The position numbers were made by a program, and so were the translations under genes. A DNA stretch of 64,000 nt from Stella humosa (GTDB lineage Bacteria; Pseudomonadota; Alphaproteobacteria; ATCC43930; Allostellaceae), in assembly GCF_006738645.1 (NCBI RefSeq), contig NZ_AP019700.1, positions 2,988,001-3,052,000 of the forward strand. The letters run 5' to 3'. Positions 1 to 64,000 of this stretch are shown here, piece by piece; positions within the stretch are counted from its first letter, which is position 1, and every line of letters starts with the position of its first letter. The notes under the pieces are model-generated. The model searched no databases. It saw nothing but the letters and a program-made list of their open reading frames with translations, and was not told the DNA's origin.

Positions 1-522
1 CAGGATCGAGCCCGTGAGCGACAGGTTGTAGATGTTGGTCGAGCTGCGCATCAGGATGCGGCCCTTCCACTTGGGATCGGCCAGGTCCTCGTAGGTCGAG
101 AGATCGGCCGGCTTCACCTTGTCCTTGTTGTAGACGATGACGCGGGCGCGCTTGGAGAAGCCGTACCACTGGCCGGCGGGGTCGCGCAGTGCTGCCGGGA
201 TCTTCTCCTCCAGCACCGCGGACTTCACCGGCTGGAAGATGCCCTGGTCCTCGGCGGCCTGGAGGCGGCCGGCATCGACGGTGACGAACACGTCGCACGG
301 GCTGTTGACACCCTCGGCCTTGATCCGCTCGATCAGCTTTTCGGCCGTGTCCTCCACCAGCTTGACCTTGTGGCCGGTCAGCTTGGTGAAGCCCTCATAG
401 AGGGCGTTGTCGGTGTCGTAGTGGCGGGCGGTGTACAGGTGCAGGTCGGCTGCCGCCGCCTGCGTCGCCGCGCCCATGACCAGCGACGCCATCAGGGCCG
501 CAAGGCTGTTCGGTCGCATCAT
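1..522 (-). CDS. Iron(III)-type ABC transporter substrate-binding protein (5' part, runs off the window)
   Basis: This is the N-terminal ~174 residues of a periplasmic binding protein; the rest lies beyond base 1. It opens MMRPNSLAALMASLVMGAA followed by an AAAADLHLYTARHYDTD stretch, that is, a signal peptide and then the LYTARHYDTD start typical of the FutA/FbpA/AfuA iron-binding family. These proteins deliver ferric iron to an inner-membrane ABC permease. Two ATG codons lie in tandem at 522 and 519. The GGAGGG just upstream is better spaced for the second, so residue 1 may be at 519. The permease and ATPase are expected off the left edge. Substrate is inferred from family similarity only. 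Confidence 0.8.
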   Translation of the reverse strand, partial: MMRPNSLAALMASLVMGAATQAAAADLHLYTARHYDTDNALYEGFTKLTGHKVKLVEDTAEKLIERIKAEGVNSPCDVFVTVDAGRLQAAEDQGIFQPVKSAVLEEKIPAALRDPAGQWYGFSKRARVIVYNKDKVKPADLSTYEDLADPKWKGRILMRSSTNIYNLSLTGSIL

Positions 523-565
523 CCCTCCATATAGCGAAGCGGCGCCGGGGCGCCGGACAGGGAAG

Positions 566-594
566 GAATTAGTCCGAGACGCCTGCGAGTGCAA
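566..594 (-). promoter_or_regulatory. Candidate sigma-70 promoter of the iron-binding protein gene
   Basis: Reading the minus strand, TTGCAC (594-589) is followed after 17 bp by TAATTC (571-566), about 45 bp upstream of the start codon. The stretch 566-613 is clearly more AT-rich than its surroundings, and TAATTCTGAGAGTTA just upstream of the -35 could hold an iron-regulator site. I could not match it to a Fur, Irr or RirA consensus. Confidence 0.4.
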
Positions 595-623
595 GTAACT
601 CTCAGAATTAGCCAGACGTGCGC

Positions 624-2273
624 TCAGAGCAGCCATTCGATCGGCAGGACCGCCAGAAAGGCCACGCTCGCCCGCTTCCAGACAGTGGTGCCTGGCTCGC
701 GGTCGTGCCGCACCAGCTTCCCGTCCCGCCATTCGGTCCAGTACAGCGTGCCGTCCGCGGCCAGATGGACCTGATAGGCGCTGGTCTGCACGCTCTCGGC
801 AAAGATCGCGCCTATGCGCTGTGCCAGGGCTTCGCTTTCGATCAGGAACCCCAGTTCGGTATTCAGCTTCTCGGACCGGGGGTCGAAGTTGAACGAACCG
901 ACGAAGGCCCGCGCGCCGTCGACCGAGATGGTCTTGGCGTGCAGGCTCGATCCCGAGAGCCCCATACGGCCGGCACTGCCGATCGCGCCGGAACCGCCAG
1001 CCACCGGAACGCCGGCCGCGCCCGGTGCCCTGCCTGTGCGCAGGATACGCATCCAGCCGGCCCGGATGCCGCGCCGCGTGCGGCGGCGCGGTCGCGGCGG
1101 GGCGGCCGACCGGCGCGTCTCGTAGATCGTGACGCCCATTTCGAGCAGCGGCTTGCGATGCCGGGCATACCCGGCATGGACCGCGGCCACGTCCGTCGCC
1201 TCGAGCGAGTTCGTCAGCACGCTGATGCGGACGCCGCGTGCTGCCATGGCGGCGAAGGACGCCACGCCGCTGGCCGTCGGCACGAAATAGGGCGAGACGA
1301 TCTTCATGTCCGATGCCGGCCGGCCGATCGCCTGCCCCAGCTTGTAGGCGACCTGCGTTCGCCGTCCCGCCAAACCCAGCCCCTTGGCGGGATCGTCGCT
1401 GATCATGCGGGCCGGGGCCCATTCCATCCGGAGCCGGCCTTCCAGCAACTCATGCACGAACGGCGAGTGGGCGATGCCGTCGACATAGGCCTCGACCTCC
1501 GGGAAGCGTGCGCCCAGCGCCTCGCGCGACAGGCTGCGCGACAGGGCCACCGGGTCGCCCTGCGGCAGCAGCCGGTCGACGGGATAGGCCGATGCGCTCG
1601 ACCAGTAGCCGCCGAAGTCCGCCGCGACCTCGTCGGCGATGGGGCCGATCGCCAGCACGTCGAGGTCGGCGAAGAGCGTCCCCGCCGCCGCCCCAAAATA
1701 CTCGTCGCCGATGTTGCGGCCGCCGATGATCGTCGCCTGGCCGTCGGCGGTGAACGACTTGTTGTGCATGCGCCGGTTCAGCCGGAAGAAATCCGTCAGG
1801 TAGCCCAGCACCCGCAGCCGGCGCAGGACGACGGGGTTGAACAGCCGCACCTCGATGTTCGGGTGGGCGTCCAGCGCAGCCAGGATGCCGTCCAGCACGA
1901 CCGTGTTGATGTCGTCCAGCAGCAGCCGCACCCGGACGCCGCGGTCGGCCGCGGCCAGGAGCGCGCCGAACAGCAGGCTGCCCGACATGTCGTTCCGCCA
2001 CAGGTAGTACTGTACATCCAGCGTGCGCTCGGCCGCCTCGGCCAGCAGGACCCGGGCGCCGAACGCGTCCTCGCCATCGGCCAGGGCATGAAACCCCGAA
2101 TGCCCGGGGTTGGCCGCAACCCGGCCGCAGATGGCCCGGCCGAGCCGCGTTGCGGTCGTGTCCATTGCGGGCGCGGGCGGCGTGCGCCCTTCAAGCGACG
2201 GCAGCCGCCACCAGAAGCGAACGAATGCCAGGCCCGCCACCGGCAGCAGGAGGATGAGGAGGATCGATTCCAT
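624..2273 (-). CDS. Phospholipase D / cardiolipin synthase-family protein
   Basis: 549 residues with two complete HKD motifs: H170-N-K172-x4-D177 followed by GGRN, and H445-A-K447-x4-D452 followed by GSFNFDPRSE. These are the paired catalytic sites of the phospholipase D superfamily, which transfer or hydrolyse phosphatidyl groups. A hydrophobic segment at residues 1-22 and another at the C-terminus (FLAVLPIEWLL) suggest inner-membrane attachment. An odd Arg/Pro/Gly-rich insert occupies about residues 388-443, just before the second HKD. It is the last of three minus-strand genes (MaoC, acyl-CoA dehydrogenase, this) with 27 bp to its upstream neighbour. Cardiolipin synthesis, lipid degradation or a nuclease role cannot be separated from sequence. 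Confidence 0.85.
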   Translation of the reverse strand: MESILLILLLPVAGLAFVRFWWRLPSLEGRTPPAPAMDTTATRLGRAICGRVAANPGHSGFHALADGEDAFGARVLLAEAAERTLDVQYYLWRNDMSGSLLFGALLAAADRGVRVRLLLDDINTVVLDGILAALDAHPNIEVRLFNPVVLRRLRVLGYLTDFFRLNRRMHNKSFTADGQATIIGGRNIGDEYFGAAAGTLFADLDVLAIGPIADEVAADFGGYWSSASAYPVDRLLPQGDPVALSRSLSREALGARFPEVEAYVDGIAHSPFVHELLEGRLRMEWAPARMISDDPAKGLGLAGRRTQVAYKLGQAIGRPASDMKIVSPYFVPTASGVASFAAMAARGVRISVLTNSLEATDVAAVHAGYARHRKPLLEMGVTIYETRRSAAPPRPRRRTRRGIRAGWMRILRTGRAPGAAGVPVAGGSGAIGSAGRMGLSGSSLHAKTISVDGARAFVGSFNFDPRSEKLNTELGFLIESEALAQRIGAIFAESVQTSAYQVHLAADGTLYWTEWRDGKLVRHDREPGTTVWKRASVAFLAVLPIEWLL

Positions 2274-2300
2274 GCGCTGTCGGCTATGGACGCTCTATCC

Positions 2301-3479
2301 TCAGACGGGGTTCCGCTGGATGAGCTGCTTGGCGATGATCAGCCGCTGCAATTCGTTGGTGCCCTCGCCGATCACCAGCAGCGGCGCGTCGCGATAGAGC
2401 CGCTCGACCGGGAACTCCTTGGAATAGCCATAGCCACCATGGACGCGCATGGCCTCGAGCGAATTCTCGACCGCGGCCTCGCTGGCGAACAGCTTGGCCA
2501 TCCCGGCTTCCATGTCGCAGCGCCGGCCGGCGTCGTAGGCCGCGGCCGCCGCCCGCACCAGCAGCCGCGCGGCCTCGGTCCTGGTCGCCATGTCGGCCAG
2601 CTTGATCTGGATCGACTGGTGCTCGCAGATCGGCTTGCCGAAGGTCTTGCGGATCTGCGAATAGCGCACCGCCTCGTCCAGCGCCGCCTGGGCGACGCCG
2701 ACGCCGCGGGCCGCCACGTTGATGCGCCCCAGTTCCAGCCCGCCCAGCGCGTGCTTCAGCCCCTCGCCCGGCACCCCGCCCACCAGGTTCTCGTTGCCGA
2801 TGCGAAAGCCGTCGAAGATCAGCTCCGCACTGTCGATGCCCTTGTAGCCCAGCTTCTCCAGCTTGCGGCTGGCCCGGAAGCCCTCCCCCTTCTCGGCGAT
2901 GAAGAGCGACATGCCCTTGTGGCGCGGCTGCGCTTCGGGATCGGTCTTCACCAGCACCGCGAAGGCCTGGCCATGAATGCCGTTGGAGATCCAGGTCTTG
3001 GTGCCGTCGATCACCCAGCCATTGCCGTCGGCGCGCGCGACGGTGCGGATCGCCTGCAGGTCGGTGCCGCAGTCGGGTTCGGTCAGGGCCAGGCCGCCGC
3101 GCACCTCGCCCGAGGCGAACTTCGGCAGGAAGCGCTGTTTCTGCTCGTCGGTGCCGAAGCGCTGCACGGCGGCGGCCATGATCAGGTGCGAGTTGAAGAT
3201 GCCCGACAGCGACATCCACACCAGCGACACCCGCTCGACCACCTGCGCATAGGTCGAGGCCGACAGGCCGAGGCCGCCATACTCGGCCGCGATGGTGGCG
3301 CCGAACAGCCCAAGCTCGCGCATCTTGCCGACGATCTCCTCGGGGTAGATGTCGTCATGCTCGAGATGGTGGACGTGGGGCTTCACGTCGCGATCGAGGA
3401 AGCGGCCGACCGCGTCGAGGATCAGGCGATCCTGCTCAGCCACGTCGTCCGGGTCGCGGGGAATGAGCGGTGTGGACAT
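2301..3479 (-). CDS. Acyl-CoA dehydrogenase
   Basis: 392 residues with the full acyl-CoA dehydrogenase fold: helical N-terminal domain, middle beta domain with LALTEPDCGTDLQAIRT and TKTWISNG, and a C-terminal helical domain ending in VIGEGTNELQRLIIAKQLI. The Glu of IGEGT sits where medium- and short-chain dehydrogenases carry their catalytic base. It oxidises an acyl-CoA to the trans-2-enoyl-CoA with FAD, passing electrons to ETF. An upstream in-frame codon at 3521 exists, but the start at 3479 is preferred: it has a GGAG-type ribosome site and does not run into the MaoC gene, which ends at 3493. Pairing with a MaoC hydratase suggests two consecutive beta-oxidation-like steps; chain specificity is unknown. 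Confidence 0.9.
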   Translation of the reverse strand: MSTPLIPRDPDDVAEQDRLILDAVGRFLDRDVKPHVHHLEHDDIYPEEIVGKMRELGLFGATIAAEYGGLGLSASTYAQVVERVSLVWMSLSGIFNSHLIMAAAVQRFGTDEQKQRFLPKFASGEVRGGLALTEPDCGTDLQAIRTVARADGNGWVIDGTKTWISNGIHGQAFAVLVKTDPEAQPRHKGMSLFIAEKGEGFRASRKLEKLGYKGIDSAELIFDGFRIGNENLVGGVPGEGLKHALGGLELGRINVAARGVGVAQAALDEAVRYSQIRKTFGKPICEHQSIQIKLADMATRTEAARLLVRAAAAAYDAGRRCDMEAGMAKLFASEAAVENSLEAMRVHGGYGYSKEFPVERLYRDAPLLVIGEGTNELQRLIIAKQLIQRNPV

Positions 3480-3492
3480 CGGGCGGCTCCGG

Positions 3493-4008
3493 TCAGTAGT
3501 TCGCGCGGTCGGCCACGCCATGGCCGCGCATGGCGACCAGGATGGCGCGCTCGAAGCGCATGAATTCGCTGCCGTCGGCCTTCAGGCCGCGGGTACGCAC
3601 GGCGACCACGCCCTGGGTCGGGCGCGAGGCGGACGGGCGCTTGGTCAGCACCTCGCTCTCGGCATAGATGGTGTCGCCGTTGAAGACGGGCGCCGTCAGC
3701 TTGATGTCGGTCCAGCCGAGGTTGGCGATGGCGTGCTGGCTGACGTCGGCCACGGTCATGCCGGTGACGATCGACAGCGTCAGCAGGCTGTTGACGAGCG
3801 GCTGGCCGAACTCGCTGTGCCGGGCGTACTCGGCATCGAAATGCAGCGGGTGGGTGTTCATCGTCAGCAGCGTGAACCAGGCATTGTCCGTCTCGGTGAT
3901 CGTGCGTCCTGGCCGATGCTCGTAGACGTCGCCCACGGTGAAATCCTCGAAATACCGCCCGGGCGCTGCGCGGTAGCGTTGCGGGGCGACCTCGCGACTG
4001 CCGACCAT
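3493..4008 (-). CDS. MaoC-family enoyl-CoA hydratase/dehydratase
   Basis: 171 residues forming one hot-dog domain. The MaoC hydratase signature is seen as TETDNAWFTLLTMNTHPLHFD, with the Asp and His of the active loop, followed by PVFNGDTIYAESEV. The family adds water to, or removes it from, short-chain enoyl-CoA esters; relatives with the MNTHPLHFD motif act on mesaconyl- or methylmalyl-CoA-type substrates. It lies 13 bp upstream of the acyl-CoA dehydrogenase on the same strand, so the product of one enzyme could be the substrate of the other. It reads divergently from the GST gene at 4097. The exact substrate cannot be told from sequence. Confidence 0.85.
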   Translation of the reverse strand: MVGSREVAPQRYRAAPGRYFEDFTVGDVYEHRPGRTITETDNAWFTLLTMNTHPLHFDAEYARHSEFGQPLVNSLLTLSIVTGMTVADVSQHAIANLGWTDIKLTAPVFNGDTIYAESEVLTKRPSASRPTQGVVAVRTRGLKADGSEFMRFERAILVAMRGHGVADRANY

Positions 4009-4096
4009 TCCTTCCTCCCATCTTTCACGCCATCATAGGGCGGTTCGGCCCCGAGCGCCCCACCCGCCGAACGCCATCCCGCGGAGCACCATCCCA

Positions 4097-4705
4097 ATGC
4101 CCGACCTGAAGATCTACGGCGTCGCCCGTTCCCGCGCCTTCCGCGTCCTCTGGGCCGCCAAGGAGCTGGGCCTCGAATACGACCATGTGCAGATCGGCTT
4201 CGACGGCAGCAACAAGACGCCGGAATTCCTGGCCGTGAACCCGCTCGGCAGCGTGCCGGTGATCGCCGACGGCGACTTCAAGCTGTTCGAATCGCTGGCA
4301 ATCAACATGTACTTGGCCAAGCGGGCGGGCAGCACGCTTTATCCCGCCGCGCTGGAGGATGAGGCCCGCACCTGGCAGTGGTCGCTGTTCGGCGCCACCG
4401 AGCTCGATTTCCCGATCCTCGACTGGGCGCGCAACACCACGGTCCTGCCGCCCGAGAAGCGCGACCCGGCGGTGGCGGCCAAGGCGCTGGCGACCCTGGC
4501 GCCGAAGCTGGCGGCACTAGACAAGGCGCTGGCCGGCCGCAGCTACCTGCTGGGCGAGCAGTTCACGGTCGCCGACCTGAACCTCGCGTCCGTCATGTAT
4601 CGCCTGCTGTGGGCCGACCTCGGCGCCACTCCGGCGGTGAAGGGCTGGCTCGACCGCTGCTACGACCGACCGGCCGCCAAGGAGGCGCGGGCGATGCGCG
4701 AGTGA
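4097..4705 (+). CDS. Glutathione S-transferase family protein
   Basis: 202 residues. The N-terminal thioredoxin-fold domain opens MPDLKIYGVARSRAFRVLW and carries the cis-Pro segment NPLGSVPVI and the glutathione-binding LFESLAIN. An all-helical C-terminal domain follows, with LLGEQFTVADLNLASVM, the conserved N-capping box of GSTs. It probably conjugates or reduces electrophiles using glutathione in the cytoplasm. Ser12 near the N-terminus may be the thiol-activating residue, as in theta/beta-like classes. The stop overlaps the next gene's GTG by 4 bp, so the two are probably translated together. Confidence 0.88.
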   Translation: MPDLKIYGVARSRAFRVLWAAKELGLEYDHVQIGFDGSNKTPEFLAVNPLGSVPVIADGDFKLFESLAINMYLAKRAGSTLYPAALEDEARTWQWSLFGATELDFPILDWARNTTVLPPEKRDPAVAAKALATLAPKLAALDKALAGRSYLLGEQFTVADLNLASVMYRLLWADLGATPAVKGWLDRCYDRPAAKEARAMRE

Positions 4706-6270
4706 GCGCGCCCCCAATCGACCAAGTGGCGATCGACCAAGCGGCGCTCGACCGCCTGGTCGCCATTGCCGCCGACGAGCCCGGCATCGCGGCTGCCGCC
4801 ATTGTCGGCGGCCGCGTGGCCTGGCGGCATTGCGCGGGACTGGCCAGCCTGTCGCAGGGGACGCCGATCGACGCCTACACGCGCTTTCATCTGGTGTCGC
4901 TCAGCAAGCCCTTCACCGCCGCGACCATGGTCGCGGCGGCCGCGGCCGGGCGGCTGTCGCTGGATGACGACATCCGCCGCCATCTGCCCGAGATGCCGGC
5001 GCCCGATCATGGCCGGCCCGTCACCGTCCGCCACCTGCTGTCGATGACGAGCGGGCTCGACGACGTGCTGGAGATCGACCGCCTGCGCGGCATCTGGCAT
5101 CCGGCCCCCGGGCGCGCCGCCGACCTGCTGGCCCTGGCCCTGGCACGCGGCCGCACCAGCGCCCCGCCCGGCCGGCGCTACATGTATGGCAACGTCAACT
5201 TCGTCCTGGCCGACGAGATCCTGCGCCGTCTCGGCCATGACAGCGCCGACGCCGCACGGTGCGCCGCCGTCTATGATCCGCTCGGGCTGTCGCGCACCGT
5301 CGACCGTCACCATGACGGCATCCCCCTGCCCGGCCTGGCCGAGCCCTATGTGCTGGATGGGGGCCGGTGGCGGCGCGCCACCGACATCCTGGGCATCTGC
5401 GGCGACCCCGTCACCTCGACCCTCAACGACCTCTGCTGCTGGGCGACGGCACTGCTGGCCGGCGCCGTGCCGGCGCTGGACGAGATGGCGCGACCAACAA
5501 CGCTCGCCTCCGGCCAGCCCCTGCGATACGGGCTGGGCCTCTTCCTGCGCGCCTGGCGCGGTCACCGGGTGATCGGCCATTTCGGGACGCAGCCCGGCTA
5601 TAAGGCCGGCATGGCCCTGCTGCCCGAGCAGGGCATCGGCATCGTGTTCCTGTCCAACCGGGAGGACCGGACGCCGGGCCAGATGGTGCCGGCGATGCTG
5701 GATATCCTGCTGCCGACAGCGCCGTCGGCCATGCCCTTGCCGCAAGGCCGCGACGGCGAATATGCCTGCCCCGACAGCGGCGAATGGGTTCGCGTCGCGG
5801 GCGGCGTGCTGGACACCGTCGGCTCCAGCTATCGCATCGCCGCCACCGGCGACGGCTTCCGCGGGGTCGAGGATCTGGGGGCGATGATCCATGCCGATGG
5901 CCGGTTCCAGGCCGATGGCACGCTCGACCTCGACCTCGGTGGCGAGCCGATGGTGCTGGCACCGGTGGTGCCGGGCGCGTTCGATCCGGGCGACTATGCC
6001 GGCGCCTATGACGGGGTGGACATCGCCAGCCGCCATGTCGTGCATGTGGCCGGTGGCGGACTGGAGATCAGCTACGGCACGGGCGGCGACCGCGGGCGCC
6101 GCTTCGTGATGCGTCCGCTCGGCCGCGACCTGTTCCTGGTGGAACCGGCCGCCCCCGGCATCGCCCATCGCCACACTTTCCGCTTCCGGCGCGACGCCGA
6201 CGGCCGGGTGACCGGCGCCGTCGCCACGCTGGAGCGGTTGAAGCGGATCGCGCTGCGGCGGGCGGGCTGA
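4702..6270 (+). CDS. Serine hydrolase, class C beta-lactamase / PBP-like family
   Basis: 522 residues. The catalytic S66-L-S-K69 motif is followed by a tyrosine motif (YMYGN) and a HFGTQPG segment matching the third active-site box (H-x-G). This is the arrangement of class C beta-lactamase-like esterases and D-aminopeptidases. The C-terminal ~170 residues form an extra beta-rich region seen in D-aminopeptidase/Lcp-type members. No signal peptide is evident, arguing for a cytoplasmic esterase or peptidase rather than a true beta-lactamase. The start is GTG at 4702 overlapping the GST stop (GTGA). The same frame stays open further upstream, inside the GST gene, but that portion has no family similarity. 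Substrate unknown. Confidence 0.82.
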   Translation: MSAPPIDQVAIDQAALDRLVAIAADEPGIAAAAIVGGRVAWRHCAGLASLSQGTPIDAYTRFHLVSLSKPFTAATMVAAAAAGRLSLDDDIRRHLPEMPAPDHGRPVTVRHLLSMTSGLDDVLEIDRLRGIWHPAPGRAADLLALALARGRTSAPPGRRYMYGNVNFVLADEILRRLGHDSADAARCAAVYDPLGLSRTVDRHHDGIPLPGLAEPYVLDGGRWRRATDILGICGDPVTSTLNDLCCWATALLAGAVPALDEMARPTTLASGQPLRYGLGLFLRAWRGHRVIGHFGTQPGYKAGMALLPEQGIGIVFLSNREDRTPGQMVPAMLDILLPTAPSAMPLPQGRDGEYACPDSGEWVRVAGGVLDTVGSSYRIAATGDGFRGVEDLGAMIHADGRFQADGTLDLDLGGEPMVLAPVVPGAFDPGDYAGAYDGVDIASRHVVHVAGGGLEISYGTGGDRGRRFVMRPLGRDLFLVEPAAPGIAHRHTFRFRRDADGRVTGAVATLERLKRIALRRAG

Positions 6271-6282
6271 GCCGCCCCCCTT

Positions 6283-6996
6283 TCAGATCGCGCGGAGCTG
6301 GCGCGCCAGGTCGATCAGGTCCGTCGCCACGAAGGTGAAGTCGTGCTCGGCCTTCTTGTCCTTCTCCTGCGCCGGACCGTATTCGGTCGGCCGCGGGAAG
6401 AAGGCCGTGCTCAGGCCCTGCTTGGAGGCCGCGACCAGGTCGGAATTGTGCGCCGCCGTCATCAGCACCTCGTGCGGCTTCAGGCCGAGGAAGGTATAGA
6501 GGCTGCGATACATCACCGGGTCGGGCTTGTAGTGCTGGCACAGCTCGGCCGACAGGATGGTGTCGAACGGCATGCCGGCGTTCTTGGCCATGTTCAGCAG
6601 CAGCCCGACATTGCCGTTGGACGCGGTCGCCAGGATGAATTTCGGCTTCAGCGCCAGCAGGCCCGGCACGGTGTCCGGCCAGGGCGTGAGGCGGTGCCAG
6701 ACGCGGTTCCAGTGGTCCTTCTCGTCTTCCGTCAGGCCGGTGATGCCGAACTGGTCGAGCAGCCGGTCGAGCGTCTCGCGGTGCAGGATGTCGAGGATCG
6801 TCCAGGGCCGCTCGCCCTTGCGGACCTTGTCCATCGACGGGTGGTAGGCGCCGCGCCAGGCGTCCGCGAAGGCGTACCAGTCGACCTTAAGGCCGCGGGG
6901 CCCGCCCCATGCCTCACCCTCGCGGGCGACCGAGTTGCGCCAGTCGACCAGCGTGCCGAAGACGTCGAAGACCAGCGCCTTGATGCCGTGTCCCAT
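6283..6996 (-). CDS. Haloacid dehalogenase, type II (HAD superfamily)
   Basis: 237 residues. The first HAD motif, FDVFGTLVDW, gives the nucleophilic Asp11. It continues with ATASNGN (motif II), a Lys in YKPDPVMYRS (motif III), and AAHNSDLVAA in place of the usual acidic motif IV. Spacing and helical cap match 2-haloacid dehalogenases, which hydrolyse L-2-haloalkanoates to D-2-hydroxyalkanoates. Related HADs act on phosphate esters, so dehalogenation is probable but not certain. The AAGGAAAC ribosome site is 7 bp before the ATG. It lies 36 bp downstream of the CapA-like gene on the same strand and converges with the serine hydrolase. Confidence 0.85.
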   Translation of the reverse strand: MGHGIKALVFDVFGTLVDWRNSVAREGEAWGGPRGLKVDWYAFADAWRGAYHPSMDKVRKGERPWTILDILHRETLDRLLDQFGITGLTEDEKDHWNRVWHRLTPWPDTVPGLLALKPKFILATASNGNVGLLLNMAKNAGMPFDTILSAELCQHYKPDPVMYRSLYTFLGLKPHEVLMTAAHNSDLVAASKQGLSTAFFPRPTEYGPAQEKDKKAEHDFTFVATDLIDLARQLRAI

Positions 6997-7010
6997 GCTG
7001 CCGTTTCCTT

Positions 7011-7038
7011 CCAGTTTATTATGGCCAGTTTGTTATGG
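7011..7038. repeat. Tandem 14-bp repeat across the CapA-like stop codon
   Basis: Two adjacent 14-mers, CCAGTTTATTATGG (7011-7024) and CCAGTTTGTTATGG (7025-7038), differ at one base. The second contains the TAA stop of the CapA-like gene. It looks like a small slipped-strand duplication in the intergenic gap before the dehalogenase gene. Confidence 0.7.
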
Positions 7039-8343
7039 CCGCCAGATGCCGGTCCCGTTCTTCCACTCGATGGTGCAGCCGAAGGGTCGCGAGAGTTCGG
7101 CCAGCCGGGCGACGATGCGCTCGCCGGTCGCCTTGTCGGCCAGGCGCGGGGTGCCGCGGCGGCCGGGCGGCAGCGCCTGCGACAGTTCGACCGGATGGAA
7201 GGTGATGCCCGCCAGCGCCGTCCCCTCGAAGCGCAGGATCGGCAGCACCGTCTCGTAGAAGGCGGCGTCGGCAAAGTTGAGCGAGGCGCCCTTGGCGGTG
7301 CGCGCGGCATAGTATTCGTAGGGCATGGAGGTATCGCCCGGCAGGTCGACCACCTCGTACTGCTCGGCCGGCACCGGCTCGGTCGTGTCGCGGTGGAAGA
7401 CGAAGTTGCCCAGGCTGTAGAAGATCGGCCGCCCGGCATGGACCTCCATCCCGCGTAGCTGGTGCGGCCCATGGCCGAGATAGGCGGTTGCACCGGCATC
7501 GATGCAGGCGCGCGCAAAGGCGACCAGCCAGTCGGGCGTGGCTGTCACCTGGTTGGCCGGCTCATGGGTGTGGCCGTTCACCAGCACGATGTCGGCGAAG
7601 GCCGCGGCGTTGCGGATCTCGCCCAGCACCCGGTCGACGTCACGCGGCTCCAGCCACTCGACGATGCGCGTCTCGGTGCCCTCGGCCAGGGGCAAGTTGA
7701 GGTTGTGGAAGAATCGCGGGTTGCCCTGGGCCACCTGGGCGGCCGCCAGCGCCTTGTAGCTGGCGGGGTCCAGTTCCAGCTTGCGCTTGACCTTCACGCC
7801 ATTGACGCCGGGCCGGCCCATCACGTCGCCGCGCTGGGCGCCGGCCCGATGACTGGCGGGATAGGTCGTGGTCAGGCTCAGCATGGCGACGCGGCCGGCA
7901 TTGGTGTCGAGATAGACCGCGCGGCCCGCCTGCCCCAGATTCTCGCCGCAGCCGGAATGCGGCAGGCCCAGCCCGTCCAGCACCCGCGCGGTCGCCCGCA
8001 GCCCCTCGATCCCCCAGTCGCAGGCATGGTTGTTGCCGCGCGCGAACAGGTGGAAGCCCATATGGGCCAAGTCCTCCAGCGCCTTCGGCGGGGCGACCAG
8101 ATAGCTACCCCCGCGCTCGGCCCCGGGCGACCCGGTGAAAGTCGCCATGTCGAAGACGTTGGTCTCCAGGTTGACGGATGCGATGTCGACGCCGCGGATC
8201 AGCCGGCAGAGATCGTGGTAGCCCGGGTCCTCTGCCCGGTCGAGATGGCGGGTGCGGTGGCCGATGATGGCATCGCCGGTCGCCGTCAGCGTCCATTGCA
8301 GCCCGGCCTCGGCCTTCTTCCTGGTGAACCCGCTACGCGCCAT
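7033..8343 (-). CDS. CapA-family metallophosphoesterase-like protein
   Basis: 436 residues of the CapA (PGA_cap) family. Visible landmarks are TATGDAIIGHR near the start, ASVNLETNVF, GNNHACDWG, VLVNGHTHEP, YLGHGPHQLRGMEV and FYSLGNFVFH, reproducing the Asp/Asn/His metal-site motifs of the calcineurin-like fold. CapA of Bacillus takes part in poly-gamma-glutamate capsule synthesis and export. No signal peptide or membrane segment is present, and no capB/capC neighbour is seen, so a soluble phosphoesterase role is as likely as a capsule role. It reads divergently from the SnoaL-like gene and precedes the haloacid dehalogenase. Confidence 0.82.
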   Translation of the reverse strand: MARSGFTRKKAEAGLQWTLTATGDAIIGHRTRHLDRAEDPGYHDLCRLIRGVDIASVNLETNVFDMATFTGSPGAERGGSYLVAPPKALEDLAHMGFHLFARGNNHACDWGIEGLRATARVLDGLGLPHSGCGENLGQAGRAVYLDTNAGRVAMLSLTTTYPASHRAGAQRGDVMGRPGVNGVKVKRKLELDPASYKALAAAQVAQGNPRFFHNLNLPLAEGTETRIVEWLEPRDVDRVLGEIRNAAAFADIVLVNGHTHEPANQVTATPDWLVAFARACIDAGATAYLGHGPHQLRGMEVHAGRPIFYSLGNFVFHRDTTEPVPAEQYEVVDLPGDTSMPYEYYAARTAKGASLNFADAAFYETVLPILRFEGTALAGITFHPVELSQALPPGRRGTPRLADKATGERIVARLAELSRPFGCTIEWKNGTGIWRP

Positions 8344-8475
8344 GGCTGCTTCCTCGAGACCCTGTCGAAACCGGCGGCGATGCTACCCCGCACACGGCCC
8401 GCCGCGCCATCGGCGTTGATCGCGGCCGCCGACAATGATCGAATGGCCTGGACTGATTTTTCGGGGAGCCCGCGA

Positions 8476-8853
8476 ATGACCGCCGTGACCGAGGCCCTGG
8501 TGATGGAGATCGAGGCCGCCTTCAACAGCCGCGATGTCGAACGCATCCTGTCCTACTTCGCCGAGGATGGCGTCTTCTTCACCGCCCGCGGGCCGACGAA
8601 GACCGGCATCGAGCTGAAGGGCAAGGCAGCCATCGGCGTCTTCCTGCGCGACCGCTTCTCCTACATCCCCGACATGTATTGGAACCCGCAGTATCGCTTC
8701 GTCGCAGGCGACCGCGGCGTCTCCTACTGGACGGTGACCGGCACGAACCAGCGCACCGGCGCCACGCTCGACCTGCATGGCTGTGACATCTTCCACTTCC
8801 GCGATGGCAAGATCGTGCTGAAGGACACGTTCTGGAAGACGATCGAGCCTTGA
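8476..8853 (+). CDS. SnoaL-like / NTF2-fold protein
   Basis: 125 residues with the cone-shaped SnoaL/NTF2 pattern: N-terminal helix AFNSRDVERILSYFAEDGVFF, central KGKAAIGVFLRDRF, and C-terminal strands LHGCDIFHFRDGKIVLKDTFWK. Such domains are small isomerases, hydrolases or ligand carriers, and no catalytic assignment is possible here. The ATG at 8476 is chosen because GGGGAG lies 7 bp upstream; an upstream in-frame ATG at 8443 lacks such a site. It is transcribed alone on the plus strand and converges with the epoxide-hydrolase-like gene 12 bp away. Confidence 0.75.
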   Translation: MTAVTEALVMEIEAAFNSRDVERILSYFAEDGVFFTARGPTKTGIELKGKAAIGVFLRDRFSYIPDMYWNPQYRFVAGDRGVSYWTVTGTNQRTGATLDLHGCDIFHFRDGKIVLKDTFWKTIEP

Positions 8854-8865
8854 GCCGGCTCGAGG

Positions 8866-10017
8866 TCAGACGCCGGCTTCCTTGAGGAACGCAAGCAGCA
8901 GCCGGCTCACCTCGGCCGGCTGCTCCTGCTGCACCCAGTGGCCCGCGCCCTCGATCAGGTGGCAGCCCAGCATGCGGGTGCAGACCTTTTCCTGCATCGC
9001 CTCGATCGCGCCCGGGCGCTGGTAGATTCCCCAGTCGCTGCGCCCGGCGATGAAGGCTGATGGGATGTCTATGGTCTTGCCCGCGAAGACCTCCAGCTCG
9101 GCATCGAAGCGGCCGTCCGTTCGACAGCGATACCATTGCAGGCCGCCTTGGAAGCCGGTGCGGGCGAACTCGCCCGCATAGACTGCCATCTCCGCCTCGG
9201 TCAGCCAGCCGCAGGCCGCGACCTCGGCCGGACTGGGCATCTCGGCCGCCACGGTCTCGGCCATGCCGCGGTCGCGGTCCATGATGTAGTAGGTCGGCAT
9301 CTTGGCCAGTTCGGCCGCGGTCCAGCCGGCCAGGCGATACGGCTGGTTCGCTTTCCAGTCCGCGCTCTTGAAGTGGTAATAGCCGCGCAGGAAGGCGTGG
9401 AGGCCCTGGGGCGGGTGCCACATGTCCGCGTTGGCCTGCCGCTCGGAATAGTACCACTGGTAGTGCTTGCGCGGCCGGTCGAGTGCCGCAAGTGCCGCAT
9501 GGATGTCCGCCGTCGCGGCCGGCGGCTGCGGCTTGCGGAGCGTGTCGAAGGGGATGGAGGGCGCGCCCGCGAAGGGCGCGCTCATCAGCACCATGGCGCC
9601 GAACAGATCGGGGCGGGCCAGTGCGGCGTAGGCCGCCACCGAAGCGCCGAAATCATGGCCGATGACGGCCGATACCTTGCAGTGCCCGAGGGCCGATACC
9701 AAGCCGATGGCGTCGCGCAGCAGGTTCATGAAGCGGAACGAGCCCAGGTCGCCATCGTAGTCGGCGTCCCAGCCGGTCGTGCGGCCATAGCCGCGCTGGT
9801 CCGGGGCGATGACGTGATAGCCCGCCGCCGCCAGCGGCAGCATCACCTTGCGCCAGCTATAGGCCAGCTCGGGGAAGCCGTGCAGCAGCAGGAGCGCCGG
9901 ACGTCCTTCTCCCTCGTACCCTGCCTCCAGCATGTGCATGGCGAGGCCGTTGATGCCCGGCACGAGGCGCGAGCGGATGCCGGCCGGCAGGACCGCGGGG
10001 TCGAGGGGCTGGGTCAT
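8866..10017 (-). CDS. Alpha/beta hydrolase, epoxide-hydrolase-like
   Basis: 383 residues. The oxyanion-hole motif LLLHGFPELAYSWR, the DQRGYGRT segment and the nucleophile elbow VIGHDFGASVAAY (Asp nucleophile rather than Ser) are those of epoxide hydrolases. The catalytic His is in EGAGHWVQQEQPAEV, and a helical cap lies between. Soluble epoxide hydrolases open epoxides to vicinal diols. Three possible starts lie close together (10032 GTG, 10029 ATG, 10017 ATG); the last has GGAG 6 bp upstream and is preferred. A fluoroacetate or haloalkane dehalogenase role is an alternative with the same catalytic triad. Confidence 0.82.
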   Translation of the reverse strand: MTQPLDPAVLPAGIRSRLVPGINGLAMHMLEAGYEGEGRPALLLLHGFPELAYSWRKVMLPLAAAGYHVIAPDQRGYGRTTGWDADYDGDLGSFRFMNLLRDAIGLVSALGHCKVSAVIGHDFGASVAAYAALARPDLFGAMVLMSAPFAGAPSIPFDTLRKPQPPAATADIHAALAALDRPRKHYQWYYSERQANADMWHPPQGLHAFLRGYYHFKSADWKANQPYRLAGWTAAELAKMPTYYIMDRDRGMAETVAAEMPSPAEVAACGWLTEAEMAVYAGEFARTGFQGGLQWYRCRTDGRFDAELEVFAGKTIDIPSAFIAGRSDWGIYQRPGAIEAMQEKVCTRMLGCHLIEGAGHWVQQEQPAEVSRLLLAFLKEAGV

Positions 10018-10056
10018 CGTCGTCTCCATCACCGGCCGGGGTTCCGGCGGGATCGA

Positions 10057-10075
10057 TGGTGGGCGTTGCCCACCA
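10057..10075 (-). terminator. Hairpin after sodC, possible terminator
   Basis: An 8-bp stem (TGGTGGGC / GCCCACCA) with a 3-nt loop lies 28 bp past the sodC stop and before the next minus-strand gene. There is no T-run, so intrinsic termination is uncertain. Confidence 0.4.
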
Positions 10076-10103
10076 CCGGTGTCCGCTTGGTAACCTATCG
10101 CGC

Positions 10104-10637
10104 TCAGGGCGCCGCCTTGATCACGCCGCAGCCGATGCGGGCACCGGCCCCGCCGATCGGCTGGGTGGTGTGGTCGTCGGCACCGGTATGGAGGACGAGT
10201 GCGGCACCGTCGGCGTCGAGGATGGCCGCTCGGCCGCCGGTCCCGGCCAGCGATGCCAGGGTGGTGAAGAACTCCGCCGTCGCCTTGCCGTCGGCGGCAA
10301 CGAAGATGTTCGGCAGGTCGCCCGCGTCCGGCCCCTCGGGGTTCAGCAGGCCGTGCTTGCGGCCCGACGGGTTGAGATGCGCCTTGGAGGCGACGAAGCC
10401 GTGGTCGTGGTCGTCGCAGGTGCCGACGGCGTGGATGTGCATCGCCTTGGCGCCGGCGGGCACGCCCGCCAGCTCGACCCGGATCAGCACGCCGGTCGGC
10501 GCCTCGATCAGCGTGGCGCTGCCCAGCGCCTTGCCGCCGGCGCCGACGATGGCGGCGGTTGCCCGGTCGGCGGCATGGGCGGCCAGGGGCACGAGCAGCA
10601 GGGAGGCGGCGAGGAAGATTGGCTTCAGGCGGGACAT
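10104..10637 (-). CDS. sodC: Superoxide dismutase, Cu/Zn type, periplasmic
   Basis: 177 residues beginning with a clear signal peptide (MSRLKPIFLAASLLLVPLAAHA). The copper/zinc ligands are visible in MHIHAVGTC, AHLNPSGRKHG and LHTGADDH. The C-terminal segment GGAGARIGCGVI carries the active-site Arg and the second Cys of the conserved disulfide. The enzyme dismutates superoxide to oxygen and peroxide in the periplasm. It is the last of three minus-strand genes after TauE-like and EamA-like exporters, with 66 bp between it and the latter, so it may also have its own promoter. Confidence 0.92.
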   Translation of the reverse strand: MSRLKPIFLAASLLLVPLAAHAADRATAAIVGAGGKALGSATLIEAPTGVLIRVELAGVPAGAKAMHIHAVGTCDDHDHGFVASKAHLNPSGRKHGLLNPEGPDAGDLPNIFVAADGKATAEFFTTLASLAGTGGRAAILDADGAALVLHTGADDHTTQPIGGAGARIGCGVIKAAP

Positions 10638-10703
10638 GACATCGGTCCTTCTGCGGGGATCGGATATGGGATCAATGGCTCGCTGCGCCGGATCGATCCC
10701 AGG

Positions 10704-11630
10704 TCAGGGCTGCCGCTGCCGGCGCCGGATCGATTCGCGATAGATGATGTATAGCCCGCTGCCCGCGATGATGCCCATGCCGATGAAGGTGCCGAGGTCG
10801 GGCAACTGGCCGAACAGCGCCCAACCCGCGAGCGTGCCCCAGGCCAGCCCGAGATAGCTCATCGGCGCCAGGAAGGCCGGCGCCGCATGCCGGAAGGCGT
10901 GGATGTAGGCCAGGTGGCCGACGAAGCCCAGCACGCCCATCGCCACCAGGCCGGCCCAGCCCCAGAGGTCCGGCACCGCCCACACGAAGGGAACCCAAAG
11001 GGTCGAGACGAGCGTGCCGACGAGGCCGGTATAGAAGATCGTCGTCATGGGCGAATCGGTGGCCGCCAGCATCCGCGTCGAGATGTTGTAGAAGGCCATC
11101 GCCGTGGCCGTCATCAGCGGCAGGACGACCGCCCAATGCATTTCCGTGAAGCCCGGCCGCACCACGACCAGCACCCCGACGAAGCCGACGATGACCGCCG
11201 CCCAGCGGCGCCAGCCGACCTTCTCGGCCAGCAGCGGCACCGACAGCGCGGTCACCAGCAGCGGGCTCGAATGGTTGAGGGTGATGACGTCGGCCAGCGG
11301 CATGTAGCGCAGCGCCAGCACGAAGAGCGCGCTGGCGAACAGCAGCAATGAGGAACGCACAAGCTGCAACGCCGGCCGGGTCGTGCGCACCATGCGGAAC
11401 TGCCCGCGGGCGGCGAACAGCAGCACGATCGGCAGCAGGTGGAAGAAGTACCGCCCCCAGGTCACCTGCATGACCGGGTAGTGCGCCACCATCACCTTGG
11501 CGATGATGTCGAGCGTGATGAACAGCAGCCCCGCCAGCACCATGAAGGCGGCACCCACCAGGCGGCCGCGGCGCTCGCCGTCGCTCTGGGGCTCGTTGTC
11601 GCTGCCGCTCCGGGTTTCGTTGTCGCTCAT
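10704..11630 (-). CDS. EamA/DMT-superfamily membrane transporter
   Basis: 308 residues with about ten hydrophobic segments arranged as two EamA repeats: YPVMQVTWGRYFFHLLPIVL begins the first, and the second runs from about the middle through YLGLAWGTLAGWALF. The family comprises drug/metabolite exporters of the inner membrane; the substrate cannot be inferred. The start is ATG at 11630, overlapping the TauE-like stop by 4 bp (ATGA). Upstream in-frame sequence belongs to the neighbouring gene's region and is low-complexity. The N-terminal ~20 residues (MSDNETRSGSDNEPQSDGE) are acidic, cytoplasmic and disordered-looking. Confidence 0.85.
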   Translation of the reverse strand: MSDNETRSGSDNEPQSDGERRGRLVGAAFMVLAGLLFITLDIIAKVMVAHYPVMQVTWGRYFFHLLPIVLLFAARGQFRMVRTTRPALQLVRSSLLLFASALFVLALRYMPLADVITLNHSSPLLVTALSVPLLAEKVGWRRWAAVIVGFVGVLVVVRPGFTEMHWAVVLPLMTATAMAFYNISTRMLAATDSPMTTIFYTGLVGTLVSTLWVPFVWAVPDLWGWAGLVAMGVLGFVGHLAYIHAFRHAAPAFLAPMSYLGLAWGTLAGWALFGQLPDLGTFIGMGIIAGSGLYIIYRESIRRRQRQP

Positions 11631-12394
11631 GCCGCCAGCCCGCGCAGCCCGTCCCAGACCAGCTTGACGCCCGTCACCAGCAAGAGCCCGTGGCAGATGC
11701 GGAAGAACATCACCGGGTCGATCCGCCGGTGCAGCCAGAAGCCCAGCCCCATGCCGATCGGCGCCAGCGGCAGCAGCACCAGGCTCGTCGCGAGGTTGCC
11801 CGGGACGAGCTGCCCCAGCCACCAGTAGGGCGCCAGCTTGGCGTAGTTGACGACCGCGAAGAAGACGACGGTGGTGCCCACGAACACCGTCTTGTGCAAG
11901 TTCTGCGGCAGCAGATAGACGGACAGGGGCGGACCGCCGGCATGGGCCACGAAGCTGGTGTAGCCAGCCATCGCCGACCAGAAGATGCCGGCCGGGCGAC
12001 CGGGCGGCGGCCGGTGCCGGGCATGGTCGCGGCCCAGCATGCCTGCCGCGTGGCGCAGCACGAAGAGGACGGCGATGGCGCCGATCACCAGCCGGATGCC
12101 GGCCTCCGACAGCCAGCCGAAGGTGATGGTGCCCAGCGCGATGCCGATCAGCGCCGCCGGCAACAGGAAGACGAGCTTGGCGCCGTCATGGCTGGCGCGA
12201 TAGCTCCAGAGCCCGATCAGGTCCATGACGCAGAGCACGGGCAGCATGATGCCGGCCGCCTGCGTCGGCGGGATCGCCAGCGACAGCAGCGGCACGGACA
12301 GGATGCCGGCGCCCGCGCCAAGGCCGCCCTTGGAGACGCCGACGAACAGCAGGGCCGGAATGGCGAGGCAGTAGAACCAGGGGTCGGCGATCAA
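11627..12394 (-). CDS. TauE/SafE-family anion exporter
   Basis: 255 residues, largely hydrophobic, with about eight membrane segments and the typical opening FVGVSKGGLGAGAGILSVPLL, repeated in weaker form in the second half (GYTSFVAHAGGPPLSVYLL). TauE/SafE proteins export sulfite, sulfoacetate or related organic anions. The gene overlaps the following EamA transporter by 4 bp. It reads divergently from the livK-like gene, with 196 bp between them. Which anion is moved is unknown. Confidence 0.86.
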   Translation of the reverse strand: MIADPWFYCLAIPALLFVGVSKGGLGAGAGILSVPLLSLAIPPTQAAGIMLPVLCVMDLIGLWSYRASHDGAKLVFLLPAALIGIALGTITFGWLSEAGIRLVIGAIAVLFVLRHAAGMLGRDHARHRPPPGRPAGIFWSAMAGYTSFVAHAGGPPLSVYLLPQNLHKTVFVGTTVVFFAVVNYAKLAPYWWLGQLVPGNLATSLVLLPLAPIGMGLGFWLHRRIDPVMFFRICHGLLLVTGVKLVWDGLRGLAA

Positions 12395-12473
12395 GCCTGC
12401 GGACGATCTTCGGAAGGGATGCGGGCCAACCTACGCTGCCATCGGGCAGGCGAACAGATGCCACTCGCGCCGT

Positions 12474-12529
12474 TTGACATTGGCCGGGGGCTTCGCCACC
12501 CTACGGTCAGAACATACCAAGCGGTATGT
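12474..12529 (+). promoter_or_regulatory. Promoter -35 box and perfect operator palindrome upstream of the liv operon
   Basis: A consensus TTGACA (12474-12479) is followed, where the start of transcription would lie, by a perfect inverted repeat ACATACC-AAGC-GGTATGT (12512-12529). The -10 box is not clear. Size and symmetry resemble sites of TetR-family repressors, but the regulator is not in this window. The site is 62 bp before the livK-like ATG and would suit repression of the whole import operon. Confidence 0.55.
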
Positions 12530-12590
12530 GCCGGCCAACGGCACTACAACCGCGGGCAATCTCAACGATGCCGACGACCGGAGGAGCGCC

Positions 12591-13742
12591 ATGACACGTC
12601 TCTCGATTCTCGCGACGGCGGCCGTGCTTGCGATGGCTGGAAGTGCCACCGCCCAGGACGCGCCCAAGGATCCGCCGGTCATCAAGATCGGCGCCATCTT
12701 CGCCATGAGCGGCCAGGCGAGCTGGTACGGCCAGGTCATGTCCCAGGGCATGCGGCTGGCGGTCGACGAGATCAACGCCAAGGGCGGCGTCGACGGCATC
12801 AAGCTCGAAGCGGTGATCGAGGACCACAAGGGCGCCGGCGGGGCCGAGGGCGTGGCCGCGATCAACCGGCTGATGTCGCTGCACGGCACCAAGATCGTGA
12901 TGACGTCCTTCACCGGGCCGACGCTCGGCATCGCCCCCATCGCCGACCAGAACAACATCTTCCTGATCAATGGCGGCGGCGTCGGCGTGAAGATGGTCGG
13001 CGCCTCGAAATACATCGTCCACAACCGCTCGCTGAGCTCGGACCTAGCCCTGGGCGCGCTCCAGGTCGCCCAGGAGATGGGGCTGAAGAAGATGGGCCAG
13101 CTCCACTGGAAGAACGATGTCGGCGACTACATCGTCTCTTCGGCGGAGCCGGTGTGGAAGAAGGGCGGCGGCACCATCGTCGCCACCGAGGCGGTGCCGC
13201 AGGGCGCCACCAACATGGACACCCAGGTCGCCAAGGTGCGCGCGGCCAACCCTGACGTCGTCGGCATGTGGATGTTCACGCCGGAGGTCGGGCTGGCGGT
13301 CAAGCGTGTGCGCGAGTTCGGCATGAAGCAGCCGGTGATCGGCGTAGAATTCACCGCCAACGACGCCAAGGTGGCGGGCGCCACGGCCGAGGGCTTCCTC
13401 TACATCAACGACTACTTCAAGCCGTCCGACGACCAGCCCTGGTCGAAGCAGTTCGCCGCCGCCTACGAGAAGCGCTGGGGCCAGGCGCCGGAGTTCTACG
13501 GCGCCAACTACTACGAGGGCGTCTACATGGCGGCCGAGCTGGCCAAGCGGTCGCGCAAGAAGGGCGGCGACTACCTGAACGGCGAGCGGCTGAAGGCAGC
13601 GCTCTACGAAAACCCCAAGATCGACAGCGTTTATGGCGGGCAGATGACCTTCCAGGAGAATGGCGTCGCCCAGAAGCGCGTCGGCCTCTTCAAGGTCGAG
13701 GGCGGCACGGGCGTGTTCCAGAAGTTCGTCGACCTGAAGTAG
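12591..13742 (+). CDS. Branched-chain-type ABC transporter substrate-binding protein
   Basis: 383 residues. A signal peptide (MTRLSILATAAVLAMAGSATAQ) precedes a type I periplasmic binding domain: IKIGAIFAMSGQASWYGQ, AVDEINAKGGVDGIKLE and an EFYGANYYEGVYM segment near the end. It captures an amino acid or small amide/carboxylate for the LivH/LivM-G/LivF importer that follows. The ATG at 12591 is chosen because GGAGGAG lies just upstream and the signal peptide begins there. It is first in the operon, behind the palindrome at 12512-12529 and before a strong hairpin at 13775. The ligand is not predictable. Confidence 0.9.
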   Translation: MTRLSILATAAVLAMAGSATAQDAPKDPPVIKIGAIFAMSGQASWYGQVMSQGMRLAVDEINAKGGVDGIKLEAVIEDHKGAGGAEGVAAINRLMSLHGTKIVMTSFTGPTLGIAPIADQNNIFLINGGGVGVKMVGASKYIVHNRSLSSDLALGALQVAQEMGLKKMGQLHWKNDVGDYIVSSAEPVWKKGGGTIVATEAVPQGATNMDTQVAKVRAANPDVVGMWMFTPEVGLAVKRVREFGMKQPVIGVEFTANDAKVAGATAEGFLYINDYFKPSDDQPWSKQFAAAYEKRWGQAPEFYGANYYEGVYMAAELAKRSRKKGGDYLNGERLKAALYENPKIDSVYGGQMTFQENGVAQKRVGLFKVEGGTGVFQKFVDLK

Positions 13743-13774
13743 GCGGCCGGCCGCCGCCTTCCCCGTTCATCCGG

Positions 13775-13795
13775 CGGCGGCCGTCATGGCCGCCG
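13775..13795 (+). terminator. Hairpin between binding-protein and permease genes
   Basis: A perfect 8-bp stem CGGCGGCC / GGCCGCCG with a 5-nt loop, no T-run. Its place after the binding-protein stop suggests an attenuator or an RNA-stabilising structure that keeps the binding protein in excess over the permeases. Confidence 0.5.
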
Positions 13796-13843
13796 TCTCC
13801 GCCCGCCCCACTCTGCCTGCACCCGGTGCAGCGATCGGTGCCG

Positions 13844-14713
13844 ATGGACCTCATCCTCCAGCTCCTCGTGAACGGCGTCATCAACGGCAGCCACTACGCG
13901 CTGCTGGGCGTCGGCTTCGGCATCATCTTCGGCCCGACGAAGATCACCCATTTCGCCTATGGGCCGATCTTCGCGGTCGGCGCCTATGGCTGCTGGGCGA
14001 CGGCCACCATGCTGGGCCTGCCGGTGCTGCTAGCGGCGGTCTGCGGGGTGGCGGCCGCGGCCGCGGCCGGAGTCCTCTCCTACCTCTGGCTCTACCGCCC
14101 GTTCGAGCGGCGCGGCAGCTCGCACCTGGTGGTCCTCATCGCCTCGCTCGGGCTTTTCATCACGCTGGAGAACCTGATCGGCATTGCCTTCGGCACCGAC
14201 ACCAAGGTGATCCCCGGCATCAGCCCGGACATCTTTCTGTGGGGGCCGGTCGTCGTCACCTCGATCCAGCTCTGGCAGGTGGCGGCACTGGCCGTCATCG
14301 CCGGCCTGCTCTTCGCCTTCCTGCGCCTGGCCCGCCACGGCAAGGCGCTGATGGCGATGACCGACAATGGCGAGATGGCGCAGATCATCGGCATCGACAC
14401 GGTGCGCGTGTCGATCATCGCCTTTGCCGTAGGCTCGGCCGTGGCGGCCGTACCCGCCATCCTGATCCTGCTGAAGGAGGGGGCGACGCCGCACATGGGC
14501 TTCATCGCCGTCTTCATGGCCTTCGTGGCGGTCATCGTCGGCGGCATAGGGTCGTTCAAGGGGGCGATCATCGGCGGCTATGCCGTGGGCATCGTCGAGA
14601 ATATCGGCATGTGGAAGCTGCCGACCGAGTGGCAGTCGACCATCGCCTTCGTCGTCCTGTTCCTGATCCTGCTGTTCAAGCCGAGCGGCCTGTTCGGCCG
14701 GCGCGTGCGCTAG
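13844..14713 (+). CDS. livH: Branched-chain-type ABC permease LivH
   Basis: 289 residues, eight or so membrane segments, starting MDLILQLLVNGVINGSHYALLGVGFG, the usual LivH opening. The EAA-like cytoplasmic loop is visible as NGEMAQIIGIDTVRV, and GGIGSFKGAIIGGYAVGIVE matches the conserved late loop. It forms half of the membrane channel with the LivM portion of the next gene. The ATG at 13844 begins the conserved N-terminus; a GTG two codons earlier is an alternative. Confidence 0.9.
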   Translation: MDLILQLLVNGVINGSHYALLGVGFGIIFGPTKITHFAYGPIFAVGAYGCWATATMLGLPVLLAAVCGVAAAAAAGVLSYLWLYRPFERRGSSHLVVLIASLGLFITLENLIGIAFGTDTKVIPGISPDIFLWGPVVVTSIQLWQVAALAVIAGLLFAFLRLARHGKALMAMTDNGEMAQIIGIDTVRVSIIAFAVGSAVAAVPAILILLKEGATPHMGFIAVFMAFVAVIVGGIGSFKGAIIGGYAVGIVENIGMWKLPTEWQSTIAFVVLFLILLFKPSGLFGRRVR

Positions 14714-14725
14714 GGGCGGCCGGGC

Positions 14726-16417
14726 ATGGATTACCTCCTGCATATCCTGGTCATGGTCGCGCTCTATGCGATCCTGGCCGGCTCGTTCAACCTGCTGATC
14801 GGCTTCTCGGGCCTGTTCGCGCTGTCGCACGCGGCCTTCTTCGGCGTCGGTGCCTATACCACGGCGATCCTGACCACCGGGTACGGACTGCCATTCCCCT
14901 GGCCGCTGCTGATCGGCATCGGCCTGGCCGCCCTGGTCGGGCTGGCGATCGGGCTGCCGGCGCTGCGGGTCGGCGGCGAGTATCTCGTCATCATCACGCT
15001 GGCCCTGCAGATCATTGCCGTCGCGGTCATGTTGAACTGGACCGCGCTGACGGGCGGGACGCAGGGCATCGGCGGCATCCCGCGCATCGTCGTGGCCGGC
15101 GTCGCGCTCGATACGGCCGGCCGGTTCCTGCCGATGGCAGCGGGGGTGGCTGCGCTCTCGCTATGGGCGGCGTGGCGGCTGGGCGCGTCCCCCTTCGGCC
15201 GCGCGCTGCGGGCGATGCGCGAGAACGAGGCCGCCGCCCAGGCAGTCGGCAAGAACGTGGTGGCGATGAAGCTGATCGTCTTCGCCGTCTCGGCCGGGAT
15301 CGCCTCGGTCGCGGGCGGACTCTATGCCCACTACATCGCCTTCGTCAGCGCCATCTCCTTCACCATCGAGACCACCATCTACATCCTGGCGATGGTGATC
15401 CTGGGCGGCACCGGCAACCTCGCCGGTTCGGTGCTGGGGGCGGCCATCCTGGTGGTGCTGCCCGAGCTGCTGAAGTTCGTCGACCTGCCGGCCGACATCG
15501 CCGACAAGCTGCGCCAGGTGCTCTACGGCGTCATCCTCATCGTCATGCTGCGGCTGCGGCCCGAAGGGCTGCTGCCCGAGCATGACGCCAAACGCGCGCG
15601 CGTCCCGCCCGGCCTGGGCGAGGACGGGCTGGGCGACCTGGCACCGTCGGCTGCGGCCGACGGCAAGGTGACGGTCGAGGGGCGCGACCTGATGAAGAGT
15701 TTCGGCGGCATCGTCGCCGTGCGCGACTTCTCGATCGACCTGCAACGCGGCCGCATCATCGGCCTGATCGGCCCCAATGGTGCCGGCAAGACCACCGCCT
15801 TCAACCTGCTGACGGGTTTTCTCAAGCCCAACGCCGGCACGGTGCGCTTCCGCGACGCCGTCATCTCCGGCCGGGCGCCGCACGACATCGTGCGCGCCGG
15901 CATGGCCCGCTCGTTCCAGGACCTGAAGCTCTTCCGCAAGATGACGGTGCTGGACAATGTCCGCGTGGCCCTGCCCCGGCAGAAAGGCGACGGCCTGTTC
16001 CACGTCTATTTCCTGCCCTGGATCGTGCGCGCCGAGGAACGCGCCAATCTCGGCCGGGCCATGGCCGTGCTGCGCTTCGTCGGGCTGGAGGGCCAGGCGG
16101 GCGAACTGGCCGAGAACCTGTCCTATGCCGAGGAGAAGCTGCTGGTGATCGCCCGCCTGCTGGCGACAGGCGCCGAGGTGCTGCTGTTCGACGAGCCGCT
16201 GTCCGGCCTCGACCCCGGCACGATGGAGGGCATCTTCCCGATCATCCGGCGGCTGGCCGAACAGGGCAAGACGATCTGCATCATCGAGCACAACCTCGAC
16301 GTCATCCGCGGCCTCTGCGACTGGGCGGTGTTCCTCGACGAGGGCCGCAAGATCGCCGAGGGCACGCCCGAGACGCTGATCGCCGACCCGGTCCTGGCGG
16401 AACGGTACTTCAAATGA
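14726..16417 (+). CDS. Fused ABC permease-ATPase, LivM-LivG
   Basis: 563 residues joining two subunits that are usually separate. Residues 1 to ~285 are LivM: several membrane segments, GFSGLFALSHAAFFGVGAYT and the loop MRENEAAAQAVGKNVVAMK. A linker of about 35 residues (HDAKRARVPPGLGEDGLGD and following) leads to LivG from ~315: Walker A GPNGAGKTT, Q-loop ARSFQDLKLF, Walker B LLFDEP, D-loop SGLDPG and H-loop IIEHNLD. The ABC signature reads LSYAEEK (residues ~465-471) instead of LSYGQQ/LSGGQ, with Ala at the usually invariant Gly. The stop overlaps livF by 4 bp (ATGA). No frameshift is needed, so the fusion looks genuine. Confidence 0.9.
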   Translation: MDYLLHILVMVALYAILAGSFNLLIGFSGLFALSHAAFFGVGAYTTAILTTGYGLPFPWPLLIGIGLAALVGLAIGLPALRVGGEYLVIITLALQIIAVAVMLNWTALTGGTQGIGGIPRIVVAGVALDTAGRFLPMAAGVAALSLWAAWRLGASPFGRALRAMRENEAAAQAVGKNVVAMKLIVFAVSAGIASVAGGLYAHYIAFVSAISFTIETTIYILAMVILGGTGNLAGSVLGAAILVVLPELLKFVDLPADIADKLRQVLYGVILIVMLRLRPEGLLPEHDAKRARVPPGLGEDGLGDLAPSAAADGKVTVEGRDLMKSFGGIVAVRDFSIDLQRGRIIGLIGPNGAGKTTAFNLLTGFLKPNAGTVRFRDAVISGRAPHDIVRAGMARSFQDLKLFRKMTVLDNVRVALPRQKGDGLFHVYFLPWIVRAEERANLGRAMAVLRFVGLEGQAGELAENLSYAEEKLLVIARLLATGAEVLLFDEPLSGLDPGTMEGIFPIIRRLAEQGKTICIIEHNLDVIRGLCDWAVFLDEGRKIAEGTPETLIADPVLAERYFK

Positions 16418-17124
16418 GCCAGATCATGCTCGAGGCGACCGCCATCGGTGCCGGCTATGGCCGCAAGCAGATCGTCCACGGCGTCGACCTCACGGTCGGC
16501 CAGGGCGAGATCCTGCTGGTGCTGGGCCACAACGGCGCCGGCAAGACGACCCTCATGCGCTCCCTCTTCGGCCTGCTGCCGCCGACCGCGGGCCGCATCC
16601 GCTACGAGGGCCGCGACATCGCCGGCCGCAGCCCGGCCCAGAACGTCGCCGACGGCATCGCCTTCATCCCCCAGGGCCACGGCATCTTCCGCACGCTCTC
16701 GGTGCGCGACAACCTCGACCTCGGCGCCTTCGTCGAGCCCGACAAGTCGCTGCTGCCGGAACGGCTGGAGAGCATCTATCGCATGTTCCCGATCCTGAAG
16801 GAGCGCGCCTCGCAGATCGGCGGCACGCTGTCGGGCGGCCAGCAGCAGATGCTGGCGATCGGCATGGCGCTGATGCACGCGCCCCGCCTCGTCATCCTGG
16901 ACGAGCCCTCGATCGGCCTTGCCCCCAACCTCGTCGACAAGGTGATGGAGGCCATCGCCTTCATCAACCGGACCATGGGGACGACCATCCTGATGGTCGA
17001 GCAGAACGTGAAGTACAGCCTGCCGATCGCATCCCGCGTCGCGGTGCTGAAGACCGGCCGCAAGATCTATGACGGCCCGCCCGACCCGTTGCACGACCGG
17101 GTCGAGCTGATGAAGCTGTTTTGA
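16414..17124 (+). CDS. livF: Branched-chain-type ABC transporter ATP-binding protein LivF
   Basis: 236 residues, a standard LivF: Walker A GHNGAGKTTLM, Q-loop FIPQGHGIF, canonical signature LSGGQQQMLAIGMAL, Walker B LVILDEPS, D-loop IGLAPNLVD and H-loop MVEQNV. It pairs with the LivG half of the upstream fusion to hydrolyse ATP. Because that partner has an altered signature, the ATP site formed by this protein's LSGGQ is the one expected to be fully competent. It is the last gene of the operon. Confidence 0.93.
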   Translation: MSQIMLEATAIGAGYGRKQIVHGVDLTVGQGEILLVLGHNGAGKTTLMRSLFGLLPPTAGRIRYEGRDIAGRSPAQNVADGIAFIPQGHGIFRTLSVRDNLDLGAFVEPDKSLLPERLESIYRMFPILKERASQIGGTLSGGQQQMLAIGMALMHAPRLVILDEPSIGLAPNLVDKVMEAIAFINRTMGTTILMVEQNVKYSLPIASRVAVLKTGRKIYDGPPDPLHDRVELMKLF

Positions 17125-17136
17125 GCTCACTGACGC

Positions 17137-17166
17137 TTGAACGGTGTCCGAGACACGTTTCATATT
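17137..17166 (+). promoter_or_regulatory. Promoter with an operator-like palindrome in its spacer
   Basis: TTGAAC (17137-17142) and CATATT (17161-17166) are 18 bp apart. Between them lies the perfect inverted repeat GTGTC-CGA-GACAC (17144-17156). A palindrome confined to the promoter spacer suggests direct control by a repressor or a MerR-like activator. The start of transcription would fall near 17173, ahead of the small gene at 17215. Confidence 0.5.
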
Positions 17167-17214
17167 GCCGCCATGATCGACCGCCCTTCGGATGCCGCCC
17201 AGGAGTGCAAGCCA

Positions 17215-17346
17215 ATGCATGATGTGGCGGCTGCGCGCGCAGCCGTAGAAGCGTTGATGGTGCTGCGCGCGAAGATCGCGCAAAGTGGATACATTTTCTC
17301 GATAGATGAGATTGTGCTGATGCGCGATGAAGGCCGCCGTTACTAG
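17215..17346 (+). CDS. Small protein of unknown function, 43 residues
   Basis: MHDVAAARAAVEALMVLRAK opens a 43-residue protein whose second half reads SGYIFSIDEIVLMRDEGRRY. I do not recognise a family. Support for a real gene: AGGAG 9 bp before the ATG, a promoter with a palindromic site at 17137-17166, and a base composition noticeably less GC-rich than its neighbours. An in-frame ATG at 17173 would give 57 residues but would make the mRNA nearly leaderless. The protein looks like one or two helices with mixed charge, perhaps a small regulator or antitoxin-like partner, but nothing toxin-like adjoins it. Confidence 0.45.
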   Translation: MHDVAAARAAVEALMVLRAKIAQSGYIFSIDEIVLMRDEGRRY

Positions 17347-17427
17347 ACGCAAGCCAAGACTTGGCGGCCCTCAGCAAGTGAAGCGGGCCGTACTCCTCCG
17401 CTTCCCATGCCCAAGAAGGACACCCCG

Positions 17428-18477
17428 ATGTCGACCAATCCGCGCTGGAAGAACCGCCCCGAAGGCTCCAACTGGGGCGAGTTCGGCCCGGACGACCAGT
17501 TGGGGCGGCTGAACCTGCTGACGCCCGAGCAGGTGAAGAAAGGCATGGCGGAGGTGAAGGAGGGCATCCCCTTCTGCCTCTCCCTGCCGCTCGACTATCC
17601 GGGCGAGGCCAAGGTCAACCCGCGGCGCCACCCGCCCAAGCTCCAGCCGACGCTGCGCGACGGCAAGCCGAACCTCAACTTCCCGCTCCGCCTCACCAAC
17701 CGCTCGCTGATCGACGTCATCAGCGACGATGCGGCCCTCATCCACCTGCAATATTCGACGCAGTGGGACAGCTTCGCCCATGTCGGGCAGGAGTTCGACG
17801 CCGACGGCGATGGCCGGGCGGAGATGGTCTACTACAACGGCTTCCGCGCCTGGGAGCACATCATCGGCCCGATCGAGTATCGCGACGGCGACGAGATCCC
17901 GCGGCCTCACGCCCCCGGCGCGACCAAGCTCGGCATCGAGAACATGGCCGAGAAGTGCGTCCAGGGCCGCGCGGTCATGATCGACCTGCTGACGCACTAT
18001 GGCTGGGACCGCACGGTGGTCGGCTACGACCAGCTCATGCGCGCGATGGATGCCGACGGCGTCACGGTCGAGCCGGGCGACATGGTCTGCCTGCGCACCG
18101 GCTATTCCGACGTGATCCTGTCGATGAACAAGAAACCGGACGCCGCCAAGCTGGAACGGTCCTGCGCCACGCTGGATGGGCGCGACGAGCGGCTGCTGCA
18201 ATGGATCACCGACAGCAAGCTGGTCGCCCTCATCGCCGACAACTATGCGGTCGAGCAGCAGCCGGCCCTGGATACCACCGACGACCCCTGCTGCTCCCTG
18301 CCGCTGCACGCCCACTGCCTGTTCAAGCTGGGCGTCCATCTGGGAGAGATCTGGCACCTGTCGCCGCTGGCCGACTGGCTGCGCGCCCACCGCCGCTACC
18401 GCTTCCTCCTGACCGCCCCGCCGCTGCGCCTGCCGGGCGCGGTCGGCTCGCCGGCGAACGCGATCGGGACGGTGTAG
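17428..18477 (+). CDS. Cyclase-family (kynurenine-formamidase-like) metal hydrolase
   Basis: 349 residues of the cyclase/Kfa family: NWGEFGPDDQLGRLNLLTPE near the start, YSTQWDSFAHVG at the metal site, then DLLTHYG and VEPGDMVCLRTGY. The usual HxGTHxD metal box is replaced by the QWDSFAHVG form found in one subfamily. Members hydrolyse N-formylkynurenine, isatin or similar amides using a divalent metal. The ATG at 17428 has AAGAAGGA 8 bp upstream and is preferred over the ATG at 17407, which has none. It stands alone, with DUF2254 68 bp downstream. Confidence 0.8.
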   Translation: MSTNPRWKNRPEGSNWGEFGPDDQLGRLNLLTPEQVKKGMAEVKEGIPFCLSLPLDYPGEAKVNPRRHPPKLQPTLRDGKPNLNFPLRLTNRSLIDVISDDAALIHLQYSTQWDSFAHVGQEFDADGDGRAEMVYYNGFRAWEHIIGPIEYRDGDEIPRPHAPGATKLGIENMAEKCVQGRAVMIDLLTHYGWDRTVVGYDQLMRAMDADGVTVEPGDMVCLRTGYSDVILSMNKKPDAAKLERSCATLDGRDERLLQWITDSKLVALIADNYAVEQQPALDTTDDPCCSLPLHAHCLFKLGVHLGEIWHLSPLADWLRAHRRYRFLLTAPPLRLPGAVGSPANAIGTV

Positions 18478-18544
18478 CCGGGAACCGATCCGGTCGGCGC
18501 GCATTGCAACCGCGCATGATCGACAAGCGCGCGGATAGGAACCG

Positions 18545-19825
18545 ATGAGGTCGCAGGTTCGACAATTACTGGTCGACCTGGCCGAGAGCTTCTGGCTCCT
18601 TCCGGCGCTGATCGTGGCCTTGGGGCTGGCGCTCGGCGAAGGTCTGGTCGACCTGGAGCGCTCAGGCCTGATTCCCGCTTGGCTGCTGGATGGCTGGCTC
18701 TACAGCGGTGGCGGCGCCGGCGCGCGGACCCTGCTCGGCGCCGTGGCGGCCTCCACCATCGGGGTCGCGGGCACCATCTTTTCCATCACGATAGCGTCGC
18801 TGACCCTGGCATCCAGCCAGATGGGGCCGCGACTGCTCAGCAACTTCACCCGCGACCGGGGCAATCAGGCGACGCTCGGGGTCTTCCTCGGCACGTTTGC
18901 TTTCTCGCTCATCGTGCTCCGCGCGGTGCGCGGGTCCGACGAAGGGGCCTTCGTCCCGCACCTGGCCGTCACCGTGTCGATCAGCCTGGCGTTCCTATGC
19001 ATCGCCATGCTCGTGTACTTCGTTCACCACATGGCGACCCGCATCAACGTCGATACGGTGATCGACCTCGTCCATGCCGAGCTGCGACAGTCCATCTCCC
19101 GACTGACCACCGAGGAAGCCGGGCCGGATGAAACCGCCCCGTCGTGGGCTGCGGCGGATCGCGCCTGCCATCCGCTGCAAGGCTACCTGCAACAGTTGGA
19201 TGACGCGTGGTTGGCCGACTGGGCACGCGACAAGGGCGTCGACCTTCGGCTCACTGTCCGGCCGGGCCACTATGTCTTTCCCGGCACCACCGTTCTTGAG
19301 TCCTCGCAGCCGGTGGCAGGGTTGGAGCAGGCACTGGTGACAGCCACGGCCGTGGGCGGCCGGCGCGTGGCCACCGCCGACCTCGAATTCGCAATCCGCC
19401 AGTTGGCGGACATCGCGATCCGGGCACTCTCCCCCGGCATCAACGACCCGCAGACGGCCAACGCCGTGCTGGATCGACTGGGCGCCGGCCTGTGCGAGCT
19501 GGCCGGCCGCCACCTGCCGAATGGCATGTTCCGGCGCGACGGCCGGGTCGTCCTGTGCCGCCCGGCCGTCACCTATGACGGGCTCGCCGATGCCATGTTC
19601 AACACGCTGCGCCAGAACGCGGAGCGGTCAGCCTCCGTCCTGATCCACCTGGTGGAGGTGATTGCCGCCGTCGCGGCCGCCGAGCCACGCCCGGATCGAC
19701 ACCGGACGCTACGCCGCCACGTCGACCTGGCCGTGGCCGCCGCCCGGCGCGGCGACATCGAGCCCGACGCGATGCAGGCTCTCATGGATCGGGTCGCGGC
19801 ATTCGACGCCGCGCTGAGAGCCTGA
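18545..19825 (+). CDS. DUF2254 membrane protein
   Basis: 426 residues. Four hydrophobic segments occupy the first ~165 residues (LLPALIVALGLALG; TIGVAGTIFSITIASLTL; VFLGTFAFSLIVLRAV; VSISLAFLCIAMLVYFVHH). A soluble C-terminal half contains ALSPGINDPQTANAVLDRLG, the best-conserved motif of DUF2254 predicted membrane proteins. The function of the family is unknown; membrane topology suggests a large cytoplasmic domain with a regulatory or channel role. No close operon partner is apparent. Confidence 0.82.
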   Translation: MRSQVRQLLVDLAESFWLLPALIVALGLALGEGLVDLERSGLIPAWLLDGWLYSGGGAGARTLLGAVAASTIGVAGTIFSITIASLTLASSQMGPRLLSNFTRDRGNQATLGVFLGTFAFSLIVLRAVRGSDEGAFVPHLAVTVSISLAFLCIAMLVYFVHHMATRINVDTVIDLVHAELRQSISRLTTEEAGPDETAPSWAAADRACHPLQGYLQQLDDAWLADWARDKGVDLRLTVRPGHYVFPGTTVLESSQPVAGLEQALVTATAVGGRRVATADLEFAIRQLADIAIRALSPGINDPQTANAVLDRLGAGLCELAGRHLPNGMFRRDGRVVLCRPAVTYDGLADAMFNTLRQNAERSASVLIHLVEVIAAVAAAEPRPDRHRTLRRHVDLAVAAARRGDIEPDAMQALMDRVAAFDAALRA

Positions 19826-19853
19826 TCCGGCCGGTCCCCGCCACCCTGTCATT

Positions 19854-20711
19854 TCACGCCGGATACTTCGCCATATGCGCCAGCAGGGCCGCGTTCACCT
19901 TGTCCGGCACCTGGTCTGCGGCATAATGGCCGACGCCCGGCAGATGGATGAAGGTGTAGGGCGCGTCGATGAACTCGGCCGTGCCCTCGGCCGCGACCCG
20001 ACCCACCGTGTCGTCGGCGTCGCCCCAGATGAAGAGGGTCGGTACCTTGGTCGGGCCGACCGGCTGGTGGACGCCGCGCGCGCGATACCAGGCCAGTGCC
20101 GCCTCCAGGGCCGGGCGGTTGCCCAGCACGCCCATGTGCTCCTCGATCTTGTGGGGCGGCACGCCGTTGCGCGTCAGCCGGTCGCGCATCCACTTGGCGT
20201 TGTCGGCCATCAGCCGGTCGCCGGCAGCGGGGTCGAGGAAGGCCGTGTGGTGGCCGGACAGCTTTGCCTGGACGCCGTCCGGCAGGGCCATGGCGCGCAG
20301 GAACGACTGCGGATGCGGCCGCGACAACATGGACAGGCTGATGATCCGCTCCGGCTGCTGGTCGGCCATCTCCCACGACAGGCTGCCGCCCCAGTCATGG
20401 CCGACAAGGTGGAAGCGCTGGCCCGGCTTGCCGACGCGGTCGACGATGTCGAAGGCATCCTTGATCAGCCGCTCCATGCGGTACTGCTCGAAGTCGTTCG
20501 TATCGGGCCGCGCGCCCGCCGCATAGCCGCGCTGGTTCGGGGCGACCGCACGGTATCCGGCCGCCGCCAGCGCCTCGACCTGGGCATTCCAGTAGTGCCG
20601 CGACACCACGAAGCCGTGCAGCATCAGCACCATCTCGCCGTCCTCGGGACCGGCCACCGACACGTCGAAAACCAGGCCCGGCGCGGTCTCGATGTTCCGC
20701 ACTTCGATCAT
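19854..20711 (-). CDS. Alpha/beta hydrolase with Asp nucleophile
   Basis: 285 residues. LMLHGFVVSRHYWNAQ provides the oxyanion hole, APNQRGYAAGARP follows, the nucleophile elbow is LVGHDWGGSLSWE with Asp, and the catalytic His is in HLPGVGHYAADQ. This is the epoxide hydrolase / haloalkane dehalogenase branch, paralogous to the protein at 8866-10017 but clearly distinct. The ATG at 20711 is chosen because GGGAGAG lies 5 bp upstream. It lies downstream of the aminotransferase on the same strand, separated by a hairpin at 20750. Confidence 0.82.
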   Translation of the reverse strand: MIEVRNIETAPGLVFDVSVAGPEDGEMVLMLHGFVVSRHYWNAQVEALAAAGYRAVAPNQRGYAAGARPDTNDFEQYRMERLIKDAFDIVDRVGKPGQRFHLVGHDWGGSLSWEMADQQPERIISLSMLSRPHPQSFLRAMALPDGVQAKLSGHHTAFLDPAAGDRLMADNAKWMRDRLTRNGVPPHKIEEHMGVLGNRPALEAALAWYRARGVHQPVGPTKVPTLFIWGDADDTVGRVAAEGTAEFIDAPYTFIHLPGVGHYAADQVPDKVNAALLAHMAKYPA

Positions 20712-20749
20712 GGCGTCTCTCCCAACTGACATTCTTATCTTCTATTGGA

Positions 20750-20778
20750 CGGGTCCCCGGCGGCCTGCCAGGGACCCG
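20750..20778 (-). terminator. Hairpin after the aminotransferase gene
   Basis: An 8-bp stem CGGGTCCC / GGGACCCG with a 13-nt loop lies 9 bp past the aminotransferase stop. An AT-rich stretch follows on the minus strand, without a T-run. It probably separates expression of the aminotransferase from that of the hydrolase. Confidence 0.45.
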
Positions 20779-20786
20779 CCGGCAGA

Positions 20787-22181
20787 TCAGGCGGCCTTGG
20801 CCACCCCTTCGGACTTCAGCACGGCATAGGCGTCGTCGAGTGCCTTGCCGAAGCGGCTCAGCATCTCGGCGATCTCCGCCTCGGTGATGATGAGCGGCGG
20901 GGTGAAGGCGATGCGGTCGCCGATCGCGCGCACGATCAGGCCATGGTCGGCCGCCTTGGCCATCACCAGGTTGCCGACCTTGCGCGCCGCGGGGAACGGC
21001 ACGCGCTTGGCGCCGTCGGCCATCAGCTCGACGCCGGCGATCAGGCCGACACCGCGCACGTCGCCCACCAGCGGATGCTGGCTGAACTTCTCCAGCCCGC
21101 CCAGGAAGGCCGGGCTGACGGCCTTCACATGGCCGACGATGTCGCGCTCCTCGTAGATCTTCTGCGTCTCCAGCGCGACGGCGCAGGCGACCGGGTGGGC
21201 GCCGTAGGTGAAGCCATGGCCGAAGCTGCCATGGGTCTCGCTCTGCTTCACCATCGCCTCATAGATCTTCTCGGAGATCATGAGGGCCGACAGCGGCTGG
21301 TAGGAGGCCGTCAGCGCCTTGGCGCAGGACAGCATGTCCGGCTGCAGGTCGTAGGTCTGGCTGCCCCACATGTTGCCGGTGCGCCCGAAGCCGCAGATCA
21401 CCTCGTCGGCAACGAACAGCACGTCGTACTTCTTCAGCACGGCCTGGATCTTGGCCCAGTAGGTGCGCGGCGGGGTCAAGGCGCCGCCGCCACCTTGGAC
21501 AGGCTCGCCGAAGAAGGCGGCGACCGTCTCCGGCCCCTCGGCCAGGATCAGCTTCTCCAGGTTGGCGGCCATGCGGTCGGAGAACTGCTCCTCCGTCTCG
21601 CCTTCCTCGTGGCCGCGGTAGTAGTTCGGGTTGTCGGTATGCACGAAACCCGGCAGCGGAATGTCGAAGCCGGCCCGCATGTGCGGCTGGCCCGAGATGC
21701 TGACCGACGCGATCGTGTTGCCGTGATAGCCGCGCTCGCGGCCGATGATCTTCTTCTTCTCCGGCTTGCCGATGGCGTTGTGGTAGTACCAGATCAGCTT
21801 GACGGCGGCGTCGTTGCACTCCGACCCGGAGCACTGGAACAGCACCTTCGACATCTTCACCGGCGCCATCGAGATCAGCTTCTCGGCCAGGTCGGTCGCC
21901 AGCGTGTGCCCGTTGCCGAAGAAGGTGTGATAGTAGGGCAACTGCAGGAGCTGCTTGTAGGCGGCCTCGGCCAGGCGCTTCTCGCTGAAGCCCAGCGAGG
22001 CGCACCACAGGCCGGCCATGCCCTCGATATACTCCTTGCCGTTCTCGTCGAAGACGTGGATGCCGTCGCCCTTAGTGAACAGCGTCCCGCCCTGCTCCTT
22101 GTGGGCCTTCAGGTCGGTCTGCTGGTGGATATGGAAGGCGATGTCGCGGGCCATCGCCGAATTCGGGCGGATCGCGTTCAT
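20787..22181 (-). CDS. Class III PLP aminotransferase
   Basis: 464 residues of the class III (omega-amino acid) aminotransferase family. Visible are GMAGLWCASLGF, the SGSECNDAAVKLIWYYH substrate region, RERGYHGNT, the Asp of ADEVICGFGRTG that binds the PLP ring nitrogen, and the PLP lysine in SCAKALTASYQPLSA. It transfers an amino group from an omega-amino acid, diamine or similar donor, commonly to pyruvate. The ATG at 22181 follows AAGGAGA; sequence further upstream in frame is not conserved. It reads divergently from a binding-protein gene. Putrescine or beta-alanine as donor would fit the polyamine genes elsewhere in the window, but that is inference. Confidence 0.88.
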   Translation of the reverse strand: MNAIRPNSAMARDIAFHIHQQTDLKAHKEQGGTLFTKGDGIHVFDENGKEYIEGMAGLWCASLGFSEKRLAEAAYKQLLQLPYYHTFFGNGHTLATDLAEKLISMAPVKMSKVLFQCSGSECNDAAVKLIWYYHNAIGKPEKKKIIGRERGYHGNTIASVSISGQPHMRAGFDIPLPGFVHTDNPNYYRGHEEGETEEQFSDRMAANLEKLILAEGPETVAAFFGEPVQGGGGALTPPRTYWAKIQAVLKKYDVLFVADEVICGFGRTGNMWGSQTYDLQPDMLSCAKALTASYQPLSALMISEKIYEAMVKQSETHGSFGHGFTYGAHPVACAVALETQKIYEERDIVGHVKAVSPAFLGGLEKFSQHPLVGDVRGVGLIAGVELMADGAKRVPFPAARKVGNLVMAKAADHGLIVRAIGDRIAFTPPLIITEAEIAEMLSRFGKALDDAYAVLKSEGVAKAA

Positions 22182-22284
22182 GGCGCTGGGTCTCCTTGGG
22201 GGGATAACGAGGGGGGCGACCCACACCATAGCAAAGGCCGCGCCGCGCCGCCGCCCGGATCGAAACCATCTTCGGACGATTGCC

Positions 22285-22304
22285 AGCAGCGCGGCCGCGC
22301 TGCT
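22285..22304. promoter_or_regulatory. 20-bp perfect palindrome upstream of a binding-protein gene
   Basis: AGCAGCGCGG followed directly by CCGCGCTGCT, a perfect two-fold palindrome with no spacer, lies 34 bp before the ATG at 22338 in the divergent gap 22182-22337. It could be an operator or, in RNA, a strong hairpin near the ribosome site. Confidence 0.4.
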
Positions 22305-22337
22305 AGATGCCTCGGCCCTTGCCCGGCGGAGGTGAAG

Positions 22338-23465
22338 ATGCAGCGACGCGCGCTATTGCTGGCCCTGATCGTGGCTGCCGCCATCCCCGTTCGATCCGTG
22401 ACCGCCGCCGAGCCGCTGGTCGTCGCCACGGTCGGCCCGATGACAGGCCAGTACGCCATCTTCGGCGAGCAGCTTCGTCGCGGTGCAGAGCTGGCGGTCG
22501 AGACCATCAATACCCAGGGCGGCGTGCTCGGCCGCAAGCTGCGGCTCGAGGTCGGCGACGACGCCTGTGACCCCAAGCAGGCCGTGGCGGTGGCGAACCG
22601 GCTGGCGACCCGGCGGGTGGCATTGGTCGCCGGCCACTACTGCTCCTCCTCCTCCATCCCGGCGCTGGCGGTCTACCACGAGGCCGGCATCCTGCAGATC
22701 ACGCCCGCTTCGACCGCGCCCGCGCTGACCGACGACGCCGCGCGCCGGAAGTGGCGCAACATCTTCCGCACCTATGGCCGGGACGATGCCCAGGCCAAGG
22801 TGTCCGGGCGCCTGCTGATCGAACGCTTCGGCGACCGCAACGTCGCCATCCTGCACGACAAGACCGCCTATGGCCGGGGCCTCGCCGACGAGACGCGCGC
22901 CGTCTATCGCCAGGGCGGGCGGCAGGAGGCGATGTACGAGGCGATCACCCAGGGCGACAAGGATTTCACCGCGCTGGTCACCAAGATGAAGGCGGCCCAG
23001 ATCGGCGCGATCTACCTGGGCGGCTACCATACCGAGGCGGGGCTGATCGTCCGCCAGGCACGCGACCAGGGGCTGGACGCGGTGATGATCTCGGGCGACG
23101 CGCTGGTCACCGACGAGTTCTGGAAGATCGCCGGCCAGTCCGGCACGGGCACGCTGATGACCTTCGCGCCCGACCCGCGGCAGGAGCCGGCGGCCGCCGC
23201 CGTGGTCGAGCGGTTCCGCCAGGGCGGCTACGAGCCGGAGGGCTATGCCCTCTACACCTATGCCGCGATCCAGGTCTGGGCGGCGGCCGCCACCAAGGCG
23301 AAGTCGGTGGCGACCGCCAAGGTGGCCGATGCCCTGCGCGCCGGCACGTTCGACACGGTCGTCGGCCAGCTCCGCTTCGATGCCAAGGGCGACGTGGTCG
23401 ATCCGAAATACGCGGTCTATGCCTGGAAGGACGGGCGCTACGCGGTGGCGGTCCCCGCGCGCTGA
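22338..23465 (+). CDS. Lone branched-chain-type ABC substrate-binding protein
   Basis: 375 residues: signal peptide MQRRALLLALIVAAAIPVRS, then a type I periplasmic binding fold (VATVGPMTGQYAIFGEQLRR, VETINTQGGVLGRKLRLEV, GHYCSSSSIPALAVYHEAG). It resembles LivK/LivJ and would bind an amino acid for an ABC importer. The ATG has GGAGGTG 4 bp upstream. No permease or ATPase genes follow, so it must share a transporter encoded elsewhere, possibly the liv system at 13.8-17.1 kb. Its 3' end overlaps the convergent haemoglobin gene by 28 bp. Confidence 0.88.
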   Translation: MQRRALLLALIVAAAIPVRSVTAAEPLVVATVGPMTGQYAIFGEQLRRGAELAVETINTQGGVLGRKLRLEVGDDACDPKQAVAVANRLATRRVALVAGHYCSSSSIPALAVYHEAGILQITPASTAPALTDDAARRKWRNIFRTYGRDDAQAKVSGRLLIERFGDRNVAILHDKTAYGRGLADETRAVYRQGGRQEAMYEAITQGDKDFTALVTKMKAAQIGAIYLGGYHTEAGLIVRQARDQGLDAVMISGDALVTDEFWKIAGQSGTGTLMTFAPDPRQEPAAAAVVERFRQGGYEPEGYALYTYAAIQVWAAAATKAKSVATAKVADALRAGTFDTVVGQLRFDAKGDVVDPKYAVYAWKDGRYAVAVPAR

Positions 23466-23938
23466 TCGACGTCCACCAGCCAGGCCGGGCGCGGCCGGCG
23501 CTGCGGGAACGGCCGGCCATGGTGGGTGGCGATGCCCAGCTCGAAGCTCTCGGCAATGCGGTGCGCCCGCTCCACGAAATGGGCGGCGGCCGCATCCCCG
23601 GCGCATTCGCGCCGGGCGGTTTCCTCGAACAGCGCCAGCCAACGATCGAAATGCGCCCGCTCCAGGCCCAGGCGGATATGCGGGGCCATCGGCCGGCCGT
23701 GGTAGCGCCCGGTCATCAGGGCGACCGAGGACCAGAAGTCGCACATCTGCGCCAAGTGGCGGTCCCAGTCCTTGACCTGGCCCAGGAAGACCGGCCCGAT
23801 CAACGGGTCGGCCCGCACGGCGCCATAGAAGGCGTGGACAAGCCGCCGGATCATCGCCTCGTCGATGCCCGTGCGCTCCATGACGTCCTGCGTCAGCAAC
23901 TGCCGGCGTTCCGGACCGCCTTCGTGATCGTCGCTCAT
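23438..23938 (-). CDS. Group III truncated haemoglobin
   Basis: 166 residues with a short globin fold. LVHAFYGAVRADPLIGPVF gives helix B with the likely Tyr B10 (Y38), then DRHLAQMCDFWSSV. GRYHGRPMAPHIRLGLERAHF contains the probable proximal His (H87), followed by FDRWLALFEET with the Trp typical of group III. Group III truncated haemoglobins bind O2/NO and are thought to handle nitrosative or oxidative stress. The C-terminal ~25 residues are Pro/Arg-rich and extend past the fold. It lies downstream of the chlorite-dismutase-family gene on the same strand, with 136 bp between. Confidence 0.8.
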   Translation of the reverse strand: MSDDHEGGPERRQLLTQDVMERTGIDEAMIRRLVHAFYGAVRADPLIGPVFLGQVKDWDRHLAQMCDFWSSVALMTGRYHGRPMAPHIRLGLERAHFDRWLALFEETARRECAGDAAAAHFVERAHRIAESFELGIATHHGRPFPQRRPRPAWLVDVDQRAGTATA

Positions 23939-24074
23939 GCCGAATACCCCGCGTTTGTCTGTCCGGAATGTCCGGCTGCGGCGCGGGGTCCGCAATGGGG
24001 TGCGACAGAGAGCCTCCCGGCCTGATCGACCTGGGCCGCTCGTCCGCCGGCGTGGGAGCCCATCGCTCCTTGGG

Positions 24075-24626
24075 CTACCAGCGCTCGAGGCGGATGTCGA
24101 CCTCCCGGTCGACGTAGCGCCACTCCGGGGTGTCCCGGAGCCGGGACACCATATCCTCGAACGCAGGGGCATCGCCTGGCGCATACTCGAACCAGGTCAG
24201 GAAGTCGAAGGGGCCGCCAAGTTCGCGGGCATGATGCAGGCGCCGGGCGACCCCGGGCAGGTATTGCAGGCCGATGGCGATGTGCCGCGACTGTTCCTCG
24301 AAGATTGCCCTGCGCTCGTCCTGGGCCAGCGCCCACCACGCCTCGGTCTTGCGGATGGGGATGAGGGCCGCCCTCGTTGCGAGGGGCCGACCAAGCCCCT
24401 GCTGTACCGCCGACAGGGCGTCGACCTCGGCCCGTTGCGTGTAGCGGGTGTTGCTGGTGGTCCCGCGCAATATCCAAGTGCTGCCGGATACGGGTGCAGC
24501 AGCCCCTTCCTCGATCGCCAGTCGGTCGGCCAGCGCAAGGCTCTCGCCGGTGACGGCGTCGATGCGGTCGATGCGCCAGGGTCCGGCGGTCCCCGCGATG
24601 AAGTGAACCAGGAGCGGTGGCGGCAT
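24075..24626 (-). CDS. Chlorite dismutase-family haem protein, short form with catalytic Arg
   Basis: 183 residues matching the short (single-domain) chlorite dismutase branch: WILRGTTSNTRYTQRAEVDAL, then EEQSRHIAIGLQYLPGVARR and GGPFDFLTWFEYAP. The proximal haem ligand is H115. Thirteen residues later R128 stands where chlorite-decomposing enzymes keep their distal Arg (H114/R127 in the short Nitrobacter and Cyanothece proteins, as I recall). HemQ-type relatives lack this Arg. The protein therefore may convert chlorite to chloride and O2. The start is ATG at 24626, 32 bp after the GNAT stop; a TTG at 24662 is an alternative. There is no signal peptide, so it is cytoplasmic. No perchlorate or nitrite reductase gene is nearby. 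Confidence 0.78.
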   Translation of the reverse strand: MPPPLLVHFIAGTAGPWRIDRIDAVTGESLALADRLAIEEGAAAPVSGSTWILRGTTSNTRYTQRAEVDALSAVQQGLGRPLATRAALIPIRKTEAWWALAQDERRAIFEEQSRHIAIGLQYLPGVARRLHHARELGGPFDFLTWFEYAPGDAPAFEDMVSRLRDTPEWRYVDREVDIRLERW

Positions 24627-24658
24627 TGCTGGACGGTATCCCGACTGGTGGAACCCGA

Positions 24659-25165
24659 TCAACCGCAGCCTGCCGGCTGCGTCAGGCCCAGCATGAGGTA
24701 GCGCACGCTTTTGCCACGATCTGGCAGCGTCGCCCGCCCGACCTCGCGGAAGCCCAGTGCGGCATGGAACGCATCGGAGCCGGGGTTGGGCGGATCGGTA
24801 TTGACCTCGCAGCAGACCCGGTCATGGCCTGCCGCGACGGCTGCGGCGAAGAAGTCGGCATAGAGCGCCCGTGCCAACCCGCGGCCGCGCCCGGCCGGCG
24901 CCACCACCACCCGGTCGACATAGGCGAAGCGGGGATGGCGCGCCCGGAACCACAGGAAGTTCGGGCTGTCATAGGCGGCATCCTGGTCGAGCCCGACCAG
25001 GAGTGCGGCCCCCTCCCCGGCCATGCGCGCATGGAAGGCGGTGGCCAGCAGCGCCGCCAGCCCATCGGCCGACAGGAGCGACAGCTCGGTCGCGTGGTCG
25101 TTGTTCAGCGCCAGCAGACGCGCATGATCGGCAGCCGACGGCCGGCGCAGCACCGGCGCCGTCAT
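24659..25165 (-). CDS. GNAT-family N-acetyltransferase
   Basis: 168 residues of the GNAT fold. The acetyl-CoA loop is visible in RVVVAPAGRGRGLARALYADF, and the C-terminal strand region as NPGSDAFHAALGFREVGRAT. It transfers an acyl group from acyl-CoA to an amine. The ATG at 25165 overlaps the stop of the acyl-CoA synthetase by 4 bp (ATGA), so translation is coupled. GNAT proteins next to NDP-forming acyl-CoA synthetases are often lysine acetyltransferases that control them (Pat-type); that is plausible here but not shown. Confidence 0.8.
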   Translation of the reverse strand: MTAPVLRRPSAADHARLLALNNDHATELSLLSADGLAALLATAFHARMAGEGAALLVGLDQDAAYDSPNFLWFRARHPRFAYVDRVVVAPAGRGRGLARALYADFFAAAVAAGHDRVCCEVNTDPPNPGSDAFHAALGFREVGRATLPDRGKSVRYLMLGLTQPAGCG

Positions 25166-27249
25166 GCGCGCTCCACCAGCGCATCGACGATGGCCGTCGG
25201 CTCGCCGGCCGCGCCGACCATCACAGGGTTGAGGTCGACCGATGCGATGCGGCCGCCGGCCGCCTGCATCAGGGCGCCCAGGCGCACCGCCGCGTCGGCA
25301 TAGGCAGCAAGGTCGAGCGCCGGCTCGCCGCGCGTGCCCTTCAGGATGGGCGCGATGCGCAGGCCCATCAGCGCGTCGACCACTTCGGCGGCAGAGAAGG
25401 GCGGCACCAGGATGGCGACGTCGCCCAGCGCCTCGACATACTTGCCGCCGTCGCCGACCATGATCGCCGGCCCGACCATCGGGTCCAGCCTGGCGCCCAG
25501 GACCAGCTCGCGCCGGCCCTTCACCATGGCCGCGACGATCACGCCTTCGGCCGCTGCCCCCATCGCCGCCAGGGCCGCCATCTGCCCCTCGAAGGCGGCG
25601 GCGACCGCGTCGGCGTCGGCCAGGCCCAAGGCCACCAGCCCATGCTCGGACTTGTGCGGCACGTCGGCCGAGCAAGCCTTCACGGCCACCGGCCCGCCCA
25701 GCTCGGCGAAGGCCGCGCGCGCTTCGGCCACCGTGCGGCACATCCGGTGCGGCACCACCGGCATGCCCTGCGCCGCCAGCAGCGCCAGGCTGTCGGCCTC
25801 GTTCAGGAACGGCGTCGACCCGGCCGGCAGATTGACCGGCGCGGCGGCCGGCATCGTCGGCAGCGCGGTCCGCATCAGCGCCGTGTGCGCCGCAAGCTGC
25901 GCCAGGGCGCGCATGGCCGTGGTCTCGTTGGCATAGGTCGGGATGCCGGCCTCGGCGAAGATGGCCGCAATGTTGGGCTGCGGCACGCCGAGTGCCACCG
26001 GCTTGCCGGTGTCGGCCATGAACTGCGCGGTGTCGCGGGCGAACGCCGCCACGTCGTAGCCGGCGCCGGCGACTGGAATGGCGATGAAGAACAGGTCGGC
26101 CGCCGGGTCGCGCCCGACGATCGGCAGGATGTCGCTGAAGAGCCGGCTGTTCGACAGCAGGGCCGCCGTCACGTCGATCGGGTTGGTGGTGGTGGCAAAG
26201 CCCGGCAGCACGCCCTTCAGCCCCTCCACCGTCTCCGCCTGGAAGCGGCCGAGTGGCAGGCCAAGCTCGGTCGCGCGGTCGGCCGCCATGACGCAACTCG
26301 CACCCGAATTGCTGATGGCGACGATGCGTCGCCCCTCGGGCCGCCAGCCCTTCAGATACAGCTCGGCCGCCGCGCACCAGTCATGCATGTCGCTGGCGCG
26401 CCAGATGCCGTGGCGGCGCAGGAAGGCATCGATCACCCGGTCCTCGCCCGCCAGCGAGCCGGTATGCGAGCGCGCTGCCTGGGCGCCGGCCGCCGTCCGC
26501 CCGGCCTTCAGCGCCAGGATCGGCAGGTCGCGGGCACGGGCCGCCGCCGCCAGCTCGGCCAGGCGCGGCGCGTCGGTCATCCCTTCGAGATAGATCAGCA
26601 GCAGCTTGATGTCGGGATCGGCCACCATCGCCTGGGCCAGCTCGATCGCCGTCAGGTCGGAATCATTGCCCGTCGCGCAGACATAGCGCACGCCGATCCC
26701 GCGGCCGCGCAGCAGCGAATATGGCACCAGGCTGGTGGCGCCGCTCTGGCTGACGATGCCGACCGGGCCGTCGGCGGGCGGCGCCTCGATGAACATGGTG
26801 GCGAAGTTGGCGACGGCACCCGTGGCGAAGTTCGCCAGCCCCTGGCTGTTCGGGCCGACGATGCGCATGCCGCGCGCCCGGGCGCGAGCCACCATGGCGC
26901 GCTGCGCCTCCAGCCCCGCCTCGCCCGTCTCGCCGAAGCCCGATGCCATCACCACGCAGACCTTCACCCCGCGCTCACCGCAGGCGTCGATTGCCTGGAT
27001 GCCGGCCTCTCCCGGGATGGCGACGACGACCAGTTCCGGCGCCTCGGGCAACGAGGCGAGGTCGGGATAGGCCTTGTAGCCCTGGATCTCGGGCCGGGTC
27101 GGGTTGATGGGATAGACGGCACCCTTGAAGCCGAACTTGGACAGGAAGTGGATCGGTCGCCCGCCGACCTTGTTGGGGTTCTCGGACGCGCCGATGACAG
27201 CGACGGAGCGCGGGTTGAGGGCGGCGCGAAGGCCTTCGTCGAGCGGCAT
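25162..27249 (-). CDS. NDP-forming acyl-CoA synthetase (acetate-CoA ligase family)
   Basis: 695 residues with the domain order of ADP-forming acyl-CoA synthetases. First comes a CoA-binding Rossmann domain (LNPRSVAVIGASENPNKVGG), then a flavodoxin-like ligase region (GIVSQSGATS; ALKAGRTAAGAQAARSHTGS, whose His would be phosphorylated). A C-terminal ATP-grasp domain follows (GGPVAVKACSADVPHKSEHG). It interconverts acyl-CoA + ADP + Pi with acid + CoA + ATP. The ATG at 27249 follows AGGA by 6 bp. It sits between the DUF35/thiolase pair and a GNAT, suggesting one catabolic operon. A paralogue lies at 43448-45598. Confidence 0.88.
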   Translation of the reverse strand: MPLDEGLRAALNPRSVAVIGASENPNKVGGRPIHFLSKFGFKGAVYPINPTRPEIQGYKAYPDLASLPEAPELVVVAIPGEAGIQAIDACGERGVKVCVVMASGFGETGEAGLEAQRAMVARARARGMRIVGPNSQGLANFATGAVANFATMFIEAPPADGPVGIVSQSGATSLVPYSLLRGRGIGVRYVCATGNDSDLTAIELAQAMVADPDIKLLLIYLEGMTDAPRLAELAAAARARDLPILALKAGRTAAGAQAARSHTGSLAGEDRVIDAFLRRHGIWRASDMHDWCAAAELYLKGWRPEGRRIVAISNSGASCVMAADRATELGLPLGRFQAETVEGLKGVLPGFATTTNPIDVTAALLSNSRLFSDILPIVGRDPAADLFFIAIPVAGAGYDVAAFARDTAQFMADTGKPVALGVPQPNIAAIFAEAGIPTYANETTAMRALAQLAAHTALMRTALPTMPAAAPVNLPAGSTPFLNEADSLALLAAQGMPVVPHRMCRTVAEARAAFAELGGPVAVKACSADVPHKSEHGLVALGLADADAVAAAFEGQMAALAAMGAAAEGVIVAAMVKGRRELVLGARLDPMVGPAIMVGDGGKYVEALGDVAILVPPFSAAEVVDALMGLRIAPILKGTRGEPALDLAAYADAAVRLGALMQAAGGRIASVDLNPVMVGAAGEPTAIVDALVERA

Positions 27250-27274
27250 GGCGATCCTGGGGAAGATTGGGGAA

Positions 27275-27637
27275 TCAAAGGGCGACGAAGCGCGGCAGGT
27301 GCCGCCCCTCATGCGCCAGGAAGGTGACCGCGACCCGCTGACCGATCGCCAGGCCGGGCATGCCGTGGGCCATCATGCGCACCCCCTCGTCGAGGTCGAC
27401 CAGCAGGATGGCATAGGGGACCAGCGGCCGGAATGCGTCGGACGGCGCGCGGGTGACGAGGGTGGCTGCGTGCACCGTGCCGGTGCCCGCCGCCCGCCGC
27501 CATTGCAGCGAGGTCGACCCGCAGGCGGTGCAGAATTCGCGCGGGAAAGTCTGCCACGTGTCGCAGGATGTGCAGCGGCGCAGGCGCAACTCGCCCGCCG
27601 CACAGCCATCCCAGAAATGCCTTGCCAGCGGTTCCAT
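27275..27637 (-). CDS. DUF35 OB-fold / zinc-ribbon acyl-CoA-associated protein
   Basis: 120 residues. A rubredoxin-like zinc ribbon, CTSC then CTACG 14-17 residues on (RRCTSCDTW ... REFCTACGS), precedes an OB-fold domain (GTGTVHAATLVTR ... YAILLVDLDEGVRMMAH). DUF35 proteins bind acyl-CoA and partner thiolase-like enzymes; ChsH2-type partners support steroid side-chain hydration and retro-aldol cleavage. The start ATG at 27637 overlaps the thiolase-like stop (TGATG), the usual coupling for such complexes. A GTG at 27640 is also possible. Confidence 0.88.
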   Translation of the reverse strand: MEPLARHFWDGCAAGELRLRRCTSCDTWQTFPREFCTACGSTSLQWRRAAGTGTVHAATLVTRAPSDAFRPLVPYAILLVDLDEGVRMMAHGMPGLAIGQRVAVTFLAHEGRHLPRFVAL

Positions 27638-28767
27638 CACTCGGCCCTCAACACGAGGCTGACATGGGACGACATGACGCCGCCGTCGCCATGGACGAAG
27701 GCCGTGCGCCGGTCGGGCACCTGGCGGGCGCCCGCCTTTCCGGCTAGCTGGCGATAGGCCTCGGCGATATGAGCCATGCCGCCGCCGACGCCGCAGTGAC
27801 CGAAGGCCAGCAGCCCGCCATGGGTGTTGAGCGGCAGCGATCCGGCCGGGCCGAACGCGCCCGCTCGCGCCATCGCGGCGGCACCACCGCGCGGTGCGAA
27901 GCCGATCTCCTCCAGCAGCATCGTCAGCGTGATCGTGAAGCTGTCATAGACCGCCAGATAGTCGATGTCGTCGAGCCCAGCCCAGGCCTCCTCCAGCGCG
28001 CGCTCGGCCGCCAGCGCCGCCCCCGTCTGCGTCAGGTCGGCGGCGTGGGTGATGTGCTGGTGGCGATGGGCCTGGCCCATGCCGGCGATATGCGCGCCGC
28101 CGCCGGCCGCCTCGGCCGCCACCACCAGCGCCACCCCGCCATCGGAGATCGGGCAGCAGTCGAGCAGCTTCAGGGGGGCCGCGATTGGCTTGGACGCCAG
28201 CACGTCGGCCACGGTGATGGGTGCTGCCTGGTGGGCGCCGGGGCAGTTGGCGGCATGGCCACGCATCAGCACCGCGAACTCCGCCAGGTCGGCCTCGGTC
28301 ACGCCATGGACATGCATGTAGCGCGACGCCAGCAGCGCATAGTAGGCCGGGATGGTGGCGCCGTAGGGCACCTCGAAATCCGGGTGGCCGACCTGGGCCA
28401 GTGTCTGGATCGAGGAATCCCGGCTCTGCCCGGTCGCCCGGTTCTCGGCCCCGATGACGAGGATGCGGCGACACTGGCCGGCGTCAGCCAGCCGGGCCGC
28501 CAGCATCGTCATGGCGCAGCCGGTGGCCCCGCCCGCCTGCATCGCGTGGGCATAGACCGGGTCCAGCCCGAAATGCTCGGCGAAGACGGTTGCCAGCATC
28601 AGGTGCGGATGGGTGGTCGAATAGCCGCAGATCAGCCCGTCGATGTCGCCCCGCCGCAGCCCGGCATCGGCCAATGCGGCCGTTGCTGCCTGGGTCATCA
28701 GGTCGATGGTCGTCCGGCCCTCATGCCGACCGAAGCCGGTATCGCCGGCGCCGACGATGTGCGCCAA
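27637..28767 (-). CDS. Thiolase-superfamily protein (SCP-x/Ltp2-like), nucleophile Cys missing
   Basis: 376 residues with the thiolase double fold: IVGAGDTGFGRHEG at the start, VIGAENRATGQS, YGATIPAYYALLASRYMHVHG, YLAVYDSFTIT and NTHGGLLAFGHCGVGGGMAH near the end. The segment QAGGATGC (77-84) lies where thiolases have the CASG nucleophile; Gly80 replaces the Cys. This, with the DUF35 partner, resembles Ltp2-type retro-aldolases rather than a true acetyltransferase. Start TTG at 28767 has GGGAGGGA 7 bp upstream. LysR lies 48 bp upstream on the same strand. Confidence 0.82.
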   Translation of the reverse strand: MAHIVGAGDTGFGRHEGRTTIDLMTQAATAALADAGLRRGDIDGLICGYSTTHPHLMLATVFAEHFGLDPVYAHAMQAGGATGCAMTMLAARLADAGQCRRILVIGAENRATGQSRDSSIQTLAQVGHPDFEVPYGATIPAYYALLASRYMHVHGVTEADLAEFAVLMRGHAANCPGAHQAAPITVADVLASKPIAAPLKLLDCCPISDGGVALVVAAEAAGGGAHIAGMGQAHRHQHITHAADLTQTGAALAAERALEEAWAGLDDIDYLAVYDSFTITLTMLLEEIGFAPRGGAAAMARAGAFGPAGSLPLNTHGGLLAFGHCGVGGGMAHIAEAYRQLAGKAGARQVPDRRTAFVHGDGGVMSSHVSLVLRAE

Positions 28768-28815
28768 GTCGTTGTCCCTCCCGCAAGGTCCGGCAGTCTG
28801 CCCGCGCGATCATGG

Positions 28816-29754
28816 TCAGGGCAAGGCGGCCGACGGACTGCCGCCGCCATAGTCACCACGGCCCAGGAAATTCCGCAGTCGCGCGACATGTGGGTTACGG
28901 GCAGCACCCGGCCTCGTCCGCGCCACGAACGTCCACGACCCTGGCAGTGACAGTAAAGGGAACGGCCGCGCCAGACGGCCCGCCCGGAGTTCGTCATCGA
29001 TCAAGGGCGAGCGTCCGAGGGCCAGCCCGGTGCCTGCCAGCGCACCGGCCACGACTTGATTGAAACTGCCGAACCGGATGGTCCGACCGGCTTTCCCAGC
29101 CGGTCGTCCAAGAAGCGGCAACCAGTGCGCCCAGCTCTTCTCGACATCGGCGCCGTGCTCTTCCTCCAGGAGGTTCTGAAGGAGGATGTCTTCTGCCGTT
29201 CCGCTGGCAAGAAGGGTCGGGCTGCATACCGGAAAGATGCTCTCGCGGAAGAGCAGATGGTCGGTAGCCAGCATCGCCGTCGGCCGGACCCGGATGATTG
29301 CGAGGTCGATGGCGGCCTGCTCCAGATCCGGCGCCTCGTCCTCGCAGGCGCGCAGGTGCCATGTGGCGCCAGCATGCCGGCCGGCGAACACGGCGAGGCG
29401 GGGTGCCACCCATAGCGAGGCGACCGAACCGCTGGCGGATATCGTCAGCGTCGGCGACGCCGGCCGGCCCTCGGCCCGGACCGCGTCGCAGGCGTCGGAC
29501 AGTTTGGCCAGCGCCTCCTCGACGGCGTCCAGCAGCGCGCTGCCCGCCTTTGTCGCGGCCGTTCGGCTCAGTCCCGCCCCATTGCGCGCCCGTGTCACCA
29601 GTGCCGTTCCGAGCTGTCCCTCCAGCGTCCGGACCTGATGGCTGATGGCGCTGGTGCTGACATTGAGGGCGGCGGCGGCGCGGGCGAAGCTGCCCAGGCG
29701 GGCGACGGCAACGAAGGCCCGCAGGGCGGCGAGCGGCGGCAGGGGATGCACCAT
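28816..29754 (-). CDS. LysR-family transcriptional regulator
   Basis: 312 residues. The N-terminal winged helix-turn-helix is clear (PLAALRAFVAVARLGSFARAAAALNVSTSAISHQVRTLEGQLG), followed by a LysR substrate domain (ISASGSVASLWVAPRLAVFAGRH). The HTH and PRLAVF segment resemble the GcvA-like subgroup. It stands upstream of, and codirectional with, the thiolase-like operon, and divergent from a methyltransferase gene. A palindromic site at 29769-29786 in the gap could be its binding site. The effector is unknown. Confidence 0.9.
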   Translation of the reverse strand: MVHPLPPLAALRAFVAVARLGSFARAAAALNVSTSAISHQVRTLEGQLGTALVTRARNGAGLSRTAATKAGSALLDAVEEALAKLSDACDAVRAEGRPASPTLTISASGSVASLWVAPRLAVFAGRHAGATWHLRACEDEAPDLEQAAIDLAIIRVRPTAMLATDHLLFRESIFPVCSPTLLASGTAEDILLQNLLEEEHGADVEKSWAHWLPLLGRPAGKAGRTIRFGSFNQVVAGALAGTGLALGRSPLIDDELRAGRLARPFPLLSLPGSWTFVARTRPGAARNPHVARLRNFLGRGDYGGGSPSAALP

Positions 29755-29768
29755 CGCTGTCCAATATA

Positions 29769-29786
29769 GCTCAACAGCGGGTGAGC
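29769..29786. promoter_or_regulatory. Candidate LysR operator
   Basis: GCTCA-ACAGCGGG-TGAGC, a 5-bp inverted repeat with an 8-bp spacer in an AT-richer stretch (ATATAGCTCA ... TGAGCATA), lies 15 bp upstream of the LysR start codon in the divergent gap. LysR regulators typically bind such interrupted dyads and autoregulate. Confidence 0.4.
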
Positions 29787-29856
29787 ATACTGCGTTTGCG
29801 GGCGGGGGCGCGGACGGACGACGATCCCGGCCATGTTCAAGGCCGTGGAGGGCGAA

Positions 29857-30549
29857 ATGTCTGGTTCCGAGTCAGCGATTGCGACGTGGCACAAGGATCG
29901 GGCGCAGGAGGACGCGATGGGCCCATCCCATGTGCCGATCTGGCGCCAGATGATCGGGCTGGTTGAGGAAGCGGACCTGTCCGACCGAAGCGTTCTGGAC
30001 TTCGGCTGCAACCAAGGGGGCTTTCTGCGCACCCTTCACGCCCTCCGGCCATTCCGCTTCGGGCTCGGCGTCGACATCGCGGTAGAATCCCTGGCCGCCG
30101 CGCAGGCCATGAAGGGCAGTCTGCCGCTGGATTTCCAGCCGGCCGATCGGCTGGCGCAGCATGACGGCCGCTTCGATATCGCCTTCAGCCACGAGGTGGT
30201 CTACCTCGTCCCCGATGTCGCCCATCATGCCCGGCAGGTGCTGGCAGCGTTGCGACCGGGTGGCGTCTACTACGCCGCCACCGCCTGCCACACCGGGAAT
30301 CGGCTCTGGCCGCTTTGGCGCCGACTGATCGAGGAACGGAGCCGCCTCGAGTTTCCCGACCGCTCGCTGGACGACTACGCCGCGGCGTTCCACGAAGCCG
30401 GTTTCTCGGTCGGGATGCGCAGCTTCGGACCCGGAGGCTTTGCCCCGTACAAGCCCCACTCCGACTCCGACTACTATCCGACGGTGGAAGACCGCATGTA
30501 CGCGATGACAGATGCCAAGGTCCTGTTCCGGCTGGTCAAGGCGGAATAG
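29857..30549 (+). CDS. Class I SAM-dependent methyltransferase
   Basis: 230 residues. The SAM-binding motif I is seen in SVLDFGCNQGGFLRTL, the acidic motif II in GLGVDIAVESL, motif III in GRFDIAFSHEVVYLV, and HHARQVLAALRPGGVYYAAT matches the late conserved strand. The substrate is unknown; the fold covers small molecules such as quinones, lipids and natural products. The ATG at 29857 has GGAGG 5 bp upstream; an in-frame ATG at 29833 lacks one. It reads divergently from LysR and converges with the small membrane-protein gene. Confidence 0.82.
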   Translation: MSGSESAIATWHKDRAQEDAMGPSHVPIWRQMIGLVEEADLSDRSVLDFGCNQGGFLRTLHALRPFRFGLGVDIAVESLAAAQAMKGSLPLDFQPADRLAQHDGRFDIAFSHEVVYLVPDVAHHARQVLAALRPGGVYYAATACHTGNRLWPLWRRLIEERSRLEFPDRSLDDYAAAFHEAGFSVGMRSFGPGGFAPYKPHSDSDYYPTVEDRMYAMTDAKVLFRLVKAE

Positions 30550-30550
30550 T

Positions 30551-30676
30551 TCAGAAGCAGGCAGCCACCGCCGCGCCCAGGTCCAGCAGGATCGCCAGGC
30601 CGCGCTCGGACCAGATGACGATGCCGCCCAGCACCAGCAGGGCGGCCGCCAGGCCCGCCATGGCCTGGACCGGCAT
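30551..30676 (-). CDS. Small single-span membrane protein coupled to an MFS gene
   Basis: 41 residues beginning MPVQAMAGLAAALLVLGGIV, continuing into a short polar IWSERG break and a second hydrophobic stretch to the C-terminus. It has one or two membrane helices and no recognised family. Its ATG overlaps the MFS stop by one base (TGATG), the same coupling used by proven gene pairs in this window, which is the main support. It may be a small subunit or modulator of the transporter. Confidence 0.4.
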   Translation of the reverse strand: MPVQAMAGLAAALLVLGGIVIWSERGLAILLDLGAAVAACF

Positions 30677-31884
30677 CACGCCCGCTGCGGTGCCGGGCCG
30701 GCGCGGCGGACGCCGCGCTCGTCGATCGGCCAGTGCAGCAGGGCCGCCACCAGGCCGAGCGCGGCCGAGGCCCACCACACGCTGTCGTAGGAGCCCGTCC
30801 AGTCATAGACGAGCCCGCCCACCCAGGGGCCGACGAAGCCGCCCAGTTGGTGGCTGAGGAAGACGACGCCGAACAGCGTCGACAGGTAGGTCGGGCCGAA
30901 GATCTGCGCCACCAGCCCGTTGGTGAGCGGGATGGTCGGCAGCCAGGTGAAGCCCATCCCGGCCGCGAAGATCAGCACCGACGTCTCCGAAACCGGCACC
31001 AGCATGAAGCCCGTCAGCAACACCGTGCGCACCAGGTAGAGCCAGGTCAGCACCAGCCGCTTCTCGAACCGCTGGCCGAGCCAGCCGCAGGCCAGCGTGC
31101 CCGCGATGTTGCACACCCCGACCAGCGTCAGGGCGGCCGCGCCCAGCCACGGCGCCATCCCCTTGTCGCCAAGGTAGGGCGGCAGGTGGACCATGATGAA
31201 GGCGAGCTGGAAGCCGCAGACGAAGAAGCCGGTGGTCAGCAGCAGGAAGGACCGGTCGCGCGCGGCCTCCGCCAGCGAGGCGGCGAGCCCCAACCGGACC
31301 GTGCCGGGTGCCGTCGGTGCCGGCATTACCCGCCGGCCCAGCCCCATGGCGAGCGGCACTGCCAGCATCGACGTGGCACCGAGGATTAGCAGCGCCGTGA
31401 CCCAGCCGATCTCGCTGATCAGGATATGCGTGTAGGGCAGCGCCATGAACTGCCCGATCGAGCCGCCGAAGCTGGCCAGCGCCAGCGCCTTGGCGCGGTG
31501 TTCCGGCGGCGCGGCGCGGCCGACCGCGCTGAGGACGACCGAGAAGCCGGCCCCGCTCATGCCGATGCCGAGCAGCACGCCGCTCGACAGCATCTGCGCC
31601 CCGCCCCAGTCGGCCGCCATGACGACGACGCCGGCGACATAGAAGACGATCCCCGCCGCCGCCACCAGGCGCGGCCCGTAGCGGTCGGCGATGGCGCCGG
31701 CAACCGGCGCACCGAAGCCCCAGATCAGGTTCTGCAGGCCCATGGCGAAGGCGAACGCCTCTCGCGACAGGCCATAGTCGGTGCTCATGGGCAGCAGAAA
31801 CAGGCCGAAGCCCTGGCGGATGCCGGCGACGATACCGAGGATCACCCCGGCCGAGACGATGATGACCCAGAGCGACCGACCCAT
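30676..31884 (-). CDS. MFS transporter
   Basis: 402 residues with about twelve membrane helices. The MFS signature loop between helices 2 and 3 is present (GAPVAGAIADRYGPRLV), repeated between helices 8 and 9 as GTLACGWLGQRFEKRLVL. The opening RSLWVIIVSAGVILGIVAGIRQGFGLFLLP resembles oxalate/formate- and monocarboxylate-type MFS carriers. The start ATG at 31884 is preceded by AGGGA and marks the beginning of homology; the frame upstream is non-conserved. It reads divergently from a ureohydrolase-like gene. The solute cannot be named. Confidence 0.85.
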   Translation of the reverse strand: MGRSLWVIIVSAGVILGIVAGIRQGFGLFLLPMSTDYGLSREAFAFAMGLQNLIWGFGAPVAGAIADRYGPRLVAAAGIVFYVAGVVVMAADWGGAQMLSSGVLLGIGMSGAGFSVVLSAVGRAAPPEHRAKALALASFGGSIGQFMALPYTHILISEIGWVTALLILGATSMLAVPLAMGLGRRVMPAPTAPGTVRLGLAASLAEAARDRSFLLLTTGFFVCGFQLAFIMVHLPPYLGDKGMAPWLGAAALTLVGVCNIAGTLACGWLGQRFEKRLVLTWLYLVRTVLLTGFMLVPVSETSVLIFAAGMGFTWLPTIPLTNGLVAQIFGPTYLSTLFGVVFLSHQLGGFVGPWVGGLVYDWTGSYDSVWWASAALGLVAALLHWPIDERGVRRAGPAPQRA

Positions 31885-31918
31885 TCGTCCCTGCCTGCAG
31901 GAGAAGCAACCTGCCCGT

Positions 31919-31947
31919 ATTCTAGGCTGACGCGCCGCGTTTTGACA
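31919..31947 (-). promoter_or_regulatory. Candidate promoter of the MFS gene
   Basis: On the minus strand TAGAAT (31924-31919), close to the -10 consensus, lies about 35 bp before the MFS start, with a poor -35 (TGTCAA, 31947-31942) at 17 bp. The same bases read TTGACA on the plus strand, so the dyad may serve the divergent ureohydrolase gene too, although no good plus-strand -10 follows. Confidence 0.35.
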
Positions 31948-32055
31948 GGCGTGACCATCGCGATCGGTCTTCAACCGCTGCGGGAAGGCAGGGCGGGATC
32001 GAGGGCCGGAAGGCCGATTGCGGGCTTGCCGGCCAGCCGCCATAGTCGAGGGGCC

Positions 32056-32976
32056 ATGACCCGCCTATTCCGTCCCGCCACCACCTTCATGGATGCGCCC
32101 GCCGCCGCCGACGCCCGCGGCAGCCGGGCCGTCATCATCGGCATGCCGTTCGACTGCGGCACGCACCCGGTGCGCATCGGCTCCCGCCAGGGGCCGGCCG
32201 CGATCCGGGAGCAGTCGGCCCTGCTGCGCGCCTTCGATCCGCTGACCAGTCGCAACCCGCTGGCTGAACTCAATGTGGTCGACCTGGGCGACGCGCTGGT
32301 GACGCCCAGCCTGATCGAAGCCTCCTTTGCCGCGATCGAGGCCGCCGTCTGGCATGCGGTCGATGCCGGCGCGGTGCCGGTGACGATGGGCGGCGACGGT
32401 GCCGTGACCTTGCCCCAGTTGCGCGCTTTGCACCGGCGCTTCCCGGATCTGTGCGTCGTCCATATCGACGCCCATACCGACGCGTACCCGATTCCTGGCT
32501 TCAACACCGCCACCACGTTCAGCCGCGCCGTCGAGGAAGGGGTGCTGGACCCGGGCCGTTCGTTCCACATCGGCGCGCGCGGGCCGACGATGGTGCCCGG
32601 CGTCTTCGAGTACGCCGAGGAACTGGGCTACACGCTGGTGACGATGGACCGCCTGATGGAGGACGGCATGGGCCCGGTCTTCAACCGCGTGCGCGAGCGC
32701 ATCGGCGGCCGGCCGGTCTATCTCTGCTTCGACATGGATTTCTTCGACCCGGCCGTGGCACCTGGCGTCTGCACGCCGACCTGGGGCGGGGCGTCGGCGC
32801 GGGACGGGTTGCGCATCCTGCGCCGGTGCGGGGAATTGAACCTGGTCGCCTGCGACATCAACACCGTCAGCCCGCCGCACGATGTCGGCGGAATGACCGC
32901 GTTCCTGGCTGCGACCGTCCTGTGGAACTGCCTGGCGATGCTCGCCAACCGCGAGCATCGCCCCAACGCGTCGTAG
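32056..32976 (+). CDS. Ureohydrolase (arginase/agmatinase) family protein with altered metal ligands
   Basis: 306 residues of the arginase fold. Two metal motifs are intact: DAHTD (138-142) and FDMDFFDP (D226, D228). The first motif, normally GGDH, reads GGDG (112-115), so one manganese-binding His is replaced by Gly. The late motif usually DxVExSP reads DINTVSP, replacing the conserved Glu. One metal site is therefore likely lost or changed. The protein may hydrolyse an unusual guanidino compound, use another metal or have lost activity. Contrast the intact agmatinase at 57957-58844. The ATG at 32056 has a GAGGGG ribosome site. Confidence 0.78.
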   Translation: MTRLFRPATTFMDAPAAADARGSRAVIIGMPFDCGTHPVRIGSRQGPAAIREQSALLRAFDPLTSRNPLAELNVVDLGDALVTPSLIEASFAAIEAAVWHAVDAGAVPVTMGGDGAVTLPQLRALHRRFPDLCVVHIDAHTDAYPIPGFNTATTFSRAVEEGVLDPGRSFHIGARGPTMVPGVFEYAEELGYTLVTMDRLMEDGMGPVFNRVRERIGGRPVYLCFDMDFFDPAVAPGVCTPTWGGASARDGLRILRRCGELNLVACDINTVSPPHDVGGMTAFLAATVLWNCLAMLANREHRPNAS

Positions 32977-32986
32977 CGCAAAACCG

Positions 32987-33175
32987 TCAGCGGAAGTACG
33001 GCCGGCCGTAGTAGCCGCGATAGTAGGGCGCGGGCGCGCCGTAGTAGCCACCGCCGCCGCGATAGTAGCCCGGCCCCGGTCCGGGACCCGGCACGTAGAC
33101 CGCGCAGGCGCCAAGCAGGCCGGACAGCGCCACGGCGATGGCCACCGGCTTCAGGAAATACGGAACCTTCGACAT
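32987..33175 (-). CDS. Small Gly/Tyr/Pro-rich lipoprotein
   Basis: 62 residues from ATG 33175, which has GGAGG 6 bp upstream. MSKVPYFLKPVAIAVALSGL leads to the lipobox LLGAC, so Cys would be lipidated after cleavage. The mature part is low-complexity: a VPGPGPGPGYY segment, then repeated GYY/PYYRGYYGRPYFR. Such tails suggest an envelope-surface protein; function unknown. It is the last of three small exported proteins encoded one after another on this strand. Confidence 0.65.
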   Translation of the reverse strand: MSKVPYFLKPVAIAVALSGLLGACAVYVPGPGPGPGYYRGGGGYYGAPAPYYRGYYGRPYFR

Positions 33176-33236
33176 TCTATCCTCCACAAGGAAGAAGGGA
33201 GGCGGTTACCCGCCTCCCCGTTCCAGAGCCTGCCGC

Positions 33237-33620
33237 TCAGCGCCAGCGGCCCTCGATGTACGTCCACTCGCCGCCGCGACGGACCCACCGGTCGCCGACC
33301 CAGACGGCCCGCGGGCGGGGCTTCTGAACGAACTCGCCCGGACGCCAAGCGTACTGGCCACCGTCGCGGACGTAGTAGCCCTTGCGCCAGACATACTGGT
33401 CACGCGGGCCGGGCGGGCGGCCCATCCGCTCGCGGCGCGGCGGCGGCGGGCCGCGGCGCGCATCGTCCTGTCGGAACTGGACCTGCTCGGCCTTGATGGC
33501 CTTGGCATGGTCCTGCGCCGCGGGGACGGCGTGCGGTGCCGCGCCGGCAGTCGCCAGGGGCGCCGCCAGCAGGACGGCCGCCAGAAGGCCCCGCATCAGA
33601 AACCGACGATCGTGTTCCAT
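33237..33620 (-). CDS. Exported protein with W-G-W-type repeats
   Basis: 127 residues. A signal peptide (MRGLLAAVLLAAPLATAGAA) is followed by a basic Pro/Arg-rich region (DDARRGPPPPRRERMGRPPG) and C-terminal aromatic repeats of the form YVWRKGYYV, YAWRPGEFV, WVGDRWVRRGGEWTYIEGRW. These resemble YXWGXW-repeat and RcnB-like periplasmic proteins of Proteobacteria. The start has GAAGG about 8 bp upstream. Its position between two small lipoprotein genes suggests a shared envelope role. Confidence 0.65.
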   Translation of the reverse strand: MEHDRRFLMRGLLAAVLLAAPLATAGAAPHAVPAAQDHAKAIKAEQVQFRQDDARRGPPPPRRERMGRPPGPRDQYVWRKGYYVRDGGQYAWRPGEFVQKPRPRAVWVGDRWVRRGGEWTYIEGRWR

Positions 33621-33653
33621 GGTCTTTACCTTCGGAAACAGAAGTTATCCGGC

Positions 33654-33836
33654 TCAGCGCCAATAGCCACGCTGCGGACCGCGACGATAACCGTCGTAGT
33701 AGCCGGAGCTGTTGGCACGGGGTCCGTAGTAGCCACCATCGCGATAACCGCCATGATGGCCATGGCAGGCAGAAAGGAACCCGGCCAATGCGGTGACGAC
33801 CAGCAGAGGCTTCAAAACGCTGGAGATTCGGGACAT
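33654..33836 (-). CDS. Small His/Gly/Tyr-rich lipoprotein
   Basis: 60 residues from ATG 33836, with GAGGAG 9 bp upstream. MSRISSVLKPLLVVTALAGF precedes the lipobox FLSAC. The mature part reads HGHHGGYRDGGYYGPRANSS and ends in Tyr/Gly/Arg repeats. The HGHHG just after the lipidated Cys could bind a metal. First of a trio of small envelope proteins; a stress-type promoter candidate lies upstream (33926-33951). Confidence 0.6.
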   Translation of the reverse strand: MSRISSVLKPLLVVTALAGFLSACHGHHGGYRDGGYYGPRANSSGYYDGYRRGPQRGYWR

Positions 33837-33888
33837 CGAAATTTCCTCCTCATCGTTCAGAGCCACGCTGCTCCGTGTTCCTTAAGAA

Positions 33889-33917
33889 CGAGCCGCCGAG
33901 CACTTCCAAGCGGCTCG
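33889..33917 (-). terminator. Hairpin with short T-rich tail after the DUF599 gene
   Basis: An 8-bp stem CGAGCCGC / GCGGCTCG with a 13-nt loop lies 35 bp past the DUF599 stop and is followed on the minus strand by TTCTTAA. It could end DUF599 transcription or form the 5' structure of the lipoprotein mRNA. Confidence 0.5.
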
Positions 33918-33925
33918 GGGGAATT

Positions 33926-33951
33926 AACTCTCTGTAACCTTGTCGCGTTCC
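33926..33951 (-). promoter_or_regulatory. Candidate EcfG-type (general stress) promoter
   Basis: On the minus strand GGAAC (33951-33947) is followed 18 bp later by GTT (33928-33926). This resembles the GGAAC ... GTT promoters used by the alphaproteobacterial general stress sigma factor EcfG, though the usual CGTT is AGTT here. It would drive the trio of small envelope proteins. Confidence 0.35.
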
Positions 33952-33952
33952 C

Positions 33953-34633
33953 TCAATCCTCGCCGAGCAGCACCCGGCGGGTGTGGGAGCGGAACTCGCG
34001 GCGATAAAGGACGAGCACGACCCAGATCGAGGCCGCCATGAACAGGCCCGGATGGACGAACCAGCACAGCGCCGCCAGCGCGAAATAGTAGGCGCGCAGG
34101 CCGGCGTTGAAGTTGTCGCCGGCCAGGTTCGCCAGGCGAGCCGCCTGGTCGGCCGCGGCCGTCAGTTCCGCCGGGTCGCCATCGGCCGGTGGCGTCGCCC
34201 CAAGCACGATGCAGCAATAGTTGAACTGGCGGACCGACCAGGTGAGCTTGAAGAAGGCATAGGTGAAGGACACCAGCAGCAGCATGATCTTCAGCTCCCA
34301 GAAGACCTTGCTGGTGTGCGCGGCGAACGGCAGGTCGAGCAGGATGTCGCGCGCCCGGTCGGCCGCCCCCAGCACCGCCAGCAGCCCGCCCAGGATGAAA
34401 ATCGTGGTCGAGGTGAAGAAGGTGACGCTGCGCATCAGGTTGCCCAGCAGGTTGGTGTCGCCGATGCGGTTGTCGCGCCGCACCGCCTCCTCCATCCAGC
34501 GCCGCCGCAGCGTGTGCACCGTGGTGATGAGGTTGCCCTGCCCCCAGCGGCTGTGGTCGGCCACGAAGGTGTAGCCGCACCAGGCGACGATGAAGGTGGC
34601 GAACGCCACGCCATCGAGGATCGAGATGTTCAT
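33953..34633 (-). CDS. DUF599 membrane protein
   Basis: 226 residues with four membrane segments (DGVAFATFIVAWCGYTFVA; TIFILGGLLAVLG; LKIMLLLVSFTYAFFKLTW; AASIWVVLVLYRREF). Between them lie the conserved RRDNRIGDTNLLGNLMRSVTFF and FNYCCIVLGA of the DUF599 family. Its function is unknown. The ATG at 34633 begins the homology. It reads divergently from folB, with 98 bp between. Confidence 0.8.
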   Translation of the reverse strand: MNISILDGVAFATFIVAWCGYTFVADHSRWGQGNLITTVHTLRRRWMEEAVRRDNRIGDTNLLGNLMRSVTFFTSTTIFILGGLLAVLGAADRARDILLDLPFAAHTSKVFWELKIMLLLVSFTYAFFKLTWSVRQFNYCCIVLGATPPADGDPAELTAAADQAARLANLAGDNFNAGLRAYYFALAALCWFVHPGLFMAASIWVVLVLYRREFRSHTRRVLLGED

Positions 34634-34731
34634 CGGCCAGCCAACCTTTCGCGCCCGGCGCAGCAGTCGGCTGGGAAGATACAACCGGCGGGCTCGCGTG
34701 TTCAGGCTTGAGCGGCAGGCTGCCGGGGGCC

Positions 34732-35121
34732 ATGTTCGCGGGCATCATGCCGAGCGACACCGCCCCCTACCGCATCCTCGTCCGCGACCTCGTCGTCGCG
34801 GCCTCGATCGGCGCCTATGCCCACGAGCATCACGCCCGCCAGCGGGTGCGGGTCAACGTGACGCTGGACGCCACGGTCGACCCCGCCCAGCCCGAGGATT
34901 CGCTGCGCCGGGTGATCTCCTATGGCGACATCGTCGAGGGCACGCGCGCGCTGGCGGCGGGCCGCCACTTCAACCTGGCCGAGACGCTGGCCGAGCATAT
35001 CGCCGCCCTGTCGCTGGCCGACCCGCGCGCCATCCGGGTGACGGTGCGGGTGGAGAAGCTGGACGTCTTTCCCGAGGCCGTGGTCGGCGTCGAGATCGAG
35101 CGGCGCCGGGTGCCGGCCTGA
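34732..35121 (+). CDS. folB: Dihydroneopterin aldolase
   Basis: 129 residues of the tunnelling fold. The catalytic Glu lies in FNLAETLAEHIAAL and the catalytic Lys in VRVEKLDVFPEAV; SYGDIVEGTRALA matches the substrate-binding region. It converts 7,8-dihydroneopterin to 6-hydroxymethyl-dihydropterin plus glycolaldehyde in folate synthesis. The start ATG at 34732 follows a GGGGG tract; the ATG five codons later (34747) is also possible. Its stop overlaps the next gene's ATG (TGATG). Confidence 0.86.
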   Translation: MFAGIMPSDTAPYRILVRDLVVAASIGAYAHEHHARQRVRVNVTLDATVDPAQPEDSLRRVISYGDIVEGTRALAAGRHFNLAETLAEHIAALSLADPRAIRVTVRVEKLDVFPEAVVGVEIERRRVPA

Positions 35122-35483
35122 TGCGCACGCCGCCGCCCCTGCTGGAGGATGCTGCGGTCGACGCGCACCTGGCCCAGGCGCTGCCGGCCTGGCGGCGCGA
35201 CGGCCGGTCGATCGTCCGGACGTTCCGGACCGGCGGCTGGAAGGCGACGATGCTGGCGGCCGGCGCCGTCGCCCATCTGGCCGAGGTCGCTTGGCACCAC
35301 CCGACGCTGACGCTGGCCTACGACCGGCTGGACATCCGCCTGGACACGCACGAGTCCGGCGGCATCACGGGCCGCGACTTGGCGCTGGCCGCCGCCATCG
35401 AGCGCACCGTCGCCTGGCAGCCGGAAGCGCCGCTGGAAGGCACGCCGCAGGCCCCGCGCTTTGCCTATATCCGCCAGGAATAA
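35121..35483 (+). CDS. Pterin-4a-carbinolamine dehydratase
   Basis: 120 residues. The family pattern is matched residue for residue: E55-x3-H59-H60-P61-x5-Y67-x9-H77-x8-D86 (EVAWHHPTLTLAYDRL then THESGGITGRD). The enzyme dehydrates 4a-hydroxytetrahydrobiopterin, recycling the cofactor of aromatic amino acid hydroxylases; related proteins act in other pterin pathways. Translation is coupled to folB by a TGATG overlap, forming a two-gene pterin operon. No phenylalanine hydroxylase gene is in the window, so the pterin served is uncertain. Confidence 0.88.
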   Translation: MRTPPPLLEDAAVDAHLAQALPAWRRDGRSIVRTFRTGGWKATMLAAGAVAHLAEVAWHHPTLTLAYDRLDIRLDTHESGGITGRDLALAAAIERTVAWQPEAPLEGTPQAPRFAYIRQE

Positions 35484-35600
35484 GCCGAACATAAGCTCGC
35501 GGCTGGCGCGTTTCGCCACTATCATCCCGGTCCGAATCCATAGCACGCCGGCAACGAGACGAACGTCCGCGCCGGCGGTTTCCCCGGGAGGAGACGAGCC

Positions 35601-36590
35601 TTGACGAGCAGACGATCCCTGCTGATCGCCGGCGTGGCCGGTATATTGGCGCTGTCCGGCGCGATGACGCTGGCAACCGCCCCCGCCGGCGCCGCCTGGC
35701 CGAACGACAAGCCGATCGAGATGATCGTGGCCTACCCGGCCGGCGGCGGCACCGACATCGGCGCCCGCACCCTGCAGGTCTTCCTGGAGAAGTACCTGAA
35801 GGCGTCGGTCGTTGTGGTGAACCGGCCGGGTGCCGGCGGCGAGGTCGGGTTCACCGCATTGGCCCTGGCCAAGCCCGATGGCTACACGATCGGCATGATC
35901 AATTCGCCCGCGGCGTTGACGGTCCCAATCGAGCGCAAGGCCCGCTACAAGCTCGAGGACTTCGAGCCGATCGCCAACATCGTCGACGACTATTCCGCCC
36001 TCAGCGTCCACGTCGACAGCCCGTACAAGACCGTGGCGGACCTCGTCGCTTTCGCCAAGGCGAACCCGGGCGCGGTCACGATCGCCTCCACCGGCATCGG
36101 CTCCGACGACCATCTCGGCATCATCTATCTGGAGAAGGCATCGGGGGCGAAGTTCACCCACGTCCCCTTCCCCGGCACCGCACCCGCGCGCACGGCCCTG
36201 TTGGGCCGGCACATCACGGCTGCCGCCCTCAATATCGGCGAGGTCACCGCCTTTTCGGGCGATGCCGCCAAGCTGCGGGTGCTGGGCATCATGGCGGCAA
36301 AGCGCTGGACCGACCGCCCCGACGCCCCGACCTTCCGCGAGCAGGGCTTCGAGGTGATCATGAGTTCGCAGCGCGGCCTGGCCGCGCCAAAGGGCACGCC
36401 CAAGGAGATCATCGACCGCATCGCGGCAGCCGTCGCCCAGACGATGAAGGACCCAGACTTCATCGAGAAGGCGCGTCAGCAGGTGCTGCCGCTCGACTAC
36501 AAGGCCGCCGCCGACTGGTCGGCCGAGCTGACGAAGGCGGATGCGCAGTATCGCGAGGTCTGGCAGGCGACGCCCTGGCAGGCGAAGTAG
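35601..36590 (+). CDS. tctC: Tripartite tricarboxylate transporter binding protein (TctC/Bug), first copy
   Basis: 329 residues: Arg-rich signal peptide (MTSRRSLLIAGVAGILALSG), then the Bug fold opening AAWPNDKPIEMIVAYPAGGGTD, with VVVNRPGAGGEVG and GIGSDDHLGIIYLEKASGAK. Bug proteins bind carboxylates or related anions in the periplasm for TctAB. Start TTG at 35601 has GGGAGGAGA just upstream. It is first in a plus-strand block that runs on through TctC2, TctB, TctA and an amidohydrolase, so the ligand is probably a carboxylated metabolite such as an N-acyl amino acid. Confidence 0.88.
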   Translation: MTSRRSLLIAGVAGILALSGAMTLATAPAGAAWPNDKPIEMIVAYPAGGGTDIGARTLQVFLEKYLKASVVVVNRPGAGGEVGFTALALAKPDGYTIGMINSPAALTVPIERKARYKLEDFEPIANIVDDYSALSVHVDSPYKTVADLVAFAKANPGAVTIASTGIGSDDHLGIIYLEKASGAKFTHVPFPGTAPARTALLGRHITAAALNIGEVTAFSGDAAKLRVLGIMAAKRWTDRPDAPTFREQGFEVIMSSQRGLAAPKGTPKEIIDRIAAAVAQTMKDPDFIEKARQQVLPLDYKAAADWSAELTKADAQYREVWQATPWQAK

Positions 36591-36636
36591 GCACGGACCG
36601 TCGACAAGAACAATCGCTACCGGGAGGAAACATCGC

Positions 36637-37602
36637 ATGCGCCGGTCCCTGACCGCGGCGGCCCTGTTCGCCGCCATCGCCGCCTTTGCGCCCGCGTCCG
36701 AGGCCGCCTGGCCGAACGACAAGCCGATCGAGATCATCGTCGGCTTTTCCGCCGGGGGCGGCACCGACATCATGGCCCGCACCCTGGCGCCGTTCCTGGA
36801 GAAGTACCTGAAGGCGAAGATCACGGTGGTGAACCGCGGCGGCGCCGGCGGCGAGATCGCCTGGACCCAACTGGCCCAGGCCAAGCCGGACGGCTACACC
36901 ATCGGCTTCATCAACACGCCCAACGTCCTGACCATCCCGATCGAGCGCAAGGCTCGATTCTCGCTCGACGACTTCACGCCGATCGCCAACATGGTCGACG
37001 ACCCCACTGCCTTCAACGTGCATGTCGACACGCCGATCAAGAACCTGAAGGAGCTGGTCGACTACGCCAAGGCGAACCCGGGTGCCGTCACCGTCGGCAC
37101 GTCGGGCATCGGCTCGGACGATCATCTGGCCATGCTGGCGCTGGAGCGTGCGGCCGGGATCAAGATGACCCATGTCCCCTTCGCCGGCTCGGCGCCGACG
37201 CGCACCGCGCTGCTCGGTCGCCACATCACCATCGGCTCGGTCAACCTGGGCGAGGTCACCTCCTACACGGGCGATGCCGGCCGCATCCGCATCATCGGCC
37301 ACATGGCGGCCGCGCGCTGGCAGGGCAACGAGTCCGCGCCCACCTTCCGCGAGCAGGGCATCGACATCGTCATGGGCTCGCAGCGCGGGCTGGGCGCGCC
37401 CAAGGGGCTGCCGCCGGAGATCCTGGAGCAGATCGTGAAGGCCGTGCAGCAGACGGTCGACGATCCGGATTTCAAAGAGAAGGCCAAGCAGCAGTACCTG
37501 CCGCTCGCCTACGAGCCGTCGGCATCCTGGGAGGCCTCGCTCCGTCGCCAGCAGAAGGAGTTCGAGGAGCTGTGGAAGTCCAGCCCCTGGGCTACGAAGT
37601 AG
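36637..37602 (+). CDS. tctC: Tripartite tricarboxylate transporter binding protein (TctC/Bug), second copy
   Basis: 321 residues, a tandem paralogue of the preceding gene: same opening AAWPNDKPIEIIVGFSAGGGTD, same GIGSDDHLAMLALERAAG and nearly the same C-terminus (WKSSPWATK versus WQATPWQAK). The signal peptide differs (MRRSLTAAALFAAIAAFAPA). Two binding proteins sharing one TctAB pair would widen the range of ligands. The ATG at 36637 follows GGGAGG. It lies 46 bp from the first copy and 16 bp before tctB. Confidence 0.88.
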   Translation: MRRSLTAAALFAAIAAFAPASEAAWPNDKPIEIIVGFSAGGGTDIMARTLAPFLEKYLKAKITVVNRGGAGGEIAWTQLAQAKPDGYTIGFINTPNVLTIPIERKARFSLDDFTPIANMVDDPTAFNVHVDTPIKNLKELVDYAKANPGAVTVGTSGIGSDDHLAMLALERAAGIKMTHVPFAGSAPTRTALLGRHITIGSVNLGEVTSYTGDAGRIRIIGHMAAARWQGNESAPTFREQGIDIVMGSQRGLGAPKGLPPEILEQIVKAVQQTVDDPDFKEKAKQQYLPLAYEPSASWEASLRRQQKEFEELWKSSPWATK

Positions 37603-37618
37603 CTTCGGGAGCACGCCC

Positions 37619-38068
37619 ATGCAGCTTCGCCATCCGCAGGACCTGGGCGCCGGCATCCTCTTCCTGCTGTTCGGGGCCGGTGCCTACCTGACCTCGGGCG
37701 AGCTGCAGGTCGGCGATGCCGCGACCATGGGGCCGGGCTACATCCCGCGCATGCTGGCGCTGGGGCTGATGCTGATCGGCGCCCTCACGGCCGCCCGCGC
37801 CTTTGCCGCCAGCGGGCCGGCCGTGGAACGCTTCGGCGCCCGCCCGCTGATCCTGGTGACGCTGTCGGTGCTGGTCTTCGCCATCACCGTGCGCTGGCTG
37901 GGTGTCATCATCGCCACGCTGCTGATCGTCGGCATCGGCAGCCTGGCCGACCGGGAATCGCGGCCGAGGGAGATCGTGATCGCCGGCATCGTGCTGGCCG
38001 CGCTTTCAGTCGGGCTCTTCGTCCATGCCCTGGGGGTGCAGATGCCGATCTGGCCCTCCTCCCCATGA
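37619..38068 (+). CDS. tctB: Tripartite tricarboxylate transporter small membrane subunit
   Basis: 149 residues with four hydrophobic segments, beginning QLRHPQDLGAGILFLLFGAGAYL and including GDAATMGPGYIPRMLALGLMLIG, the conserved GPGxxP region of TctB. It is the small four-helix subunit of the importer and acts with TctA. It lies 13 bp before tctA in the same operon. Confidence 0.88.
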   Translation: MQLRHPQDLGAGILFLLFGAGAYLTSGELQVGDAATMGPGYIPRMLALGLMLIGALTAARAFAASGPAVERFGARPLILVTLSVLVFAITVRWLGVIIATLLIVGIGSLADRESRPREIVIAGIVLAALSVGLFVHALGVQMPIWPSSP

Positions 38069-38081
38069 ATGACGCCTCGCC

Positions 38082-39584
38082 ATGATGGACCTTCTGGCCA
38101 ACCTTTCGACCGGCTTCGGCGCCGCGCTGACGCCGATGAACCTGCTGTTCTGCCTGGTGGGGGCGCTGCTGGGCACGCTGATCGGCGTGCTGCCGGGCAT
38201 CGGCCCGACGGCGACCATCGCCATGCTGCTGCCGGTGACCTTCTTCCTGCCGCCGCTGGGCGCCCTCATCATGCTGGCCGGCATCTTCTATGGCTCCCAG
38301 TATGGCGGCTCGACAACGGCCATCCTGGTCAACCTGCCGGGGGAGGCGTCATCGGTCGTCACCTGCCTGGACGGCTACCAGATGGCGGTCCAGGGCCGGG
38401 CAGGCGCCGCCCTGGCGACGGCCGCCCTGGGCTCGTTCTTCGCCGGCTGCTTCGCCACCGTGCTGATCGCCGCCGTCGCCCCGCCGCTGACCGAGCTCGC
38501 CCTGCTGTTCGGCCCGGCCGAGTATGTGGCCCTCATGGTGTTCGGCCTGGTCGCTGCCATCGTGCTGGCCAGCGGGTCGCTGGTGAAGGCGGTCGGCATG
38601 ATCCTGCTCGGCATCCTGCTGGGGCTGGTCGGCACGGACGTGAACAGCGGCGCGCCGCGCTTCGCCTTCGGCGTGGCGGAACTCTATGACGGCATCGGCT
38701 TCGTCACGCTGGCGGTCGGCCTGTTCGGCATCGCGGAAATCTGCATCAACCTGGAGCGTACCGAGCGCCGCAAGATCCTGTCGGACCAGATCAACGGTCT
38801 CTGGCCGACCCGACAGGACCTGCGCGCGATGACGCCGGCCGTCCTGCGCGGCACGGCCCTGGGCTCGCTGCTGGGCGTGCTGCCGGGCGGCGGCGCCTCG
38901 CTGGCGGCCTTCTCCGCCTATTCGCTGGAGAAGAAAATCTCGCGCCATCCCGAGCGCTTCGGCAAGGGCGCGATCGAAGGGGTGGCCGCACCGGAATCGG
39001 CCAACAACGCCGCTGCCCAGACATCCTTCATCCCGCTGCTGACCCTGGGCATTCCGCCCAACGCGGTGATGGCGCTGATGGTGGGTGCCATGACCATCCA
39101 CGGCATCGTGCCTGGTCCCGGCGTCATCCAGCAGAACCCGGTGCTGTTCTGGGGGATGATCGCCAGCATGTGGATCGGCAACCTGATGCTGCTGGTCATC
39201 AACCTGCCGCTCATCGGCATCTGGGTGCAGCTCCTGAAGGTGCCCTACCGCCTGCTGTTCCCGGCGATCCTTCTCTTCTGCTGCATCGGCGTCTACAGCC
39301 TGAACAACAGCCCGGTCGAGGTGGCGCTGGTGGCCGCCTTCGGCCTGCTCGGCTACCTCTTCATCAAGTTCGGCTGCGAGCCGGCCCCCCTGTTGCTGGG
39401 CTTCGTGCTGGGCCCGCTGCTGGAGGAGCAGCTCCGCCGGGCCATGCTGATCTCGCGCGGGGACTGGGGGGTGTTCATCGACCACCGCATCAGCCTCGTC
39501 CTGCTGCTCGCCGCCGCCGGCCTCCTCATCACGGTTGTGATACCGACCGTCCGGCGTACCCGGCGCGAGGCATTTCAGGAGTAG
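38082..39584 (+). CDS. tctA: Tripartite tricarboxylate transporter large membrane subunit
   Basis: 500 residues, about eleven membrane helices. The two TctA signature loops are seen as LIGVLPGIGPTATIAMLLPVT (with QYGGSTTAILVNLPGE following) and LLGVLPGGGASLAAF, then FIPLLTLGIPPNAVMALMVGA. This is the ion-driven channel of the importer, which takes ligand from TctC. ATGs at 38082 and 38085 are adjacent. The next gene is an amidohydrolase 9 bp downstream. Confidence 0.92.
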   Translation: MMDLLANLSTGFGAALTPMNLLFCLVGALLGTLIGVLPGIGPTATIAMLLPVTFFLPPLGALIMLAGIFYGSQYGGSTTAILVNLPGEASSVVTCLDGYQMAVQGRAGAALATAALGSFFAGCFATVLIAAVAPPLTELALLFGPAEYVALMVFGLVAAIVLASGSLVKAVGMILLGILLGLVGTDVNSGAPRFAFGVAELYDGIGFVTLAVGLFGIAEICINLERTERRKILSDQINGLWPTRQDLRAMTPAVLRGTALGSLLGVLPGGGASLAAFSAYSLEKKISRHPERFGKGAIEGVAAPESANNAAAQTSFIPLLTLGIPPNAVMALMVGAMTIHGIVPGPGVIQQNPVLFWGMIASMWIGNLMLLVINLPLIGIWVQLLKVPYRLLFPAILLFCCIGVYSLNNSPVEVALVAAFGLLGYLFIKFGCEPAPLLLGFVLGPLLEEQLRRAMLISRGDWGVFIDHRISLVLLLAAAGLLITVVIPTVRRTRREAFQE

Positions 39585-39593
39585 GATGATCCC

Positions 39594-41276
39594 ATGCACG
39601 ACCTGATCATCAAGGGCGCCCGGATCGTCGATGGCACCGGTTCCCCCGCCTACACCGCCGACCTCGGCGTCGCCGATGGCCGCATCGCCGAGATCGGCCA
39701 GCTAACCCAGCCGGCGCGCCGGACGGTGGACGCCGACGGGCTGGTCCTGGCCCCCGGCATCGTCGACGTCCACACCCACTACGACGCCCAGCTCACCTGG
39801 GACCCGACCGCCTCGCCGTCCACGGCGCTCGGCGTCACCACCGTGGTCATGGGCAATTGCGGCTTCTCGATCGCCCCCTGCCCGCCCGAGCGCCGCGACC
39901 TCGTCGCGCGCAACCTGTCGGAGGTGGAGGGCATGTCGCTGGCCTCGCTCCGCAGCGGCATCGACTGGCAGTTCGAGCGGTTCGGGGAGTATCTCGACCT
40001 CGTGCAGTCGAAGGCGCCGCACGTGAACGTGGCTGCCTTCGTCGGCCATTCGACCGTGCGTAGCGCCGTCATGGGCGAGGCCGCGTCCGAGCGCCGGGCC
40101 AGCCTGAACGAGCTGGAGGCGATGCGCCGGCTGGTCGCCGATTCGCTGGCGGCGGGCGCGGTCGGCTTCGCCTCCTCCCACTCCGAGAACCATAACGGCT
40201 ATGGCGGCGTGCCGATGCCGTCGCGCATGGCCGACGAGGCGGAAATCCGCACGCTGGTCGGCGTGCTGGGCGAGGCTGGTCGCGGCATCTACCAGATGAC
40301 CGCGGGGCCGAATACCAGCGTCGCCTTCCTGGAGAGCCTCGGCCGCGACAACCGGCGGCCGGTCATCTTCTCGTCGGTGTTCCAGAACGACACCTTCCCC
40401 GATCGCGGGCCGGGCCAGCTACGCGACTGTGCCGCCGCCGGCACCCGGGGGGTCGAGGTCTATGGCCAGACCTCGTGCCAGCCGCTGACTATGGAATTCA
40501 CCCTGGCCAACGCCTATCCGCTCTCCAGCCTGGACGTGTGGGACGACCTGCGCGGGGCCGACACCGCGACGCTGATGCGCAGCTTCGCCAGCGCCGATTT
40601 CCGCCAGCGCTTCCGCGCGACGCTGGGCACGCCCAAGAAGGGCAAGCTCTTCTACGGCAACTGGGCGCGGGTCCAGGTGGGGGCCGCCGGCACGCCGGCA
40701 CGGGCCCGGCTGGAGGGCCGCTCCATCGCCGACATCGCGGCCGAGCAGGGCGCCGATCCGGTCGACGCCTTCTTCGACCTGGCGGTGGCCGAGGAACTGG
40801 CCACCCTCTTCTCGGCCCAGCTCATCAATGCCGACGAGGCGCAGCTAGAGCCGATGCTGAAGCACGCCAACGGCGTCATCGCGCTGTCGGATGCGGGCGC
40901 CCATCTGAGCTTCCTCTGCGATGCCGGGTATGGCCTGCACCTGCTCGGCCGCTGGGTGCGCGACCGCGGTGCCTTCACGCTGGAGGAGGCGGTGCGCCAG
41001 CTCACCTCCAAGCCGGCCGACATCTATCGCATCCCCGGCCGCGGCCGCATCGCCGTGGGCGGCCATGCCGACCTGATGCTGTTCGACCCCGCCCGCATCG
41101 CCCCCAGCCCGCGTCCGCGCCGGGTGCCGGACCTGCCCGGCGGCGACAGCCGCATGGTGCGCGACCCGATCGGGATGCACGGCACCTGGGTCAACGGCGT
41201 GGCCGTGCATGACGGGCGGGACTATACGCGCCCCGCCGCCGGCCCCGGCCAGGTGCTGCGCTCCTTCAACGCCTGA
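39594..41276 (+). CDS. N-acyl-D-amino acid deacylase / D-aminoacylase-family amidohydrolase
   Basis: 560 residues. The amidohydrolase metal motif is DVHTHYDAQLTWDP, preceded by the composite small domain (IIKGARIVDGTGSPAYTADLG). VVMGNCGFSIAPCPP supplies the metal Cys typical of D-aminoacylases, SSHSENHNGYGG follows, and the late catalytic Asp is in ALSDAGAHLSF. These enzymes cleave N-acyl-D-amino acids or related amides. Placed directly after TctCCBA, it probably hydrolyses the imported compound, releasing an acid for the acyl-CoA genes that follow. Confidence 0.86.
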   Translation: MHDLIIKGARIVDGTGSPAYTADLGVADGRIAEIGQLTQPARRTVDADGLVLAPGIVDVHTHYDAQLTWDPTASPSTALGVTTVVMGNCGFSIAPCPPERRDLVARNLSEVEGMSLASLRSGIDWQFERFGEYLDLVQSKAPHVNVAAFVGHSTVRSAVMGEAASERRASLNELEAMRRLVADSLAAGAVGFASSHSENHNGYGGVPMPSRMADEAEIRTLVGVLGEAGRGIYQMTAGPNTSVAFLESLGRDNRRPVIFSSVFQNDTFPDRGPGQLRDCAAAGTRGVEVYGQTSCQPLTMEFTLANAYPLSSLDVWDDLRGADTATLMRSFASADFRQRFRATLGTPKKGKLFYGNWARVQVGAAGTPARARLEGRSIADIAAEQGADPVDAFFDLAVAEELATLFSAQLINADEAQLEPMLKHANGVIALSDAGAHLSFLCDAGYGLHLLGRWVRDRGAFTLEEAVRQLTSKPADIYRIPGRGRIAVGGHADLMLFDPARIAPSPRPRRVPDLPGGDSRMVRDPIGMHGTWVNGVAVHDGRDYTRPAAGPGQVLRSFNA

Positions 41277-41298
41277 ACGCTTCCCGGACGGACATTCC

Positions 41299-42450
41299 AT
41301 GACCGCTTTGCGTTTCGACCCGCCCACCCTGCCGCCCGGGGCCGAGGCCCTGCGCGAGGAGGTGCGGCGCTTCCTGGCCGACGAACGGGCCAAGGGCACC
41401 TGGAGCCCACGCGGCGACTTCGGGACCCACCCCGACACCGCCTTCAGCCGGCTGGTCGGCCAGCAGGGCTGGATCGGCATGACCTGGCCCAGGCAGTATG
41501 GCGGGCACGAGCGCAGCGGCCTGGAACGCTATGTCGTGACCGAGGAACTGCTGGTCTCTGGCGCCCCCATCACCGCCCACTGGATCGCCGACCGCCAGAG
41601 CGGGCCACTGATCCTGCGCGTCGGCACCGAGGCGCAGAAGCAGCGCTTCCTGCCGGCCATCGCGCGCGGCGAGATCTTCTTCTGCATCGGCATGAGCGAG
41701 CCGGATTCCGGCTCCGACCTGGTGTCGATCCGCACCAAGGGGACCAAGGTCGAAGGCGGCTGGCGCATCACCGGGCGTAAGGTGTGGACGTCGAACGCCC
41801 ATATCTGCGACTACGCCATCACGCTGGTGCGCACCGGCCCGCAGGAGCCCGACCGCCATTCCGGCCTGTCGCAGTTCATCCTCGACCTGAAGGCGCCGGG
41901 GGTCGAGATCCGCCCGATCCGCAACCTGGCCGGTCATCACGACTTCAACGAGATGATCCTGGACGACGTCTTCCTGGCCGACGACATGCTGGTCGGCCAG
42001 CCGGGCGACGGCTGGAAGCAGGTGACGAGCGAGCTCGCCTTCGAGCGCAGCGGGCCGGAACGGTTCCTGTCGACCTATCGCCTGCTGGCGGCCCTGGTCG
42101 ATCGCGGCGGCACCGCCCCCGACGACCGGGTGGCCGAGGCGACGGGCCGGTTCGTGGCGCATATGTGGGCACTCCGCGGCATGTCGCTGTCGATCGCTGG
42201 CATGCTGCAGGCGGGCGAGACGCCGAACCTGGAGGCGGCCTGCGTCAAGGACTTGGGCAACGCGTTCGAGCGGGCGATCCCCGAGACGGCGCGGCTGGTG
42301 GCGCCGTCGGCGATGCCCGTCGCCGGCGCCAACGACCCCTTCGAGACGATCCAGGCGGAGGCGGTGCTGAACGCCCCATCCATCACGCTGCGCGGCGGCA
42401 CGCGAGAGATCCTGCGCGGCATCATTGCCCGGGGGCTCGGCCTCAGATGA
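41299..42450 (+). CDS. Acyl-CoA dehydrogenase, large-type subunit
   Basis: 383 residues with a complete dehydrogenase fold: MTWPRQYGGHERS, FCIGMSEPDSGSDLVSIRTK, TGRKVWTSNAHICDYAITLV and a C-terminal SITLRGGTREILRGIIARGLG. The GGT site lacks the Glu used by medium-chain types, so the base is probably in the ELAFERSGPERF segment, as in isovaleryl- or long-chain-type enzymes. The stop overlaps the next dehydrogenase gene by 4 bp, implying a heteromeric enzyme. The ATG at 41299 begins the homology and has only a weak ribosome site. Confidence 0.88.
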   Translation: MTALRFDPPTLPPGAEALREEVRRFLADERAKGTWSPRGDFGTHPDTAFSRLVGQQGWIGMTWPRQYGGHERSGLERYVVTEELLVSGAPITAHWIADRQSGPLILRVGTEAQKQRFLPAIARGEIFFCIGMSEPDSGSDLVSIRTKGTKVEGGWRITGRKVWTSNAHICDYAITLVRTGPQEPDRHSGLSQFILDLKAPGVEIRPIRNLAGHHDFNEMILDDVFLADDMLVGQPGDGWKQVTSELAFERSGPERFLSTYRLLAALVDRGGTAPDDRVAEATGRFVAHMWALRGMSLSIAGMLQAGETPNLEAACVKDLGNAFERAIPETARLVAPSAMPVAGANDPFETIQAEAVLNAPSITLRGGTREILRGIIARGLGLR

Positions 42451-43448
42451 GCGATCTCGTTTTCGATACCGCCGACCGGCTGTTCCGCGACGCGGTCGAC
42501 AAAGACCTGCTGGACCGCACCGAGGCCGGCGCCTTCCCCGAGGCCCTGTGGCAGGCGGTCGAGGAAACTGGCCTGGTCGAGGCCTTCGCCGATCCGGACA
42601 CCGGCGTCGCCGATGCCGCCGCCGTGCTGCGCGCCGCCGGCCGCCATGCCGTGCCGCTGCCGATCGCCGAGACGCTGCTGGCCCGCCGCCTGCTCCAGCG
42701 GGCCGGGCTCGACATCCCGGCCGGGCCGCTGGCCCTGGCGCCGACCGACGTCAACGACCGTTCGGCCTTTGCCGGCGGGCGACTGATGGGGACCTTCTAC
42801 AGCGTTGGCTGGGCCAGCCGGGCCACGGCGATCGTCGCCCTGGCGGACGGCCATGTGCTGGTGGTCGACCCGGCCCGGGCGCGGATCGAGCCCGGCCGGA
42901 ACCTGGCCGGCGAGCCACGCGAGATCGTGACGATCGACGGCCCGCCGCTGGCGGCCGCCCGCGCGCCGATCATGCCCGAGACGCTGCGCCGCGAGGGTGC
43001 CTGGTCGCGCAGCCTGCTGATGCTGGGGGCGATGGAGACCACGCTGGAGGTGGCCGCCACCTATGCCAACGACCGCGTGCAGTTCGGCCGGCCGATCGGC
43101 AAGCAGCAGTCGATCCAGCACCAGCTTGCCCTGATGGCCGAGGAGGTGGCGGCGTCGGCCGTCGCCGCCCGCCTGGCAACCGAGCGCCTGGACGGCGACG
43201 AGGCTTTCCTGGCCGTTGCCTGCGCCAAGATCCGCTGCGGCGAGGCGGCCGGCAAGGCGGCCGAATATGCCCATCAGGTGATGGGGGCGATCGGCTTCAC
43301 CCACGAGCACACGCTGCACCACCTGACCCGGCGCCTGTGGTCGTGGCGCGACGAGTATGGCCGCGAGAGCGACTGGTCGATCGAACTGGGCCAGCGCGTC
43401 GCCCTGGTCGGCGCCAATGGCCTCTGGCCCTGGCTGACGCGCGCTTGA
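42447..43448 (+). CDS. Acyl-CoA dehydrogenase-like partner subunit
   Basis: 333 residues, a shorter and more divergent dehydrogenase. The FAD/dimer region is kept (TYANDRVQFGRPIGKQQSIQH), as is the terminal MGAIGFTHEHTLHHLTRRLW, but the catalytic middle segments (SEPxxGSD, WITNG) are not evident. Such proteins form alpha2beta2 heterotetramers with a full-size dehydrogenase, as FadE28/FadE29 do. Its ATG overlaps the partner's stop (ATGA), and its stop overlaps the next ATG (TGATG). Confidence 0.82.
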   Translation: MSDLVFDTADRLFRDAVDKDLLDRTEAGAFPEALWQAVEETGLVEAFADPDTGVADAAAVLRAAGRHAVPLPIAETLLARRLLQRAGLDIPAGPLALAPTDVNDRSAFAGGRLMGTFYSVGWASRATAIVALADGHVLVVDPARARIEPGRNLAGEPREIVTIDGPPLAAARAPIMPETLRREGAWSRSLLMLGAMETTLEVAATYANDRVQFGRPIGKQQSIQHQLALMAEEVAASAVAARLATERLDGDEAFLAVACAKIRCGEAAGKAAEYAHQVMGAIGFTHEHTLHHLTRRLWSWRDEYGRESDWSIELGQRVALVGANGLWPWLTRA

Positions 43449-45598
43449 TGGCGGCCCCCGGCGTGGGCGGTCACGCCCTCGCCCCCTTCTTCGCCCCGCG
43501 CTCGGTCGCCGTCGTCGGCGCCGCCGACGATCCGACGCGCCTGCGTGGCCGTATCCTGGCGCAACTGCTGAAGGGCGGCTTCGCCGGGCCGGTCTATCCC
43601 GTGCACCCGACCGCGGCCACGATCCAGGGCCTGCCCGCCTATCCGTCCGTCGGTGCCACGCCGGCGCCGGCCGACCTGGCGCTGGTCGCGATTCCGTCCG
43701 ACCGGGTACCGGGGGTGCTGGAGGAATGCGCGGCCGCCGGCGTCCGCAGCGTGCTGGTCTATTCCGGCGGCTTCGCCGAGGAGGGTGGCGAGAAGTCCCA
43801 GCTCCAGGACGAGGTGGCCGCCATCGCCGCGCGCACCGGCATCCGCGTCGGCGGCCCGAATAGCGTCGGCTTCCTCAACATCGCCGACGCCGTCTGCGCC
43901 ACCTTCAGCCCGGCCATCGACTTCGACGCGCTGCCAGCCCAGCGCCAAGCGGCCGGCAAGCGCATCGGCATCGTCTCGCAGTCGGGCGGGCTGGGCTTCG
44001 CCATCTTCAATCGCGGCCTGCGTCGGCACCTGGCCTTCAGTCATGTGGTGAACACGGGCAACGAGGCCGACATCGACGCGACCGACGTGCTGGATTTCCT
44101 GGTGGAGGATCCAGCGACCGGTGTCATCGCCATGTTCCTGGAATCGATCCGCCGTGGCGACCGCTTCCAGGCGGTCGCCGCCAAGGCGCTGGAGCGCGGC
44201 AAGCCGATCATCGTCGCCAAGGTCGGCCGGTCGGAAGCCGGCCAGCGCGCCGCCCTGTCGCACACCGCCAGCCTGACCGGGGCGGACGCGGTCTATGACT
44301 CGGTCTTCCGCCATCTCGGCATCATCCGGGTCGACGACCAGGACGCCATGCTGGATGCAGCGCAGGCGCTGTCGCTGTGCCCGCCGCTGGCCGGACGCCG
44401 GGTCGGCATCGTCACCATCTCGGGCGGGGTAGGCGGCTGGATGGCCGACACCCTGTCCGGCCAGGGCTTCACCGTGCCGGCACTGTCGGCCGCCACCCAG
44501 GCGGAGATCCGCACCTGGCTGCCGGCCTTCGGCGCGGCGTTCAACCCCATCGACATCACCGCCAACGCGATGGAGAACGACCACCGCGCCCGCAGCCTGG
44601 AGACGCTGGCCGCAGCGGACGAGGTCGACGCCATTGTCAACGTGTCTTCGCTGGCCGCCGACCCGCGCCTGCCGCTGGAGCGCGACCGGCTGGCCGCCCT
44701 GGCGCGGACCAGTACCCGGCCGATCCTCTTCTACAGCTACCCGCTGCCGTCGCCGGCCGCCGCCGATATGCTGGCTGCCATCGGCATCCCCCTCTACACC
44801 AGCCTGGGCGGGGTCGCTCGCGCGCTGGATGCCCTGGCGCGCTATCACGAGGCCCGCCAGCCCAGGCCCGATGCGCCATCCGGCGGCAATGGGGCGGCGG
44901 CGCGCGCCGCGCTCGACCGGGCCGGCGGGAACCTCTGCGAGTACGAGGCCGCTCCGATCCTGGCCGCCTATGGCATCGCCGCGGCGCCGAGCCACCTCGC
45001 CCGCACCGCCAGCGAGGCCGTAGCAGCCGCCGCCCGCCTGGGCTTTCCCGTTGCCCTCAAGGTCCAGTCGCCGGACATCCTGCACAAGACCGAGGCCGGC
45101 GGCGTCGCCCTCGGCCTGGCCGACGAGGACGCCGTCGCGCGTGCCTTCGCGGCGATGGATGCCCAGGTCCGCGCCAGCCACCCCGCGGCCGCCATCCATG
45201 GCATCCTGGTGCAGAAGATGGCGCCCAGGGGGGTGGAGATGATCGCCGCCGTCGTCGCCGACCCGGGCTTCGGGCCGCAGGTCAGCCTGGGTTTCGGCGG
45301 TGTGCTGGTGGAGTTGCTGGGCGACCTCGCCATGGCCCCCGCCCCGCTTGCCACCGCCACGGTCGAGCGCATGGTCGGCCAACTGCGCGGCGCGCGCCTG
45401 CTGGACGGCTGGCGCGGTGCGCCGCCGGCCGACCGCGCCGCGTTCGCGGACCTCGCCTCGCGCCTGTCGCGGCTGGCCGCCGACCTCGGCGATCGCATCC
45501 TCGAAATCGAACTCAACCCCGTGCTCGTCCACCCCGCGGGCCAGGGCGTCACGATCGTCGACGCCCTCATCCGCCAGCGGCCGAAGGAACCGACATGA
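43448..45598 (+). CDS. NDP-forming acyl-CoA synthetase, second copy
   Basis: 716 residues: CoA-binding domain (FFAPRSVAVVGAADDPTRLRG), succinyl-CoA-ligase-like domain (GIVSQSGGLGFAIFNRGLRR; GRSEAGQRAALSHTASLTG with the phospho-His), and C-terminal ATP-grasp (FPVALKVQSPDILHKTEAGG). Domain order is the same as in the paralogue at 25162-27249. It would activate the acid released by the upstream amidohydrolase to its CoA ester, feeding the dehydrogenase pair and the enoyl-CoA hydratase. It is translationally coupled at both ends (TGATG, ATGA). Confidence 0.88.
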   Translation: MAAPGVGGHALAPFFAPRSVAVVGAADDPTRLRGRILAQLLKGGFAGPVYPVHPTAATIQGLPAYPSVGATPAPADLALVAIPSDRVPGVLEECAAAGVRSVLVYSGGFAEEGGEKSQLQDEVAAIAARTGIRVGGPNSVGFLNIADAVCATFSPAIDFDALPAQRQAAGKRIGIVSQSGGLGFAIFNRGLRRHLAFSHVVNTGNEADIDATDVLDFLVEDPATGVIAMFLESIRRGDRFQAVAAKALERGKPIIVAKVGRSEAGQRAALSHTASLTGADAVYDSVFRHLGIIRVDDQDAMLDAAQALSLCPPLAGRRVGIVTISGGVGGWMADTLSGQGFTVPALSAATQAEIRTWLPAFGAAFNPIDITANAMENDHRARSLETLAAADEVDAIVNVSSLAADPRLPLERDRLAALARTSTRPILFYSYPLPSPAAADMLAAIGIPLYTSLGGVARALDALARYHEARQPRPDAPSGGNGAAARAALDRAGGNLCEYEAAPILAAYGIAAAPSHLARTASEAVAAAARLGFPVALKVQSPDILHKTEAGGVALGLADEDAVARAFAAMDAQVRASHPAAAIHGILVQKMAPRGVEMIAAVVADPGFGPQVSLGFGGVLVELLGDLAMAPAPLATATVERMVGQLRGARLLDGWRGAPPADRAAFADLASRLSRLAADLGDRILEIELNPVLVHPAGQGVTIVDALIRQRPKEPT

Positions 45599-46383
45599 CC
45601 GACCATCTGCTGTTCGCCGTCGAGGACGGCATCGCCACCATCACGCTCAACCGGCCGGAGCGGATGAACGCCTTCACCTTCGAGATGATCGACGCCTGGG
45701 TCGAGCGCATCCAGCAAGTGCGCCAGGACGACGGGATCAAGGTGCTGGTGGTGACGGGTGCCGGCAAGGCGTTCTGCGCCGGCGGCGACATCGTCGAGAT
45801 GAAGGACCGGCTGGCGCAGACGCCGCTTCAGCGCAAGAACGAGCTGTGGACGCGCATCCAGCGCATCCCGCTGTCGCTGGAAGACCTCGACAAGCCGGTG
45901 CTGATGGCGGTCAACGGGGCGGCCACGGGTGCCGGCATGGACCTGGCCCTGCAAGGCGACCTGCGCTACGCGGCGGCGGGTGCCCGCTTCGCCGAGACCT
46001 ATGTGAAGGTCGGGCTGGTGCCGGGGGCTGGCGGCGCCTGGTACCTGCCGCGCGTCGTCGGCGTCGCCAAGGCACTAGAGCTGTTCTGGACGGCGGACTT
46101 CGTCGACGGGGCGGAGGCCGAGCGCATTGGCCTCGTCAACAAGGTGGTGCCCGACGAGGAACTGCTGCCCCACGTCTATGGCGTCGCGCGCAAGATCGCC
46201 GGCAGCGCCATGCTGGCCGCCCGCCTGATCAAGCGCGCGGTCTATCAGGGCATGCGCACCGACCTGCGCACCAGCCTCGACATGATCTCCTCGCACTACG
46301 CCGTGGCGACGGCCGGCGAGGACCATCGCGAGGCGGTCGACGCCTTCATCGAGAAGCGCAAGCCCAGCTTCACCGGCCGCTGA
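45595..46383 (+). CDS. Enoyl-CoA hydratase/isomerase (crotonase family)
   Basis: 262 residues. Crotonase landmarks: ITLNRPERMNAFTFEM, GAGKAFCAGGDIVEM (oxyanion hole and CoA pocket), and MAVNGAATGAGMDLALQGDLRYAAAGARFAETYVKVGLVPGAG, with the catalytic-region Glu in FAETYVKVGLVPGAG. It hydrates a trans-2-enoyl-CoA or performs a related isomerisation. As last of the acyl-CoA block, it follows the synthetase with a 4-bp overlap. The substrate should match that of the dehydrogenase pair. Confidence 0.9.
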   Translation: MTDHLLFAVEDGIATITLNRPERMNAFTFEMIDAWVERIQQVRQDDGIKVLVVTGAGKAFCAGGDIVEMKDRLAQTPLQRKNELWTRIQRIPLSLEDLDKPVLMAVNGAATGAGMDLALQGDLRYAAAGARFAETYVKVGLVPGAGGAWYLPRVVGVAKALELFWTADFVDGAEAERIGLVNKVVPDEELLPHVYGVARKIAGSAMLAARLIKRAVYQGMRTDLRTSLDMISSHYAVATAGEDHREAVDAFIEKRKPSFTGR

Positions 46384-46401
46384 GCCCCGGGGGGTACGGC
46401 A

Positions 46402-47229
46402 GTGGCCAGTTTCCTCATGGTCGGCAGCGCCCATGTCGACCGGGTCTGGCGGCTGACCGGGCCGCTGGTACCGGGCGGCCGGCAGCGCCATACCGGCGTC
46501 GAATCGCGCTATGGCGGCGGCGCCTTCCACACCGGCAGCGTGCTGCTGGCGCTGGGCCACAAGGTGGGCCTGGCGACCGCCCTGTCGGGCGACGAGACTG
46601 GCCGGCGCCACCGCCAGGCGCTGGCCGACCGCGGCTTCGATCTGGCCGCGGTCGAGACCGTCGAGCAGCCGACCGAACCGCTCGAAATCCTGCTCGACCC
46701 GGCCGGCGACCGCACCATCCTGCTGCCCGCCGTGCCGCGCGTCATCCAGGCGGACCTCGACGCCGACGGTGCCGACCTCGTCTATCTCAACGTGCGCAAC
46801 CGGCCCGGCCGGCCCGAGACGCTGGACCGGCTGGCGCCCCGCATCGTCTCCCAGCTACCGCTGGATCGCGAAGAACGCCGGCCGTCCCGGATCCTGGTCG
46901 CCTCGCGTTCGGACTTGCCCGGTCTCTCCGACGCAGCGCTGCTGACGCGGGCCCTGGGCGTGGCCGGACCGGCCTTCGAGTGGCTGGTCGTGACCGCCGG
47001 TGCACAACCGGTGACCGTGCTGGGCAACGGCCCGTCGGCCACGGTGCCCGTGCCGCCGCTGCCGGCCGGCACCGACACCACGGGTGCCGGCGATTTCTTC
47101 GCCGCCGGCCTGCTCGACGGCCTGGCCCAGGGCATGGCCGCGGCTGATGCCGCCGGCCATGCCGTGGAGATCGGCCGGCAGGTGCTGCTCGACCGGGCGC
47201 GCTTCGTAGACGCCCGGATCGGCAGCTAG
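46402..47229 (+). CDS. PfkB-family carbohydrate kinase
   Basis: 275 residues. The ribokinase/PfkB signature is at the C-terminal end, DTTGAGDFFAAGLLDG, containing the catalytic base Asp and anion hole. The N-terminal GSAHVDRVWRLTGPLVPGGR and YGGGAFHTGSVLLALGHKV match the substrate-binding lid. The family phosphorylates sugars and nucleosides. Start GTG at 46402 after a GGGGGG tract, 18 bp past the hydratase. It does not obviously fit the acyl-CoA pathway and may simply lie downstream. Substrate unknown. Confidence 0.82.
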   Translation: MASFLMVGSAHVDRVWRLTGPLVPGGRQRHTGVESRYGGGAFHTGSVLLALGHKVGLATALSGDETGRRHRQALADRGFDLAAVETVEQPTEPLEILLDPAGDRTILLPAVPRVIQADLDADGADLVYLNVRNRPGRPETLDRLAPRIVSQLPLDREERRPSRILVASRSDLPGLSDAALLTRALGVAGPAFEWLVVTAGAQPVTVLGNGPSATVPVPPLPAGTDTTGAGDFFAAGLLDGLAQGMAAADAAGHAVEIGRQVLLDRARFVDARIGS

Positions 47230-47230
47230 C

Positions 47231-47650
47231 TCAATGCTGGCCGAGCAGCTTCCAGATGCCGCTCGACACCAGGATCGTCTTGTCCCCCACGGTCAGGGTG
47301 CCCCGGATGAAGACCACCGACCGGGTGACGCGGACCAGTTCGGGCGTGCCCAGGATCCAGTCGCCTTCCTTGGCGGCGGTCACGAACTCGTTGTTCAGGC
47401 TGATGGTCGCGCAACGCTTGCGCCCCGCCGCGAAATGGACCGAGATGCCCAGCATCTCGTCGGCGAACGACATCAGGCAGCCACCATGGACGACCTGGTT
47501 ATTGTTCAGGTGGCGCTGTTCGGCGCGGAAGCCGAACACCCAGCGCCCCTCGGATTCCTCCTTGCGGTAGAACGGGCCGAGGTTGGCGGAATACCGATCC
47601 GCCCGCGGCGACATGACCTCGAAACCAGGCGGAACTTCGATCGCGCTCAT
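47231..47650 (-). CDS. PaaI-type hot-dog thioesterase
   Basis: 139 residues. The hot-dog core carries NNNQVVHGGCLMSFADEMLG, the HGGxLxxxAD active-site helix of PaaI/YigI-type acyl-CoA thioesterases, then ATISLNNEFVTAAKEGDWI. It hydrolyses acyl- or aryl-CoA esters, releasing stalled CoA. The ATG at 47650 begins homology. It converges with the PfkB kinase, with one base between the stops, and reads divergently from the enol-lactonase-like gene. Confidence 0.85.
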   Translation of the reverse strand: MSAIEVPPGFEVMSPRADRYSANLGPFYRKEESEGRWVFGFRAEQRHLNNNQVVHGGCLMSFADEMLGISVHFAAGRKRCATISLNNEFVTAAKEGDWILGTPELVRVTRSVVFIRGTLTVGDKTILVSSGIWKLLGQH

Positions 47651-47765
47651 TCTGTGACGCTTCCTTTCGACTGCGTGCTTGCGCCCGGCCGGCGGGCGGC
47701 GAATCCTGGGCGGGCCGGACATTAGCCCGACCGCCGCGCCCGGTCATAGCATCAGGAGGCCGACG

Positions 47766-48571
47766 TTGCCCCACCATACGATCGTCCATCCGACCACGGG
47801 CGAATACCGCATCCACTACCGCTTCGACGGGCCGGCCGACCGGCCGGTGGTCGTGCTGGCCCATTCGCTGGCCGCCTCCAGCGCCATGTGGGCGTCGCAG
47901 ATGCCGTTCCTGACCGCGCGGTTCCGCGTGCTGTCGGTCGACATGCGCGGCCATGGCGGCAGCGACGCGCCCGAGGGCGCCTATCACCCGGATGGCCTGG
48001 GCGAGGACTTCCGCTCGCTGCTGGCCCATCTCGGCCTGGAATCGGTCGACTTCATCGGGCTGTCCATGGGCGGCATGATCGGCATGACGCTGGCGACCGC
48101 CCATCCCGGCCTGCTGCGCAGCCTGGTCCTCTGCGACACCATGTGCGAGGTGCCGGACGGCGCCCGCGCGGCCTTCGGCGAGCGCGTGGCCATTGCCCGC
48201 AGCCAGGGCATGGCGGCACTGGTGGAGCCCACCATCGGCCGCTGGTTCACGCCGGCCTTCGTCGCCGCCAACCCGCCGATCCTGGATGCCGTGCGCGCCG
48301 ACATCCGCAACACGCCCGTCGCCGGCTATGCCGGCTGCGTCGCCGCCATCCAGGCGCTCGACCTGCGCCAGCGTATCCCCGCGATCGCGATCCCGACGCT
48401 GGTCATCGTCGGCCGTGACGACCCGGCGACGCCGCCCGCCGCCTCTGCCGTCATCCACCGCGCCATCCCCGGCAGTTCCATGGTGGTGCTGGACGACGCC
48501 TCGCATTTGTCCAACATCGAGCAGCCGGAGGCCTTCGACGCCGCACTCGCCGCCTTCTACGGGGCCGGCCG

Positions 48572-48575
<4 letters not shown>
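47766..48575 (+). CDS. Alpha/beta hydrolase, 3-oxoadipate enol-lactonase-like
   Basis: 269 residues. IHYRFDGPADRPVVVLAHSL with SVDMRGHGGSDAP leads to the nucleophile elbow IGLSMGGMIGMTLA (Ser), an acid in VGRDDPATPP and the catalytic His in DDASHLSNIEQPE. The closest recognisable family is PcaD. The start is TTG at 47766 with AGGAGG 6 bp upstream; no ATG fits. The stop overlaps the next gene's GTG by 4 bp. Pairing with an enolase-superfamily enzyme suggests lactone or aromatic ring-cleavage chemistry. Confidence 0.82.
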
Positions 48576-49663
<1,088 letters not shown>

Positions 49664-49686
49664 CGATCCCGGGAAAGGACAGCGCC

Positions 49687-50751
49687 ATGGAGATCGGCCT
49701 TTTCATCCTGCAGCAGATGCGTGATCCGTCGGTCCCGGCCGGCCGCGTCGTCGGCGACGCCATAGCCCAGACCGTGCTGGCCGAGGAGCTGGGCTTCGAC
49801 ACGGTGTGGTTCGCCGAACACCATTTCGCCAACCTCGGCATGTGCCCGTCGCCGCTGCTGATGGCGGCCCATGCGGCCGCGCGGACCAGCCGCATCCGGC
49901 TGGGCACCGGTGTCGTGGTCCTGCCCTTCTACAACCCGATGCGGCTGGCCGACGAGGTCGCCTATGTCGACCAGCTGTCGGGCGGCCGCCTGTCGCTCGG
50001 CATCGGCAGCGGCAGCCATCGCCACGAGTTCTCGGGCCTGGGCGTGCCGATCGCCGAGGCCCGCGCCCGCTTCGGCGAAGCACTCGACGTGCTGGACATG
50101 GCGCTGGACCACGACCGCGTCGAATATCAGGGCCGGTTCGTCCAGGTGCCCGAGACCTTCCTGCCGCTGCGCCCGGTGCAGCAGCCCGTGCCGATCTTCC
50201 TGGCGGGCCTGGCCAAGGACCCGGCGATGATCGAGCGGGTGGCCCGGCGACGCTACACGCCCTTCGTCTCGGCCATGTGGATGCCGGCTGCCGCGGTCGC
50301 CGCCATCCGCGCGCCCTACGACGCCGCCCGGAAGGCCGCCGGCCGCGACCCGGCGGTGGAGCCCTTTGCCATCCAGCGCCTGCTCTACGTCACCGACGAC
50401 CGGGCCGATGCCGAGGACGCCGCCCGGCGCGCGATCTATACCCATCGCGTGGTCGCCGCCCTGAAGGCCGGCCAGGGCCGCTTCGCGGACGGCTATGTCG
50501 AGGAGGTGGCGACCGACCACGACCCTTCCGTCGAAGATGTGCTGTCGAAGGCGCTGATCGGCCCGCCGGAGCGGCTGGTCGAGATGCTGCGGCAGGACGT
50601 GGCCGAGATCGGCCCAAGCCATCTCAGCCTGTTCATGAACTTCGGCGGCATGGAGCATGCCCGGGTTGCCCGGTCGATGGAGCGTTTCGCCCGCGAGGTC
50701 CGTCCGCATCTTGGCCAATGGGCCGGCCGCCGCGCCCAGGCCGCCGAATGA
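49687..50751 (+). CDS. LLM-class flavin-dependent oxidoreductase
   Basis: 354 residues of the bacterial luciferase fold: IGLFILQQMRDPS, LAEELGFDTVWFAEHHFANL, RIRLGTGVVVLPFYNPMRLADEVAYVDQLSGGRLSLGIGSG. The last segments are the flavin-binding pattern. Members are FMNH2-dependent monooxygenases or F420 enzymes. The ATG at 49687 follows AAAGGACA. It continues the plus-strand series begun by the enol-lactonase-like gene, 23 bp after the enolase-family gene, and overlaps the DUF3553 gene by 4 bp. The oxidised substrate is unknown. Confidence 0.86.
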   Translation: MEIGLFILQQMRDPSVPAGRVVGDAIAQTVLAEELGFDTVWFAEHHFANLGMCPSPLLMAAHAAARTSRIRLGTGVVVLPFYNPMRLADEVAYVDQLSGGRLSLGIGSGSHRHEFSGLGVPIAEARARFGEALDVLDMALDHDRVEYQGRFVQVPETFLPLRPVQQPVPIFLAGLAKDPAMIERVARRRYTPFVSAMWMPAAAVAAIRAPYDAARKAAGRDPAVEPFAIQRLLYVTDDRADAEDAARRAIYTHRVVAALKAGQGRFADGYVEEVATDHDPSVEDVLSKALIGPPERLVEMLRQDVAEIGPSHLSLFMNFGGMEHARVARSMERFAREVRPHLGQWAGRRAQAAE

Positions 50752-50945
50752 AGGACGACATGGCTGGCGGCGGCTGGACGCCGGGCGCCCTGGTGCGCCA
50801 TCCCGACGAGCCCGACTGGGGGCTGGGCCAGGTCCAGTCGGCGATCGGCGACCGGGTCACAGTCAATTTCGAGCATCGCGGCAAGGTGCTGATCAATACC
50901 GCGGTGATCCGGCTGACCGCCGAACCGCGGCCGGACCGGCGATGA
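50748..50945 (+). CDS. DUF3553 small protein
   Basis: 65 residues. The DUF3553 pattern fills most of the chain: WTPGALVRHPDEPDWGLGQV, QSAIGDRVTVNFEHRGKVLI, TAVIRL. It probably forms a small beta barrel; related segments are found attached to UvrD-type helicases. The function is unknown. Starts at ATG 50748 (overlapping the upstream stop) or ATG 50760; its stop overlaps the DUF364 gene, so it is translated between two coupled genes. Confidence 0.82.
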   Translation: MKDDMAGGGWTPGALVRHPDEPDWGLGQVQSAIGDRVTVNFEHRGKVLINTAVIRLTAEPRPDRR

Positions 50946-51658
50946 TCCTGGCCCAACTGCGCGCCGCCCTCATGGAAGGGGTGCCGGCCGTGCCCGCCGC
51001 CCGGGTCGTCGTCGGCGTCAACTGGGTGCTGGTAGAGGGACCGGACGGCACCGGCCTCTCGCACGCGCCGGTGCGCAGCGCGCCCGGCTGCCGCCCGATC
51101 CCGCAGGCCGGCCGCCTCGCCGGCACCAGCCTGCGCGACTTGGCGGCCGGTATGGACAGCGACAACCCGTTCGAAGTGGCGATCGCCATCGCTGCGGCCA
51201 ACGCCCATCACAACCGCCCGGACCTGGAAGGCGAGCCCGGCAACGCGCTGGAAGATGCCGGGCGCGAGGGCTGTCCCACCGTCGTCATCGGCCGCTTCCC
51301 CGGCCTGGACCGCACCATCCCCCACGCCAAGGTGGTCGAGCGGCGGCCCGGCCCCGGCGACTATTCGGAGGCCGAGGCCGGGCGCCTGATCGCCGAGGCC
51401 GAACTGGTGCTGGTGACCGCGTCCACCCTGGGCAACGGTTCGCTGGCCGGGTTGCTGGACCTGGCGGCAGGCAAGCGGGTCGTGCTGGTCGGCCCGGGCA
51501 CGCCGCTGGCGCCCGGCCTCTTCGACTGCGGCATCGCCCGGCTGGCCGGCCTGGTGATCGCCGACCCAGACCATGCCGCGCGGGTGATCATGGAGGGCGG
51601 GGCCGTGCGCGGGCTGCGCCAGGCCGGTCGAAACGTCACCCTGGCCCGGCCAGCATAG
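50942..51658 (+). CDS. DUF364/DUF4213-type protein, putative metal-chelate domain
   Basis: 238 residues. The N-terminal part (VVVGVNWVLVEGPDGTGLSH) matches the enolase-like DUF4213 domain, and the rest (VVIGRFPGLDRTIPHAKVVER; AELVLVTASTLGNGSLAGLL) the Rossmann-like DUF364 domain, proposed to handle heavy-metal or cofactor chelates. No catalytic assignment can be made. The ATG overlaps the DUF3553 stop (ATGA). The 3' end overlaps the convergent mobA gene by 23 bp; the location beside a molybdenum cofactor gene may be coincidental. Confidence 0.75.
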   Translation: MILAQLRAALMEGVPAVPAARVVVGVNWVLVEGPDGTGLSHAPVRSAPGCRPIPQAGRLAGTSLRDLAAGMDSDNPFEVAIAIAAANAHHNRPDLEGEPGNALEDAGREGCPTVVIGRFPGLDRTIPHAKVVERRPGPGDYSEAEAGRLIAEAELVLVTASTLGNGSLAGLLDLAAGKRVVLVGPGTPLAPGLFDCGIARLAGLVIADPDHAARVIMEGGAVRGLRQAGRNVTLARPA

Positions 51659-52250
51659 CCTCGGCCGCGGCCAAGTCTTCCGGCCGGTTGATGTTGAAGA
51701 GCGGATCGCGGCCGGCATCGGCAGGAAAGGCAACCGGCACGGCGCCCGCCAGCCGCACCCAATCCTCCACCCGGCGCAGGCCGTCCTCGACCATCGCACG
51801 GCGCAGTTGCCGGGCGGCGGCAAGCGGCCACAGGCCGAACACCGGGTGCAGCCGGCCGCCCGACTCCGCACAGGCCGCCGGCGCGCCGGCGGCGACGGCT
51901 GCGGCGAGGCGGTCGACGAGATCGCGCGGGAAGGCCGGCGTGTCGCCCGCGAAACTGGCGAGATGGGTGGCCGCGGGCACGGCGGCTCCGGCCCATTCCA
52001 GCCCGGCCAGCAGCCCGGCCAGTGGCCCAGGGTAGTCCGGCAGGCTGTCGGCCAGGATCCGCAGCCTAAATCGGGCGAAGCGGGCCGGATCCCCGTTGGC
52101 ACTGAGGGCCAGCACGGCCGCCTGCGGGCGGGCGAGCGCCAGGACATGGTCGAGGATGGTGGCGCCGGCCAGGGCCAACAGGACCTTGTCGCCGCCACCC
52201 ATGCGGCGGGCGCGGCCGCCGGCCAGAACGATTCCCGGGATCGGTGTCAT
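51636..52250 (-). CDS. mobA: Molybdenum cofactor guanylyltransferase
   Basis: 204 residues. The nucleotide-binding opening is GIVLAGGRARRMGGGDKVLL, with the Gly-rich loop and Lys that bind GTP. Later ADSLPDYPGPLAGLLAGLEW and FAGDTPAFPRDLV match the MobA active-site segments, the last with the metal-binding Asp; DPLFNINRPEDL ends the fold. It attaches GMP to molybdopterin to form the bis-MGD cofactor of DMSO-reductase-type enzymes. The ATG at 52250 begins the homology. No molybdoenzyme gene is in the window. Confidence 0.88.
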   Translation of the reverse strand: MTPIPGIVLAGGRARRMGGGDKVLLALAGATILDHVLALARPQAAVLALSANGDPARFARFRLRILADSLPDYPGPLAGLLAGLEWAGAAVPAATHLASFAGDTPAFPRDLVDRLAAAVAAGAPAACAESGGRLHPVFGLWPLAAARQLRRAMVEDGLRRVEDWVRLAGAVPVAFPADAGRDPLFNINRPEDLAAAEAMLAGPG

Positions 52251-52348
52251 GCTCGATCCAGCAATGCCGCGGACGGCCGCATGGCGCAACCCGGCCATGC
52301 CTGCAATTCGCTGGACGCCGCCCGGTCCAGGCCGGATAACCGCAGCCA

Positions 52349-53116
52349 ATGGTCGATCCCCGCCTCGCCTTCGTCGCCGCCGAAACCGCCCCCGCCCGCG
52401 AGGCCCTGGCGGAGCTGGAGCGACTCTATCCCCATGTCCCCGTCGACGACTGCGACGTCATCGTGGCGTTGGGCGGCGACGGCCTTCTCCTGGAGACGCT
52501 GCACCGCTGCCTGGCGCGGCGCGTGCCGATCTTCGGCATGAACCGCGGCACGGTCGGATTCCTCCTCAACCCGTTCTCCCCCCTGGGCCTGGTGGAGCGG
52601 ATCGCGGCCGCCGACCCCGTCACGCTCCACCCCTTGCGCATGGTGGCCGAGACCATCCATGGGAAGCGCGAAGAGGGCCAGGCGATCAACGAGGTGTCGC
52701 TGCTGCGCGAGACCCGCCAGTCGGCCAAGATCCGCATTCGCATCGACGGGATCGTGCGGCTGGAGGAGCTGGTGTGCGACGGCGTGCTGGTATCGACGCC
52801 GGCCGGCAGCACCGCCTACAACCTGTCGGCCCACGGCCCGATCATCCCGCTCGGCTCCGAGGTGCTGGCGCTGACGCCGATCAGCGCCTTCCGCCCGCGG
52901 CGCTGGCGCGGCGCCCTGCTGCCGCACGGCGCCAAGGTGCATTTCGAGATCCTGGAGCCGGACAAGCGCCCGGTCAGCGCCGTCGCCGACTTCACCGAGG
53001 TCCGCGACGTCATCGCCGTCGAGGTCCATGAGGACCGGACGACGGCCATGACCCTGCTGTTCGACCGCGAGATGAACCTGGCGGAGCGGATCGTGAAGGA
53101 ACAGTTCCAGCCGTGA
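52349..53116 (+). CDS. nadK: NAD kinase
   Basis: 255 residues. The catalytic GGDG motif is at 42-45 ([16 protein letters not shown]). [20 protein letters not shown] and [20 protein letters not shown] follow, the last being the NAD-binding signature. It phosphorylates NAD to NADP using ATP or polyphosphate. The opening ([20 protein letters not shown]) is shorter than in enterobacterial NadK, as usual for Alphaproteobacteria. It reads divergently from mobA, with 98 bp between. An essential housekeeping gene. Confidence 0.92.
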
Positions 53117-53141
53117 CGGCGCCGTCGACTCTCGCTCGAGC

Positions 53142-53561
53142 CTAATCCTTTGGCGCCATGAGGATCATCACCTTGCACTGGGCCGAGCTGTTTCCCGATG
53201 TGGCCACGGTGCACTTCGCCGGCGCATTGGCACTCGCCGCAGCTTCGACCCACGTGCACGACGAAGCGTTCGGGGGCAGCGCGGTGAGCACGGCCGTGCC
53301 GGCACAGGCAAGGCCGTTGCCGCTCGCCGTGAGCTGAATGTCGCTGACGGTGACCTCGACCACCCTGGTTTCCGCGTAGGGTCCGGCGCTGTGCGACCCG
53401 CCTGGGAGCACGTGATGGGTGACGCCCGTGCCCGAGACCGCCAGGCCGACCTGCTCTCTCGACTGATTGTTGATCTGGATCAGCATATCGGCCGCTGCAA
53501 CCTTGGCGACCAGGATCGGGGCCACTGCGACCAGGGACGCCACTGCCAATCTGCGAACCAT
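53142..53561 (-). CDS. Exported protein of unknown function
   Basis: 139 residues. A signal peptide (MVRRLAVASLVAVAPILVAKVAAA) precedes a Ser/Thr/Val-rich, probably beta-sheet mature domain with four Cys (LACAG, SSCTW, KCTVA, QCKVM), suggesting two disulfides in the periplasm or outside the cell. I do not recognise a family. The ATG at 53561 has GGAG 6-7 bp upstream. It is convergent with nadK (25 bp between stops) and lies downstream of the homospermidine synthase gene, with 86 bp between. Confidence 0.6.
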   Translation of the reverse strand: MVRRLAVASLVAVAPILVAKVAAADMLIQINNQSREQVGLAVSGTGVTHHVLPGGSHSAGPYAETRVVEVTVSDIQLTASGNGLACAGTAVLTALPPNASSCTWVEAAASANAPAKCTVATSGNSSAQCKVMILMAPKD

Positions 53562-53647
53562 CAGCCACTCCAACGCCACGGCACCTGACTGCATCGAGCC
53601 TGCCACGCCGCCGACCCCTGCGTAGGGACCGGCGGCGGGCGATCGCA

Positions 53648-55057
53648 TCATACCACGCGGAAGTTCTTGAACTGCCAGGGGCAGTCGCGGTCGATGTCCT
53701 CGGGGAAGAGGACGCTGCGGTCCTCCAGCGGGGTCCAGCCGCCGTACTGGCCGACGACGTTGCCCAAGTAGGGCGTCATGATCGCGAACATCCGCTCGTG
53801 GTCCAGTTCGTCGGGTTCGACGATGCCGGCCTTGGGGTTCTCCATCGCCCAGATCATCCCGGCCAGCACGCCGACCGTCACCTGCAGGCTGGTGGCGTTG
53901 TTGTGCGGCACGAGATGCCGGGTCTCGTCGATGGTCAGGCGCGAGCCGAACCAGTAGGCGCCCTTGGCGTGGCCCATCAGGAGCACGCCCAGCTCGTCGA
54001 TGCCGCTCACGACCTCGTCCACCATCAGGCGCTGGCGCGTCTGCTGCTGCCAGTTGCGACCGGCCAGCTCATGGACCGACAGCACCGCATCGTCGCACGG
54101 GTGGTAGGCATAATGGACGGTCGGGCGATAGCGGGGCGAACCATCGGCGCCCGCCACCGTGTAGTAGTCGGCGATCGAGATCGACTCGTTGTGCGTGATC
54201 AGGAAGCCATGGATCGGACCGGCCAGCGGCGTCCAGGTGCGGACCCGCGTGGAGGCGCCGGGCCGCATCAGGTAGATGGCGGCGTTGCTGCCGGTTTCGT
54301 GCCGGGCGCCGTCGGCCGGGAAGTGCCGCTCATGCGTGCCCCAGCCCAGTTCGGCCGGCTGGCAGCCCTCGCTGACGAACCCGTCGATCGACCAGGTGTT
54401 GACGAACTCGCCGGGCCGCTTGGGCGTCAGCGAGACCTGGGTGTCGCGCTCGGCGATGTGGATCGTCTTGACGCCCAGCATCTCGGCCAGGCCGGACCAG
54501 CCGGCGCGGTCCTTCGGCGCGGCGACCGGCTTGCCGGTGTCGCGGGCGATGTCGAGCAGTGCCCGCTTCACGAAGTGCGAGACGATGCCGGGGTTGGCGC
54601 CATGGGTGATGACCGCGGTCGGACCGCCGGCGCTCTTGGCCTTGAGGGCCAGCGCCGTCTCGCGCAGGCCGTAGTTGGAGCGCTGGGAGTAGGTCAGGCT
54701 GGGGTCGGTGTAGCCGCCGGGCCAGGGCTCGATGCAGGTGTCGAGATAAAGCGCGCCCTGGGCCTGGCACAGCTCCATCAGGGCGACGCTGGACACCTCG
54801 ACCGACAGGTTCACCAGGAAGTCGCCAGCCGCCAGCATCGGCGTAAGAATGCCGGCATAGTTGTCCCGCGTCAGCGGCTGCTCGATGAACTGCACGCCGT
54901 ACTCGCCGGCCACCGCGCGGCCGCGATCGTCCGCGGTCACGATGGTGATCTGCTGCGGATCGACCGCGATGTGCCGGAAGATGAGGGGCAGCACCCCCTG
55001 GCCGATGCTGCCCATGCCGACCATGACGATCTTTCCCGGAAAACGGACGTGCTTCAT
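53648..55057 (-). CDS. hss: Homospermidine synthase
   Basis: 469 residues. A Rossmann NAD site opens the protein (KIVMVGMGSIGQGVLPLIFRH), followed by VNLSVEVSSVALMELCQAQG, YLDTCIEPWPGGY, ITHGANPGIVSHFVKRAL and VHYAYHPCDDAVLSVHEL, matching bacterial homospermidine synthases of the saccharopine-dehydrogenase-like fold. The enzyme makes sym-homospermidine from two putrescines with NAD as internal redox cofactor. It lies 59 bp downstream of ornithine decarboxylase on the same strand, giving a complete ornithine-to-homospermidine route. Homospermidine is the main triamine of many Alphaproteobacteria. Confidence 0.93.
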   Translation of the reverse strand: MKHVRFPGKIVMVGMGSIGQGVLPLIFRHIAVDPQQITIVTADDRGRAVAGEYGVQFIEQPLTRDNYAGILTPMLAAGDFLVNLSVEVSSVALMELCQAQGALYLDTCIEPWPGGYTDPSLTYSQRSNYGLRETALALKAKSAGGPTAVITHGANPGIVSHFVKRALLDIARDTGKPVAAPKDRAGWSGLAEMLGVKTIHIAERDTQVSLTPKRPGEFVNTWSIDGFVSEGCQPAELGWGTHERHFPADGARHETGSNAAIYLMRPGASTRVRTWTPLAGPIHGFLITHNESISIADYYTVAGADGSPRYRPTVHYAYHPCDDAVLSVHELAGRNWQQQTRQRLMVDEVVSGIDELGVLLMGHAKGAYWFGSRLTIDETRHLVPHNNATSLQVTVGVLAGMIWAMENPKAGIVEPDELDHERMFAIMTPYLGNVVGQYGGWTPLEDRSVLFPEDIDRDCPWQFKNFRVV

Positions 55058-55116
55058 TCAGAACTCCCCCCGCCGGTCGCGATGCCGACGTTCAGGTGGG
55101 TGGACGATCGCCGCCT

Positions 55117-56379
55117 TCAGGCGGCGATCGCGATAAGGTCGTAGCCGGGCGTCTCCAGCAGCGGCCGGTCGCGCACCTCGACCAGGCGGGCCTGGTCGAA
55201 GCCGTTGAAGGCCGTGCGCAGCGACCCGCCATAGGCGCCGAGTTGCCCCAGCTCGATCCAGTCCCCCTCGCCCGCATCGGCCGGCAGGTGGAAGGGACCG
55301 GCCATGCGGTCGGCGCTGTCGCAGGTCGGGCCGAAGAAGGCAAAGCCCGTCTGCTCCTGCGCCGCCGCCCGGTCGAGCCGGATCAGCCGCGCCGGGAAGC
55401 GGAAGGCGGGCACGCCCGCGTCCGACAGGCTGCCGTAGACGCCGTCGTTCACGAACAGCTCGTCGCCGCGCCGGTGCTGCACCTGGACCACCAGCGAGAC
55501 GCCAGGGGCGACCAGGGCACGGCCCGGCTCGGCCCACAGGCGGCAGCCATGGTCGGCAAGCCCGGTCGCCGCGAAGGCGTCGGCGATCTGCTCCATGAAG
55601 TCGGCCAGCGGCGGCGGCGTGACGTCGGGATAGCTGACGGGAAACCCGCCGCCGACATCCAGCACGTCGATCCGCACGCCCGACTCCCGCGCCACCTCTG
55701 CCGCCAGCGCGATCGCGCGGGCATAGGCCGCCGGCTCCATGCACTGCGAGCCGACATGGAAGCAGATGCCGACCCGCTCGGCGACCGCGGCCGCCCGGCG
55801 AAGCAGCTCGACCGCGACCGCGGGCACGGCACCGAACTTGCCGGACAGGTCGTACATGGTCTCCGCCTTGGGCGGCACCAGGCGCACGAACAGGCCCAGG
55901 CCCGGCTGGCCCTCGGTCTCGGCCAGGATCTTCTCCAGCTCGGCCATGGAATCGAACGAGAAGTCGCGCACGCCCTGCGCGACCCACGCCTCGCGGATCG
56001 CCGCCCGCCCCTTCACCGGATGCATGTAGTGGATCTCGGCATCGGGGAAGAGCTGGCGCACGAGACGGATCTCGGCCGGCGAAGCGCAGTCGAAATGGCG
56101 CACCCCGCCCGCATGCAGCGCGCGCAGCACGGCCGGCTCCGGATTGCACTTCACGGCATAGAGCACTTCGCCCGGGAAGGCCGCCACGAACGACCGCGCG
56201 GCCGCGGCCAGGACGGCCGGGCGCAGGCAGTGCATCGGGTCTTCCGGACGGTGGGCGCGCACGATCTCGTCGATCAGCGGCAGGCGCTGATTGGCACGGA
56301 CGCCGCGACGGTCGGCAAAACGGCCGGTGACGGCGCGGCGCAACGGCGATACCGCGGAGCGGTGACGCAGCTCGGACAT
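55117..56379 (-). CDS. Ornithine decarboxylase-type PLP enzyme (fold III)
   Basis: 420 residues. The PLP lysine is K77 in VLYAVKCNP; ICFHVGSQC and DVGGGFPVSYP are the barrel phosphate-site motifs; WAEPGRALVAPG follows; and the second-subunit catalytic Cys is C353 in FFGPTCDSAD. It decarboxylates ornithine to putrescine (lysine or diaminopimelate types are excluded by motif and context, less surely for lysine). The ATG at 56379 is chosen because GGGAGG is well spaced for it; an ATG at 56385 abuts that site. A long structured leader precedes it. Confidence 0.9.
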   Translation of the reverse strand: MSELRHRSAVSPLRRAVTGRFADRRGVRANQRLPLIDEIVRAHRPEDPMHCLRPAVLAAAARSFVAAFPGEVLYAVKCNPEPAVLRALHAGGVRHFDCASPAEIRLVRQLFPDAEIHYMHPVKGRAAIREAWVAQGVRDFSFDSMAELEKILAETEGQPGLGLFVRLVPPKAETMYDLSGKFGAVPAVAVELLRRAAAVAERVGICFHVGSQCMEPAAYARAIALAAEVARESGVRIDVLDVGGGFPVSYPDVTPPPLADFMEQIADAFAATGLADHGCRLWAEPGRALVAPGVSLVVQVQHRRGDELFVNDGVYGSLSDAGVPAFRFPARLIRLDRAAAQEQTGFAFFGPTCDSADRMAGPFHLPADAGEGDWIELGQLGAYGGSLRTAFNGFDQARLVEVRDRPLLETPGYDLIAIAA

Positions 56380-56385
56380 TGGCAT

Positions 56386-56690
56386 CCTCCCGACGACCTG
56401 CCGCCGGTCAATGGCCGGGGCGGGTTCGGTTCAACGGCCTCTTCCGCCAGGGAAGGGCCGAATATTCCAGGAAAAGGGCGACGACGGGTCTAGCGGCTGA
56501 ACCCAGGGATCAGCCGGCCGTCGTCACCTAGAACCAAGACGGGATGCGTGCGCTCCCGCGCGGGTCGCAACCATGTCCACCTCCCTCTCGGGACCGGCCC
56601 ACTGTTGACCGGTTCTGCCAAAAAGGACGCGTCCGTCGTTACTTACCCCACGGGGGCATTGGCACGTGCGTGTGCGTCTGTACGGGGGGT
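56386..56690 (-). ncRNA. Structured 5' leader of the ornithine decarboxylase mRNA
   Basis: The ~300 nt before the decarboxylase start hold no good gene but several RNA structures. Positions 56480-56487 pair with 56518-56525 (GACGACGG / CCGTCGTC), enclosing an inner stem 56495-56500 with 56510-56515 (GGCTGA / TCAGCC). A second hairpin spans 56435-56460 (CGGCC / GGCCG with an inner TTCC / GGAA), and 56592-56612 holds ACCGG / CCGGT. Alphaproteobacterial ornithine decarboxylase genes can carry a conserved speF leader element; I cannot match its consensus by eye. Regulation by polyamine level is a reasonable expectation. Confidence 0.5.
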
Positions 56691-56691
56691 G

Positions 56692-56719
56692 GATATACGG
56701 ATTATCGCCGGCATTGCAA
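56692..56719 (-). promoter_or_regulatory. Candidate promoter for the polyamine operon
   Basis: On the minus strand TTGCAA (56719-56714) and TATATC (56697-56692) are 16 bp apart, inside an AT-rich patch of this otherwise GC-rich region. Transcription would begin near 56685, giving a leader of about 300 nt before ornithine decarboxylase. Confidence 0.45.
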
Positions 56720-56751
56720 GAGGATATCGCAAGTGCAGCAAATCCTTCACA

Positions 56752-57396
56752 TCACCCGCCGGACCCGGTTTCGCGCATCGCGCCGGCCAGGGCCGCACTC
56801 GCCGGCTCGTCGCAGGATTCCAGGCCGGCCACCACCCCGGCGCGATCGGCCGCGGCGCGGTTCTGGCTCAGCTTCATCTTGCCCTCGATCGCGGTGATCT
56901 CCAGCCGCAGGCCGACGATCCCTTTCAGTTGCGCGCGCACGAAGTCGGCCGGTGCGTCCGACACCTTCCACGGATGCTCGAAGCCGGCCTCATGTACGTT
57001 GGTCAGCCGCTCGACGATGTCGAGCACGGCATCGGGATCGTCCAGGACCACCAGCCGGCCGGTGACATGGACGACGCCATAGTTCCAGGTCGGCACCACC
57101 CGACCGTGCTCGGGCTTGCCCGGATACCAGGACGGCGAGACATAGGCGTGCGGCCCCATGAAGATGGCCAGCGCCGGCCGCTCCAGGTCGCTTGCCCGCC
57201 ATTGCGGGTTGGCCCTGGCGACATGGCCGATGAGCGCCCCGCCCGGCGCCGGATCGGGGCGCATCAGCATCGGCAGGTGGCTGACGATCGGCCCGTCCGC
57301 CCCTTGCGTCACCAGCGTCGCGAAGGCGGCCCGGGCGATATGCGCCACCAGGACGGCGCGGTCGTTTTCGCGGAAATGCGGCGGGTTGTAGAGCAT
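56752..57396 (-). CDS. PaiB-family FMN-binding-fold protein
   Basis: 214 residues. MLYNPPHFRENDRAVLVAHI, AFATLVTQGADGPIVSHLPM, IGHVARANPQW, MGPHAYVSPSWYPGKP and VPTWNYGVVHVTGRL follow the PaiB pattern nearly in full (split-barrel flavin-binding fold). PaiB of Bacillus was named as a regulator linked with the polyamine acetyltransferase PaiA; its biochemical role is unclear. The ATG at 57396 has GGAGG 6-7 bp upstream. The position immediately upstream of the ornithine decarboxylase leader fits a polyamine connection. Confidence 0.85.
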   Translation of the reverse strand: MLYNPPHFRENDRAVLVAHIARAAFATLVTQGADGPIVSHLPMLMRPDPAPGGALIGHVARANPQWRASDLERPALAIFMGPHAYVSPSWYPGKPEHGRVVPTWNYGVVHVTGRLVVLDDPDAVLDIVERLTNVHEAGFEHPWKVSDAPADFVRAQLKGIVGLRLEITAIEGKMKLSQNRAAADRAGVVAGLESCDEPASAALAGAMRETGSGG

Positions 57397-57452
57397 CCTC
57401 GGGCCTCCGGTTCGGCCACCGATATAGCCCTTTGGTGCCCGTCGACGATAGA

Positions 57453-57929
57453 TCAGTCGTGAAGTACGAGGTGGAAGCCTTCTGCCGGCCCCGGTTCCTC
57501 GAAATGCCGGTCGAACAGCGCCAGCGTCTCGTCGTCCACCTGGTACTCGTGGCCCCCGGCAGCGTTGCGCACCATCAGGCGCCGCCGCCGCTCCGCCATG
57601 TCGACATGCACGACATGCAGTTCGTGATCGGCAGCGCCCGCTTCGAACACCGAACGCATCCAGTGCCGCACCAGCACGGTGTTTGCCGGCCAATCCAGCA
57701 CGACGGACACACCGGCACGCAGGATCGACGCCAGGTGATCACCCATCGCATCCCGCAGACGGGGTGAGACCCGCGCATAGTCCTCAATCGAGCGGATCTC
57801 GTCAGGGTACAGCCTGGACATCAGCCGGTCCTGGGAGACCAGGATCGTCCCGCTCCGATCGGCCAACTGCGCAGCCAGAGTGGACTTCCCCGTAGCTATC
57901 TTGCCGCAGACCATGAACAGCGTGGCCAT
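57453..57929 (-). CDS. Small P-loop kinase-like protein
   Basis: 158 residues. A P-loop is seen at the start (FMVCGKIATGKSTLAAQLA); VSQDRLMSRLYPDEI, VVLDWPANTVLVRHWMRSVF and LHVVHVDMAERRRRLMVRN follow the order of small AAA/zeta-toxin-like or gluconate-kinase-like phosphotransferases. The Arg-rich helix resembles a lid. It probably phosphorylates a small molecule; the substrate is unknown. The ATG at 57929 has GGAGG 4 bp upstream. It lies between agmatinase and PaiB on the same strand. Confidence 0.75.
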   Translation of the reverse strand: MATLFMVCGKIATGKSTLAAQLADRSGTILVSQDRLMSRLYPDEIRSIEDYARVSPRLRDAMGDHLASILRAGVSVVLDWPANTVLVRHWMRSVFEAGAADHELHVVHVDMAERRRRLMVRNAAGGHEYQVDDETLALFDRHFEEPGPAEGFHLVLHD

Positions 57930-57956
57930 CCTCACCTCCCGCGGCTTGCGTCGGAT

Positions 57957-58844
57957 TCAGTCGGCCCGGAAGAGACTGAGATACTCGAAGGCAAAGGTCG
58001 CGGCCGCGAGCGCCGTGATCTCGGCGCTGTCATAGGGCGGGCTGACCTCGACCACGTCCATGCCGCGCCAGTCGATGCCGCCCAGGCGGCGGATGATGGC
58101 CTGGGCCTGCCAGGTCCACAGGCCGCCGATCTCGGGCGTGCCGGTGCCGGGTGCCTGGGACGGGTCGATGGCGTCGATGTCGAAGGTCAGGTAGGTGGCG
58201 CCGTCGCCAGTGACCCGGCGGATCTGCTCGACCACGCCGTCGACGCCCAGGCGGTGGCATTCCTCGGCCGGCAGGATCGTCACCCCCTGCCCCACCGTCC
58301 AGTCCCAGACGTCGCGGCCGACCGGCGAGCGGATGCCGATTTGGATCATCCGCCGGGGGTCGACCAGCCCCTCGTTGATGGCGTGGTAGAAGACCGAGCC
58401 ATGGCCCATCGGCTGGCCGAAGCTGTCGGGCCAGGTGTCGACATGGGCATCGAAATGGACGAGCCCGAGCGGCCCGGTGCGCGGCGCCAACCCGCGCAGC
58501 AGCGGCAGCGTGACGGTATGGTCGCCGCCCAGCGCCACCAGATGCCCGGAAAGGGCGGCCGCCCGCATCTCGATCAGGCGCAGGCTTTCGCGGATGTCGC
58601 CCAGCATGATCTCGAAATCGCCGATGTCGGCCAGGTCGAGTTCGGCCGGCGCCGTCCATTGCCACGGGTTCACGCCGTCGACCAGCATGCGGCTGGCCGT
58701 GCGGATAGCCGCCGGGCCGAAGCGGGTGCCGGCCCGGTTGGTGGTGCCGATGTCGTAGGGGATGCCGGCCGTGACGAAGCGCGCCTGGCTGTCGGTGCGC
58801 AGCGTGCCGAGAAAGGTCGGCGGCGTGGCGAAGGTCGGGTTCAC
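57957..58844 (-). CDS. speB: Agmatinase / ureohydrolase
   Basis: 295 residues with all metal motifs intact: GGDH (H109), FDAHVD (D132, H134, D136), FDIDAIDP, and MDVVEVSPPYD with the conserved Glu. Family members hydrolyse agmatine, guanidinobutyrate or similar to urea plus amine; agmatine would give putrescine for the nearby homospermidine pathway. The start is GTG at 58844, overlapping the upstream stop by 4 bp. It ends a run of six minus-strand genes: four ABC transporter genes, formylglutamate amidohydrolase and this. Confidence 0.85.
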   Translation of the reverse strand: MNPTFATPPTFLGTLRTDSQARFVTAGIPYDIGTTNRAGTRFGPAAIRTASRMLVDGVNPWQWTAPAELDLADIGDFEIMLGDIRESLRLIEMRAAALSGHLVALGGDHTVTLPLLRGLAPRTGPLGLVHFDAHVDTWPDSFGQPMGHGSVFYHAINEGLVDPRRMIQIGIRSPVGRDVWDWTVGQGVTILPAEECHRLGVDGVVEQIRRVTGDGATYLTFDIDAIDPSQAPGTGTPEIGGLWTWQAQAIIRRLGGIDWRGMDVVEVSPPYDSAEITALAAATFAFEYLSLFRAD

Positions 58845-59686
58845 GGTCGCCGCGCGATGAAGGCAACGAGATCGCGGGTCAGCGTCGTCAAGTCGGCCTG
58901 CAACTGCTGGAAGCGCGGGATCTTGGCGTGCGCCTCCTCATCCATGTAGAGGGCGCGGTTCAGTTCGATCTGCAGGCTGTGCCGGCCCTCGGCCGGGCGC
59001 CCATGGCGGCGCACGATCTCCACGCCCTTGTAGGGGTCGTTCACCTTCACCGAATAGCCCATGGCGGCGACCCGCTCGGCCACGAAGCGCGTGAAATCGG
59101 CCGCACAGGTGGTGCCGTCGCGGTCGCCCAGCACGAAATCGGCGCGCGGCGTGCCGTCGCCGTCGACCGAGCGCTTGTTGCCGGTCGCCTGCATCGAATG
59201 GCAGTCGATATGCCAGACCTGCCCGAAGCGCGCGAAGGCATCGTCCACCGCCCGGTCGAGTGCGGCGTGATAGGGCACCCAATAGCGGTCGATGCGCTGC
59301 TGCACCTCGGCCACGGACAGCCGGCGACCATAGATCGGCACCTCGCCCTTGATCAGCCGCCAGATCAGGCCGACGCCGCGGCCGGACTTGTCACCGGGCG
59401 CGATCGGGCCCGGCCATGGCTCGTCCAGCAGGGCCGGGTCCATGTCCTCCAGCGCACGATTGGGGTCGATATAGGCACGCGGGAAGCCGGCCGCGACCAT
59501 GGTCGCGCCGAGCGCGATGGCGCCGCCCCACAGTTCGTCGACCCAGGCGTCCTCGGCCTGGCGCAGCAGCGCCGGGTCGCAGGCCGCGCCGAAATCGGCC
59601 GGGTAGACGTCGCCGCTATGGGGCGAATCCAGCACCAGCGGCGCCGGATCGCCCTCGGGCTGACGGACGAAGACGGGCTCGGACAT
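58841..59686 (-). CDS. N-formylglutamate amidohydrolase
   Basis: 281 residues of the FGase family: LVLDSPHSGDVYPADF near the start, EDAWVDELWGGAIALGATMV, DPNRALEDMD, VWHIDCHSMQATG with probable zinc ligands, and a late SLQIELNRALYMDEE. It cleaves N-formyl-L-glutamate (histidine degradation) or a related formyl amide. No hut genes are nearby. The ATG is 3 bp past the ABC ATPase stop, so enzyme and importer are one operon, implying that the imported compound is its substrate or a precursor. Confidence 0.87.
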   Translation of the reverse strand: MSEPVFVRQPEGDPAPLVLDSPHSGDVYPADFGAACDPALLRQAEDAWVDELWGGAIALGATMVAAGFPRAYIDPNRALEDMDPALLDEPWPGPIAPGDKSGRGVGLIWRLIKGEVPIYGRRLSVAEVQQRIDRYWVPYHAALDRAVDDAFARFGQVWHIDCHSMQATGNKRSVDGDGTPRADFVLGDRDGTTCAADFTRFVAERVAAMGYSVKVNDPYKGVEIVRRHGRPAEGRHSLQIELNRALYMDEEAHAKIPRFQQLQADLTTLTRDLVAFIARRP

Positions 59687-59689
59687 GGC

Positions 59690-60691
59690 TCAACCCTGAT
59701 CGTTCAGGTGGCAGGCGGACATATGTCCCGGCGCGATCTCGCGCAGTGCCGGTATCTCTGCCCGGCAGCGCGCCATGGCGTAGCGGCAGCGCGGGTGGAA
59801 ATGGCAGCCGGGCGGCGGGTCGAGCGGCGATGGGATTTCGCCCTTCACCGGTTCGAACTGCTTGCGGCGGGAATCGATCCGCGGGACCTCTTCCAGCAAG
59901 GCGCGCGTGTAGGGGTGGTTGGCGCGGTCGAACAGGTCCTCGGTGGCCGCGCTCTCGACGACGCGGCCCAGATACATGATGACGACGCGGTCGGAGAGAT
60001 GCTCGACCACGCCCAGGTCATGGCTGATGAAGAGGTAGGTCAGTCCGAATTCGCGCCGCAGCTCCATGAACAGGTTCAGTACCTGCGCCTGGATCGAGAC
60101 GTCGAGCGCCGCCACCGCCTCGTCGCAGACGATGAATTCCGGCTTCACGGCCAGCGCTCGGGCGATGCCGATGCGCTGGCGCTGCCCGCCCGAGAACTGG
60201 TGCGGGTAACGACGGCGATAGGACGGGTCGAGGCCGACCCGGCGCATCAGGTCGTCGACATAGCGGTCGGCCTCGGCCGCGCGGACGATGCCATGGACCT
60301 GCGGCGCCTCGCCGATGATCTCGGCCACGCGCAGGCGCGGGTTCAGCGAGGCGAAGGGATCCTGGAAGATCATCTGCACCGCGAGCGCCGCGCGCTTGGC
60401 CTCGACCGAGGACATGGCGGTGACGTCCTGGCCGCGATAGCGGACACGGCCGTCGCTCGGCTTGTGGATCCCGGCGACGATGCGGCCCAGCGTGGACTTG
60501 CCGCAGCCGGATTCGCCGACCAGACCCACCACCTCGCCCTCATGCACCACCAGGTCCACGCTGTCGACGGCGCGGACCACCACCTCCTTCATGCCGGCGC
60601 CCAGCATGTTGGCGACCTTGGCGGCGACGTCGAGCGGCTTGGAGAAGCGCTTGGACACGCCCTCGAGTTGGATGATCGGGGCGCCGGTCAT
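59690..60691 (-). CDS. Peptide-type ABC transporter ATP-binding protein (OppF/DppF)
   Basis: 333 residues: Walker A GLVGESGCGKSTLGR, Q-loop MIFQDPFASLNPR, signature QFSGGQRQRIGIARAL, Walker B FIVCDEAVAALDVSIQAQ and H-loop FISHDLGVVEH. The C-terminal Cys cluster (PGCHFHPRCRYAMARC) is typical of oligopeptide/dipeptide systems and may hold an iron-sulfur cluster. The ATG overlaps the stop of its partner ATPase by 4 bp. It powers import through the two permeases upstream. Confidence 0.92.
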   Translation of the reverse strand: MTGAPIIQLEGVSKRFSKPLDVAAKVANMLGAGMKEVVVRAVDSVDLVVHEGEVVGLVGESGCGKSTLGRIVAGIHKPSDGRVRYRGQDVTAMSSVEAKRAALAVQMIFQDPFASLNPRLRVAEIIGEAPQVHGIVRAAEADRYVDDLMRRVGLDPSYRRRYPHQFSGGQRQRIGIARALAVKPEFIVCDEAVAALDVSIQAQVLNLFMELRREFGLTYLFISHDLGVVEHLSDRVVIMYLGRVVESAATEDLFDRANHPYTRALLEEVPRIDSRRKQFEPVKGEIPSPLDPPPGCHFHPRCRYAMARCRAEIPALREIAPGHMSACHLNDQG

Positions 60692-61677
60692 GCCGCAACC
60701 GCCTCCAAATGGGGGTGAACGCAACGGGCGTGGCGGCCGGGGCGGAACTCGGTCATCGGCGGCGGCACCTCGCAGGCGGCGTCCGCCCGCGGACAGCGGG
60801 TGCGGAAGCTGCAGCCGCTCGGCAGCGACAGGGGCGACGGCGCCATGCCGGGGATCTGCGTCAGCGGCTGGCCGCGGCGATTGCGGCTCGGCACCGACCC
60901 GATCAGCCCGTGGGTATAGGGATGCAGCGGCGCATCCAGCACGTCGCCCACCAGCCCCTGCTCGACCACGCGGCCGGCATACATGACGCAGATCTCGTCG
61001 GCGAGGCCCGCCACCACCGACAGGTCGTGGGTGATCCAGATGAGCGCCGTCCCCACCTCGCGGCACAGCTTCTGCGCCTCGAACAGGATCTGCGCCTGGA
61101 TGGTGACGTCGAGCGCGGTCGTCGGCTCGTCGGCGATGATGACATCCGGCCGGTTGAGGAGCGCGATCGCAATGGCGACGCGCTGGCGCATGCCGCCCGA
61201 GAACTGGTGCGGATAGGACTTCAGCCGCTCGTCCGGCGACGGGATGCCGACTTGGCCAAGCGCGTCGCGGGCCCGCGCCAGCGCGGTCGTGCGGTCCATC
61301 TTCTGGTGCGCCTGCAACGCCTCGATCATCTGCGTGTCGATGCGCAGGACCGGGTTCAGCGTCATCATCGGGTCCTGGAAGATCATCGCGATGCGGTTGC
61401 CGCGCAGGTTGCGCAGGCGTGCCTCGGAGGCCTGGGCCAGGTCCTCGCCGTTGAAGAGGATGCGGCCGCCGGCGATGCGGCCCGGCGGGTCCACCAGGCC
61501 GATGATCGAGAAGCCGGTGACCGACTTGCCCGACCCGGACTCCCCGACCAGGCCCAGGATGCGGCCCTTGCCGACCGAGAAGGACACCCCGTCGACCGCC
61601 TTCAGCACGCCGGCGCGGGTGTGGAAATGGGTGCGCAGGTCCTCGACCGCGAGGGTGGCGCCGCTGGAGTTTGCCAT
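60688..61677 (-). CDS. Peptide-type ABC transporter ATP-binding protein (OppD/DppD)
   Basis: 329 residues: Walker [18 protein letters not shown]-loop [13 protein letters not shown], signature [16 protein letters not shown], Walker [19 protein letters not shown] and H-loop [12 protein letters not shown]. The family Cys cluster ([17 protein letters not shown]) is near the C-terminus. It forms the ATPase heterodimer with the next gene product. The ATG is 2 bp after the permease stop, and the stop overlaps the partner ATPase by 4 bp. Confidence 0.92.
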
Positions 61678-61679
61678 CG

Positions 61680-62612
61680 TCACTTCCGCAGGCGCGGGTT
61701 GAGCACGTCGCGAAGCTGGTCGCCCACCAGGTTGATGCTGACGATCGTCAGCAGCAGCGCCACGCCGGGGAAGAAGCTGATCCAGTACTTGCCGCTCAGC
61801 ATGTACTCGAAGCCGTTGGCGATCAGCAGGCCAAGCGACGGCTCGGTGATCGGCAGGCCGATGCCCAGGAACGACAAGGTCGCCTCCAGCGCGATGGCAT
61901 GCGCCACCTGGACGGTGCCGACGACGATCAAGGGCGGCAGGCAGTTGGGCAGCAGGTGGCGGAACACCACCCGCGCGTCGCCCAGGGCCAGGCACTGGGC
62001 GGCTTCGATATACTCCTTGCGCCGTTCCACCAGCGCCGTGCCGCGGATGGTGCGGGCGTAGTAGGCCCACTGCACCGCCACCAGGGCGATGATGATCTTG
62101 TCGATCCCCTGCCCCAGCACCGCCACCAGGATGAGCGCCAGCAGGATCGCGGGGAACGAGAGCTGGAGGTCGACGACGCGCATGATCAGCGTATCGACCC
62201 GGCCGCCGAAATAGGCGGCCAGCAGCCCCATGGATGCGCCGAACAGCATCGCCAGCACGCCCGATGCCAGGCCCACGGCCAGGCTGATGCGGATGCCGTA
62301 GAGGATGCCGCTCAGCATGTCGCGGCCCTGGTCGTCGGTGCCGAGCCAGAAGACGGTGCCGTCGGCGCCGGCCTCGCCCGGCTCCAGCCGGCCGTCCATG
62401 ATGTCGAGCTGCGTCAGGTCGTAGGGGTTCTGCGGCGAGATCAGCGGCGCCAGCAGGGCCAGCAGCACGATGATGATGCAGCCGACGAGCCCGGCCACGG
62501 CCACCTTGTTCTCGCGGAACTCGATCCAGAATTGCCGCAGCGGCGAGATGACCACCGGGACAGGGTCGACGGCCGTCGCGGCCGCGATGCGGTCGGGCGT
62601 GGTGACGGTCAC
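61680..62612 (-). CDS. Peptide-type ABC transporter permease (OppC/DppC)
   Basis: 310 residues with six membrane helices: an N-terminal cytoplasmic stretch, then AVAGLVGCIIIVLLALLAPL, the periplasmic LGTDDQGRDMLSGILYGIRI that marks DppC-like permeases, and the EAA loop EYIEAAQCLALGDARVVFRHLLPN. Start GTG at 62612 overlaps the DppB-like stop by 4 bp and has AAGGAG 8 bp upstream. It forms the channel with the other permease. The substrate is probably a small peptide or amino acid derivative. Confidence 0.91.
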   Translation of the reverse strand: MTVTTPDRIAAATAVDPVPVVISPLRQFWIEFRENKVAVAGLVGCIIIVLLALLAPLISPQNPYDLTQLDIMDGRLEPGEAGADGTVFWLGTDDQGRDMLSGILYGIRISLAVGLASGVLAMLFGASMGLLAAYFGGRVDTLIMRVVDLQLSFPAILLALILVAVLGQGIDKIIIALVAVQWAYYARTIRGTALVERRKEYIEAAQCLALGDARVVFRHLLPNCLPPLIVVGTVQVAHAIALEATLSFLGIGLPITEPSLGLLIANGFEYMLSGKYWISFFPGVALLLTIVSINLVGDQLRDVLNPRLRK

Positions 62613-63586
62613 GACTTCATCTCCTTGAGCCGGACCCGCGGGTCGAGCACCGAATAGAGGATATCGACCACGAGGTTGATGAAGATGAACATGGAGACGG
62701 TGATCAGCAGGTAGGCGACGATCACCGGCCGGTCGAGCTGGTTGATCGAATCGATGATCAGCTTGCCCATGCCGGGCCAGGAGAAGATCGTCTCCGTCAC
62801 CACCGCGAAGGCGATGACCGAGCCCAGCTCGAGGCCGAGGATGGTGACGACCGGGATCATGATGTTCTTCAGCACATGGACGAACACCACCCGCCGGGTC
62901 GACAGCCCCTTGGCCCGCGCGAACTTGACGTAGTCCATCAAGAGGTTTTCGCGCATGCCGGCCCGCGTCAGGCGTATCACCAGCGCCATCTTGAAGAGCG
63001 CCAGGTTGAAGGCCGGCAGCAGCAGGTGCTGCCAGCCATTGAGCGTGAAGATGCTGAGGCGCAGGCCGAAGATTTCCACCGTCTCGCCGCGGCCGGTAGA
63101 AGGCAGCCAGCCAAGATGGACGGCAAACACCATGATGAGCATCAGCCCGACCCAGAAGGTCGGCAGGCTGAAGCCCAGGATGGAGCCGGCCATGATCGTG
63201 CGGCCGGCGAAGGATTCCGGCCGCCAGCCGGCCCACATGCCGAGCGGGATGCCGACGACAATGGAGATGCCCATGGCGGCGACCGCCAGTTCCAGGGTCG
63301 CCGGCATCCGCTCCATGATGAGTTGAAGGGCCGGCGTGGCGAAGGCGAACGACCGGCCGAGGTCGCCCGCCACCGCCTTCTGCAGGAAGACGAGATACTG
63401 CTCCCACAGGGGCAGGTCGAGGCCGAGCGCGCGGATCGCGCGCTCGCGCTCCATCTGGTCGGCCTCCGGGCTGATCAGGATGTCGATCGGATTGCCGATC
63501 GCATAGACGCCGACGAAAACGATCAGCGACATCACGAACAGCACGACGACCGCCTGCATCAGGCGGCGGATCAGGAATACGGTCAT
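62609..63586 (-). CDS. Peptide-type ABC transporter permease (OppB/DppB)
   Basis: 325 residues, six membrane helices, beginning FLIRRLMQAVVVLFVMSLIV, the typical DppB N-terminus. LGLDLPLWEQYLVFLQKAVAGDLGRSF is the conserved periplasmic region, and MDYVKFARAKGLSTRRVVFVH the EAA loop. It is the first membrane gene after the binding protein, from which it is separated by a hairpin at 63612-63639. Confidence 0.92.
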   Translation of the reverse strand: MTVFLIRRLMQAVVVLFVMSLIVFVGVYAIGNPIDILISPEADQMERERAIRALGLDLPLWEQYLVFLQKAVAGDLGRSFAFATPALQLIMERMPATLELAVAAMGISIVVGIPLGMWAGWRPESFAGRTIMAGSILGFSLPTFWVGLMLIMVFAVHLGWLPSTGRGETVEIFGLRLSIFTLNGWQHLLLPAFNLALFKMALVIRLTRAGMRENLLMDYVKFARAKGLSTRRVVFVHVLKNIMIPVVTILGLELGSVIAFAVVTETIFSWPGMGKLIIDSINQLDRPVIVAYLLITVSMFIFINLVVDILYSVLDPRVRLKEMKS

Positions 63587-63611
63587 CAGAATACCACCGG
63601 TACGGCGGCGG

Positions 63612-63639
63612 CCGGCATCGACGTCGCCGCCGATGCCGG
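63612..63639 (-). terminator. Hairpin between binding-protein and permease genes
   Basis: A 9-bp stem CCGGCATCG / CGATGCCGG with a 10-nt loop sits between the binding-protein stop (63661) and the first permease start (63586), with no T-run. It is in the same position as the hairpin in the liv operon, so partial termination or mRNA stabilisation to favour the binding protein is likely. Confidence 0.5.
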
Positions 63640-63660
63640 TCCAGGGACTCTAGCGGACGC

Positions 63661-64000
63661 TCAGCGCTTGGCCTTGACGCCCGTCGCCAGGGTCGATTCG
63701 TCCGTGCGCGGCTCGTAGGTGAAGCCCGCCCGCGTCGCCCAGTTGTTGATGTTGTAGTGCAGCGGGATGATGGCCACGTCGAGGATGGCGGTCTCGGTCG
63801 CCTGCTGCAGCAGCTTCTCGCGCGCGGCGTCGTCCACGGTCTGCAGGGCCTGGCCCAGCAGTTCGTCGACGCGCGGATTGCTGTAGCGGCCGCGGTTGGA
63901 CGGGCCGTTGCCCTTCTTCGGGTCGTAGGTGGCGATGAAGGAGCGCAGCGGCGACGACACCTCGCCCGTGCCCGAGCCCCAGCCCCACAGCATCATGCTG
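63661..64000 (-). CDS. Peptide-type ABC substrate-binding protein (C-terminal part, runs off the window)
   Basis: The last ~112 residues of a family 5 (DppA/OppA-like) binding protein. Visible are a GEVSSPLRSFIATYDPKKGN segment, RGRYSNPRVDELLGQALQTV (the common Y-x-NP-x-VD-x-LL pattern), and IAIIPLHYNINNWA-like sequence near the end (DVAIIPLHYNINNWATRAGF). It delivers the ligand to the permease pair that follows. The N-terminus and signal peptide lie beyond base 64000. Confidence 0.85.
   Translation of the reverse strand, partial: SMMLWGWGSGTGEVSSPLRSFIATYDPKKGNGPSNRGRYSNPRVDELLGQALQTVDDAAREKLLQQATETAILDVAIIPLHYNINNWATRAGFTYEPRTDESTLATGVKAKR

Follow-up and report, generated by a model that had tools for sequence, protein, structure and literature searches.

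A clade 2 chlorite dismutase gene in Stella humosa, probably a lone insertion beside a resident truncated haemoglobin gene

Chlorite chemistry and a dimeric enzyme are established for the clade 2 family of chlorite dismutases (Cld), and HemQ, or coproheme decarboxylase, lacks the distal catalytic Arg and has a longer subunit. The clade 2 enzyme CCld of Cyanothece sp. PCC7425 has 182 residues and the truncated N-terminus typical of its clade, and its description raises the physiological role of clade 2 and alternative substrates such as bromite as open questions (PMC4973843). The clade 2 pocket comprises H114, R127 and Q74, of which Q74 hydrogen-bonds R127, and CCld turns over chlorite with a kcat/KM near 10^6 per M per s at pH 5-7 (PMC7931450). 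A survey of 8751 cld neighbourhoods describes diverse gene contexts, reports that Cld has been transferred horizontally on a large scale, and notes its presence in aerobes that lack (per)chlorate-reducing enzymes; its Table 1 (subfamilies, clustering coefficient under 0.1) holds no globin, and in its main text the word globin occurs once, within a reference title (PMC9751292). Our literature search found no earlier description of a gene pair of chlorite dismutase and truncated haemoglobin, which fits the pair being local to the species. Here, we describe such neighbours in a 64,000-nucleotide stretch of Stella humosa DNA (contig NZ_AP019700.1, positions 2,988,001 to 3,052,000; hereafter the window, whose own numbering is used below), and read them, with a probability of about 0.87, as a normal clade 2 Cld whose gene was recently inserted on its own beside a resident, unrelated globin gene.

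The cld frame (24075..24626, minus strand), supported by frame reading, Pfam and phmmer searches, alignment and fold prediction, starts with ATG and encodes 183 residues, which fits the short clade 2 subunit (about 180-190 residues) without the clade 1 N-terminal part; judged by length, the protein is lineage 2a-like. In the Pfam search, PF06778 (Chlor_dismutase) scored 35.4 bits against a curated cut-off of 25 and matched this one gene in the genome, and NCBIfam assigned no family to either the Cld or the globin protein. Eighteen distinct PDB sequences match Cld by phmmer: the best seven are all clade 2 (9gtj from Pseudomonas sp., 3qpi from Nitrobacter winogradskyi, and CCld with its variants; E 1.3e-61 to 1.9e-53), and the remaining 11 are clade 1 (E 2e-10 or weaker). 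H115 aligns with H114 of 3qpi and R128, 13 residues further on, with R127 (positions counted from the phmmer alignment), and Q75 aligns with the Gln of 3qpi and 9gtj; mapped via the 3qpi numbering, these three residues correspond to H114, R127 and Q74 of CCld. Overall, the protein resembles the N. winogradskyi enzyme (NwCld, 3qpi) in length, fold (Z 27.8), proximal His, distal Arg and loop Gln, although the two are only 58% identical over 174 columns, and it resembles CCld (5k8z and variants) in fold (Z 27.7-28.7), although the two share about 50% identity.

An AlphaFold2 model, built from 40 sequences (the window protein and 39 loci hand-picked from the 80 introduced below), has a mean pLDDT of 87.5 and lies nearest to clade 2, with Z 27.7-28.8 against 12 clade 2 entries, 14.8-16.7 against clade 1 entries, and 12.8-14.1 against HemQ/coproheme decarboxylases and Cld-like entries. 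The HemQ/coproheme decarboxylase entries have chains of 214-251 residues and 15-16% identity to the window protein; a HemQ identity was rejected on the presence of R128, the 183-residue length and the low Z (about 13-14). In a conservation alignment of 91 rows (the window, 88 cld loci and two PDB stretches), the His is present in all 91, the Arg in 90 and the Gln in 83, and the sole row without Arg (L022) is cut at an in-frame stop, beyond which the Arg is present in frame. By alignment, R128 sits in the right place, and Arg is the normal residue there in this family. Judged by these comparisons, the window protein is an ordinary clade 2 (dimeric type) chlorite dismutase, for which a haem b homodimer and chlorite turnover are predicted from the family. 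A preliminary description, made from the letters of this DNA, had given the length, the coordinates and the two residues with their spacing correctly, as confirmed by reading the frame and aligning it to 3qpi, and its assignment to the chlorite-decomposing type rather than HemQ agrees with the residues, the best PDB matches and the fold. Its view of the Arg and the setting as unusual finds no support, given how common the Arg is in the alignment and that Cld without (per)chlorate reduction is already published (PMC9751292).

Transcription on the minus strand between 23438 and 27312 runs in the order ligase, GNAT, cld, globin. The ligase is an ADP-forming acyl-CoA ligase (25162..27312; CoA_binding_2, Succ_CoA_lig and ATP-grasp_5 domains), and the GNAT acetyltransferase gene (24659..25153, minus strand) ends 32 bp before cld, which in turn is separated by 136 bp from the globin gene. 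The preliminary description, which placed cld downstream of an acyl-CoA synthetase, had overlooked the GNAT gene between the two. The operon-like, same-strand spacing makes co-expression of cld with the globin gene possible; no promoter- or terminator-like site was found in 23300-27500, although such a scan has little power in a genome so rich in GC. Both ligase and GNAT genes are present at the locus in congeners without cld, and neither is therefore evidence for the role of cld. From the other side, a plus-strand gene for a branched-chain amino-acid type substrate-binding protein (22326..23465) converges on the globin gene and overlaps its end by 28 bp.

The globin gene (23438..23938, minus strand) encodes 166 residues, and its product matches only itself in the window's genome. 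Its phmmer match to the group III structure 2ig3, which we take to be Campylobacter jejuni Ctb, has E 7e-13 over 110 residues, compared with 3e-4 and 5e-4 for two other solved globins, and Pfam Bac_globin falls just below its cut-off (19.8 vs 21 bits). Residues Y38, H61 and H87 align with Y19, H46 and H72 of 2ig3 (counted from the alignment) and are presumably the Tyr, the distal His and the proximal His, respectively. The likeness to 2ig3 is one of sequence, and the window globin differs from it in carrying N- and C-terminal extensions. On these matches the protein is a group III truncated haemoglobin, as had been proposed for the adjoining same-strand gene, with haem binding and reaction with O2 or NO predicted; by analogy with its family, its role is most likely a separate O2 or NO function.

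The genus sample comprises four genomes, all of which carry the globin gene and one of which, the window's own, carries cld. By protein identity G003 is the nearest congener, its cyclase being 94% identical to that of the window (88% for G001 and 83% for G002). Between the cyclase and thiolase genes, blastn blocks of G003 track the window; past the thiolase gene the two diverge. Within the shared part, G003 has about 2.2 kb more than the window between the aminotransferase and substrate-binding protein genes. By eye, a thiolase-like gene is seen there in G003 (L106:6610-7935), against about 100 bp in the window. At cld, the blocks stop at window position 24023 and restart at 24696, such that 672 bp in the window stand against 17 bp in G003. 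By alignment, this extra segment (24024..24695, with break points uncertain by some bases) holds cld and the last GNAT codons; the last GNAT residues, which differ from those of G003 and G002, seem to be encoded by the insert.

At the same site in G003 and in both G002 copies, GNAT is followed directly by globin across a short spacer without cld, and the substrate-binding protein gene lies beside globin in these genomes too; it was not found in the G001 stretch. The GNAT-globin spacer of G001 consists of 3.8 kb of other sequence (L105:10255-14036) with two long ORFs of acidic glycine-/aspartate-rich tandem repeats, which by motif we take to be RTX-like, indicating that this spacer took different insertions in sister species. 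The two G002 copies (L107 and L108) are diverged ligase-GNAT-globin loci from separate contigs of a single draft assembly (570 contigs, 5% contamination), and represent either a duplication or a mixed bin.

No mobile element or clear duplication was found at the segment ends; repeats in 23940-24740, considered as traces of a mobile element at the junction, are short, none exceeding 18 nt, and look like chance matches. Third-position G+C content (GC3) is 0.84 for cld, near the 0.83 of GNAT and 0.90 of globin, and composition therefore gives no sign of foreign origin. In a Cld tree, from which L022 was left out for its in-frame stop, the window row groups with six alpha- and betaproteobacterial rows without strong support, and with no well-supported branch around it no donor is indicated. 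Transfer vehicles are common, as the Cld protein has matches in 529 of 72,556 plasmid records.

To place the neighbours in a wider frame, cld loci were scanned with patterns of the window Cld itself, and the best 80 of 400 confirmed loci were retained, which are for that reason near relatives rather than a random sample; flanks extend on both sides for at least 3 kb in 62 and at least 9 kb in 43 of the 80. Searches of these flanks covered group III-like globins, with the window globin as query and an iterated globin profile, and found one at a single locus of these best 80, in a Cytophagales sequence (L059), where it lies about 4.6 kb upstream of cld on the same strand with several ORFs between. 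A neighbour survey, in which 18 genes of the window, cld among them, were sought at 88 loci (E up to 1e-10), placed the globin near cld at one locus, the aminotransferase at two and the alpha/beta hydrolase at one, and two genes upstream in the window (14726-16417 and 16414-17124) at eight loci each; the other window neighbours, including GNAT and the ligase, were near cld at none of the 88. Clustering of ORFs within 3.5 kb at the 88 loci was tried as a way to a conserved cld neighbour and rejected, the top clusters being shadow frames of cld; the largest real-looking cluster is an SDR-like family at seven loci. Across the window's genome and those of 60 relatives, 61 in all, globin occurs in 24 and cld in two; among the 57 relatives outside the genus sample, the one with cld is from another family of the class. 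Among 387 genomes of the class, cld is found in nine, globin in 108 and both in six, and globin is present in 6 of 9 genomes with cld against 102 of 378 others, which is above expectation (Fisher p 0.016 with the window's genome counted and 0.040 with it left out, both uncorrected for genome size or kinship). We give this mild genome-level enrichment little weight.

The preliminary description had taken the two genes as a hint of a detoxification pair. In such a pair, Cld would remove chlorite and yield O2, the globin would bind O2 or oxidise NO, and both would be co-expressed under oxidative or nitrosative stress. Their shared strand, the 136-bp gap, the want of a terminator- or promoter-like site between 23300 and 27500 in that weak scan and the mild co-occurrence within the class all lean towards a pair, but the wider comparison makes it very improbable: a group III-like globin at one of the best 80 loci, 4.6 kb away, and genes that are near each other in none of the five other class genomes with both (about 124 kb apart in G343, a megabase or more in G214, G291 and G346, and on different contigs in G182). 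Conservation of the gene pair had been named in advance as what the proposal depended on, and the pair is not conserved: in each of the three sampled congeners, too, the globin occurs but cld does not. On sequence evidence, cld and globin look like chance neighbours. A variant, in which the lone cld was fixed here because co-transcription with a resident O2/NO-binding globin was useful, so that an O2 producer and an O2 binder became coupled after capture, strikes us as extremely doubtful; if true, it would offer a freshly assembled detoxification unit, comparable with sister species without cld at the site. An ancestral cld, present when the genus arose and since lost from all three sampled congeners, is also quite improbable. 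The other sequence in the G001 spacer shows that the site has been rearranged, and the shortest tree paths from the window Cld lead to other alphaproteobacteria, both of which would suit ancestry, but three separate losses would be required, and cld is found in only one of the 57 further relatives, in another family of the class. One gain is preferred over three losses as involving fewer events, G003 being the nearest congener, and the likeliest history is that a lone cld was recently captured by a ligase-GNAT-globin row already in place.

Under this preferred reading of a lone insertion, cld would have entered at the GNAT 3' end, inside a resident same-strand row, and might be transcribed from the promoter of that row. 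Its product would be a small haem b enzyme of the cytoplasm, belonging to a family of homodimers, with the ferric haem iron held, as in the family, by H115; chlorite would dock on the distal side of the haem, the Cl-O bond would then be cut, R128, held by Q75, would keep the short-lived oxychlorine intermediate close to the ferryl oxygen, and chloride and O2 would then be released. We infer this chemistry and the dimer for the window protein from their being established for the family. Cld probably protects the cell when chlorite is occasionally met, and the globin, resident earlier, would serve an O2 or NO role of its own as a neighbour rather than a partner. It is unlikely, though less so than the readings above, that the substrate in vivo is another halogen oxyanion or a peroxide, with chlorite turnover as a side activity. 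In favour of this reading, no narG, TIGR03479 or napA match that might point to a source of chlorite stands above cut-off in the whole 5.83-Mb genome (TIGR03479, the type II DMSO-reductase alpha model, presumably covers (per)chlorate reductases), and weaker matches to these models exist, as expected from other molybdo-enzymes. Such alternatives have been raised for clade 2 (PMC4973843), but the pocket residues tested here match those of clade 2 enzymes whose chlorite degradation has been characterised.

The significance of the locus is modest: it adds a clear example of a single cld at a chromosomal position that occurs without the gene in sister genomes, in agreement with the published view that cld spread horizontally and is kept by occasional chlorite exposure. 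It also illustrates that a shared cofactor and adjacency can mimic a functional pair where comparative data indicate chance. Several further cld copies were noted among the sequences surveyed. A 69-kb IMG/VR contig filed as viral (L003) carries a Cld at zero branch length to PDB 9gtj, and may be plasmid or host DNA rather than a virus. Some cld copies appear to be broken: in G370 (L115 and L116), the matching sequence falls in two frames, one of them interrupted by a stop, and L022:10001-10549 has one in-frame stop.
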